From assembly GCA_947627715.1 (NCBI GenBank), contig CANQXK010000024.1, positions 1-38,155 of the forward strand: a stretch of 38,155 nucleotides of DNA, in the 5' to 3' direction. The notes under the pieces are model-generated. The model was not told the DNA's origin. It was given only the letters and a program-made list of their open reading frames with translations, and did no database searches. A program made the translations under genes and the position numbers. This DNA comes from an uncultured Oscillospiraceae bacterium (lineage in GTDB: Bacteria > Bacillota > Clostridia > Oscillospirales > Oscillospiraceae). Below are positions 1-38,155 of the stretch, one piece after another (position 1 is the stretch's first letter; each line of letters opens with the position of its first letter).

Positions 1-72
1 TGAACCGCCGTGTACGGAACCGTACGCACGGTGGTGTGGGAGGTCGGCCCCGTCAGGGGCCTCCTACCCGAT
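1..72 (+). mobile_element. 3' end of a group II intron (domains V and VI)
   Basis: Only the last ~72 nt of the intron lie in the window. Domain V folds from 4-35: a 9-bp lower stem (4-12 with 27-35), a two-base CG bulge at 25-26, a 4-bp upper stem and a GAAC loop. Domain VI follows at 38-69: GGGAGG pairs with the CCTCC/CCC side, leaving A66 bulged as the likely branch-point adenosine, over an inner stem GGCCCC-GTCA-GGGGCC. The intron then ends CCCGAT, giving a 3' splice site near 72, 6 nt after the bulged A. This domain pair is typical of bacterial introns that carry a reverse transcriptase/maturase, whose gene would lie left of position 1. The intron points toward the end of aspS, which runs the opposite way. 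Confidence 0.85.
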
Positions 73-114
73 TCTTTTGGCCGGCCGGGACAGGAGCGCA
101 AAGTATTCTACTTC

Positions 115-275
115 ATACTAATATCCAATTAAAAGAAGACACCGAGCGTCGAGGATTTTTTGCGTCAGGCAAGGAAGACGCCGCAGAGAATACTGTATGT
201 ATTGTCAAGGCGGCTGACGCCGCCTGACACAAAAAAGACCGTCGCGAATGGCTTGCTTTGATTGGATATTAGTAT
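115..275. mobile_element. 161-bp MITE-like inverted-repeat element
   Basis: The ends are a perfect 15-bp inverted repeat, ATACTAATATCCAAT at 115-129 and its complement at 261-275. The similarity extends inward: 115-170 and 222-275 form imperfect arms of about 55 bp, including TTTTTTGCGTCAGGC (156-170) against GCCTGACACAAAAAA (222-236). The 51-bp centre contains the near-palindrome ATACTGTATGTAT and the left arm of a small hairpin, GGCGGC-TGAC-GCCGCC (209-224). No protein is encoded. If the outermost TA on each side is a target duplication, it would fit a Tc1/mariner or IS630-type MITE; that is inference. The right end overlaps the aspS stop codon. Confidence 0.75.
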
Positions 276-2050
276 AACTCTTCCTTCGCCGTGACGGCGA
301 TGGAGAGCTCGGCAAGCTGCTTGTCCGTGACCTCGCCGGGAGCGCCCATCATCACGTCCTGGGCGTTTTTGTTCATGGGGAAAGGGATGACCTCGCGGAT
401 GGTCTCGGAGTTGGTGAGCAGCATGATCATCCTGTCCACGCCGGGGGCGATGCCCGCGTGAGGGGGCGCGCCGTAGCAGAAGGCGTTGTACATGGCGGGG
501 AACTTGGCCTTCACGTCCTCCTCGCCCAGGCGCACCAGCCGGAACGCCTCGATCATGATCTCCGGGTCGTGGTTGCGCACCGCCCCGGAGGAAAGCTCCA
601 CGCCGTTGCACACCAGGTCATACTGATAGGCGGTGATGGACAGGGGGTCCACCTTGCCCTCGGCGGCCTTCTTCAGGATCTCCAGCCCGCCGTTGGGCAT
701 GGAGAAGGGGTTGTGGCAAAACTCCAGCTCGCCGGACTCCTCGCCGATCTCGTACATGGGGAAGTCCACGATCCAGCAGAAGGCGTACTGCTCCGCGTCC
801 ATGTGGTTGGGGCAGAGAGCGCCGAGCTTGGCGCGCAGAACGCCGGCGGCCTTCTGGGCGTCCAGCTTCTTCCCGGCGGTGAGGCCCACGAAGCATCCGG
901 GGGTCAGGCCCAGCGCCTTCACCACGGCGTCCTTCACAGGCTCCACAAATTTGGCGATGCCGCCCACAAGGCTGGCGCTCTCGTCATAGCGGAACCAGTA
1001 GGCCTTCTGCCCGGCCTGGACCTCCACATCGGCGCAGAGCTTGTCGATCTGCTTGCGGGTGGCGGTGAAATCCGTGACCACCACGGCCTTGACGGTCTGG
1101 CCCTCAAAAGGCCCGAAGCCGCACGTCCCCAGCGTGTCCGTGGCGTCCTGGAGCGTCAGGTCGATGCGCAGGTCCGGCTTGTCCGAGCCGTATTTGTCCA
1201 TGGCCTCTAAGTAGGGGATGCGCGTAAAGGGCGCGTCCGAGGCCCGGTCATACGTCCCGTATTTGGCGAAAATGGGGGGCAGGACCCGCTCCAGCACGGC
1301 GAACACGTCCTCCTGTCCGGCGAAGGCCATCTCCATGTCCAGCTGGTAGAACTCGCCGGGGGAGCGGTCGCCCCGGGCGTCCTCGTCCCGGAAGCAGGGG
1401 GCGATCTGGAAATAGCGGTCGAAGCCGGAGGTCATCAGCAGCTGCTTGAACTGCTGGGGCGCCTGGGGCAGGGCATAGAACTTGCCGGGGTGCTTCCGGC
1501 TGGGCACCAGGTAGTCCCTGGCCCCCTCCGGGGAGGAGGCGGTGAGGATGGGGGTGGTGATTTCCAAAAAGCCCTCGTCGGTCATGGCGTTCCGTAGCGC
1601 CGCCACCACCTTCGAGCGGAGGACGATGTTCTTCTTCACCTCCGGGTTGCGCAGGTCCAGGTAGCGGTATTTGAGCCGGATGGCCTCGTCGGCCTCTTTG
1701 GAACGGTTGATTTGAAAGGGCAGCTCGTTGTAGCGGCAGCGGCCCAGGACCTCGATGGAGTCGGGCACCACCTCGATGTCCCCGGTGGGGAGGTTGGGGT
1801 TCTTGCTGCTGCGCTCCCGCACCGTGCCGTTCACGGCGACGGTGGACTCCTTGTTGAGGGCTTTCAGCTGATTTAAAATGCCCTCGTCCTCCACCACCAC
1901 CTGGGTGGTGCCGTAAAAGTCCCGGAGGACCATGAAGGCCAGGCTCCCGCTGACGGCGCGGACGTTCTCCATCCACCCGGCAAGACGCACGGTTGCGCCC
2001 ACGTCCTTCAGACGCAGCTCCCCGCAGGTATGTGTGCGTGATTGAACCAT
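269..2050 (-). CDS. aspS: aspartyl-tRNA synthetase
   Basis: Charges tRNA-Asp (or tRNA-Asp/Asn) with aspartate in the cytoplasm. Layout is the bacterial type: N-terminal OB-fold anticodon-binding domain (about 1-105), class II catalytic core, a GAD-type insertion (about 280-400), and motif 3 GAPPHAGIAPGVDRM near the C terminus. The motif 2 loop reads FRDEDARGDRSPGEFYQLD, longer than and different from the usual bacterial FRDEDLRADRQPEFTQ. The ATG at 2050 is preferred over a GTG at 2059 because AGGAG lies about 8 nt before the ATG and overlaps the GTG; this gives 593 aa. It is the last gene of a hisS-small protein-aspS unit. The final Tyr codon and TAA stop lie inside the inverted-repeat element at 115-275. 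Confidence 0.96.
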   Translation of the reverse strand: MVQSRTHTCGELRLKDVGATVRLAGWMENVRAVSGSLAFMVLRDFYGTTQVVVEDEGILNQLKALNKESTVAVNGTVRERSSKNPNLPTGDIEVVPDSIEVLGRCRYNELPFQINRSKEADEAIRLKYRYLDLRNPEVKKNIVLRSKVVAALRNAMTDEGFLEITTPILTASSPEGARDYLVPSRKHPGKFYALPQAPQQFKQLLMTSGFDRYFQIAPCFRDEDARGDRSPGEFYQLDMEMAFAGQEDVFAVLERVLPPIFAKYGTYDRASDAPFTRIPYLEAMDKYGSDKPDLRIDLTLQDATDTLGTCGFGPFEGQTVKAVVVTDFTATRKQIDKLCADVEVQAGQKAYWFRYDESASLVGGIAKFVEPVKDAVVKALGLTPGCFVGLTAGKKLDAQKAAGVLRAKLGALCPNHMDAEQYAFCWIVDFPMYEIGEESGELEFCHNPFSMPNGGLEILKKAAEGKVDPLSITAYQYDLVCNGVELSSGAVRNHDPEIMIEAFRLVRLGEEDVKAKFPAMYNAFCYGAPPHAGIAPGVDRMIMLLTNSETIREVIPFPMNKNAQDVMMGAPGEVTDKQLAELSIAVTAKEELY

Positions 2051-2104
2051 ACTTATCACTCCTGATCTGTTTATTGCCCGTCCCCCGCCGTGGGGAGGGG
2101 AGGG

Positions 2105-2602
2105 CTACTCGCCGGGATCCGGCTGGGGGTACAGGGCCGCGATGACCTCATACACCTGCTTTGCCCAGCTGTCAAGATTTTGGCCCGTGACGACGGTGGC
2201 GCTGTCGCCGGTGAGGCGAAGCTTCCCGCCGGCGTATTCGGCGGTGAGGCTGCTGTCGGAGATGGTGCAGTTGAAGGTGACGCTCCAGCACAGGTCCCCC
2301 GTCTCCGGCTGGGGCAGACGGTCGGAAAAAAGCCCCGCCGGCGTCATCCCGAAGCCCCGGCCGTCAAAAAGCTCCACAAGCCGGTCCAAGGGCGCGTCCC
2401 CGGCGGAGAGCCGGACGGTCTCCCCCCGCGTACTCTCCGGGGAGGCGGTATACGCGCTGACTCTGGCGTCGCTGACGGCGGCGAAGTTGAAGATGCCGGA
2501 GGCATAGTGCTCCGGCCCCATGGGACGGCAGAGGACAAGGCCCACCACCAGCACGATCAACAGCAAAATGACCGCCACAAGGGCTGCCTGTTTCAGCGAC
2601 AT
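2105..2602 (-). CDS. hypothetical membrane-anchored protein
   Basis: 165 aa, not recognised as a named family. An N-terminal hydrophobic helix (about residues 6-25) should anchor it in the membrane, with the remaining ~140 residues outside. The Cys at the helix end (LVLCRP) does not make a convincing lipobox. The soluble part has alternating polar and hydrophobic stretches, consistent with a beta-rich domain, and an acidic Pro-rich end (PQPDPGE). Its Shine-Dalgarno AAGGAGTGA is built from the last codons of hisS, and the start lies only 4 nt after the hisS stop, so it is translationally linked to hisS and precedes aspS. No role in tRNA charging can be inferred from the sequence. Confidence 0.8.
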   Translation of the reverse strand: MSLKQAALVAVILLLIVLVVGLVLCRPMGPEHYASGIFNFAAVSDARVSAYTASPESTRGETVRLSAGDAPLDRLVELFDGRGFGMTPAGLFSDRLPQPETGDLCWSVTFNCTISDSSLTAEYAGGKLRLTGDSATVVTGQNLDSWAKQVYEVIAALYPQPDPGE

Positions 2603-2606
2603 GGGA

Positions 2607-3959
2607 TCACTCCTTTATCGGCTTTACAGCGCGGCCGGCCAGGGCGGCGCTCACCCGCCCGACGATCTCCTCCGCCGTCAAAAGCTCCTGACTGCCCGTA
2701 CCCATATCCTTGAGGGAGACCTTGCCCTGGGCAAGCTCATCCTCGCCGATGATGGCGGCGAAGGGGACACCCAGGCGGTTGGCATAGGCCATTTTCGCCT
2801 TGAATTTTTTCGACTCCGCGTAGAGCTGCGCCCGGATGCCCGCCGCGCGCAGGGCGGTGGCGAGGGCGGCGGCCCCGGAGCGGTCCCCGGTCTGGGGCAG
2901 GATCAGCACGTCGCAGGGGGCGGAGGGCACGTCCTCCGAGAGAAGGCCCACATCGTCTAAAATGAAGAAAAGCCGGGTAAGGCCGATGGAGATGCCCACG
3001 CCGGGGAGCTTCCTGTCGGTGTAGTAGCCCGCCAGGTCGTCGTACCGCCCGCCGGAGCAGATGGACCCCACCTCCGGGTGGTCGGTCATCACCGTCTCGT
3101 AGACAGTGCCGGTGTAGTAGTCAAGGCCGCGGGCGATGGTCAGGTCCAGGGCGAAATTTGCCTCCGGCACGCCGAAGGCCCCCAGGTACTCCGCCACCGT
3201 GCGCAGCTCGTCCAGCCCCCGGTCAAGGACCGGGTCCTTCCCCCGGTATGCCTCCAGGGCGGCCAGGACCTCCCGGTTGGAGCCTTTGATGGACATGAAG
3301 TCCAGGATCCGCCCGGCGTCCTCCTTAGAGATGCCCAGGTCGTCCGTAAGGATGGCCTCCACGCGCTCCGCGCCGATCTTCTCCAGCTTGTCCACGGCGC
3401 GCATTATGGCGGCGGACTTGTCCGAGAGGCCCAGCAGGTCATAAAAGCCCGTGAGGAGCTTGCGGTTGTTGACGCGGATGACGAACCGCGTCAGGCCCAG
3501 GCGCGTGAACACCTGATAGATGACGGAGGGGATCTCCGCCTCGTTGATGATGTCCAGCTCCCCGTCGCCGATAACGTCGATGTCCGCCTGATAAAACTCC
3601 CGGAACCGCCCCCTCTGGGCGCGTTCGCCCCGGTAGACCTTGCCGATCTGATACCGGCGGAAGGGGAAGGAGAGATCGGCGTAATTCATCGCCACGTATT
3701 TTGCCAGCGGTACGGTGAGATCAAAGCGGAGGGCCAGGTCGCTGTCCCCCTTGGTAAAGCGGTAGATCTGCTTCTCCGTCTCGCCGCCGCCCTTGGCCAG
3801 GAGCACGTCCGCGGCCTCAATGACCGGGGTGTCCAGGGGGGTGAAGCCGTAGAGGGAGTAGACCTGCCGGATGGTGTCCGTGACGGCGTCCATCACCGCC
3901 TGCCGCGCCGGCAGCAGCTCCATGAATCCGGAGAGGGTGTGGGGCTTTATGCGTTCCAT
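2607..3959 (-). CDS. hisS: histidyl-tRNA synthetase
   Basis: Charges tRNA-His with histidine. Class II core with motif 2 in RGERAQRGRFREFYQADID, the HisRS signature A ARGLDYYTGTVYE and signature B GGRYDDLAGYY, then a C-terminal anticodon-binding domain (about 345-440). The length of 450 aa is slightly longer than the usual ~420-430. The motif 2 loop GRFREFYQADIDVIG differs from the common bacterial form (GRYRQFHQLGVEVFG) and resembles a minority bacterial clade. The ATG has a strong AGGAGG-type site. A rho-independent terminator ends only about 30 bp upstream and no separate promoter is evident, so expression probably depends on read-through from the mgsA side or on a promoter I cannot recognise. 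Confidence 0.96.
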   Translation of the reverse strand: MERIKPHTLSGFMELLPARQAVMDAVTDTIRQVYSLYGFTPLDTPVIEAADVLLAKGGGETEKQIYRFTKGDSDLALRFDLTVPLAKYVAMNYADLSFPFRRYQIGKVYRGERAQRGRFREFYQADIDVIGDGELDIINEAEIPSVIYQVFTRLGLTRFVIRVNNRKLLTGFYDLLGLSDKSAAIMRAVDKLEKIGAERVEAILTDDLGISKEDAGRILDFMSIKGSNREVLAALEAYRGKDPVLDRGLDELRTVAEYLGAFGVPEANFALDLTIARGLDYYTGTVYETVMTDHPEVGSICSGGRYDDLAGYYTDRKLPGVGISIGLTRLFFILDDVGLLSEDVPSAPCDVLILPQTGDRSGAAALATALRAAGIRAQLYAESKKFKAKMAYANRLGVPFAAIIGEDELAQGKVSLKDMGTGSQELLTAEEIVGRVSAALAGRAVKPIKE

Positions 3960-3988
3960 GAATCAATTTCCTCCTCGTTCTATCCCAT

Positions 3989-4016
3989 AAAAAACCCCCG
4001 CCCGATGAGCGGGGGT
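3989..4016 (-). terminator. rho-independent terminator after mgsA
   Basis: On the minus strand ACCCCCGC and GCGGGGGT pair around a short loop and are followed at once by six T (3994-3989). The hairpin lies 30 nt after the mgsA-like stop codon and about 29 nt before the hisS start, so it ends the upstream transcript or works as an attenuator in front of hisS. Confidence 0.85.
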
Positions 4017-4045
4017 GTGCCGGGAGCGAAAAGTCCGTCCCGTCC

Positions 4046-4447
4046 TTACTTCTTGGGGTTTACAATGTCGCGCCAGTCCAGCATCCCGTCCTTGAGGCCG
4101 CGGATAAGCACCTCGGCGGTAGCCACGTTGGTGGCGAAGGGGACGTTCTGCTGGTCGCAGAGCCTTCCTATCTTGTTGGTGGAGGCCATCGCCCTGGGAT
4201 CGGTGGGGTCGGCGAAGAAAAGCACAAGGTCCAGTTCGTTGTACGCCAATCTCGCGGCCATCTGCTGGTCGCCCCCCTGATCGCAGGAGAGGTAGAGGTC
4301 GATGGGCAGGCCCGTCGCCTCCTTGACGAGCCTCCCGGTGGTGTTTGTGGCGCAAATGGAATGCTGAGAGAGGATCCCGCAGTACGCGATGCAAAATTGC
4401 ACCATCAGTTCCTTCTTCCTGTCGTGTGCCATTAGAGCGATGTTCAT
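4046..4447 (-). CDS. mgsA: methylglyoxal synthase-like protein (diverged)
   Basis: 133 aa, cytoplasmic MGS-like fold. Methylglyoxal synthase turns dihydroxyacetone phosphate into methylglyoxal and phosphate. Family landmarks present: AHD near the start, CATNTTGRL (phosphate-binding threonines), GGDQQ with the catalytic Asp, FFADP, and VPFATNVATAE. Two parts deviate: the SGPxGGDQQ segment is SCDQGGDQQ, and the usual PHDPDV segment with a conserved His and Asp is replaced by RAMASTNKI. Activity is therefore uncertain. I chose the ATG at 4447, with GGTGA just upstream and the family-typical start MNIALMAHD; an in-frame TTG at 4465 has no ribosome site. It follows minD by 30 nt and ends before a strong terminator. 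Confidence 0.82.
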   Translation of the reverse strand: MNIALMAHDRKKELMVQFCIAYCGILSQHSICATNTTGRLVKEATGLPIDLYLSCDQGGDQQMAARLAYNELDLVLFFADPTDPRAMASTNKIGRLCDQQNVPFATNVATAEVLIRGLKDGMLDWRDIVNPKK

Positions 4448-4477
4448 ACCGTCACCAGCTTTCAAATATATGTGATC

Positions 4478-5212
4478 TTAAAGCCTTCCGATTTTGATTT
4501 TCTCCCCGCACAGCCGTCCGGCCACGTTTCGGAACTGTCCCCAGGCGCGCCTGGAGCCGTACAGCATCAGAGGCGTCTCCAGGTTTCCCGCTTCGGAAAC
4601 GCCCTCGTCCTCGCTGATAACGCCGATGAGCCGCGCGCCCACGCCGTCGATCACGTCGTCGATGGAGCGGCGCAGCCGCCTGTACGTCAGGGGCCGGACG
4701 CGGTTCACCAGGAGCCTCAGCTCCGGCACGCCCAAAGCCCTCAGCTCCTGGGCGGTGCGCTGTCCGTCCCGCAGGGAGGAGACGTCCCCCGTAGCCACGA
4801 TGATGGCCATGCCGGCGGCGCCGGCGGCCATGCGGAAGCCCTGGCCGATCCCGGCGGGGGAGTCCAGAAGGATAAAGTCGTACTCTTCCCGGTACGCCTC
4901 CATCAGCTCCCGGAAGCCGTCCGTCCCGCCGTCCGGCAGGGACGCGGGGGCGGCCAGGAGATGGAGACCCGGAATATTCGGATGTTCGGCAGGGGCCTTG
5001 CCGGGCGAGACGTTTTCCGCCAAAACGTCCCCGTAATCCCACAGCACCGCCTCGCCCATGCCCAGGGCCAGATCCAGATTGGAGAGCGCGGCGTCGCAGT
5101 CCACGCACAGCACGCTGTGCCCGGAACGGGCCAGAAACGAGCCGATGGCGGCGGTGCAGGCCGTCTTTCCCGTGCCGCCCTTGCCGGAGGTAATAACGAT
5201 CGTGTTACCCAT
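4478..5212 (-). CDS. minD: septum-site MinD-family ATPase
   Basis: A deviant Walker A ATPase of the ParA/MinD superfamily, which in the MinD branch binds membrane as an ATP dimer and helps place the division septum. Seen: SGKGGTGKT at the N terminus, VDCDAALSNLDLALG (switch region, as in MinD DxDxGLRNLDL) and DFILLDSPAGIGQGF (Walker B with the MinD-type DSPAG). The C terminus ends in a short basic and hydrophobic stretch (RNVAGRLCGEKIKIGRL) that could serve as the membrane-targeting helix. Neither minC nor minE is adjacent. Start: ATG at 5212 (244 aa) matches the family start MGNTIVITSGKGG; an in-frame ATG at 5224 sits at the predicted transcription start. It follows mrdA in the shape-gene cluster. 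Confidence 0.9.
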   Translation of the reverse strand: MGNTIVITSGKGGTGKTACTAAIGSFLARSGHSVLCVDCDAALSNLDLALGMGEAVLWDYGDVLAENVSPGKAPAEHPNIPGLHLLAAPASLPDGGTDGFRELMEAYREEYDFILLDSPAGIGQGFRMAAGAAGMAIIVATGDVSSLRDGQRTAQELRALGVPELRLLVNRVRPLTYRRLRRSIDDVIDGVGARLIGVISEDEGVSEAGNLETPLMLYGSRRAWGQFRNVAGRLCGEKIKIGRL

Positions 5213-5229
5213 ACATACACCCATTTAGA

Positions 5230-5258
5230 ATTATATAGGAAATCTGCGCTTTTTGCAA
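5230..5258 (-). promoter_or_regulatory. sigma-A-type promoter for minD
   Basis: On the minus strand TTGCAA (5258-5253), a 17-bp spacer, then a perfect TATAAT (5235-5230). The expected transcription start is near 5223, so the minD message would be leaderless or have a leader of about 12 nt. Confidence 0.75.
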
Positions 5259-5360
5259 GCCCCTTTAGGGGACATCTTATTCACATTTCGGATATTTTCA
5301 GGAAAAAACTATAAGAATCAGGGGCTTTTCTCCAAATGGGCCGGCGGGGGCCGCCCCCTC

Positions 5361-7499
5361 TCATTTCAAAAGGGAGTTGTCGGTGTACACGCCCAGGGAG
5401 GTGTGGGTGGAATCGGAGAAGTAGGCGTCCATCATGTCCTTGGCGATGGTGATGAGGGCCGCGCCGGAGCCGCCCTTCTGGACCACCACCGCAATGGCGA
5501 TCTCCGGGTCGTCGGCCGGGGCGTAGCAGACGAACACGCCGTCGTTGAAGGCGGAGGTGTCGGACTGGACGGTGCCGGTCTTGGCCGCCACGGGGATCCT
5601 GTAGTTGGCAAGGGCCGACTGGGCGGTGCCGGAGGTGGCAACGCCCCGCATCCCGCGCTGAAGGAGGGGGATGTAGCCGTCCTTGTCGTCGATGACCCGG
5701 CGGACGGAGGGCTCCTTGCGGAGGATGACGTCGGAGTAGTCGAAGCTGGTGATGGTGCGCAGGACGGTGGTGTTGTAGAGCGTCCCGCCGTTGGCGATGG
5801 TGCTCACGTAGTCCGCCATCTGAATGGGGGTGAACTGGTTGAGGCCCTGCCCGATGCAGGCCAGAAGCGTGTCGGCGTTCCACCAGCCCTCGCCCAGAAG
5901 CTCCTGCTTCAGCTCACGGGAGGCCACCCGGCCCACCGCGTCGTTGATCTCGATGCCCGTATGCTCGCCGAAGCCGAAGAGCCGGGCGGTCTCCGCGATG
6001 CGGGTGGGTCCCATCTTGTCGGCCACGGTGAAGAAGAAGTAGTTGCACGACTGGGCCAGCGCCCCCACCACGTCCAGGGAGCCGTGGGTGCCGGTGGGCC
6101 AGTACCAGCAGGAGGGGGTGTAGTGGTACTCGGCGTACTCGGTGAACACGCCCTCGTCCACGATCTGCGTGGTGGGCGAGATGGTCCCGGAGGTCAGGGC
6201 GGCGTAGGCCGTCACCATCTTGAAGGTGGAGCCGGGGTTGAAGGTGCCGGTGAGGGCGCGGTTCACCAGGGGGGCGTTCAGCCTGTCCTGGCTGAGCTGG
6301 ACGTAGTTTTGGGAGTAGCTGGCAAGGTCGAAGGTGGGGTAGCTTGCCATAGCCAGCACCTCGCCGGTGTTCACGTCCAGCATGACGGCCGCGCCGCCGC
6401 GCGCAAGCTCCGGCTCCTCGTACCGCTCGTTCTCCGGCGTCTCCTCCTGGGCCTTCTGGACGCGCTGCTCGTTGATCTCCAGGATGGTGGCCTCCAAGGC
6501 CGCCTCGGTGGCCGCCTGGAGGTCGATGTCGATGGAGAGGAACACGTTGTCCCCGGCGATGGCGGGGGCGTTCTCCACCACGTTGGCCACGGCCCCGGAG
6601 GAGTCCCGGTACACGGTGACGGACCCCTCGATGCCGTGGAGGTACTCCTCAAAGGCCTCCTCCGCGCCGGTGAGGCCCACCTGCGCGTCAAGGGGGTAGC
6701 CCAGCTCCTTATACTTGCTGTCGTACTGGTCCCTGGGCATCGCGCCCACGGTGCCCAGCAGGTGGGCGGCGTAGGGGGTGTGGTACTCCCGCGTGGAGCG
6801 GGTGTCGATGGTCACGCTGGGCAGGTTCTGCTCCGAGACGTAGTTGACGAACTCGTCCGGCACGTCCCTGGCGAAGATGTACTCGCTGGTCCCGGCGATG
6901 GCCTGGATCTCCAGCTCCCACCGCACGCCGATGATGCGCCGCGCGTCCTCGGCGGGGACCGTGTAGGAGATGCCGTAGTGGACCCGCATCCAGCTGATAA
7001 GCTGGGTGGCGGTGAGGCCGGCGTTCTCCGCCTCGTAGTCCAGCTCCCGCTCAAAATAGGCGTTGAGGGTATTCTTGAAATACGCGCAGTACACCTTCAT
7101 GCGGTTCTTCTGGGAGTCGGAGGCGTAGGCGTCGAACTCGAAGGGCGCGGTGCTGGTCACGGGGAAGGTGTCCTGATACGCCACGCCGAAGCGGGAGGCC
7201 GCCCTAATGAGGGCGATCACCGTGCCGTTGGGGTCCTCCTCCTGCAGGAGCGTCCGGCGGATGAGGCGCACGTCGTGGACCTCCCGGTCGGAGACCAGGA
7301 GCGTCCCGTTGCGGTCCAGCAGGGAGCCGCGCGCGGCCCTCACCACCATGGTGGAGGCGGTCAGGTCCTCCTCCTCGTCCAAAATGGCGTTGGCCTCCAG
7401 CGCCTCCACCCGGTAGAGCGCCAGGGCGTAAACCGTCAGCAGCAGCGCCATCGCCACGGCCATGGCGGCGATCCTTGAAGTTTTCACATATCGTTCCAT
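5361..7499 (-). CDS. mrdA: penicillin-binding protein 2 (elongation transpeptidase)
   Basis: Class B PBP that cross-links lateral-wall peptidoglycan with the MreBCD/RodA elongation complex. 712 aa. One transmembrane helix at about 9-29, then the dimerisation/pedestal region (MVVRAARGSLLDRNG at 51-65 is the usual class B entry motif). The transpeptidase domain has the three active-site motifs: STFK at 424-427 with the nucleophilic Ser, SCN at 484-486, and KTG at 640-642. The ATG has a modest AGAGGT site and lies 30 nt after mreD, giving the usual order mreC-mreD-mrdA. No rodA is present in the window. It is followed by about 140 nt with the minD promoter. Confidence 0.95.
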   Translation of the reverse strand: MERYVKTSRIAAMAVAMALLLTVYALALYRVEALEANAILDEEEDLTASTMVVRAARGSLLDRNGTLLVSDREVHDVRLIRRTLLQEEDPNGTVIALIRAASRFGVAYQDTFPVTSTAPFEFDAYASDSQKNRMKVYCAYFKNTLNAYFERELDYEAENAGLTATQLISWMRVHYGISYTVPAEDARRIIGVRWELEIQAIAGTSEYIFARDVPDEFVNYVSEQNLPSVTIDTRSTREYHTPYAAHLLGTVGAMPRDQYDSKYKELGYPLDAQVGLTGAEEAFEEYLHGIEGSVTVYRDSSGAVANVVENAPAIAGDNVFLSIDIDLQAATEAALEATILEINEQRVQKAQEETPENERYEEPELARGGAAVMLDVNTGEVLAMASYPTFDLASYSQNYVQLSQDRLNAPLVNRALTGTFNPGSTFKMVTAYAALTSGTISPTTQIVDEGVFTEYAEYHYTPSCWYWPTGTHGSLDVVGALAQSCNYFFFTVADKMGPTRIAETARLFGFGEHTGIEINDAVGRVASRELKQELLGEGWWNADTLLACIGQGLNQFTPIQMADYVSTIANGGTLYNTTVLRTITSFDYSDVILRKEPSVRRVIDDKDGYIPLLQRGMRGVATSGTAQSALANYRIPVAAKTGTVQSDTSAFNDGVFVCYAPADDPEIAIAVVVQKGGSGAALITIAKDMMDAYFSDSTHTSLGVYTDNSLLK

Positions 7500-7529
7500 A
7501 AATGACCTCTCTCGGCGGGGATGACCGGC

Positions 7530-8048
7530 TCAGATCCCCCGTCCCGCCCCCATGACGCGGCACAGGAAGCGGGAGATGTAGTATACGGGAATGGTAAAGA
7601 TCAGGGAATAGAGGCTCTGCCGCAGTCCGATGGCCGCCGTCAGCCGCAGCGGCGCGCCCCGCAGGACCACCAGGGACAGGGCCTGATAGGCGGAGACCAG
7701 GAAAAGCCCCAGCAGGGCGCTCACCAGAAACGACGGGAAGCCCTGAACCAGAACGGTGTCGGAGAGCATCCCCAAAAGGATGCCCAGAAGCGTCAGCAGC
7801 AGGGTGAACTGCACCGTGGCCTGGTTGTAGGAGAGGTCCATGAGCATCCCGGCGAAGAGGCCGAAGACGCCCCCGTCGGTCCTCCCGAAGAACATGGCCA
7901 CGCCCGCCACCGCCATGGGCAGCAGCAGGGGCTTGACGCCCATCAGCGTGACGCGGGTGAACACCGTGGCCTGAAGGATATAGAGAAGTATGAGATACGG
8001 CGCCAGGATCAGAAGCTTGACCAGCGTTCTGTACTTGCCCTTCGCCAT
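7530..8048 (-). CDS. mreD: rod shape-determining membrane protein MreD
   Basis: 172 aa, almost wholly hydrophobic, with about five predicted membrane helices (including LLILAPYLILLYILQATVF near the N terminus and SLIFTIPVYYISRFLCRVM near the C terminus). MreD is a poorly conserved integral membrane partner of MreC and PBP2 in the elongation machinery. Assignment rests on hydrophobicity, size and position between mreC and mrdA, with the early family-like segment PYLILLYILQATVF. The start ATG has AAGGAGG at 7-nt spacing. Confidence 0.88.
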   Translation of the reverse strand: MAKGKYRTLVKLLILAPYLILLYILQATVFTRVTLMGVKPLLLPMAVAGVAMFFGRTDGGVFGLFAGMLMDLSYNQATVQFTLLLTLLGILLGMLSDTVLVQGFPSFLVSALLGLFLVSAYQALSLVVLRGAPLRLTAAIGLRQSLYSLIFTIPVYYISRFLCRVMGAGRGI

Positions 8049-8105
8049 GGGTCCGCCTCCTTAAAACCGAATGGATGGAAAACCCCGCCCCCGGCGGGGA
8101 CGCCC

Positions 8106-8948
8106 TCACTCGCTGACGGCAAAATCCGTGATGACATAGACGTGGGAGAGCGCGGAGAGGTCGGTGGACGGCTCCACCACCGCGTAGGGGTCAAGCCCGG
8201 AGGAGCTTACCGAGATCCCGGAGACCGTGCCGATGACAAGCCCCGCCGGGTAGATACCGCCTGAGCCGGAGGTCACCACCGTGCCGCCGATGACGGCGCT
8301 GGACATATCGGAGATGTAGGAGACCTTCAGCTTCCGGCTGCCGAACAGGTCGTAATCCCCGCAGGCCACGCCCGTCTCTCCGTTTTCATAGAGCAGCGCG
8401 CCCAGGCTGGTGGTGGTGTCGATGAGGGTAGTGACCACGCTGGAGGTGGCGGTGACGGAGGTGACCTGCCCCACCAGGAAGCCGTACTCGTCCACCACCG
8501 GGTCGTAGAGGGCGATCCCGGCGGAGGACCCCTTGCTCACGGTGAAGGAGGAGGCGTAGTTGGAGGCAGTCCAGCTGAGCACCGTCACCGGCTCCATGGA
8601 CATATCCTCGTGCCGCTCGGCAAAGCCCAACAGGTTGCGCAGCCGCTCATTCTCCTCGCTGATCTCGGTGTATTCCCGGTATTCCTGCTCAAGCTGGGCG
8701 ACCCTGGCCCGCAGCTCCCGGTTCTCCGCCTGCGTCTCGTCGAAGCGGTACATGGTGTCGTAGATATGCTCCATGGAGTCCACAAGGCTGGTCATGGCGC
8801 TCTTGATGGGCTTGAAAAACGGCTCGGAGAGCAGGCTGGCAAAGCCCGCGTTCCCGGCGGACAGCGCCACGGACACGGCGGCGATCACCGCCACGGCGGC
8901 AGCCGCCCCCACGATATACAGGCCCTTTTTGGAGAAAAGCTCCTTCAC
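8106..8948 (-). CDS. mreC: rod shape-determining protein MreC
   Basis: 280 aa periplasm-facing scaffold protein of the elongation complex. One N-terminal transmembrane helix (about 11-31), then a coiled coil (about 65-107, rich in Glu, Leu and Arg: ENRELRARVAQLEQEYREY), then the beta-rich MreC core with the family segments VTVLSW, VDEYGFLVGQV and GIYPAGLVIGTV. The start overlaps the maf stop by four bases (ATGA), indicating coupled translation. mreB, the usual upstream partner, is missing here, so the actin homologue must be encoded elsewhere if present. Confidence 0.95.
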   Translation of the reverse strand: MKELFSKKGLYIVGAAAAVAVIAAVSVALSAGNAGFASLLSEPFFKPIKSAMTSLVDSMEHIYDTMYRFDETQAENRELRARVAQLEQEYREYTEISEENERLRNLLGFAERHEDMSMEPVTVLSWTASNYASSFTVSKGSSAGIALYDPVVDEYGFLVGQVTSVTATSSVVTTLIDTTTSLGALLYENGETGVACGDYDLFGSRKLKVSYISDMSSAVIGGTVVTSGSGGIYPAGLVIGTVSGISVSSSGLDPYAVVEPSTDLSALSHVYVITDFAVSE

Positions 8949-9532
8949 ACCGCATCCCCCTCCGAAAAAACATTGTACCCGGCCAGGGCAAGCTCCCTGG
9001 CCAAAAGGCAGACCGGCAGGCCCACCACGTTGAAGTAGTCCCCGCGAATGCCCTCGATGAGCATGGCCCCCAGCCCCTGAATGCCGTAGGCCCCGGCCTT
9101 GTCCATGGGTTCCCCCGTGTTCACGTACCAGTCGATCTGCGCTGTTGTCAGCGGGAGGAACCGCACCGCCGTACTCTCGTGGCTGACCCGCTCCCCGGCG
9201 CGGGAGAGCACCGCAAGGCCCGTGATGACCGTGTGCTCCCGCCCGGAGAGGGCGCGGAGCATCCGGGCGGCCTCCCCCCGGTCCGCCGGCTTACCCAGCG
9301 GCGCGCCGTCCAAAAAGACGAGGGTGTCCGCGGCCACCACAATGTCCCCCGGCGCGGCCCCGGCGGCCACGTCCCGGCCCTTCATGAGGGCGATGCGCTC
9401 CACCGCCGCGTAAGGCGTTAAGGAGGCGTCGAAAGGCTCCTCGTGGGCGGAGGGGCGCACGGCGAAGTCCCGCACCCCCATTTTTTCCAATAGCTCCCGC
9501 CTCCTGGGGGAGGCGGACGCGAGAATGATCAT
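8945..9532 (-). CDS. maf: Maf-family nucleotide pyrophosphatase
   Basis: 195 aa. Maf proteins hydrolyse non-canonical or modified nucleoside triphosphates and have been linked to septum inhibition. Seen: the N-terminal signature SASPRRRELLEKMG, the central VAADTLVFLDGAPLGKPAD with catalytic Asp, SGREHTVITG and the C-terminal AGAYGIQGLGAMLIEGI. The ATG at 9532 is chosen because the family starts right before ILASASPRR and GGGAG lies about 7 nt upstream; the open frame extends another 33 codons without support. maf upstream of mreC is a common firmicute arrangement. Confidence 0.94.
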   Translation of the reverse strand: MIILASASPRRRELLEKMGVRDFAVRPSAHEEPFDASLTPYAAVERIALMKGRDVAAGAAPGDIVVAADTLVFLDGAPLGKPADRGEAARMLRALSGREHTVITGLAVLSRAGERVSHESTAVRFLPLTTAQIDWYVNTGEPMDKAGAYGIQGLGAMLIEGIRGDYFNVVGLPVCLLARELALAGYNVFSEGDAV

Positions 9533-9587
9533 GGCGTACTCCCGTCTGCCGCCCGAAGCCCCGCTCCGGGCGCAAAAGCAAAATCCT

Positions 9588-11657
9588 TTAGAACCGGCCC
9601 GTGGTGGTGCTGGACGGCTCGTAGGAGCCAAGCTCCAGATACCGCTCGCACACGCGGGCGCACTCGTCGGCGTTCTCGGTGGTGAAGTTGAGCCTCACGC
9701 CCCAAAGACCGCCCGTCATGTACTCGGCGCTTCGCCGGATGAGGTGGAGCTTCTCGGCGCTCCACAGGGTATTGCGGCACTCAAAGCCCCTGGTCAGCGG
9801 GCAGGCGAAGCCCCTGGAATCCGTGAGGCTCAGGGGGCTGTCGCAGGAGCAGACGCCGGTTTTGGCCCGGATGAGGCACCCGGCGGTGTACATAAGGGGC
9901 ATCCGCCCGTAGACGGCCAGCTCCGTGTTGGTGTATTTTTTCAGCTCCCGCACCTGCCGGGACGTGAGCAGCGGCGAGAGGACCGCGGAGGAGAGCCGCA
10001 GCCCCAGAAGCACCGCCAGGAAGGCGGAGTTTTTCACCCGCAGGCCCGTGTCCCCCCGGACGCGAAAGCCCAGCTTGCGCACAAAGACGATGTGGCCCGG
10101 ATTCGACACGGCGGCCTCGCTGATGCCCATTTGCCGCGCCTTCAGCAGAAGCTCCGTGACCTGGCCAAGCTCGCTGTCGAAGATCACCGGGGGCAGCTGG
10201 ACGCACAGGGCGCTGTTCTTCCCGTCCAAAAACGGCTCCAGCCGCCTGTCGCCGGACACCGCCTCCTCCAAAGGCAGATAGATCACCGGCGGTGCTAGTT
10301 CCAGGATCCGGCCGGAGAGCTGGGAGCATCGCTGGACCGCCACGGTGAGCACCGGCGGGTCCGTGGGGGCGGGGACGGCGGGCAGCTCCTCCATGGCGCT
10401 CTCCGCCCTGGGTTCCGTCCCGGCGCGGCGCAGAAGAAGCTCCGCGAGGAGCTTGTCCCGCACAGGCCCCACGGAGGCGGGGTCCATCCAGACGCCCTTC
10501 TCGATGCGGCAGGTGACCCCGTCGCAGACGAAGGGCGTGCCCCCTGTGTTGTAAAGCTCCGTCCTGAGCATGGAGGGGGTCAGCTCCGTGTGGAAGGCAA
10601 GCTGGGCCGGCCCACCCTCGCCGGAGACGGTGTTGCCCCGGTCGTCGGTGACGGCCAGTCTCAGGGGCGCCTCCAGGGAGACGTCCGCCTCAAAGGTCAC
10701 CTTGACCCGCTGGTATTCGTGGTTCAGATAATTTTTCCGCACGGCGGAGTAAAAGGGCGTGTCCCCCCCGGTCTCCCGGCCGGGAGACCCCAGCATATTG
10801 GAGAAGTCCGCGCCGGCGAAGTACCCGTCGGTGAAGCCCCCTGCGGGGAAGGCCCCGCCGATAAGCTCGATGTCCTCCGCGCCGGGCCGCCGCCCGGTCC
10901 CCAAGGCCCTGGAATAGACGCCCGTGACCGCCGCCGCGTACTCAGGCCGCCGCTCCCGCCCGTCGATGCGCAGGGCGGCAATGGGGAGCTGGGTGAGCTT
11001 CTCCAGCTCCTCCACAAGGCATCGGTCCTTCATGGAGAGGGGGTGCCGCTCCCGGACCCCCGCCGGGAAGCCGGAGAGGCACGGCCTTTCGCAGGGGCCG
11101 GGCTTTCCGCCCTCCAGCGCCTGCAAAAGGCACTGCCCGTCGAAGGCCGGGCACAGCGGCCCGTGGACGGGGTACTCGATCTCGATGGGGGAGTCCTGGC
11201 ACAGGGCCGCAAGCTGCTCCAAGGACAGCTCCCTGGCGACGGCGGCCCTGGTCACGCCCATGGCCGCGCACAGCTTCAGCCCGTCCAGATTGTGGATGCC
11301 CAGCCCCCGCCCGGCGTGGATGGGCATGGAGGGGATCGCCCGGCGGAGCGCCCAGATGAGGCCGACGTCGTCCACGATGAGGGCGTCCGCCCCCATCCGG
11401 GAGGCGCGGCGGGCGTTTTCCAGCGCGGAGGCGAAGAGCGCGTCCACGGGGTTCACGTCGATGCACACGTAGACCTTCACGCCCCGGACCCGGCAGAACT
11501 GGATCGCCCTGCCCAGCTCGTCCTCGCTAAGCTCCAGCGCCGAGCGTTTGGCCTCGGCGGAAAAGCTCAGATACACCGCGTCCGCGCCGCTCTGCACGGC
11601 AGCAGCCACGCCCTCCGCCGAACAGGCCGGAGATAAAAGCTCAATTTTACCCGCCAT
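9588..11657 (-). CDS. U32 family peptidase / collagenase-like protein
   Basis: 689 aa. U32 proteins were first described as collagenases; many bacterial members act in tRNA or rRNA modification, so the substrate is open. The N-terminal half has the U32 TIM-barrel start ELLSPACSAEGVAAAVQSGADAVYL-like segment and the family signature around IEYPVHGPLCPAFDGQC (GxLCx4GxC), followed by further conserved cysteines (GPCERPC). A long C-terminal half (about 300 onward) fits the DUF3656 domain that follows U32 in many Clostridia, and ends with a second Cys cluster (CSCDS...FACPLTRGFEC) that may bind a metal cluster. The ATG at 11657 has AGGAGG at ideal spacing. It is the first gene of the minus-strand cluster. 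Confidence 0.88.
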   Translation of the reverse strand: MAGKIELLSPACSAEGVAAAVQSGADAVYLSFSAEAKRSALELSEDELGRAIQFCRVRGVKVYVCIDVNPVDALFASALENARRASRMGADALIVDDVGLIWALRRAIPSMPIHAGRGLGIHNLDGLKLCAAMGVTRAAVARELSLEQLAALCQDSPIEIEYPVHGPLCPAFDGQCLLQALEGGKPGPCERPCLSGFPAGVRERHPLSMKDRCLVEELEKLTQLPIAALRIDGRERRPEYAAAVTGVYSRALGTGRRPGAEDIELIGGAFPAGGFTDGYFAGADFSNMLGSPGRETGGDTPFYSAVRKNYLNHEYQRVKVTFEADVSLEAPLRLAVTDDRGNTVSGEGGPAQLAFHTELTPSMLRTELYNTGGTPFVCDGVTCRIEKGVWMDPASVGPVRDKLLAELLLRRAGTEPRAESAMEELPAVPAPTDPPVLTVAVQRCSQLSGRILELAPPVIYLPLEEAVSGDRRLEPFLDGKNSALCVQLPPVIFDSELGQVTELLLKARQMGISEAAVSNPGHIVFVRKLGFRVRGDTGLRVKNSAFLAVLLGLRLSSAVLSPLLTSRQVRELKKYTNTELAVYGRMPLMYTAGCLIRAKTGVCSCDSPLSLTDSRGFACPLTRGFECRNTLWSAEKLHLIRRSAEYMTGGLWGVRLNFTTENADECARVCERYLELGSYEPSSTTTGRF

Positions 11658-11709
11658 AACGCGCCTCCTTTCCACGCGCCCCGCCGGAAGCCGGGGCATA
11701 GATAAAAGC

Positions 11710-11738
11710 ATTATAGCACACAAGAACGCGGAAATAAA
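11710..11738 (-). promoter_or_regulatory. promoter for the U32-maf-mre cluster
   Basis: A perfect TATAAT on the minus strand (11715-11710), 17 bp from a weak -35 TTTATT (11738-11733), in an AT-rich stretch about 50 nt upstream of the U32 start. Confidence 0.6.
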
Positions 11739-11819
11739 TCTTTTTACCGAAATTTAAGAAAAAGTTTCGATTTTTTGCCCCGCCTCCCGCCGCGCCGGCG
11801 ATTTTCCCGGACAAAACAC

Positions 11820-11848
11820 TTGTAACCTGCGGAGGTTTTTGATATAAT
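11820..11848 (+). promoter_or_regulatory. promoter for recJ-rel
   Basis: TTGTAA at 11820-11825, a 17-bp spacer and a perfect TATAAT at 11843-11848. The recJ start is 67 nt further on. It is divergent from the U32 promoter; between the two lies about 80 bp of AT-rich sequence with a GC-rich patch. Confidence 0.8.
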
Positions 11849-11915
11849 GTTTTTTTAAAGAAAGAAACAGGGCCAAAATGAGAGACTGGTCAAAAGAGAA
11901 ACAGGAGAAAAAGCC

Positions 11916-13595
11916 GTGTACGATCGTTGGAATGTAAAGGGGTATGACCGCCCGGCGGCGGTGGAGCTGTGCCGGAGCGGGGTGAACCCGCTGGCCGCCG
12001 TGGTGCTGGCCTCCCGTGGGATCACAGGCCGCGCCGGGGTGGAGGAGTATATGTCGGAGGACCTCTCCCGCCTTTCGGACCCCCTCTCCTTCCGCGACAT
12101 GGAGAAGGCCAGAGACCGGGTGGCGCGGGCCATCGAAAAGGGGGAGCACGTGGCCGTCTACGGGGATTACGACGTGGACGGCATCACCTCCAGCTGCCTG
12201 GTGGCGGACTATCTGCGAAGCCGCGGCCTTGAGTGCGACATCTACATCCCTGAGCGCCTTGAGGAGGGCTACGGGGTCAAGTCCGCGGCCCTGGACGCCG
12301 TCCGTGCGCGGGGGGCCAGCCTTGTCATCACCGTGGACTGCGGCATCACCGCCGTGGAGGAGGCGGAGTACGCATCGTCCGTCGGCCTCGACCTCATCAT
12401 CACCGACCACCACCGCTGTTCCGGGCCTCTCCCCCAGGCCCTGGCCGCCGTGGACCCCAAGCGGCCCGACTGCCCCTCCGCCTCCAAGGAGCTGGCCGGC
12501 GTGGGCGTGGCCTTCAAGCTCATCTGCGCCGTGGACGGGCCGGGGAGCGAGGAGAAGCTCTTGGAGCGGTACGGGGACCTGGTGGCTACGGGCACCATCG
12601 CCGACGTGATGCCGGTGACGGGGGAGAACCGGGTGCTCATCAAGCGGGGCCTGCGGCGGATGCGGGACGGGGCGCGCCCCGGCCTTTCGGAGCTTCGCGC
12701 CGCCTCCGGCGTGGATCCCTCCAACTGCACCGTCTCCAGCGTGGGCTTTGCCGTGGCCCCGCGCATCAACGCGGCGGGGAGGCTGGGCACCACGGACGTG
12801 GCGGTGGAGCTTCTGCTGACGCGGGATCGGAACCGCGCCTCGGTGCTGGCCGACGAGCTTTGCGCCATGAACCGGGAGCGGCAGAGGATCGAGAGCGGTA
12901 TGTTCCGCCAGGCCCTCTCCATGCTGGAGGACTACCCCGACCGCACCAAGCCCATCGTCCTGGCCTCCGACACCTGGCACCAGGGCGTGTGCGGGATCGT
13001 GGCCTCCCGCATCTGCGAAAAATTCAACGTCCCCGCCGTGATGATCTGCGTCAAGGACGGCGTGGGCCGGGGCTCCTGCCGGAGCGTGGAGGGCTTCAAC
13101 CTCTACGAGGCCCTTACCGGGTGCCGGGACCTGCTGCTGGGCTACGGCGGCCACGAGATGGCCGCGGGCCTCACGGTGCGGGAGGACAGGATTGACGACC
13201 TGCGCCGTGCGCTGGCCCGGAGCTACCAGGGCGCCGCCGCGCCGGAGCGGGTGCTGAACATCGACTTCGAGGTCCTGAAGCCCGCGCTCCTGCGCCTGGA
13301 AAACGTGGAGGCGCTGGAGACGCTGGAGCCTTACGGTGCCGGCAACCCCACCCCCGTGCTGTGCATGAGGGACGTGACGGTGGAGAATTTCACCGCCCTC
13401 TCGGAGGGGAAGCACACCAAGCTCTGGGTGAGCAGGGGCGGCGCGGTCTTTGAGGCCCTGTTCTTCTCCCGAAGCCCGGAGGAGCTGGGCGTCCGCCTCC
13501 ACGGGCGGGCGGACGTGGCCTTCACCCCGCAGATCAACGAATTTCGGGGGCGCAGAACGGTACAGCTGAGCCTTTGCGACTATAGGCCCCTGTAA
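11916..13595 (+). CDS. recJ: single-stranded-DNA-specific 5'-3' exonuclease RecJ
   Basis: 559 aa, DNA repair and recombination nuclease. DHH phosphoesterase motifs: VYGDYDVDGITS (DYDVDG at 84-89), VDCGIT (140-145), DHH at 164-166, and the DHHA1 motif GYGGHEMAAGL around residue 410. A C-terminal OB-like domain follows (about 450-559). The start is GTG with AGGAG about 8 nt upstream; no earlier start in frame has support. The length fits the shorter, E. coli-like RecJ class rather than the ~780-aa Bacillus form. recJ is directly followed by rel, a frequent firmicute pairing. Confidence 0.94.
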   Translation: MYDRWNVKGYDRPAAVELCRSGVNPLAAVVLASRGITGRAGVEEYMSEDLSRLSDPLSFRDMEKARDRVARAIEKGEHVAVYGDYDVDGITSSCLVADYLRSRGLECDIYIPERLEEGYGVKSAALDAVRARGASLVITVDCGITAVEEAEYASSVGLDLIITDHHRCSGPLPQALAAVDPKRPDCPSASKELAGVGVAFKLICAVDGPGSEEKLLERYGDLVATGTIADVMPVTGENRVLIKRGLRRMRDGARPGLSELRAASGVDPSNCTVSSVGFAVAPRINAAGRLGTTDVAVELLLTRDRNRASVLADELCAMNRERQRIESGMFRQALSMLEDYPDRTKPIVLASDTWHQGVCGIVASRICEKFNVPAVMICVKDGVGRGSCRSVEGFNLYEALTGCRDLLLGYGGHEMAAGLTVREDRIDDLRRALARSYQGAAAPERVLNIDFEVLKPALLRLENVEALETLEPYGAGNPTPVLCMRDVTVENFTALSEGKHTKLWVSRGGAVFEALFFSRSPEELGVRLHGRADVAFTPQINEFRGRRTVQLSLCDYRPL

Positions 13596-13609
13596 GAGCG
13601 CCCCTTCCC

Positions 13610-13635
13610 GGACCGGCCGGACGTCCGGCCAGTCC
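13610..13635. repeat. 26-bp near-perfect palindrome between recJ and rel
   Basis: GGACCGGCCGGAC followed directly by GTCCGGCCAGTCC, with one mismatch in 13 pairs and no loop. There is no T-run, so it is not a typical terminator. It could be a protein-binding site or an RNA structure just ahead of the rel start. Confidence 0.6.
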
Positions 13636-13664
13636 CATCCTATTTCCCACAGGTGATGGACAGT

Positions 13665-15962
13665 ATGGAACTTTCTCAAAAAACCGCTGGGACCCCCGCC
13701 GAAGCCGCCTCTCCGGCCCCCGCCCAGATCCCCCCTCAGACGATCGAACAGGCCGCCGCCGAGGCTGCCGCCGCGGCGGAGAACGACGTGTGCCGGGAGC
13801 TGTATGCGCGCCTTGAGGCCGCCGTCCGGCAGAGCACCCCCATCAAAAGCACGGAGCGCATCCGCGCCGCCTATGAGTTTGCCCGCCAGTCCCACGGCGC
13901 GCAGCTCAGGAAGGACGGAAGCCCCTACATCACCCACCCCCTGTCCGCCGCGCTGATCGTGGCGGAGATGGGCCTTGATGAGGACTCCGTCATCGCGGCG
14001 CTCCTTCACGACGTCATCGAGGACACCGACGTGACCCACGAGGACGTGGCGCGGCGCTTCGGCGAGAGCGTGGCGAACATCGTGGAGGGCGTCACAAAGC
14101 TTACGAAAATGCGCTACACCTCCAAGGAGGAGGAGCAGATGGAGAACCTCCGAAAGATGCTCCTGGCCATGGCGCGGGACATCCGCGTGGTGCTCATCAA
14201 GATGGCCGACCGCCTCCACAATATGCGCACCATGGAGTACCAGTCCGCGGAGAAGCAGCTGGAAAAATCCAGGGAGACCATGGAGATCTACGCCCCCATC
14301 GCCCACAGGCTGGGGATGCAGAAGATCAAGCTGGAGCTGGAGGACCTGTCCCTTCTCTACCTGGACCCCGTGGGGTATCACGAGATAGAGAACGCCCTTC
14401 GCCGCCGGGAGGAGCGCAACGCCGGCTTCATGGAGCGCACCGAGGCCGCCATCCGCCGCCGGATGGACGAGGCCAACATCCGCTGCACCGTCCAGTCCAG
14501 GACGAAGGATATTTACTCCATTTACAGAAAAATGTTCGGAAAGTCCATGGAATTTGACGAGATCATGGACATTTACGCCTTCCGCGTCATTGTGGACGAC
14601 ATCGCCGAGTGCTACAACGTCTTGGGGTGCATCCACGAGCTATATAAGCCCGTGCCGGGCCGGTTCAAGGACTACATCGGCACGCCCAAGCCCAATATGT
14701 ACCAGTCCCTGCACACCACCGTCATCGGCAGCGAGGGCATCCCCTTCGAGGTGCAGATCCGCACCTGGGAGATGCACCGCACCGCCGAGTACGGCATCGC
14801 CGCCCACTGGAAATACAAGGACGGCATCGTGGGCCGGGGCGACGAGGAGAAATTCGCCTGGATCCGCAACCTTCTGGAGACCCAGGAGGACTCCGACGCC
14901 CAGGATTTCATCTCCAATCTGAAGGTGGATATGTTCGCCGACGAGGTGTTTGTCTTCACCCCCCACGGGGACGTGAAGAGCCTGCCCGCCGGGGCCACGC
15001 CCATCGACTTCGCCTACTCCATCCACTCCGCCATCGGCAACCGCATGACCTGCGCCAAGGTCAACGGGCGCATCGTGCCCTTCTCCCACGTCCTCCAGAA
15101 CGGCGACGTGGTGGAGGTCATCACCTCCAGCACCTCCCGCGGCCCCAGCCGCGACTGGCTGGCCATGGTGAAGTCCTCCGAGGCCCGCAACAAGATCCGC
15201 CAGTGGTTCAAAAAGGAGCGGCGGGAGGAGAACATCATCACGGGCCGCGCCGCCTTTGAGGCCGAGATGCGCCGCCAGGCGGTGCCGCTGTCCGTTCTCT
15301 CCGACGAGCGGGCGCTGCCAAGGCTTTTGGAGCGCATCTCCGTCTCCGCGCTGGACGATATGTACGCCTCCATCGGCTACGGGGGCCTCTCCGCCCAGAA
15401 GACCGTCAACAACATCAAGGACGAGATGCGCCAGATCGAGCGCAGCGCCAGAAAGCAGGGCTTCGACCCCGTCTGGGCCAGCTCCGACGGCAAGACCGCC
15501 AAGGCCGTCAACGGCATCATCGTGGAGGGGATCGACAACTGCCTTGTGAAGTTCTCCCACTGCTGTATGCCCGTGCCGGGGGACGAGATCGTGGGCTTCA
15601 TCACCCGCGGCTACGGCGTCTCCGTCCACAGGACGGACTGCAAAAACTACGGCCAGTCCTCGGAGCGGGAGGAGGAGCGGGACAGGTGGATCCGGGTCCA
15701 CTGGGCCGCAGGGGAGGACGACCTCTATCAGACGGCCATCGCCATCAACGCGGCGGACAGGGACGGGCTTGTCATGGACATCGCCACGGTCCTGACCTCC
15801 CTGAAGATCAAGGTGGACGCCCTCACCGCCCGCAACGGCCCCGGCGGGACCGCCAACATCTATATCACCATCCGGGTCCACGACAAGGCCGAGCTGGGCA
15901 CGGCCATGACGAAGATCATGAACGTCCGCAGCGTCAAGGAGGTCAAACGCCAGGGGGCGTGA
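13665..15962 (+). CDS. rel: bifunctional (p)ppGpp synthetase/hydrolase
   Basis: 765 aa Rel/Spo-homologue that makes and degrades the alarmone (p)ppGpp. Domains in order: a ~45-residue Ala/Pro-rich leader, HD hydrolase (THPLSAALIVAEMG, then LLHDVIEDTD with the catalytic HD), synthetase (TKDIYSIYRKM, PGRFKDYIGTPKPNMYQSLHT), TGS (VFVFTPHGDVKSLPAGATPIDFAY), a Cys-containing CC/zinc-finger segment (FSHCCMPVPGDEIVG) and a C-terminal ACT domain. The RFKD (RxKD) motif is that of bifunctional enzymes rather than RelA-type ExDD. Start: the ATG at 13665 has AGGTGA 8 nt upstream; the GTG at 13653 and ATG at 13656 lie within that ribosome site. Confidence 0.95.
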   Translation: MELSQKTAGTPAEAASPAPAQIPPQTIEQAAAEAAAAAENDVCRELYARLEAAVRQSTPIKSTERIRAAYEFARQSHGAQLRKDGSPYITHPLSAALIVAEMGLDEDSVIAALLHDVIEDTDVTHEDVARRFGESVANIVEGVTKLTKMRYTSKEEEQMENLRKMLLAMARDIRVVLIKMADRLHNMRTMEYQSAEKQLEKSRETMEIYAPIAHRLGMQKIKLELEDLSLLYLDPVGYHEIENALRRREERNAGFMERTEAAIRRRMDEANIRCTVQSRTKDIYSIYRKMFGKSMEFDEIMDIYAFRVIVDDIAECYNVLGCIHELYKPVPGRFKDYIGTPKPNMYQSLHTTVIGSEGIPFEVQIRTWEMHRTAEYGIAAHWKYKDGIVGRGDEEKFAWIRNLLETQEDSDAQDFISNLKVDMFADEVFVFTPHGDVKSLPAGATPIDFAYSIHSAIGNRMTCAKVNGRIVPFSHVLQNGDVVEVITSSTSRGPSRDWLAMVKSSEARNKIRQWFKKERREENIITGRAAFEAEMRRQAVPLSVLSDERALPRLLERISVSALDDMYASIGYGGLSAQKTVNNIKDEMRQIERSARKQGFDPVWASSDGKTAKAVNGIIVEGIDNCLVKFSHCCMPVPGDEIVGFITRGYGVSVHRTDCKNYGQSSEREEERDRWIRVHWAAGEDDLYQTAIAINAADRDGLVMDIATVLTSLKIKVDALTARNGPGGTANIYITIRVHDKAELGTAMTKIMNVRSVKEVKRQGA

Positions 15963-15965
15963 CCC

Positions 15966-16046
15966 GGCTTGAAAGGGCGAAGCCCTTTCGACGCCATAAG
16001 GGAACGTGCGGAACAGTTTTTTGAATTTTGCGAAATTCAGAAAAAT
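15966..16046 (+). repeat. post-stop hairpin element, copy 1
   Basis: Begins 4 nt after the rel stop. The first hairpin is GAAAGGGC-GAA-GCCCTTTC (15971-15989), flanked by GGC and GCC. After a short AAGGGA segment comes a second hairpin with T-rich left and A-rich right arms (about 16016-16046, GAATTT and GAAATTC around a short loop). The same plan recurs after glnA and, in part, after amt and before dapF. Confidence 0.65.
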
Positions 16047-16079
16047 CATTTGAGGAATGTACAAAAAGGGGAAAAATGT

Positions 16080-16526
16080 ATGCGGGCAGTCGTCACACGG
16101 GTGCTTTCCGCCTCCGTCGCCATCGGCGGGGCGGTGGCGGCCGAAATAGAAAAGGGCTTCCTGGTGCTTCTCGGCGTACACCGGGACGACACGCCGGAGG
16201 ACGCGAAGAAGCTGGCCGACCGGGTCTGCGGACTCAGGGTCTTTGAGGACGAGAACGGAAAGATGAACCTCAACCTGGCCGCCGCGGGGGGGAGCATCCT
16301 GTGCGTCTCCCAGTTCACCCTGTTTGCGGACACCTCCTCTCGAAGGCCGGGCTTTACCGCCGCCGCAAGGCCGGACAGGGCCGTGCCCCTCTATGAGCTT
16401 TTTATGGAGGTGTGCCGGGGCAGGGGCTTTGAGGTCCGGCACGGGGAGTTTGGAGCGGACATGAAGGTGGCGTCCGTAAACGACGGGCCTGTGACGATCC
16501 TTTTTGACACCGGGAGCGCGTCCTGA
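16080..16526 (+). CDS. dtd: D-aminoacyl-tRNA deacylase
   Basis: 148 aa. Removes D-amino acids and mischarged glycine from tRNA as a proofreading step. Family motifs: MRAVVTRVLSASV start, SQFTLFAD (the SQFTL active-site motif) and NDGPVTI (the Gly-cisPro-type GPVT motif) at the C terminus. The ATG at 16080 is chosen because it gives the canonical start and has AAGGGG upstream; the open frame begins 37 codons earlier in the hairpin element. dtd directly after rel is a conserved gene pair in Firmicutes. Confidence 0.95.
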   Translation: MRAVVTRVLSASVAIGGAVAAEIEKGFLVLLGVHRDDTPEDAKKLADRVCGLRVFEDENGKMNLNLAAAGGSILCVSQFTLFADTSSRRPGFTAAARPDRAVPLYELFMEVCRGRGFEVRHGEFGADMKVASVNDGPVTILFDTGSAS

Positions 16527-16547
16527 CCGGGCGCGGAGATAAGGGGG

Positions 16548-17162
16548 ATGGATATGCTGATCAAATGCCTGCCTGTGGGACATATCGAGGCCAACTGCTA
16601 CGTGGTCACCGACGAGAACACCTTGGAGTGCGCCGTCATCGACCCCGGCGACGAGGTGAACACCATCATGGATTACCTGGAGGAGACGAAGCTCAAGCCC
16701 AGGGCCATCCTGCTGACCCACGGCCACTACGACCACACCGGGGCCGCCCTGGCGCTGCGGGAGGAGACGGGCGCGCCCATCTTCATAAACCGGGCGGACG
16801 TCACGGACGACCCGGAGGAGTCCTACCGCTACTGCGCCCCGGAGGGCACCCGCTTCTACGCCGACGGGGACACCGTCACCGTGGGGGCGCTGCGCTTCCG
16901 GGTGATGGAGACCCCCGGCCACTCGCCGGGGTCGGTGACCCTCCTGTGTGAGGACGCCCTGTTCACCGGGGACACCCTCTTTGAGGGGAGCTGCGGCAGG
17001 ACCGACCTGCCCGGCGGGGATTTCGACGCCTTGATGGCCTCCCTGCGGCGGCTGGGGGACATCCCCGGCAACTACGAGGTCTACCCCGGCCACATGGACC
17101 CCACCACCCTGGACGTGGAAAAGGCCGTGAACCGCTATATGAGGTACGCCAGGGGCCTATGA
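16548..17162 (+). CDS. metallo-beta-lactamase-fold hydrolase (glyoxalase II-like)
   Basis: 204 aa cytoplasmic MBL-fold hydrolase. The zinc motif THGHYDHTGA (HxHxDH), GHSPGS and the late YPGHMDPTT supply the usual ligands; FTGDTLFEGSCGRTD carries the bridging Asp. The size and these motifs match the single-domain YcbL/glyoxalase II-like group, where the natural substrate is often unknown. Two in-frame ATGs are possible: 16548 with GGAG about 9 nt upstream, and 16554 with AGGGGG 6 nt upstream; the difference is two residues. It lies 21 nt after dtd and overlaps hemZ by four bases (ATGA). Confidence 0.9.
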   Translation: MDMLIKCLPVGHIEANCYVVTDENTLECAVIDPGDEVNTIMDYLEETKLKPRAILLTHGHYDHTGAALALREETGAPIFINRADVTDDPEESYRYCAPEGTRFYADGDTVTVGALRFRVMETPGHSPGSVTLLCEDALFTGDTLFEGSCGRTDLPGGDFDALMASLRRLGDIPGNYEVYPGHMDPTTLDVEKAVNRYMRYARGL

Positions 17163-18652
17163 AGCTGTATCTTACGGGACATAACTACCGCTACGCCGTG
17201 GAGCAGATCATGCTGGCCCTCTTCCCCTCCGCCCGCCCGGAGTACCCGGACGGGGACCCCGCGCCGGAGGACGACTGCGCCCGCGTGGAGCTTTCGGAGG
17301 ACCCGGCCCTCTGCCGGGTGGCGCTCCAGGTGAACGGCCGGAAAACAGAAGCAACACAAAGCGGAAATACTTCGCTGTTTCACGTGAAACAAAGCAAAGA
17401 CCGGGAGGCGCAGCGGATCATCAAGCTGGCCTTTTACCACGCGGCCATGGAGCTTACGGAGGAGAGGCCCGTCTGGGGGGCGCTGACGGGGATCCGACCC
17501 GGCACCATCATGACGCGGCTTTTGGAGCGGGGCCTGTCCGGGGAGGAGGCGATGGAAGCCTTCTCCAGGGACTACTTCGTCTCCCCGGAGCGGGCGGCGC
17601 TGTGCCTGGACACCGCCAGGGCGTCCCTCCGAACGGAGCGGGCACTTAAGGCCCGGGACGTGGCCCTCTATGTGGGGATCCCCTTCTGTCCCACCAGGTG
17701 CGCCTACTGCTCCTTCGTCAGCCAGAGCGTGGAGAAGTCCATGGGGATGATCCCGGCGTTTTTGAAGGCGCTGCGCCGGGAGATCGCCGCCACCGCGGCG
17801 GCGGCCGGGGCGCTGGGACTGCGGCCCGTGGCCGTATACATCGGCGGGGGCACGCCCACCACCCTCTCAGCGCCGGAGCTGTCGGCGCTTCTGGGGTGGC
17901 TCCGGGAGGAATTTGACCTCTCGGCGGTGCGGGAATTTTGCGTGGAGGCGGGCCGGCCCGACACTGTGACGGAGGAGAAGCTCCAGGCCCTCCGGGGGGT
18001 CACCCGCGTCAGCGTCAACCCCCAGTCCATGAGCGATGAGGTCCTGGCCGCCATCGGGCGGCGGCACACGGCGGAGGACATACGCCGGGCTTACGCCCTG
18101 ACGCGCAGGACGCTTGCCTGCGACGTGAACATGGACCTCATCGCCGGGCTGCCCGCCGACACGCCGGAGCGGTTCGCCGCGACCCTGGACGAGGTGATCG
18201 GCATGGGGCCGGAGAACGTGACGGTACACACCCTGGCCCTTAAGAAGGGGTCCCGGATCACCGAGGAGGACACCGCAAGGCCGGGGAAGGACGAGGTGGC
18301 CCGGATGCTGGACGGCGCCGGGGAGAAGCTGCGCGCGGCCGGCTACAGTCCCTTCTACCTCTACCGGCAGAAGTTCATGTCCGGCGGGTTTGAGAACGTG
18401 GGCTGGACAAAGCCGGGACACGAGAGCCTCTACAACATCCTCATCATGGAGGAGCTTTGCACCGTCCTTGCCATGGGCGGGGGCGGGTCCACAAAGCTTG
18501 TGGACAGAAGGAGCGGCCGCATCGAGAGGGTATTCGACCCGAAATACCCCAAAGAATATGTGGAGAGCCTTGATAAGATCGTGGCGGACAAGGAGAAGAT
18601 CGCCGCGTTTTACGCGGAGACACAAGGGGGAGGCAAGGAACATGGGATATGA
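17159..18652 (+). CDS. hemZ: oxygen-independent coproporphyrinogen III oxidase-like radical SAM protein HemZ
   Basis: 497 aa. Radical SAM enzyme of the HemN/HemZ group, expected to act on coproporphyrinogen III in anaerobic haem synthesis, although some relatives are haem chaperones. The cluster motif CPTRCAYC has Cys at 177, 181 and 184, preceded by VGIPF; YIGGGTPT and a HemN-type C-terminal region follow. The N-terminal ~165 residues are the HemZ-specific extension (MKLYLTGHNYRYAVEQ). The start overlaps the previous stop (ATGA). Residues about 60-80 (QSGNTSLFHVKQSK) come from an unusually AT-rich patch carrying a perfect parS palindrome. The 3' end overlaps the next gene by 11 nt. Confidence 0.9.
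   Translation: MKLYLTGHNYRYAVEQIMLALFPSARPEYPDGDPAPEDDCARVELSEDPALCRVALQVNGRKTEATQSGNTSLFHVKQSKDREAQRIIKLAFYHAAMELTEERPVWGALTGIRPGTIMTRLLERGLSGEEAMEAFSRDYFVSPERAALCLDTARASLRTERALKARDVALYVGIPFCPTRCAYCSFVSQSVEKSMGMIPAFLKALRREIAATAAAAGALGLRPVAVYIGGGTPTTLSAPELSALLGWLREEFDLSAVREFCVEAGRPDTVTEEKLQALRGVTRVSVNPQSMSDEVLAAIGRRHTAEDIRRAYALTRRTLACDVNMDLIAGLPADTPERFAATLDEVIGMGPENVTVHTLALKKGSRITEEDTARPGKDEVARMLDGAGEKLRAAGYSPFYLYRQKFMSGGFENVGWTKPGHESLYNILIMEELCTVLAMGGGGSTKLVDRRSGRIERVFDPKYPKEYVESLDKIVADKEKIAAFYAETQGGGKEHGI
17376..17391. promoter_or_regulatory. parS centromere site (ParB binding)
   Basis: TGTTTCACGTGAAACA, a perfect 16-bp palindrome identical to the consensus chromosomal parS bound by ParB/Spo0J. 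It lies within the hemZ coding sequence, encoding LFHVKQ, in a locally AT-rich stretch. parS sites cluster near oriC in most bacteria, so this segment may lie in the origin-proximal part of the chromosome (inference). Confidence 0.92.
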
Positions 18653-19577
18653 CATCACCAGGATCAACGAGCTTGTGAGGACGAACCCGGAGGGGTTCGT
18701 GGCGGGGGCGGATATGGCCTACCATCAGCGGGTCAGGAGCGCCGCCGACGCCATCTGCGAGAATATGCACGTGTGCCCCATCGTGCTCCTCTCCGGCCCC
18801 TCCGGGGCGGGGAAGACCACCACGGCCCGGAACATCGAGACGGAGCTGGAGCGCCGGGGCATCAACACCCACACCATCTCCATGGACAACTATTTCAACA
18901 CCCTGGACCTGCGCACCTGCCCGCGCACGCCGGAGGGGGAGATCGACTTCGAGTCCCCCCGGCTTTTGGACATGGACCTTTTGAACGAGCATTTCTCCCT
19001 GCTCTCTAAGGGGGAGGAGATCCGGGTGCCCTATTTCATGTTCGCCCGGCAGAAACGCTCCGCCAGCCAGTTCACAAAACTGAAGCTCCAAAAAAACGAG
19101 GTGGCGATCTTCGAGGGGATCCACGCCCTGAACGACGACATCACCGGCAAAAATCCCGGTGCGTTCGCCCTGTATATCGCGGCGGTCTCCCCCATCGCCT
19201 TCCCGGACGGGAAGGTCTTTAAGCCCGAATGGGTCCGCCTTGTGCGGCGCGTGGTGCGGGACAACAACTTCCGGGGCGCGGACGCGGAATACACCCTCTC
19301 CCTGTGGGCCAACGTCATGCGCGGCGAGCGGGAGCACATCACCCCCTACATCCCCAAGGCCCGGCTGAAGCTGGACTCCTCCTTGGAGTACGAGATGAGC
19401 GTGCTGGCCCCCCTGGCCCTGCCCCTCTTCCGGGACCTCACCGCCGGGAAGCCGGGGTTTGAGGAGGTGCGGGAGATCATCCCCCTCCTTGAACGCTTCG
19501 AGCCGCTGGACGAGAAGTACGTCCCCCCCACGTCGCTCCTGCGGGAGTTCATCGGCGGCGGGGTGTACAAATATTAA
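18642..19577 (+). CDS. uridine kinase-like P-loop nucleoside kinase
   Basis: 311 aa. Member of the uridine kinase/phosphoribulokinase P-loop family; expected to phosphorylate a nucleoside such as uridine or cytidine. Seen: Walker A LLSGPSGAGKTTTARNI, then HTISMDNYFN (the UK-family DDFY-like segment), DFESPRLLDMDLL (Udk FDhPdA equivalent), VAIFEGIHALND and a C-terminal RRVVRDNNFRGADAEYTLSLW region. Many clostridial relatives carry an N-terminal TGS/threonyl-tRNA-synthetase-like domain; this protein lacks it and has only ~40 residues before the P-loop. The ATG at 18642 has GGAGG at 8-nt spacing and overlaps hemZ by 11 nt. Confidence 0.85.
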   Translation: MGYDITRINELVRTNPEGFVAGADMAYHQRVRSAADAICENMHVCPIVLLSGPSGAGKTTTARNIETELERRGINTHTISMDNYFNTLDLRTCPRTPEGEIDFESPRLLDMDLLNEHFSLLSKGEEIRVPYFMFARQKRSASQFTKLKLQKNEVAIFEGIHALNDDITGKNPGAFALYIAAVSPIAFPDGKVFKPEWVRLVRRVVRDNNFRGADAEYTLSLWANVMRGEREHITPYIPKARLKLDSSLEYEMSVLAPLALPLFRDLTAGKPGFEEVREIIPLLERFEPLDEKYVPPTSLLREFIGGGVYKY

Positions 19578-19586
19578 GCTAAGTAT

Positions 19587-19615
19587 ACTGTAGCATAAAT
19601 CGAAGCATTTGTCAA
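19587..19615 (-). promoter_or_regulatory. possible antisense promoter behind the kinase gene
   Basis: On the minus strand a perfect TTGACA (19615-19610), a 17-bp spacer and TACAGT (19592-19587, 4 of 6 matches to the -10 consensus). It would fire into the 3' end of the kinase gene, where no minus-strand gene is evident. Confidence 0.45.
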
Positions 19616-19657
19616 GCGTTATTTTTCAACATTTTTAAACATTTTTGAGTAACGTTT

Positions 19658-19685
19658 GGAGCCGCCCCCCGGGGCGGCTCCTTTT
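19658..19685 (+). terminator. rho-independent terminator after the kinase gene
   Basis: GGAGCCGCCCC and GGGGCGGCTCC form an 11-bp stem with a CC loop, followed by TTTT. It ends the recJ-to-kinase transcription unit and separates it from the rnf promoter region. Three AACATTTTT-like repeats precede it (19625-19646). Confidence 0.88.
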
Positions 19686-19741
19686 CCGTCCGGGGAGAGG
19701 GGAGGGGCGCGGGGCGCGGGAGAGGGGGCCGGCTGGACAAA

Positions 19742-19759
19742 GTGTTAAAAAGTTATCAA
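19742..19759. promoter_or_regulatory. Rex-box-like operator upstream of rnf
   Basis: GTGTTAA-AAAG-TTATCAA matches the clostridial Rex operator TTGTTAA-N4-TTAACAA at 12 of 14 positions with the correct 4-bp spacing. Rex is a redox repressor that senses NADH/NAD+. The site is about 60 bp upstream of the candidate rnf promoter. The match is seen; regulation is inferred. Confidence 0.55.
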
Positions 19760-19820
19760 TCTTTTCCCGCAAATGACGGGCAAAAAGACGAAAATAACAT
19801 AAAAATGTCAGGATTTTTTA

Positions 19821-19850
19821 TTGCGGCAAAGGAGGGAAGTGTGCTATACT
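19821..19850 (+). promoter_or_regulatory. candidate promoter of rnfCDGEAB
   Basis: TTGCGG (19821-19826), an 18-bp spacer and TATACT (19845-19850). The -10 overlaps the first unit of the tandem duplication. The -35 is weak (three matches), so activator dependence is possible. Confidence 0.5.
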
Positions 19851-19913
19851 GAAGAAAGTCAGTATTGACAGGGGTAGTGCGCTATACTGAGGAAAGTCGG
19901 TATTGACAAAGGT
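19838..19913 (+). repeat. two tandem 38-bp units with internal inverted repeats (operator-like)
   Basis: Units 19838-19875 and 19876-19913 differ at only a few positions. Each contains TATACTGA, a 6-bp gap and TCAGTAT (TCGGTAT in unit 2), so a 7-bp inverted repeat, followed by TTGACA. The duplication sits between the candidate -10 and the rnfC start and resembles a doubled repressor site or a leader RNA with two hairpins. The TTGACA-to-TATACT distance of 12 bp is too short for a promoter. Confidence 0.7.
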
Positions 19914-19937
19914 ATATCGGTATGGGAGGGAAGGAAT

Positions 19938-21311
19938 GTGAAATTACCCAAGCTGCACGGCGTCCACGTTCCCCACAGGAAGAACACCGCCGGGATGGCC
20001 CCGGTGCGGATGCCGGCGCCGGGATCGGTGACGATCCCCATGTCCATGCACATCGGCGCCCCGGCGGAGCCGGTGGTGAAGCCGGGCGACGCCGTCAAGG
20101 TGGGACAGCTCATCGCCAGGCCCGGCGGGTTCGTGTCCTCGCCTGTGTATTCCAGCGTCTCCGGCAAGGTGAAGAAGGTGGACGATATGCTCATGTCCAC
20201 GGGGCGGTTCATGAAGGCCGTCACCATTGAGACGGACGGGGAGCAGGCGGTCTGCGAGGATCTAAAGCCCCCGGAGGTGACGGATTTCGCCTCGTTCATC
20301 AACGCCGTGCGGGACAGCGGCGTGGTGGGACTGGGCGGCGCGGGCTTCCCCACGGCGGTGAAGCTGGGCGTCAAGGACCTGAACCAAATCGAGGCGGTGA
20401 TCATCAACGGCGCGGAGTGCGAGCCTTACGTCACCTCAGACACCCGCACCATGCTGGACGACGCGGAGTGGATCGGCCAGGGCATCGACCTTTTGCAACG
20501 CTATCTGAACGCAAAGCGCGTGATCATCGGCGTGGAGAAGAACAAGCCGGAGTGCATCCGCTCCATGGAGGCCCTGGCCCAGGAAAGGCCGGGCGTGGAG
20601 GTGATGGGCCTTCCGCCCCTCTACCCCCAGGGCGGCGAGAAGGTGCTGATCTACAACACCACGGGCCGCGTGGTGCCGGAGGGGAAGCTGCCCCTGGACG
20701 CCGGCGCGGTGGTGATCAACTGCACCACCTTGGCGGCCATCGCCAAATACGTAAAGACCGGGATGCCCCTTGTGGAAAAGGTGGTCACCGTGGACGGCTC
20801 GGCGGTCCGTGAACCCAAAAACGTCATCGCCCCCATCGGCGCGTCCATGCAGTCGCTTTTCGACTTCTGCGGCGGGTTTAAGTCCGAACCGCGCAAGGTG
20901 CTGTACGGCGGGCCCATGATGGGCATCGCGGTGCCCAACACGGAGTTCCCCGTGATGAAGAACACCAACGCCATCCTGGCGCTGGATGAGAGCGACGCCG
21001 TCCTCCCGGAGCCTACGGCCTGTATTCGGTGCGGTTCCTGCGTGGACGCCTGCCCGCTCCACCTGATGCCCGCCGCCATCGAGGCGGCGTACAACAAGAG
21101 AAATGTGGATAAGCTCCGCGCCCTCCACGCCAATCTCTGCATGGAGTGCGGCTGCTGTTCCTTCGTGTGTCCCGCCAGGCGGATGCTGGTGCAGACCAAC
21201 AAGCTGGCCAAGGGCCTCATCGCCGCAGACAACGCGGCCAAAAAGGCCGAGGCCGACAGGAAGGCGAAGGAAGCGGAAGAAAAGGAGAAAAAGGAGGCGG
21301 CGGTAAAATGA
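19938..21311 (+). CDS. rnfC: Rnf complex subunit C (Fe-S, NADH-side)
   Basis: 457 aa peripheral subunit of the ferredoxin:NAD+ oxidoreductase that pumps Na+ or H+. The N-terminal part has a lipoyl/barrel-sandwich-like segment; GLGGAGFPT at 131-139 is the Rossmann-like flavin/nucleotide-binding motif shared with NuoF. Two [4Fe-4S] motifs follow: Cys 362, 365, 368, 372 and Cys 401, 404, 407, 411. The last ~27 residues are a charged Ala/Lys/Glu tail. Start is GTG after a purine-rich AGGGAAGGA site. It is the first gene of an operon in which each gene through rnfA overlaps the next by four bases. Confidence 0.95.
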   Translation: MKLPKLHGVHVPHRKNTAGMAPVRMPAPGSVTIPMSMHIGAPAEPVVKPGDAVKVGQLIARPGGFVSSPVYSSVSGKVKKVDDMLMSTGRFMKAVTIETDGEQAVCEDLKPPEVTDFASFINAVRDSGVVGLGGAGFPTAVKLGVKDLNQIEAVIINGAECEPYVTSDTRTMLDDAEWIGQGIDLLQRYLNAKRVIIGVEKNKPECIRSMEALAQERPGVEVMGLPPLYPQGGEKVLIYNTTGRVVPEGKLPLDAGAVVINCTTLAAIAKYVKTGMPLVEKVVTVDGSAVREPKNVIAPIGASMQSLFDFCGGFKSEPRKVLYGGPMMGIAVPNTEFPVMKNTNAILALDESDAVLPEPTACIRCGSCVDACPLHLMPAAIEAAYNKRNVDKLRALHANLCMECGCCSFVCPARRMLVQTNKLAKGLIAADNAAKKAEADRKAKEAEEKEKKEAAVK

Positions 21312-22249
21312 ATGAACTGAGAGTCAGCGTGTCGCCCCATCTGAGGGGGCCGCGCACCACGCAGAAGATCATGCTGGACGTGCTCATCGCCCTTATGCCG
21401 GCGCTTATCGCCGCCACGGTCCTGTTCGGGGTGAGGGCCCTGCTGCTGACGGCGATCTCGGCGGGCTTTTGTATGCTCTTGGAGTTTGCCTGGGAGAAGC
21501 TGGCCCACAAGCCCGTCACGGTGACGGACCTGTCGGCGGCGGTCACCGGCGTGCTTCTGGCCTTCAACGTCCCGTCGTCCATGCCCGTGTGGGAGCTTTT
21601 GGTGGGGGACGCGGTGGCGATCCTGTGCGTCAAGATGCTCTTCGGCGGCATCGGCTGCAACTTTGTAAACCCGGCCTTAGTGGGCAGGGTGGTGATGTTC
21701 TTCTCCTTCACCGGGGACATGACCAATTACCAGTTCCCCGCCCTGGCGGCGGGAAAGGTGGACGCGCTGTCCTCCGCCACGCCTCTGGCGGTGATCCGCG
21801 GCGGCGGGCTGGGCTGGGAGTATTTCGGAAGGCTCCTGCTGGGCGTCCACGGGGGCGTTTTGGGGGAGACCTGCGCGGCGGCGCTCATATTAGGGGGCGT
21901 GTATCTGTGCGTGAGAAAGGTGATCAAGCCCATCATCCCCCTGGCGTACATAGGCTCCACACTGCTCTTCGGGTGGATCTTCGGGTCCTCTCAGCCTGTG
22001 CTGGCGGTGTTCTCCGGCGGGCTGATGCTGGGGGCCATCTTCATGGCCACGGACTACGTGACCAGCCCCACCACCAACCTGGGCAAGCTCGTCTTCGGCG
22101 TGGGCTGCGGGCTTTTGACCGCCATGATGCGCACGTTTGCCAGCTCCGCCGGGGCGGTGACCTTCTCCATACTTCTTATGAATTTGGTGGTGCCGTACAT
22201 CAACGACCTCACGGCCCCCAAGCCCTTTGGAGGTGTTGAGACAAAATGA
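21308..22249 (+). CDS. rnfD: Rnf complex subunit D
   Basis: 313 aa integral membrane subunit with covalent FMN and about nine predicted helices. ALSSATPLAV is the likely flavin-attachment segment (Thr after SSA), and GCNFVNPALVGRV is a typical RnfD/NqrB loop. The ATG at 21308 overlaps the rnfC stop (ATGA) and has AGGAGG in the 3' end of rnfC; the open frame reaches upstream into rnfC without support. Confidence 0.95.
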   Translation: MNELRVSVSPHLRGPRTTQKIMLDVLIALMPALIAATVLFGVRALLLTAISAGFCMLLEFAWEKLAHKPVTVTDLSAAVTGVLLAFNVPSSMPVWELLVGDAVAILCVKMLFGGIGCNFVNPALVGRVVMFFSFTGDMTNYQFPALAAGKVDALSSATPLAVIRGGGLGWEYFGRLLLGVHGGVLGETCAAALILGGVYLCVRKVIKPIIPLAYIGSTLLFGWIFGSSQPVLAVFSGGLMLGAIFMATDYVTSPTTNLGKLVFGVGCGLLTAMMRTFASSAGAVTFSILLMNLVVPYINDLTAPKPFGGVETK

Positions 22250-22782
22250 CAAAGACAGTTTTTCAGGAACACATAAAGCCCGTGGCGGTGCTGGTGGTGA
22301 TCTGCCTTGTGGTGTCGGCGCTGCTGGCGTTCACCAACTCGAAAACGGCGCCGGTGGTGGAGGAGAACCAGCGGCTTGAGGCCGAGAGGACCCGTCAGGA
22401 GGTCCTGCCCGGCTCCTCCGCCTTCACCGAGCTTGACGTCTCCGCCGTTGAGGGCGTGGAGACGGCCTTCCGGGACGAGGGCGGCGCGGGGTATGTGGCC
22501 ACCGCCGGCTACAAGGGGTACGGCGGCACCGTCACCGTCACCGTGGGCCTTGACAACGACGGCAAGGTGGTGGGCCTCTCCGCCAACGTCAGCTCCGAGA
22601 CGCCCAACGTGGGCACCAGGGCCGGACAGGAGAGCTACCTTCAAAACTACATCGGCCTCTCCGGGACGGCGGCGGGGGTGGACACCATCACCAACGCCAC
22701 CTATTCCAGCACGGCCGTCCGCACAGGCGTCACGGCGATCCTGACGGCCTTCGAGTCCATAAAGGAGGCGAGCGCGAAATGA
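22246..22782 (+). CDS. rnfG: Rnf complex subunit G
   Basis: 178 aa. One N-terminal transmembrane helix (about 11-28), then an extracytoplasmic FMN-binding domain. The motif TNATYSSTAV matches the FMN-transferase target pattern ([ST]-x-A-T-x-S-[ST]-x-A-V), where the Thr is flavinylated by ApbE. ApbE is not encoded in the window. Overlaps rnfD and rnfE by four bases on each side. Confidence 0.93.
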   Translation: MTKTVFQEHIKPVAVLVVICLVVSALLAFTNSKTAPVVEENQRLEAERTRQEVLPGSSAFTELDVSAVEGVETAFRDEGGAGYVATAGYKGYGGTVTVTVGLDNDGKVVGLSANVSSETPNVGTRAGQESYLQNYIGLSGTAAGVDTITNATYSSTAVRTGVTAILTAFESIKEASAK

Positions 22783-23459
22783 AGGACAAAATGAAGATCC
22801 TTTTAAACGGCATTTTCAAGGAAAACCCCGTTCTCATCCTGGCGCTGGGGTGCTGCTCGGTGCTGGCGGTGTCCGTCAGCGTGTCCGGGGGACTGGGCAT
22901 GGGCGCGGCGCTGACGTTTGTGCTGGTGTGCTCCAACGTGGTCATCTCGCTTTTGCGCAACGTCATCCCCTCCAAGGTGCGCATCCCCTGCTACATCGTG
23001 GTCATCGCCACCTTCGTGACCATCGTGGAGATGGTGATGGAGGCGTATCTGAAGTCCCTCTACGACTCCCTGGGGGTATTCCTCTCCCTCATCGTGGTCA
23101 ACTGCATCGTGCTGGGCAGGGCCGAGATGTTCGCCAGCAAGCACACCGTGGCGGAGAGCTTCTTTGACGGCCTGGGCATGGGCATCGGCTACACCATGGT
23201 CATCACGGCCATGTCCGTGGTAAGGGAGCTTTTCGGGGCGGGGACGCTCTTCGGCGTGCGCATCATCCCGGAGGGCTACCAGCTGGGCATCCTGACCCAG
23301 GCCCCCGGCGGCTTCTTCCTCTTCGGCTGCGCCATGGCGGTGCTGGTGGCGGGGATGGCCAGACACGGGAAGAAGTTCGAGCCAAAGATGGGGTGCGACG
23401 GCAACTGCGCCGCCTGCCATTCCTCCTGCGACGATAGAAAGGAGGCCGAGGCCAAATGA
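22779..23459 (+). CDS. rnfE: Rnf complex subunit E with cysteine-rich tail
   Basis: 226 aa, six predicted helices, paralogous to RnfA; with RnfA it forms the membrane core holding an intramembrane Fe-S cluster. The core has the typical NPVLILALGCCSVLAVS start and LIVVNCIVLGRAE in the middle. The C terminus carries an extra segment after the last helix, GCDGNCAACHSSC, with four Cys in a C-x3-C-x2-C-x3-C pattern; this is more than the fold needs and could bind a metal. Confidence 0.93.
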   Translation: MKDKMKILLNGIFKENPVLILALGCCSVLAVSVSVSGGLGMGAALTFVLVCSNVVISLLRNVIPSKVRIPCYIVVIATFVTIVEMVMEAYLKSLYDSLGVFLSLIVVNCIVLGRAEMFASKHTVAESFFDGLGMGIGYTMVITAMSVVRELFGAGTLFGVRIIPEGYQLGILTQAPGGFFLFGCAMAVLVAGMARHGKKFEPKMGCDGNCAACHSSCDDRKEAEAK

Positions 23460-24049
23460 GCAAGATCTTTCTGATCCTCTTTACCCTGGTATTCACCGAA
23501 AACTATGTTTTGGTGCAGTTTTTGGGCATCTGCCCGTTTTTGGGCGTCAGTCAGAAATTCTCCTCCTGCATCGGTATGTCGGGGGCCGTCATCTTCGTCA
23601 TGACGCTGGCCAGCGCCGTCACCTGGGGCATCTATCAGGCGCTGATGATCCCCTTCCAGCTTGAGTTCATGAGGACCATCATCTTCATCCTGGTGATCGC
23701 CGCGCTGGTGCAGTTGGTGGAGATCACCCTGAAGAAGTTCATGCCGCCGCTCTATAAGGCGCTGGGCGTGTACCTGCCGCTGATCACCACCAACTGCGCG
23801 GTGCTGGCGGTGACCATCCTCAACATCGACGAGGGCTACAACTTCTTGGAGTCCTGCGTCTCCGGCTTCTCCGCCGGGCTGGGCTTCTCCCTGGCGCTGA
23901 TCCTCTTTTGCGGGGTGCGGAAGAGCCTGGAGCGGGCCCATCCCCCCAAGTGCTTTGAGGGCCTGCCCATCAGCCTTGTGGCCGCGGCCTTCACCAGCAT
24001 GACCTTCATGGGCTTCACCGGCATGGCCGAGAATATGTTCGGCGGCTGA
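23456..24049 (+). CDS. rnfA: Rnf complex subunit A
   Basis: 197 aa integral membrane protein with six helices. Characteristic segments: TENYVLVQFLGICPFLGVS near the N terminus and GVYLPLITTNCAVLAV in the middle, with Cys residues that ligate the shared [2Fe-2S] cluster with RnfE. Starts inside the rnfE stop (ATGA) and is followed 14 nt later by rnfB. Confidence 0.95.
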   Translation: MSKIFLILFTLVFTENYVLVQFLGICPFLGVSQKFSSCIGMSGAVIFVMTLASAVTWGIYQALMIPFQLEFMRTIIFILVIAALVQLVEITLKKFMPPLYKALGVYLPLITTNCAVLAVTILNIDEGYNFLESCVSGFSAGLGFSLALILFCGVRKSLERAHPPKCFEGLPISLVAAAFTSMTFMGFTGMAENMFGG

Positions 24050-24063
24050 GGGGAGGGTGCGAA

Positions 24064-24897
24064 ATGACTGCAATTTTGAACGCTGTATGGGTCCTGGCCG
24101 CCATCGGCGCGGTGTGCGCGGTGCTGCTGGTGCTGGCGGCGAAATTCATGAACGTCCCCGTTGACGAGAAGTTCCCCAAGATCCGCGAGTGCCTGCCGGG
24201 AGCCAACTGCGGCGCCTGCGGCTACGCCGGGTGCGACGGCTACGCCACGGCCCTGGCGGAGGGGAGCGAGGACAAGATCAACAAGTGCGTCGCCGGCGGC
24301 GACGCCGTGGCCAAGGCGCTGGCGGCGGCCACCGGGGCCGCCTTTGAGGACGTGGTGGAGATGGTCGCCGTGGTCCACTGCTCCGGCGACTGCCAGACCG
24401 TGAAGAACAAGCTGGAATACCAGGGCCTCAGCTCCTGCGCCGCCGCCAAGCTCCTCTACGGGGGGATGAGCGCCTGCGTCTTCGGGTGCATCGGCCTTGG
24501 CGACTGCGAGGCGGTCTGCCCGGAGGGGGCCATCCATGTGGTGGACGGCCTTGCGCGGGTGAACTACAAGGCGTGTATCGGCTGCGGTATGTGCGTGCGC
24601 ACCTGCCCCAACAAGGTCATTGACCTCATGCCCGACGTGGAGCGCGTGATCGTGGGCTGCTCCAACCGGGAGAAGGGGGCCAACACCCGCAAGGAGTGCG
24701 AGAAGGGGTGCATCGGCTGTAAGAAATGCGAGCGGGAGTGCCCCGCCGGGGCCATCCGGGTGGTTGACAATCTTTCACAAATCGATTATGATAAGTGTAT
24801 CGACTGCGGCCACTGTCAGGACGTGTGCCCCGTGGGATGCGTCCACTTCCGCGATTTCCGGGGCGCGCACAACGCGCCTCTGGCGAAAAAGGCATAG
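24064..24897 (+). CDS. rnfB: Rnf complex subunit B (ferredoxin-side Fe-S)
   Basis: 277 aa, takes electrons from reduced ferredoxin. An N-terminal membrane helix (about 6-26) precedes a 4Fe-4S domain with Cys 43, 49, 52, 57 (CLPGANCGACGYAGC). A Cys-rich middle (106-152) follows, then three CxxCxxCxxxC ferredoxin-type motifs: 171/174/177/181, 216/219/222/226 and 245/248/251/255. RnfB of this type can hold six or more clusters. It is the last gene of rnfCDGEAB, the usual clostridial order. Confidence 0.95.
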   Translation: MTAILNAVWVLAAIGAVCAVLLVLAAKFMNVPVDEKFPKIRECLPGANCGACGYAGCDGYATALAEGSEDKINKCVAGGDAVAKALAAATGAAFEDVVEMVAVVHCSGDCQTVKNKLEYQGLSSCAAAKLLYGGMSACVFGCIGLGDCEAVCPEGAIHVVDGLARVNYKACIGCGMCVRTCPNKVIDLMPDVERVIVGCSNREKGANTRKECEKGCIGCKKCERECPAGAIRVVDNLSQIDYDKCIDCGHCQDVCPVGCVHFRDFRGAHNAPLAKKA

Positions 24898-24922
24898 CCT
24901 TTTCCGCCAAAAAGGAACGTGC

Positions 24923-24968
24923 GGAGAAACGGCGGGAGAGGGCTGCGGCCCTTTCCCGCCGTTTCTCC
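24923..24968. repeat. large 21-bp-stem hairpin after rnfB
   Basis: GGAGAAACGGCGGGA and its perfect 15-bp complement enclose GAGGGC-TGCG-GCCCTT, giving a 46-nt hairpin with 21 stacked pairs (one G-T) and a TGCG loop. No T-run follows, but a further hairpin (GTTTTGC at 24973-24979 with GCAAAAC at 25011-25017) comes next. It may act as an RNA 3'-end stabiliser or processing site for the rnf message, or as part of an interspersed repeat. Confidence 0.7.
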
Positions 24969-25017
24969 TGCTGTTTTGCTGCGCGCACGCCCTTTTGGGC
25001 CGCACACTCCGCAAAAC

Positions 25018-25075
25018 AAAAGGGATTTTTCGTGAGGCAAAGCCCCGCGAAAAATATTTTGATTGATGGAGTTTT
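25018..25075 (+). repeat. A/T-arm hairpin element before dapF (related to copy 2)
   Basis: AAAAGGG, then hairpin ATTTTTCG...CGAAAAAT (25025-25055), then ATTTTGATTGATG and a TTTTTGG run. The same string plan occurs at 28125-28185 after glnA. It lies just ahead of the dapF ribosome site. Confidence 0.6.
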
Positions 25076-25087
25076 TGGAGGTGTCTT

Positions 25088-25930
25088 ATGCGCTTTACGA
25101 AAATGCAGGGAGCCGGGAACGACTTCATTCTCATCGAGAACCTGGACGGGTCCATCGACCCCGGGGACTATCCGCGCCTGGCCGCCAGGCTGTGCGCCCG
25201 GAGGCTGTCCGTGGGCGCGGACGGGCTGATGATCCTGGAACCGGCGCGGAGCGGGGGCGACGTGCGGATGGCCTTCTATAACTCCGACGGCTCGGTGGGG
25301 GAGATGTGCGGCAACGGCGCGCGGTGCATCTCCCGGTACGCCGTGGAGCACGGCTTCGGGCGGGGCGGGGAGGTCAGGATCGAGACCACCGCCGGGCTTG
25401 TGACGGGCCGGTGCGTCTCCAAACGGATGTACACCGTGCGCCTCAACGACCCCTCCGTCATCGACCTCCACCGGGAGATCGAGGTGGACGGGACCAGGTT
25501 TGACTGCGCCTATCTGGAGCTGGGCAGCCCCGGCATCCCCCACTGCGTGGTGCTGTGGGACGGCTGGCGGCAGGTCCCGGAGGACGCGCTCAGGGAGACC
25601 CTGCGGACGATCCGCTGGGACGGGAGCTTCCCCAAGGGGGCCAACGTGACGGCCTGCCGGGTGGACGGGGAGAACAGCGTGGACGCCCGGACCTTTGAGC
25701 GGGGGGTGGAGGACTTCACCCTGGCCTGCGGCACCGGGTGCGGCTCCACCGTCGCCGCCCTTGCGCTGCGGGGGCTGGTCTCCGGCGTCAACACGAAAAT
25801 CGCCATGCCCGGCGGGACGCTGTACGTCACCGTCGATACCGCCGGGGGGACGGCGCGGGACATCATGCTCACCGGCCCCACCAACATCGTGGCCCAGGGG
25901 GAGCTGCTGGACGAGGACCTGTATTCATAA
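25088..25930 (+). CDS. dapF: diaminopimelate epimerase
   Basis: 280 aa. Interconverts LL- and meso-diaminopimelate for lysine and peptidoglycan synthesis. Start MRFTKMQGAGNDFILIEN is the family signature; the two catalytic Cys lie in EMCGNGARC and LACGTGCGSTVAA. PKGANVTAC is a further conserved segment. The ATG has GGAGGTG at 6-nt spacing. It stands alone between rnf and a small membrane protein; no other lysine gene is in the window. Confidence 0.95.
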   Translation: MRFTKMQGAGNDFILIENLDGSIDPGDYPRLAARLCARRLSVGADGLMILEPARSGGDVRMAFYNSDGSVGEMCGNGARCISRYAVEHGFGRGGEVRIETTAGLVTGRCVSKRMYTVRLNDPSVIDLHREIEVDGTRFDCAYLELGSPGIPHCVVLWDGWRQVPEDALRETLRTIRWDGSFPKGANVTACRVDGENSVDARTFERGVEDFTLACGTGCGSTVAALALRGLVSGVNTKIAMPGGTLYVTVDTAGGTARDIMLTGPTNIVAQGELLDEDLYS

Positions 25931-25944
25931 AGGGGTGACGTTAA

Positions 25945-26355
25945 TTGGAGGGCTTACCGCTCCAAGCTGAGATGGAGATACTTCGCAGGCAGCAAAGGAT
26001 CTGCATTCTCGTTCAAAGCGTATTCTTCGCAGCGTCCATATTATGGTTTTATTATGGGGTTTACATCATGCCAACGCATATACTGATCGCGTTCTTTTTT
26101 GGCAGGCATCTGGCAAACCGGGCGCTCAAGCTGGCCGGAGAGAAATACCGAGATGTGCCGGTACCCGTAAGTATTCAGGGAACCGGGACAATGCCTTATG
26201 GCGCACTTCTGATCCCGGAGGCAAAGCGGCAGCATGACAAGTTGACTTTGAAACTTCTCAGATTCTTTTACATAAGCTTAGGGCTTGCTGTCGGCGGAAC
26301 GCTGGGAAATATAGGTATGTGGGTCCTTTTGGCGTATCTCAACAAGCATATATGA
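25945..26355 (+). CDS. small hypothetical membrane protein
   Basis: 136 aa, not recognised. Hydrophobic segments at about 19-42 (ICILVQSVFFAASILWFYYG), possibly 45-55, and 109-133 (FYISLGLAVGGTLGNIGMWV) suggest two or three membrane helices with a basic cytoplasmic loop between them. The start is a TTG with a strong GGGGTGA site 6 nt upstream; the next ATG (25972) has no site. Base composition is visibly less GC-rich than dapF and glnA on either side, so it may be acquired. It starts 14 nt after dapF and may be co-transcribed. Confidence 0.6.
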   Translation: MEGLPLQAEMEILRRQQRICILVQSVFFAASILWFYYGVYIMPTHILIAFFFGRHLANRALKLAGEKYRDVPVPVSIQGTGTMPYGALLIPEAKRQHDKLTLKLLRFFYISLGLAVGGTLGNIGMWVLLAYLNKHI

Positions 26356-26629
26356 CGCGCTTTTTTTAACAACAGACCAACAGCGGATGGAAATGGTGTG
26401 AAAAGGACGTTTTTTTGTGGGAACGGTGCAACATTCAACGGGATGTTGTACGCTTTACAGGGAGCGTTATGATCGGCGGCGCCGTGGCGGGTCAGGGCGG
26501 AGGAGGCCCTGAACGGCCAGGCGGCGCGGGACGATTTTCTGTATTGAATGATTTGCACGAATAAAAGCGGCAAATTGCAAAACCACTATGTTTAACCTGC
26601 CAAAAAGACGAAATTTGCAAGTTTTGGTG
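26356..26629. other. intergenic region with no convincing gene
   Basis: No open frame here has coding support. It contains a small hairpin (TGCAACAT at 26429-26436 with ATGTTGTA), a larger structured segment described separately (26479-26527), and an AT-rich tract leading into the glnA promoter. Confidence 0.6.
26479..26527 (+). ncRNA. possible structured RNA element upstream of glnA
   Basis: Three nested helices can form: GCGCCG/CGGCGC (26479-26484 with 26522-26527), TGGC/GCCA, and TCAGGGC/GCCCTGA around a GGAGGAG loop (26499-26505). No T-run follows. The loop resembles a ribosome-binding sequence. An RNA or protein-binding role is only a suggestion. Confidence 0.35.
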
Positions 26630-26658
26630 TTGACAACAGGCATATGAGGTCATATAAT
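26630..26658 (+). promoter_or_regulatory. glnA promoter P1
   Basis: Perfect consensus: TTGACA (26630-26635), 17-bp spacer, TATAAT (26653-26658). Transcription would begin near 26665, immediately before the leader hairpin. Confidence 0.9.
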
Positions 26659-26667
26659 AGCGCGTGT

Positions 26668-26711
26668 AAGGGCGATGGTGCTTTTCCGAAAGGAAGCCAT
26701 TGCCCTTTTTG
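26668..26711 (+). terminator. leader terminator/attenuator of glnA
   Basis: AAGGGCGATGG (26668-26678) pairs with CCATTGCCCTT (26697-26707), with an upper TTCC-GAAA-GGAA stem-loop and an asymmetric bulge, followed by a T-run. A transcript from P1 would be only ~45 nt unless it reads through. The left arm and loop start (AAGRGCGAYGGTGCTTTTC) recur in front of amt at 34824-34842. Control by the neighbouring ANTAR protein is inferred. Confidence 0.75.
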
Positions 26712-26728
26712 CGAATGTGTGATATAAT
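26700..26728 (+). promoter_or_regulatory. glnA promoter P2
   Basis: TTGCCC (26700-26705), 17-bp spacer, perfect TATAAT (26723-26728). The -35 lies in the right arm of the attenuator, so P2 gives an unattenuated transcript starting about 20 nt before glnA. Confidence 0.65.
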
Positions 26729-26757
26729 CCCATCAACATATCGAAAGGAGCTTTTCC

Positions 26758-28089
26758 ATGAGCAAATACACCAAGGAGGACATCATCCGTTTAGTTGAGG
26801 AGCAGGACGTGGAGTTTATCCGTATGCAGTTTACGGACATCTTCGGCCAGCTCAAGAACGTGGCCATCACCAAGAGCCAGATCGGCAAGGCGGTCAACAA
26901 TCAGATCATGATAGACGGAAGCTCCATCGAGGGGTTTGTCCGCATCCACGAGTCGGACCAGTATCTCTATCCCGACCTGGACAGCTTCACCATCCTGCCC
27001 TGGCGGCCCCAGTACGGCAAGGTGGCGCGGCTCATCTGCGACGTATATAACCCGGACGGCACCCCCTTCGTGGGCGACCCCAGAGGCGTCCTGAAGAAGA
27101 TGCTGAAGAAGGCGGCCGACATGGGCTACTCCTTCAACGTGGGGCCTGAGTGCGAGTTCTTCCTCTTTGAGACGGACGACGAGGGCCGCCCCACCACCAA
27201 GACGGGGGACGAGGCCGGGTATTTCGACCTGGGGCCTCTGGACCACGGCGAGGGGACCCGGCGCGAGATCTGCCTCAATCTGGAGGCCATGGGCTTCGAA
27301 ATCGAGGCCAGCCACCACGAGGTGGCCGCCGGTCAGCACGAGATCGACTTTAAGTACGATGAGGCGCTGGCCGCCGCCGACAAGATCATGACCTTCAAGC
27401 TGGCGGTGAAGACCGTGGCCCAGAAAAACGGCCTCCACGCCACCTTCATGCCCAAGCCTGTTTTCGGCATCAACGGCTCCGGGATGCACACCAATATGTC
27501 CCTCTTCAAGGACGGCAAGAACGTGTTCTACGATCCCTCCGACGCGCGCGGCCTCTCCAAGGAGGCTTACAGCTTCATCGCGGGACTTCTGGCTCACGTG
27601 CGCGGCATGGCCGCCATCACCAACCCCCTGGTCAACTCCTACAAGCGGCTGGTGCCCGGCTACGAGGCCCCCTGCTATCTGGCGTGGTCCGCGTCCAACC
27701 GCTCCGCCCTCATCCGCATCCCCGCCGCCCGCGGCCAGTCCACCCGTGTGGAGCTTCGCTGCCCGGACCCCTCCTGCAACCCCTATCTGGAGCTGGCCTG
27801 CTGCCTGGCCGCCGGCCTTGACGGCATCGAGAAGGGCCTGACGCCCCCCGCGGAGATCACCGAGAACATCTTCGCCATGGACCGCAAGACCCGCCACGCC
27901 CACGGCATCCACTCCCTGCCCGGAAACCTCAGCGAGGCCATCGACGAGTTGGAGAAGGATGAGCTTATCTGCCAGACGCTGGGCGAGCACGTGGTGGAGC
28001 AGTACACCCAGGGCAAGAAGAAGGAGTGGGACGCCTACCGTACATACGTCTCCGACTGGGAGATCCAGAAGTACATCGTTACGTATTGA
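26758..28089 (+). CDS. glnA: glutamine synthetase, type I
   Basis: 443 aa dodecameric GSI of the firmicute (alpha) size; makes glutamine from glutamate, ammonia and ATP. Seen: beta-grasp N terminus, [18 protein letters not shown] (metal-binding Glu), [11 protein letters not shown] (ATP/metal site), [13 protein letters not shown] and [16 protein letters not shown]. No adenylylation-type Tyr loop of the GSI-beta class is evident. The ATG has AAAGGAG at 8-nt spacing. Two promoters and an attenuator-like hairpin precede it; nitR-gltB-gltD follow on the same strand, the order known from solventogenic Clostridium. Confidence 0.97.
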
Positions 28090-28092
28090 TCT

Positions 28093-28164
28093 GGCTTGAA
28101 AGGCCGTTTCGGCCTTTCAATGCCAAAAGGGATTTTTCCCGACGCTCATGCCGTCGGGAAAAAT
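28093..28164 (+). repeat. post-stop hairpin element, copy 2
   Basis: Begins 4 nt after the glnA stop. Hairpin 1: TTGAAAGGCCG-TTT-CGGCCTTTCAA (28096-28120), with GGC/GCC extending it. Hairpin 2: ATTTTTCCCGACG (28132-28144) pairs perfectly with CGTCGGGAAAAAT (28152-28164) around CTCATGC. Neither is followed by a T-run. Same layout as copy 1 after rel. Confidence 0.75.
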
Positions 28165-28185
28165 ATTGAATGATAAGCTTTTTGG

Positions 28186-28204
28186 GGCGGGCTTGGCGCC
28201 CGCC
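28186..28204 (+). promoter_or_regulatory. GC hairpin in the nitR leader
   Basis: GGCGGGC-TTGGC-GCCCGCC, a 7-bp GC stem, ends about 8 nt before the start of the TTTGGGAGGTGAT ribosome-site region of nitR. It could affect read-through or translation; it lacks a T-run. Confidence 0.5.
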
Positions 28205-28229
28205 TCAAGTCTGTTTGGGAGGTGATCCC

Positions 28230-28760
28230 ATGAACCACACGGTGGTAGCGTTTGAAAAGGAAGAATCCCGCGACAGGATCGCCGATATGCTGGAGAAGTC
28301 CGGCGTGGCGGTGCGCTTTCGCTGCCGCTCCGGCGCGGAGGTGCTGAGGGCGGTGAAGACCATGGGCTCCGGGGTGGTCATCTGCGGCCACAAGCTCACG
28401 GATATGTCCGCCGGGGAGCTGGCCCACGAGCTTCACGGACAGGCGAAATTCCTGGTACTGGCCAAGCAGAACCAACTGGATATGATGGACAACCCGGACG
28501 TTTTCAAGCTCCAGCTGCCCATCTCCGCCGGGGAGCTGAGGGGGAGCGTCAGCATCCTCCAGCAGCTTGACGAGATCTCCTCCCGTGGGCAGGCCCCCCA
28601 GCGGTCTGAGGAGGAGCGGCACGTCATCGGCAAGGCCAAGGAGCTTTTGATGGAGTCGCGGGGCTTCACCGAGGCCGAGGCCCACAAGTTCCTCCAGAAG
28701 CGGAGCATGGAGACGGGCACGAAGCTTGCCGACACGGCGCGGCAGATACTTGAGATTTGA
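28230..28760 (+). CDS. nitR: ANTAR-domain transcription antiterminator, NitR-like
   Basis: 176 aa. A receiver-like N-terminal domain (about 1-115) is followed by an ANTAR RNA-binding domain (about 125-175: AKELLMESRGFTEAEAHKFL, then GTKLADTARQIL). ANTAR proteins bind paired hairpins in nascent RNA and prevent terminator formation. In the receiver, the strand that should end in the phosphoacceptor Asp reads VVICGHKL, so that Asp is missing and control is probably not by phosphorylation. The ATG at 28230 has a near-perfect GGAGGTGAT site; the longer open frame starts 20 codons earlier. The position glnA-nitR-gltB-gltD equals that described for Clostridium saccharobutylicum, where NitR controls glnA and glutamate synthase. 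Confidence 0.88.
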   Translation: MNHTVVAFEKEESRDRIADMLEKSGVAVRFRCRSGAEVLRAVKTMGSGVVICGHKLTDMSAGELAHELHGQAKFLVLAKQNQLDMMDNPDVFKLQLPISAGELRGSVSILQQLDEISSRGQAPQRSEEERHVIGKAKELLMESRGFTEAEAHKFLQKRSMETGTKLADTARQILEI

Positions 28761-28788
28761 CCCTCCGCAGCACAAGGATGTGTTTGGA

Positions 28789-31700
28789 ATGACAGATAAC
28801 GAAACGAAAAGGAACAGGGGGCTGTACCGCCCCGGCTTTGAGCACGACGCCTGCGGCATCGGCGCTATCGTGAACCTCCGGGGCGTCAAGACCCACAAGA
28901 CGGTGGACGACGCGCTGAAGATCGTGGAGCGCCTGGAGCACCGCGCGGGCAAGGACGCCGCCGGTGAGACGGGAGACGGCGTGGGCATCATGCTCCAGGT
29001 GAGCCACAGCTTCTTCAAAAAGGCCGCTTTGAAGCTGGGGATCGAGCTTCCCGGCGAGCGGGAGTACGGCGTGGGGATGTTCTTCTTCCCCAGGGACATC
29101 GTGGCCCGCAGCCAGGCCAAGCGGATGCTGGAGATCATCGCCGCCAAGGAGGGACTGGAGCTTCTGGGCTGGCGCGACGTGCCGGTGGACCCGTCGATCC
29201 TGGGCAAAAAGGCCCTGGACTGTATGCCCACCATCGCCCAGTGCTTTATCAGGAAACCCGCCAACGTGGAGAAGGGCCTGCCCTTTGACAGGCTCCTCTA
29301 TGTCATCCGGCGGGAGTTTGAGCAGTCCAACGACAACACGTATGTGCTGAGCCTGTCCTCCCGCACGGTGGTCTACAAGGGGATGTTCCTGGTGCATCAG
29401 CTCAGGAAATTTTACCCCGACCTCCAAAGCCCGGACTACAAGTCCGCCATCGCGCTGGTACACTCCCGCTTTTCCACCAACACCAACCCCTCCTGGGAGC
29501 GGGCGCACCCCAACCGGCTCATCCTCCACAACGGGGAGATCAACACCATCCGGGGCAACATCGACCGCATGGTGGCCCGGGAGGAGACGATGCACTCGGC
29601 GCTCCTGGAGCCTTACATGGACAGGATCCTGCCGGTGGTGAACCCCAACGGGTCCGACTCGGCGATGCTGGACAACACCCTTGAATTTCTCATGATGAGC
29701 GGCATGGAGCTTCCCATGGCCGTGATGATCCTCCTGCCTGAACCCTGGCGTCACGTGGACGCGGGGGAGAGCGAAAAGCAGGATATGTACCACTACTACG
29801 CCACCATGATGGAGCCGTGGGACGGCCCCGCCGCGGTCCTCTTCTCCGACGGGGACCGGGTGGGGGCGGTGCTGGACCGAAACGGCCTGCGCCCCGCGCG
29901 CTACTACGTGACGGAGGACGACGTTTTGGTGCTGTCCTCCGAGGTGGGCGTGGCCGACATCGAGGAGAGCCGGGTCCGGGAGAAGGGCCGGCTCCAGCCG
30001 GGGCGGATGCTCCTGGCGGACACCGTGGAAAAGCGCATCGTCACCGACGAGGAGCTGAAGCGCCGCTACGCCGCCTCCCGCCCCTACGGGGAGTGGCTGG
30101 ACGCCAACCTTGTGCGCCTCCACGACCTGCCCATCCCCAATAAGAAGGTGCCTATCCACTCCCAGGAGGAGCGCGACAGGCTCTACAAGGCTTTCGGCTA
30201 CACCTATGAGGACGTGCGCAGCGTCATTCTGCCCATGGCCTGCACGGGAGCGGAGCAGACGGCCTCCATGGGCACGGACATCCCCCTGGCGGTGCTCTCC
30301 GAGAAGCACCAACCGCTGTTCAACTATTTCAAGCAGCTCTTTGCCCAGGTGACCAACCCCCCCATCGACGCCATCCGGGAGGAGATCGTCACGGACACCA
30401 CCGTGTACGTGGGGTCGGACGGCAACCTTTTGGAGGATAAGCCGGAAAACTGCCGCGTGCTGGAGATCCGCAACCCCATTCTCTCCGGGGTGGATATGCT
30501 GAAGATCCGCTCCATGAACAAGCCGGGCTTCAAGGTGGAGACGGTCTCCATCCTCTACTACAAGAATACGCCCCTGGAGCGGGCGGTGGAGAGGCTCTAT
30601 ATCGCCTGCGACAGGGCCTACAGGAACGGGGCGAACATCATCATCCTCTCCGATGTGGGCGTGGACGAAAACCACGTGGCCATCCCGTCGCTCCTGGCCG
30701 TCTCCGCCATGGAGCAGTACCTGGTGCGCACCAAAAAGCGCACCGCCGTCTCGGTGATCTTGGAGTCCGGCGAACCCAGGGACGTACACCACTTTGCCAC
30801 GCTCTTGGGCTACGGCGCGAGGGCGGTTTACCCGTATCTGGCGCACGAGTGCATCGCGGAGCTTATCGATAAGTCCATGCTGGACAAGGACACCTACGCC
30901 GCGGTGGACGACTACAACCTGGCGGTGCTCCACGGCATCGTGAAGATCGCCTCCAAAATGGGCATCAGCACCATCCAGTCCTACCAGTCGGCCCAGATCT
31001 TTGAGGCCGTGGGCATCCGGCAGGACGTGATCGACAAGTATTTCACCAACACCATCAGCCGCGTGGGCGGCATCGGCCTTGCGGAGATCGGCGAGGGCGT
31101 GGAGTGGCGGCACTCCCGCGCCTTCGACCCCCTGGGGCTGGGGGTGGACCCGACGCTGGACTCCACCGGGACCCACTCCCTGCGCTCCGGCGAGGATAAA
31201 GAGGACCATATGTATAACCCCCTCACCATTTTGACGCTCCAGCGCGCCACAAGGGAGGGCGACTATCAGCTCTTCAAAAAGTACTCCCAGCTGGTGGACT
31301 CCGACGCGGTGCCCCACACCCTGCGGGGGCTTCTCCGCTTCGATTTCCCGGAGGAGGGCATCGACATCGGCGAGGTGGAGAGCGTGGACGAGATCGTGAG
31401 GCGCTTCAAGACAGGCGCCATGTCCTACGGCTCCATCTCCCAGGAGGCCCACGAGTGCCTGGCGGTCGCCATGAACACCCTCCACGGGAAATCCAACTCC
31501 GGCGAGGGGGGCGAGCTGCCTGAGCGCCTGGGGACGGTCCGGGGTTCGGCCATCAAGCAGGTGGCCTCCGGGCGCTTCGGCGTCACCAGCGAATATCTGG
31601 TCTCCGCCCAGGAGATCCAGATCAAGATGGCCCAGGGGGCCAAGCCCGGCGAGGGCGGGCACCTGCCGGGGAACAAGGTCTACCCCTGGATCGCCAAGAC

Positions 31701-33318
31701 CCGCTACTCCACCCCCGGCGTGGCCCTCATCTCCCCGCCGCCCCACCACGACATCTACTCCATCGAGGATCTGGCGCAGCTCATCTACGACCTGAAGTCC
31801 GCCAACCGCTACGCCTCCATCGCCGTGAAGCTGGTGAGCGAGGCGGGGGTGGGCACCATCGCCGCCGGCGTTGCCAAGGCCGGGGCGCAGACGGTGCTGA
31901 TCTCCGGCTACGACGGAGGCACCGGGGCGGCCCCCAAGACCTCCATCCACGACGCGGGGCTTCCCTGGGAGCTGGGCGTCGCCGAGACACATCAGACCCT
32001 GGTGCGCAACGGCCTGAGACAGCGGGTGCGCATCGAGACGGACGGAAAGCTCATGACGGGCCGGGACGTGGCCATCGCGTGTATGCTGGGGGCGGAGGAG
32101 TTCGGCTTCGCCACTGCGCCCTTAGTGACCTTGGGGTGCGTGATGATGCGCGTGTGCAATCTGGACACCTGCCCCATGGGCGTGGCGACCCAGAACCCGG
32201 AGCTGCGGAAGAGATTTTGCGGCAAGCCCGAATATGTGATGAATTTCATGCGTTTTGTGGCCCAGGAGCTGCGGGAGATCATGGCGCGGCTGGGGGTGCG
32301 CACGGTGGATGAGCTGGTGGGGCGCACGGACCTTCTGAAGGTCCGGGAGAAGCAGGTGACCCACCGGGCGGCCAGCGTGGATATGTCCGCCGTGCTGGAG
32401 AGCGAGTACTCCGTGCCCCAGCACTTTGAGCCGGAGGCGGTCTACGACTTTAAGCTGGAGAGGACAAAGGATCTGGGGACGCTCCTGCCGGAGCTGGACC
32501 TGGAGAAGAAGTCCTCCCGCGTGTCGCTCGCCGTGGGGAACACGGACAGGGCCTTCGGCGCGATCTTGGGTTCGGAGATCACGAGAAGGTATAAAAACAC
32601 CCTCCCGGACGACGCCTTTGTGGTGGATTGCCACGGGGCGGGGGGACAGTCCTTCGGGGCCTTCATCCCCAAGGGGCTGACCTTAAACCTCACCGGGGAT
32701 TCCAACGACTACTTCGGCAAGGGCCTCTCCGGCGGGAAGCTGACGGTGAAGCCCCCGGAGGGCGTCAAATACAAGCCCAGCGAGAACATCATCATCGGCA
32801 ACGTGGCCCTCTACGGCGCTACGGCGGGCAAGGCGTTCATCGCCGGGCTTGCCGGGGAACGCTTCGCCGTGCGCAACTCCGGCGCGTATGCCGTGGTGGA
32901 GGGCGTGGGGGACCACGGGTGCGAATACATGACCGGGGGGCGCGTGGCGGTCCTGGGGCCGGTGGGCAAGAACTTCGCGGCCGGGATGTCCGGCGGCATC
33001 GCCTACGTCTGGGACGGCAAGCGCGACCTCTACAAGCGGGTCAACAAATCCATGGTGGAGTTAGAGCCTGTCAGCGAAAAGCACGACATCGAGGAGCTTC
33101 GCGGCCTCATCGAGGAGCATTACCGGGCCACCGGGTCCCAAAGGGCGAAGGAGCTTTTAGACAATTTTGGCGAAAACATCGGGCTTTTCAAGAAGATCAT
33201 GCCCAGAGACTACGATCGGATGCTCCGCGCCATCTCCCAGTTCGAGGAGCGGGGCATGGGCCACCAGGAGGCCGTGGAAGAGGCCTTCTACAGCATCACG
33301 AGAGGGGGCGGACGGTAA
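28789..33318 (+). CDS. gltB: glutamate synthase, large subunit
   Basis: 1509 aa. Transfers the amide of glutamine to 2-oxoglutarate. Domains in order: class II glutamine amidotransferase (Cys22 after the sequence FEHDA becomes N-terminal when 21 residues are removed), central domain, FMN-binding TIM barrel (SYGSISQEAHECLA, LISGYDGGTGA), and the C-terminal GXGXG beta-helix. The [3Fe-4S] ligands are Cys1117, 1123 and 1128 (C-x5-C-x4-C), as in E. coli GltB. The ATG at 28789 gives the usual short propeptide; an upstream extension of 21 codons overlaps nitR. It lies 28 nt after nitR, and gltD starts on the A of its stop (TAATG). Confidence 0.97.
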   Translation: MTDNETKRNRGLYRPGFEHDACGIGAIVNLRGVKTHKTVDDALKIVERLEHRAGKDAAGETGDGVGIMLQVSHSFFKKAALKLGIELPGEREYGVGMFFFPRDIVARSQAKRMLEIIAAKEGLELLGWRDVPVDPSILGKKALDCMPTIAQCFIRKPANVEKGLPFDRLLYVIRREFEQSNDNTYVLSLSSRTVVYKGMFLVHQLRKFYPDLQSPDYKSAIALVHSRFSTNTNPSWERAHPNRLILHNGEINTIRGNIDRMVAREETMHSALLEPYMDRILPVVNPNGSDSAMLDNTLEFLMMSGMELPMAVMILLPEPWRHVDAGESEKQDMYHYYATMMEPWDGPAAVLFSDGDRVGAVLDRNGLRPARYYVTEDDVLVLSSEVGVADIEESRVREKGRLQPGRMLLADTVEKRIVTDEELKRRYAASRPYGEWLDANLVRLHDLPIPNKKVPIHSQEERDRLYKAFGYTYEDVRSVILPMACTGAEQTASMGTDIPLAVLSEKHQPLFNYFKQLFAQVTNPPIDAIREEIVTDTTVYVGSDGNLLEDKPENCRVLEIRNPILSGVDMLKIRSMNKPGFKVETVSILYYKNTPLERAVERLYIACDRAYRNGANIIILSDVGVDENHVAIPSLLAVSAMEQYLVRTKKRTAVSVILESGEPRDVHHFATLLGYGARAVYPYLAHECIAELIDKSMLDKDTYAAVDDYNLAVLHGIVKIASKMGISTIQSYQSAQIFEAVGIRQDVIDKYFTNTISRVGGIGLAEIGEGVEWRHSRAFDPLGLGVDPTLDSTGTHSLRSGEDKEDHMYNPLTILTLQRATREGDYQLFKKYSQLVDSDAVPHTLRGLLRFDFPEEGIDIGEVESVDEIVRRFKTGAMSYGSISQEAHECLAVAMNTLHGKSNSGEGGELPERLGTVRGSAIKQVASGRFGVTSEYLVSAQEIQIKMAQGAKPGEGGHLPGNKVYPWIAKTRYSTPGVALISPPPHHDIYSIEDLAQLIYDLKSANRYASIAVKLVSEAGVGTIAAGVAKAGAQTVLISGYDGGTGAAPKTSIHDAGLPWELGVAETHQTLVRNGLRQRVRIETDGKLMTGRDVAIACMLGAEEFGFATAPLVTLGCVMMRVCNLDTCPMGVATQNPELRKRFCGKPEYVMNFMRFVAQELREIMARLGVRTVDELVGRTDLLKVREKQVTHRAASVDMSAVLESEYSVPQHFEPEAVYDFKLERTKDLGTLLPELDLEKKSSRVSLAVGNTDRAFGAILGSEITRRYKNTLPDDAFVVDCHGAGGQSFGAFIPKGLTLNLTGDSNDYFGKGLSGGKLTVKPPEGVKYKPSENIIIGNVALYGATAGKAFIAGLAGERFAVRNSGAYAVVEGVGDHGCEYMTGGRVAVLGPVGKNFAAGMSGGIAYVWDGKRDLYKRVNKSMVELEPVSEKHDIEELRGLIEEHYRATGSQRAKELLDNFGENIGLFKKIMPRDYDRMLRAISQFEERGMGHQEAVEEAFYSITRGGGR

Positions 33319-34802
33319 TGGGCAAGCCCACGGGATTTTTGGAATATGACCGCATGACGAACCCGTCCCAGCGCCCCGCGGAGCGGGTGAAGCACTTTAA
33401 GGAGTTCCACCCGCCCCTGGACCTTGCCGAGCGGCAGCGCCAGGCCGCCCGGTGCATGGACTGCGGCGTGCCCTTCTGCCAGTCGGGCCTGAAGCTGGAG
33501 GGCGGGTATACCGGCTGCCCCCTGCACAACATGGCCCCGGAGTGGAACGACCTTGTCTACCACGGCAACTACGAGGAGGCGTACAAGCGCCTTCGCAAGA
33601 CCAACAACTTCCCGGAGTTCACGGGGCGGGTGTGCCCGGCCCTGTGCGAGGCGGCCTGCACCTGCGCCCTCCACGGCCAGGCGGTGACCGTCCGGGAGAA
33701 CGAGCTTTTTGTGGTGGAGAAGGCCTACGAGTCGGGCGCCGTCCGCCCCCAGCCGCCCAAGGTGCGCACGGGCAAGCGCGTGGCGGTGGTGGGGTCGGGT
33801 CCTGCGGGGCTTGCCGCCGCGGACCAGCTCAACCGGCGCGGCCACTCGGTGACCGTCTTTGAAAAAGCCGACCGGGTGGGGGGCCTTCTCATGTACGGCA
33901 TCCCCAACATGAAGCTGGAGAAGTCCGTCGTCCAGCGGCGCGTCGATCTGATGCGCGACGAGGGCGTGGAGTTCAAGACCGGCGTGGACGTGGGACGGGA
34001 TCTGCCCGCCGGCGGCCTGGAGGCCGTCTTTGACGCGGTGATCCTGTGCTGCGGGGCGAAAAACCCCCGCGATTTGAAGGTCCCCGGAAGGGACGCGGGC
34101 GGCGTCTATTTCGCGGTGGACTTTTTGACCTCCACCACGAAGAGCCTTTTGGATTCCAACCTCAAGGCCGGGACCTACATCTCCGCCAAGGACAAAGACG
34201 TGGTGGTGGTGGGCGGCGGCGACACCGGCAACGACTGCGTGGGGACGGCCATCCGCCACGGCTGCGCCAGCGTCACCCAGCTGGAGATGATGCCCCGCCC
34301 GCCTGTGGAGCGCGACACCGGGGCCAACCCCTGGCCGGAGTGGCCCAGAGTGGAGAAGACCGACTACGGCCAGGAGGAGGCCGCGGCCCTCTTCGGACAC
34401 GACCCCCGGCTCTATCAGCGCACGGTGAAGGAGATCGTCCCCGATGAGAAGGGGAACGTGAAGGAGATCGTCACCGTCTCCCTGATGCCTCACCGGGAGA
34501 ACGGGCGGACCGTCATGATCCCGGTGGAGGGGTCCGAGGAGACCGTCCCCTGCGGGCTTTTGCTCATCGCGGCGGGCTTTCTGGGCACGGAGGGCTATGT
34601 GCCGGAGGCGTTCGGCGTGGACACCGACGTCCGGGGCAACATCGCCACGGGGGGCGCCACCTTCCGCACGTCGAAGCCCAAGGTGTTCGCCGCCGGCGAC
34701 ACCAGAAGAGGCCAGTCCCTGGTGGTCCACGCCATCGCGGAGGGCCGGGCCGCGGCGCGGGAGGTAGACGAATTTTTGATGGGCTACACAAATTTGATTT
34801 AA
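33318..34802 (+). CDS. gltD: glutamate synthase, small subunit
   Basis: 494 aa. Passes electrons from NAD(P)H through FAD and Fe-S clusters to GltB. N-terminal ferredoxin-like Cys sets ARCMDCGVPFC...GCPLHN and CPALCEAACTC; FAD-binding VAVVGSGPAGLAAA; NAD(P)H-binding VVVVGGGDTGNDCVG; and a late AAGFLG...FAAGDTRRGQSLVV with the FAD-contacting GD. It starts at ATG 33318 sharing one base with the gltB stop. A hairpin at 34824-34854 lies 22 nt after its stop. Confidence 0.97.
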   Translation: MGKPTGFLEYDRMTNPSQRPAERVKHFKEFHPPLDLAERQRQAARCMDCGVPFCQSGLKLEGGYTGCPLHNMAPEWNDLVYHGNYEEAYKRLRKTNNFPEFTGRVCPALCEAACTCALHGQAVTVRENELFVVEKAYESGAVRPQPPKVRTGKRVAVVGSGPAGLAAADQLNRRGHSVTVFEKADRVGGLLMYGIPNMKLEKSVVQRRVDLMRDEGVEFKTGVDVGRDLPAGGLEAVFDAVILCCGAKNPRDLKVPGRDAGGVYFAVDFLTSTTKSLLDSNLKAGTYISAKDKDVVVVGGGDTGNDCVGTAIRHGCASVTQLEMMPRPPVERDTGANPWPEWPRVEKTDYGQEEAAALFGHDPRLYQRTVKEIVPDEKGNVKEIVTVSLMPHRENGRTVMIPVEGSEETVPCGLLLIAAGFLGTEGYVPEAFGVDTDVRGNIATGGATFRTSKPKVFAAGDTRRGQSLVVHAIAEGRAAAREVDEFLMGYTNLI

Positions 34803-34826
34803 GCTTCATATCATTCGGTTTATAAG
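34798..34826 (+). promoter_or_regulatory. possible amt promoter
   Basis: TTTAAG (34798-34803), 17-bp spacer, TATAAG (34821-34826). Weak, but its layout copies glnA P1: the -10 abuts the shared hairpin. It overlaps the gltD stop. Confidence 0.35.
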
Positions 34827-34860
34827 AGCGACGGTGCTTTTCACCGCCGCTCTTTATATT
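34824..34860 (+). terminator. gltD terminator / amt leader hairpin
   Basis: AAGAGCGACGGTG (34824-34836) pairs with CACCGCCGCTCTT (34842-34854) with one mismatch and a CTTTT loop, then TTATATT. The left arm is nearly identical to the glnA attenuator. It can end gltBD transcripts or attenuate amt. Confidence 0.7.
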
Positions 34861-34927
34861 TTCATATCCGCGGACCCGCGACGGTGGGGGCCTTCGGAAA
34901 AATCAAAGTTTTCAGGAGGAAACAAAA

Positions 34928-36625
34928 ATGGATATGTCTGTATGGTATTTGGTGGGCGCGGTCCTGGTGTTCTTCATGCAGGGCGGTTTCGCCATGGTGG
35001 AGACGGGCCTGACAAGGGCCAAAAACGCCGGGAACATCATCATGAAGAACCTGATGGACTTCTGCATCGGCACGGTGGTGTTCAGCCTTTTGGGCTATGG
35101 CATCATGATGGGGGAGCACGTGTTCTTCGGCCTCATCGGCAAGCCCAACTGGCAGCTTTTCACCGATTTTGACGGCGCGGACTGGAAGAGCTTCGTGTTC
35201 CAGCTGGTGTTCTGCGCCACCGCCGCCACCATCGTGTCCGGCTCCATGGCCGAGCGCACCAAGTTCTCGTCCTACTGCATCTATTCCGCGGTGATCAGCC
35301 TTGTCATCTACCCCATTGAGGCCGGCTGGGCCTGGGGCGGCGGCTGGCTCAGCAAGCTCCAGTTCATCGACTTTGCCGGCTCCGCCGTCATCCACATGGT
35401 GGGCGGCTGGACGGCCCTCATCGGCGCGTGGCTGGTGGGTCCCCGTATCGGCAAGTACACCAAGGATAAGGACGGCAAAACGAAGGTCAACGCCATCCCC
35501 GGCCACTCCATGACTTTGGCGGCCCTGGGCGTATTCATGCTGTGGTTTGCCTGGTACGGCTTCAACGCCGCCGCGGCGGCAGACGTCACGGAGATGGCCC
35601 AGATCCTGGGCACCACCACCATCGCCCCGGCAGTGGCCACCGTGGTGTGTATGTGCTACACCTGGGTCCGCACCGGCAAGCCTGACGTCAGTATGTGCCT
35701 CAACGCCTCTCTGGCCGGCCTTGTGGCTATCACCGCCGGGTGCGCCAGCGTGGACGCCATCGGCGCCGCCGTCATCGGCGCGGTTTCCGGCGTGCTGGTG
35801 GTGGAGTCCGTCAACTTCATCGACCAGAAGGTGAAGATCGACGACCCGGTGGGCGCTTTCTCCGTTCACGGCGTCCACGGCCTGTGGGGCACCGTCGCCG
35901 TGGGCCTCTTCGCCTGCAACGAGAAATATGGCACAAAGGGCCTCTTCTACGGCGGCGGTTTCCGTCAGCTGGGCGTCCAGTGCCTGGGCGCGGTGTGCAT
36001 CCTGGCGTGGACCATCGTCACCATGTTCCTGGTCTTTAAGATCATAGAGAAGACCAACGGCCTGCGCGTCAAGCCCGAGGAGGAGATCGAGGGCCTGGAC
36101 ATCGCCGAGCACGGCTTAGTTTCCGCCTACGCCGACTTCGTCACCCCCCAGAACCTCAGCGTCTACTCCCTGGCGGCCTCCTCGGTGCCCGCTGAGGCGG
36201 TGGCCGCGGCGGACGGCAGCGTCCCCGTTGAGGCGGCTGTGCCTGTCTACGGGCGCAAGAGCGACTCCAAGCCTGGCGAGAAGATCAGCAAGGTGGAGAT
36301 CATCATGAACATGACCCGCTTCGAGCAGCTGAAAAACGCCCTGGAGGAGATCGGCGTCACGGGCATGACCGTCACCAACGTCATGGGCTGCGGCATCCAG
36401 AAGGGCCAGAGCCGCTACTACCGCGGCGTCCCCGTGGAGATCCAGCTCCTGCCCAAGGTGCAGGTGGACATCGTGGTCAGCAAGGTCCCTGTGAGCCAGG
36501 TGATCAACACCGCCCGCAAGGTCCTCTACACCGGCAACATCGGCGACGGCAAGATCTTCGTTTTCGACGTGGAGAACGTGGTGAAGGTCCGCACCGGCGA
36601 AGAGGGCTACGACGCCCTGCAATAA
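34928..36625 (+). CDS. amt: ammonium transporter fused to a PII signalling domain
   Basis: 565 aa. Residues ~1-397 are a complete Amt/Mep/Rh channel with about 11 helices; the pore twin His are H156 (SAVIHMVGG) and H317 (SVHGVHGLWG). An Ala/Pro-rich linker (about 398-453) leads to a PII (GlnK/GlnB) domain at 454-565, with the T-loop segment GIQKGQSRYYRGVPVEIQLLPK and the C-terminal signature IGDGKIFVFDVENVVKVRTGE. The T-loop has Val where the uridylylated Tyr51 of enterobacterial PII sits. PII normally plugs Amt as a separate trimer; here it is tethered. A strong AGGAGGA site precedes the ATG. Last gene of the nitrogen island. Confidence 0.95.
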   Translation: MDMSVWYLVGAVLVFFMQGGFAMVETGLTRAKNAGNIIMKNLMDFCIGTVVFSLLGYGIMMGEHVFFGLIGKPNWQLFTDFDGADWKSFVFQLVFCATAATIVSGSMAERTKFSSYCIYSAVISLVIYPIEAGWAWGGGWLSKLQFIDFAGSAVIHMVGGWTALIGAWLVGPRIGKYTKDKDGKTKVNAIPGHSMTLAALGVFMLWFAWYGFNAAAAADVTEMAQILGTTTIAPAVATVVCMCYTWVRTGKPDVSMCLNASLAGLVAITAGCASVDAIGAAVIGAVSGVLVVESVNFIDQKVKIDDPVGAFSVHGVHGLWGTVAVGLFACNEKYGTKGLFYGGGFRQLGVQCLGAVCILAWTIVTMFLVFKIIEKTNGLRVKPEEEIEGLDIAEHGLVSAYADFVTPQNLSVYSLAASSVPAEAVAAADGSVPVEAAVPVYGRKSDSKPGEKISKVEIIMNMTRFEQLKNALEEIGVTGMTVTNVMGCGIQKGQSRYYRGVPVEIQLLPKVQVDIVVSKVPVSQVINTARKVLYTGNIGDGKIFVFDVENVVKVRTGEEGYDALQ

Positions 36626-36627
36626 CT

Positions 36628-36660
36628 GGCTTGGAAGGCCGCTTTGCGGCCTCCCAACGC
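36628..36660 (+). repeat. post-stop hairpin element, copy 3 (partial)
   Basis: Begins 3 nt after the amt stop: GGC, then TTGGAAGGCCGC-TTT-GCGGCCTCCCAA with one mismatch. It matches hairpin 1 of the copies after rel and glnA; the A/T-arm hairpin is absent. A GGGCCGCGGCCC palindrome follows at 36667-36678. Confidence 0.65.
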
Positions 36661-36702
36661 AAAAAAGGGCCGCGGCCCGAAGCTGTTTAATCGGTATATT
36701 TG

Positions 36703-36742
36703 AAAAAAGGGCGGTATTGCGTTTGCAATACCGCCCTTTTTG
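36703..36742. terminator. bidirectional rho-independent terminator
   Basis: GGGCGGTATTGC (36709-36720), GTTT loop, perfect complement (36725-36736), with A-run left and T-run right. It ends amt on plus and the methyltransferase unit on minus. Confidence 0.93.
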
Positions 36743-36820
36743 CGTCTGATAATACCCGGAGATTATGTATAGAGGTGCGTTCTTCCTAAAGGGGCTTGAA
36801 ACACCTCAACAAACGGGAAT

Positions 36821-37360
36821 TTACGGAGTGCATTTGAAAAATCGCAGATAAAATTGAGAATTACAACTCGACTTTTCTGAAAGCACCAAACCCGTTTCCC
36901 GGCACATTTCCATAAACAGCTCCATATTCTGCGTATCTCGCTTCACGATGCCGTAGGTGGTGTGTACTATCGTTCCGGCTGCATCTACTTCAAGGTCTAT
37001 ATTAAAAGGAACGGGATATGCACTTGGAATAACAGCATCCCAGATATGGAAAGTGCCGCCCTGTTTCAAAACCCGGTATACCTCTTGAATTGCTTTCTTT
37101 TGTTCTTCCCGGAACATATACATCAGAGAATAAAAGGCGGTTACATGGTCGAATGTACACTCGTCAAAAGAAAGGGACGTCGCATCCATCAATAGTTTCG
37201 CGCAAACGTCTGGAGCTTCGTCAAGTTCCTCTTGACAAGTATCAATGGCTGTCACCTGCTGCCGGTAAACCCGGCTGATAACGCCCTCTCCGCCGCCGCC
37301 AATATCTAAAATCTTACCTGTGAGGGTCTTATCGATTCTGATTTTCTGTTCTTCTGACAT
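36821..37360 (-). CDS. class I SAM-dependent methyltransferase
   Basis: 179 aa. Motif I LTGKILDIGGGGEGVISRV (SAM-binding GxGxG), motif II VTAIDTCQEELDEA with an acidic end, DATSLSF, and FDHVTAFYSLMYM (motif IV/V). The substrate is unknown; the size suggests a small-molecule or minimal methyltransferase. It overlaps the end of the upstream acetyltransferase by 32 nt, so both belong to one unit. AAGGAG lies about 13 nt before the ATG, a long spacing. Base composition is clearly lower in GC than the rest of the window, suggesting acquisition. Confidence 0.85.
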   Translation of the reverse strand: MSEEQKIRIDKTLTGKILDIGGGGEGVISRVYRQQVTAIDTCQEELDEAPDVCAKLLMDATSLSFDECTFDHVTAFYSLMYMFREEQKKAIQEVYRVLKQGGTFHIWDAVIPSAYPVPFNIDLEVDAAGTIVHTTYGIVKRDTQNMELFMEMCRETGLVLSEKSSCNSQFYLRFFKCTP

Positions 37361-37943
37361 CGTGACGATTTTCTCCTTTTTTTATCATGAAAGTTAGCCC
37401 ATCATATTTCTGCCCGTCAACCTCTCGTGTGCCGATGTTGCGGTTGCACTCCACAAAGCCGAGCTTTTCGGCACAGCGGAGCATACGGACGTTACCCGAC
37501 CAAGTTTGTGTGTAAAGCTCGTCCACGCCGTTCTCAAAGTAATAGTTCACAAAGGCACGGAGAGCATTTGTGCCGATACCTTTACCCCAAACATCGGATT
37601 CGCAAATGTCAATGCCAACAGCACGATAAACGGTCTGACCGTCCTTGATCTCGCCGATCCATTCGTAATTCTCGTCAATGGGATAGGAGCTTACCCAGCC
37701 AATGTGTCTGCCGTTCCATTCAATCTCAAACTTCCAACGGCGAACATCGTCGGGAAGATCTTTCACGGACTCATAGTATTCACGCCAAGAGGTGCGCTCG
37801 GTTTCCTCGCCCGATTCGATAGGCTCCCATGGCGCATCGGTATTTGACCATTCGGTTTCGGTGGTGAACCAACGCACATAGTCCTCAATGTCGGACTCAA
37901 TCATATCGCGAAGAATAATGTTGTCAAATTCTATTTTCATCAT
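37329..37943 (-). CDS. GNAT-family N-acetyltransferase
   Basis: 204 aa, RimJ/RimL-type GNAT. Starts IILRDMIESDIEDYVRWF, has the acetyl-CoA pyrophosphate loop VWGKGIGTNALRAFVNYYF and the late YTQTWSGNVRMLRCAEKLGFVE typical of GNATs. The acceptor (protein N terminus, aminoglycoside or other small molecule) cannot be told from sequence. The first of two ATGs has GGAAG about 5 nt upstream. Lower GC than the core genes. The C-terminal ~10 residues are encoded by sequence shared with the methyltransferase start. Confidence 0.88.
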   Translation of the reverse strand: MMKIEFDNIILRDMIESDIEDYVRWFTTETEWSNTDAPWEPIESGEETERTSWREYYESVKDLPDDVRRWKFEIEWNGRHIGWVSSYPIDENYEWIGEIKDGQTVYRAVGIDICESDVWGKGIGTNALRAFVNYYFENGVDELYTQTWSGNVRMLRCAEKLGFVECNRNIGTREVDGQKYDGLTFMIKKGENRHDVRRTENQNR

Positions 37944-38018
37944 CTATCTTCCATCAAATTTCGATTTGCCGTCCCGTTGTGTTCTCCGAAACAGGCGAGT
38001 CCCCATCCCTTCCCTTCC

Positions 38019-38155
38019 CTACGAGCAAATGAATCTATCCCCTGCGTAGTGGAACGGAGCAGACGCAGTAAGACTAAGGAAAACGACCAGCGCACCCAAT
38101 ATCCGGTTTCGCCGCCCCAAGCGGCGAAACTTGCGCCGCAGCAGGATCTCCTTGG
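38019..38155 (-). pseudogene. 3' end of a truncated or partial reading frame at the right edge
   Basis: On the minus strand a frame enters from beyond the window and runs 44 codons to TAG at 38021-38019. It encodes a basic stretch (LLRRKFRRLGRRNR) then a hydrophobic one (ILGALVVFLSLTASA), which looks like a signal peptide cut off soon after by the stop. It could be a broken gene for an exported protein, or chance. Codons for KFRRLGRRN form the inverted repeat at 38106-38130. Confidence 0.25.
38106..38130. repeat. perfect 10-bp inverted repeat at the right edge
   Basis: GTTTCGCCGC-CCCAA-GCGGCGAAAC. No T-run on either side. 37944-38018 otherwise shows only a small CAAAT-TTCG-ATTTG hairpin and no clear promoter for the acetyltransferase. 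Confidence 0.6.

Follow-up and report, generated by a model that had tools for sequence, protein, structure and literature searches.

The haem-synthesis gene hemZ of an uncultured gut bacterium of the Oscillospiraceae carries within its reading frame a perfect copy of the centromere-like site parS. Sequence comparisons make it likely that this copy serves the chromosomal ParABS system as an additional, authentic site for ParB nucleation, and that it came about in place, in a coding stretch that tolerates change. The gene lies at 17159..18652 (+ strand) of the 38,155-nucleotide stretch of DNA that was analysed (hereafter, the window). It is an intact open reading frame of 497 amino acids of the radical SAM coproporphyrinogen dehydrogenase family, scoring 474.5 bits against the NCBIfam HemZ equivalog TIGR03994, for which the cut-off is 321.4. 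The site (TGTTTCACGTGAAACA, at 17376..17391, palindromic and assigned to no strand) is read in frame and occupies codons 74-77 together with two bases on either side, those that end codon 73 and those that begin codon 78 (L-F-H-V-K-Q). Matched against the 16-bp parS consensus, it is exact, as expected of a chromosomal parS, and nowhere else does the window match this consensus with three or fewer mismatches; shuffled versions of the window gave a mean of 0.06 such sites, with at least one in 6 of 100 shuffles. The preliminary description had reported a perfect 16-bp ParB/Spo0J site inside a coding sequence, and this was confirmed.

The genome from which the window comes (G000; 2,638,794 bases in 100 contigs) contains four exact copies of parS, one on contig C8, two on C14 and the one in hemZ, against an expectation of about 0.0001 in 2.64 Mb, calculated with the G+C content of the window (63.4%) and bases taken as independent; a fifth parS-like place, on C38, has two mismatches. 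The two C14 copies are 46 bp apart and directly upstream of parA. Three ParB-family matches were obtained in this genome, of which one is full-length (184 bits) and adjoins parA, so that parA, parB and two exact cognate sites stand together on C14; the absence of parB, which the preliminary description had named as grounds for abandoning its claim, does not apply. Given the four exact copies against 0.0001 expected, two of them just upstream of parA and parB, the hemZ copy is in all probability a true ParB site.

The site is embedded in an A+T-rich stretch of rare codons (codons 61-81; 17339..17401, + strand), which surrounds parS and lies mostly upstream of it. The G+C content of codons 60-81 is 45%, compared with 66% for the whole gene, in agreement with the AT-rich patch noted earlier in the N-terminal region of HemZ. 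By A+T content alone this patch ranks fifth among the coding stretches of the window; by codon rarity, the 12 codons from codon 61 form the second rarest non-overlapping stretch among its 25 genes (z -7.3), and the single rarer one is the start of an ORF with an uncertain start codon. The run of rare A-rich codons at 17339-17373, which reaches about 12 codons upstream from parS, is not shared by the sister genome G016. In the genus alignment, residues 61-80 are the most variable part of the protein and have the highest column entropy (2.8-2.9 bits). The predicted fold (mean pLDDT 91; block confidence 87-95 in this stretch) shows a strand at 61-68, which is the last of the N-terminal sheet, a short helix at 71-74, a turn and a long helix at 77-97. 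The predicted turn between strand and long helix stands apart from the radical-SAM core, which starts near residue 167 and to which the PDB matches for HemZ are confined. The site lies in this hypervariable N-terminal stretch, at the predicted sheet-helix join and ahead of the core. An inserted or added segment was also considered, as the preliminary description had proposed a local addition at residues 60-80; this was rejected, since the stretch has the same length in the 29 aligned genus proteins, with or without parS, apart from a one-residue gap in G026, and carriers show no length gain over non-carriers.

The same codons of hemZ hold parS in other species. A HemZ match was found in 33 of 34 genomes of the genus, and in six of these 33 a parS occupies the same position, spelled TTTC..GAAA in G000, G013 and G023 and TTCC..GGAA in G014, G021 and G033 (sites were counted with at most one mismatch to the TTTC form or when exact to the TTCC core). 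The other 27 have no hemZ parS as far as seen, one mixed site in G003 being unplaced; 29 of the HemZ proteins were aligned, and for G002, G003, G009 and the split G022 the judgement is by coordinates alone. Across the 300-genome family, hemZ and parS places were compared among the matches listed, and no parS-like site in or near hemZ was seen at 93 other loci with HemZ matches (80 + 13), which repeat some genus genomes and some of which lack the stretch. In another genus, at matching places in two species (G051 and G275; L248, L258), a parS lies about 1.1 kb upstream of hemZ.

The preliminary description had suggested checking whether the palindrome is conserved at the DNA level beyond codon needs, and the comparison speaks in favour of this: the hemZ genes of G000, G013 and G023 differ at 14-21% of bases and the palindrome is exact in all three, while G014, G021 and G033 carry it in the other spelling. 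Free loss of the palindrome by synonymous change, which would have spoken against a functional site, was not seen; none of the 29 aligned HemZ keeps F-H-V with the palindrome broken by a silent change. Codon identity adds less: in the TTTC trio 5 of 5 parS codons are identical, against 206 of 339 elsewhere, a weak test with a chance of about 0.08, and in the TTCC trio the comparison (6 of 6 against 356 of 424) is uninformative. In a HemZ tree built without the variable stretch, the TTCC carriers form one clade and the TTTC carriers need three changes, for instance one gain and two losses (in G016, and in G031 with G017). The site is thus dispensable on an evolutionary time scale, because G016, G031 and G017, within the same subclade, do without it. 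The hemZ of G016 has TTT before and AAA CAA AGT AAA after the position, with CAGACA replacing CACGTG, and F-x-x-K-Q is likewise encoded by G019, G031, G017, G027 and G032, none of which has parS at this place. As relatives without the site often encode F-x-x-K-Q, parS needs mainly H-V and a choice of codons, and it would most likely have arisen by substitutions where the codons already came near to what it requires, rather than by an insertion.

That the palindrome is a by-product of what the HemZ protein requires at F-H-V-K-Q, or of chance, and has no role for ParB, would fit its being in frame and the frequency of F and K-Q at this place in relatives. We regard this as highly improbable: H-V is absent from 23 of the 29 aligned genus HemZ, TTT, AAA and CAA are minority codons here (0.26, 0.20 and 0.10), the expected genome-wide number of copies is negligible, and both spellings agree with the local parA-side parS.

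This agreement extends to all six carriers, in which the hemZ spelling is that of the parA-side site; the six represent only two lineages, so that the dialect match amounts to n = 2. The parA-side parS is GTTCCACGTGGAAC in G014, G021, G033, G020, G004 and G005, and at position 204 of ParB these six TTCC genomes all have Lys (L168, L169, L179, L284, L288 and L289), while Arg is found in 20 of 20 others examined. The number follows Caulobacter and was placed by reading an alignment to 6t1f; the comparison covers 26 of the 34 genus genomes, the Arg set consisting of 18 ParBs from the main comparison plus G031 and G017, and no ParB was found in G001. G004 and G005 were added afterwards as a test of the pairing, and both fit. 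The Lys204 ParBs are forced into two separate groups by the ParB tree (24 rows), which makes them two separate lineages. Residue 204 contacts parS and is conserved between ParB and Noc, according to passages of a study of the two proteins (PMC7383237). The Arg204 genomes include G018 and G029, whose sites are further variants, and G006, which has a single mixed site; parS therefore also varies without a change at 204. We do not claim Lys204 as the sole determinant of TTCC reading: PDB chain 7bnk, which we take to be the Myxococcus ParB, has Arg at the aligned position, and Myxococcus uses TTCC. The latter spelling is given in part of a report on M. xanthus, with the consensus TGTTCCACGTGGAACG and 22 sites clustered in 3 kb (PMC3899335). 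Our TTCC genomes share this spelling at parA; unlike the 3-kb cluster, their sites in G014, G021 and G033 are dispersed in repeats. In Pseudomonas aeruginosa, most parS sites have the TTCC spelling in at least one half. As a separate observation, ParB position 201 (numbered through the 6t1f alignment) is Ser in 24 aligned genus ParBs, for example at L164:3960-4841, and is said in passages of PMC7383237 to be a conserved Gly in all extant ParB orthologues.

A parS within a gene is in itself a known kind of site. In P. aeruginosa, nine of ten parS are predicted within coding sequences, as stated in an excerpt of PMC4368675, and the hemZ site resembles these in being a 16-bp target of ParB within a gene that has no part in segregation. 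It differs in that parS is carried by the same gene, at the same codons, in lineages that are separate and spell it differently; what is unusual is this repeated use of one codon position, together with the match to the spelling of each species' own partition system. Variation in parS number and position, and what drives clustering, are posed as open questions in a portion of a review (PMC7333895), and a hemZ parS present at the same codons in some species, absent in sisters and respelled along with ParB allows a clean comparison to be made. A direct and testable lead on ParB specificity comes, in addition, from the way in which residue 204 of ParB and base four of either parS half-site change together.

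Exact TTCC sites are numerous in G014 (17), G021 (15) and G033 (10), where parS is centred in dispersed, near-palindromic 54-bp repeats (L058, L063, L204, L205 and others). From 34 TTCC sites outside hemZ and parA, 32 were aligned, giving the consensus ATACTTTACTATACTAAAAT-parS-ATTTTAGTATAGTAAAGTAT. Many repeat positions are common to the genomes and others have no partner among the compared loci. These repeats raise the question of whether the hemZ site is the remnant of a spreading, parS-bearing palindrome that overwrote a stretch of the gene. In the TTCC clade, the similarity between the hemZ sites and the repeat extends over 38 bases (89%; E 3.6e-8 to 5.5e-8, parS included), compared with E 6.5e-4 for a bare 20-base parS match in G020, and in G014 and G033 the left arm agrees at 14 of 21 positions, a value reached by 35 of 781,774 background stretches, a background that itself holds some repeat copies. 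This left flank favours transfer of repeat sequence in that clade. The C8 site of the window's genome also has one repeat-like arm (16 of 21), a value reached by one of 100,224 background stretches, the site itself included. Among 88 arms at 44 other genus sites, mostly parA-side, four reach 14 of 21: those of the parA-side parS of G024 (17), G028 and G030 (14), and that of the C8 site (16). The C8 site (L001:1502-1515) stands beside a gene that by eye resembles spoIID.

For the hemZ site of the window, an origin as a repeat remnant is nevertheless unlikely. Its arms agree with the repeat at 8 and 4 of 21 positions, so that it does not qualify as a repeat copy, and the length of hemZ is unchanged. 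A comparison of 24 repeat copies from G014 and G021 with 391 kb of G033, roughly one ninth of the genome, revealed no clean empty site, and insertion is thus not shown for any repeat copy. The best reading of these alignments is that the parS of the window was probably fitted in place, its arms being unlike the repeat, and that the TTCC hemZ site, with its similar left arm, may carry repeat sequence. A wider scheme, which we put forward only tentatively, is that parS behaves in this genus as a spreading and respelled unit: the switch from Arg204 to Lys and from TTTC to TTCC would have occurred in two lineages, one of which proliferated palindromic repeats, and the HemZ stretch would have been taken as a home for the centromere more than once, the protein being bent to the ParB dialect.

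Two further ideas about the repeats were tried and rejected. The arms pair in 85.9% of cells, against 32-46% in slid registers, as a palindromic consensus must; of 500 shuffles, however, 95 had as many two-sided changes as the alignment (12) and 84 as high a covariation score, so that there is no evidence for selection on pairing into a hairpin. A link to two other short repeats, found beside 19 of 32 copies, was dismissed, both being very common in the background. A 20-kb stretch of G033 (L271) contains four families of 170-300-bp interspersed repeats, with related pieces elsewhere in the genome. Among the papers listed in a literature search, judged by title and opening of the abstract and with most subscription papers outside its scope, none dealt with parS carried by repeats.

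The location of hemZ bears on what the site may do. In 13 of 13 near-complete family genomes among the matches listed (those with fewer than 10 contigs, with both DnaA and HemZ placed), the interval between dnaA and hemZ is 14-398 kb, a median of 9% and a maximum of 36% of the half-chromosome, percentages that rest on rounded genome sizes. Five assemblies among the 13 consist of 2-7 contigs, dnaA and hemZ sharing a contig in each; the distances of G085, G117 and G115 were taken across the ends of the records, for G115 (362 kb) on the assumption of a contig closing to 2.6 Mb. An origin-proximal locus, as proposed in the preliminary description, is thus supported through relatives, the window's own genome being a draft of 100 contigs. 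Exact parS of either spelling number 2-4 per genome in 10 of the 13, and in eight of these ten they are no more than about 5 kb apart, with one site lying separately in each of G085 and G218; parB adjoins the parS cluster in G085, G100 and G165, the three of these genomes in which it was located. With parS clustered in eight of ten genomes, a site as remote as that in hemZ is unusual for the family. In Caulobacter, passages of PMC5815017 describe an extra parS cluster as best tolerated within about 500 kb around ori, the main factor being how far it lies from the native parS.

Taking these positions and the partner genes into consideration, we infer that the hemZ parS is probably an added loading point for ParB, and with it SMC, in the origin region. 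ParB would bind the site and from there load CTP-dependent clamps, which would slide along the adjoining DNA and so enlarge the origin domain on which ParA and SMC act; selection may have kept the palindrome exact. Extra parS away from the parAB cluster are known from another Bacillota genome, that of Bacillus subtilis, with 8 sites scattered over about 0.75 Mb, according to part of PMC8357415; unlike B. subtilis, the window's genome has four exact sites.

A role other than segregation would be nucleoid occlusion of the Noc kind, or control of hemZ and its neighbours by ParB spreading. B. subtilis has Noc. In nine genus genomes searched, by contrast, no second ParB-family match exceeds 96 bits, compared with 147-170 bits in eight genomes of other genera, and with no strong second match in these nine ParB could take on a Noc-like duty; some relatives, moreover, carry 10-47 sites. 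We still judge such a role decidedly unlikely, as exact sites number only four in the window's genome, and a Noc-type paralogue (Q173/R201 signature; L244, L264) is present in two relatives, one with 47 sites and one with 7, so that many sites are not tied to loss of Noc there. The 47 exact sites, of the GTTTCACGTGAAAC type, are those of the 2.8-Mb genome G253 (L228-L247), where 13 of them lie within about 10 kb around ParB and the Noc-type paralogue.
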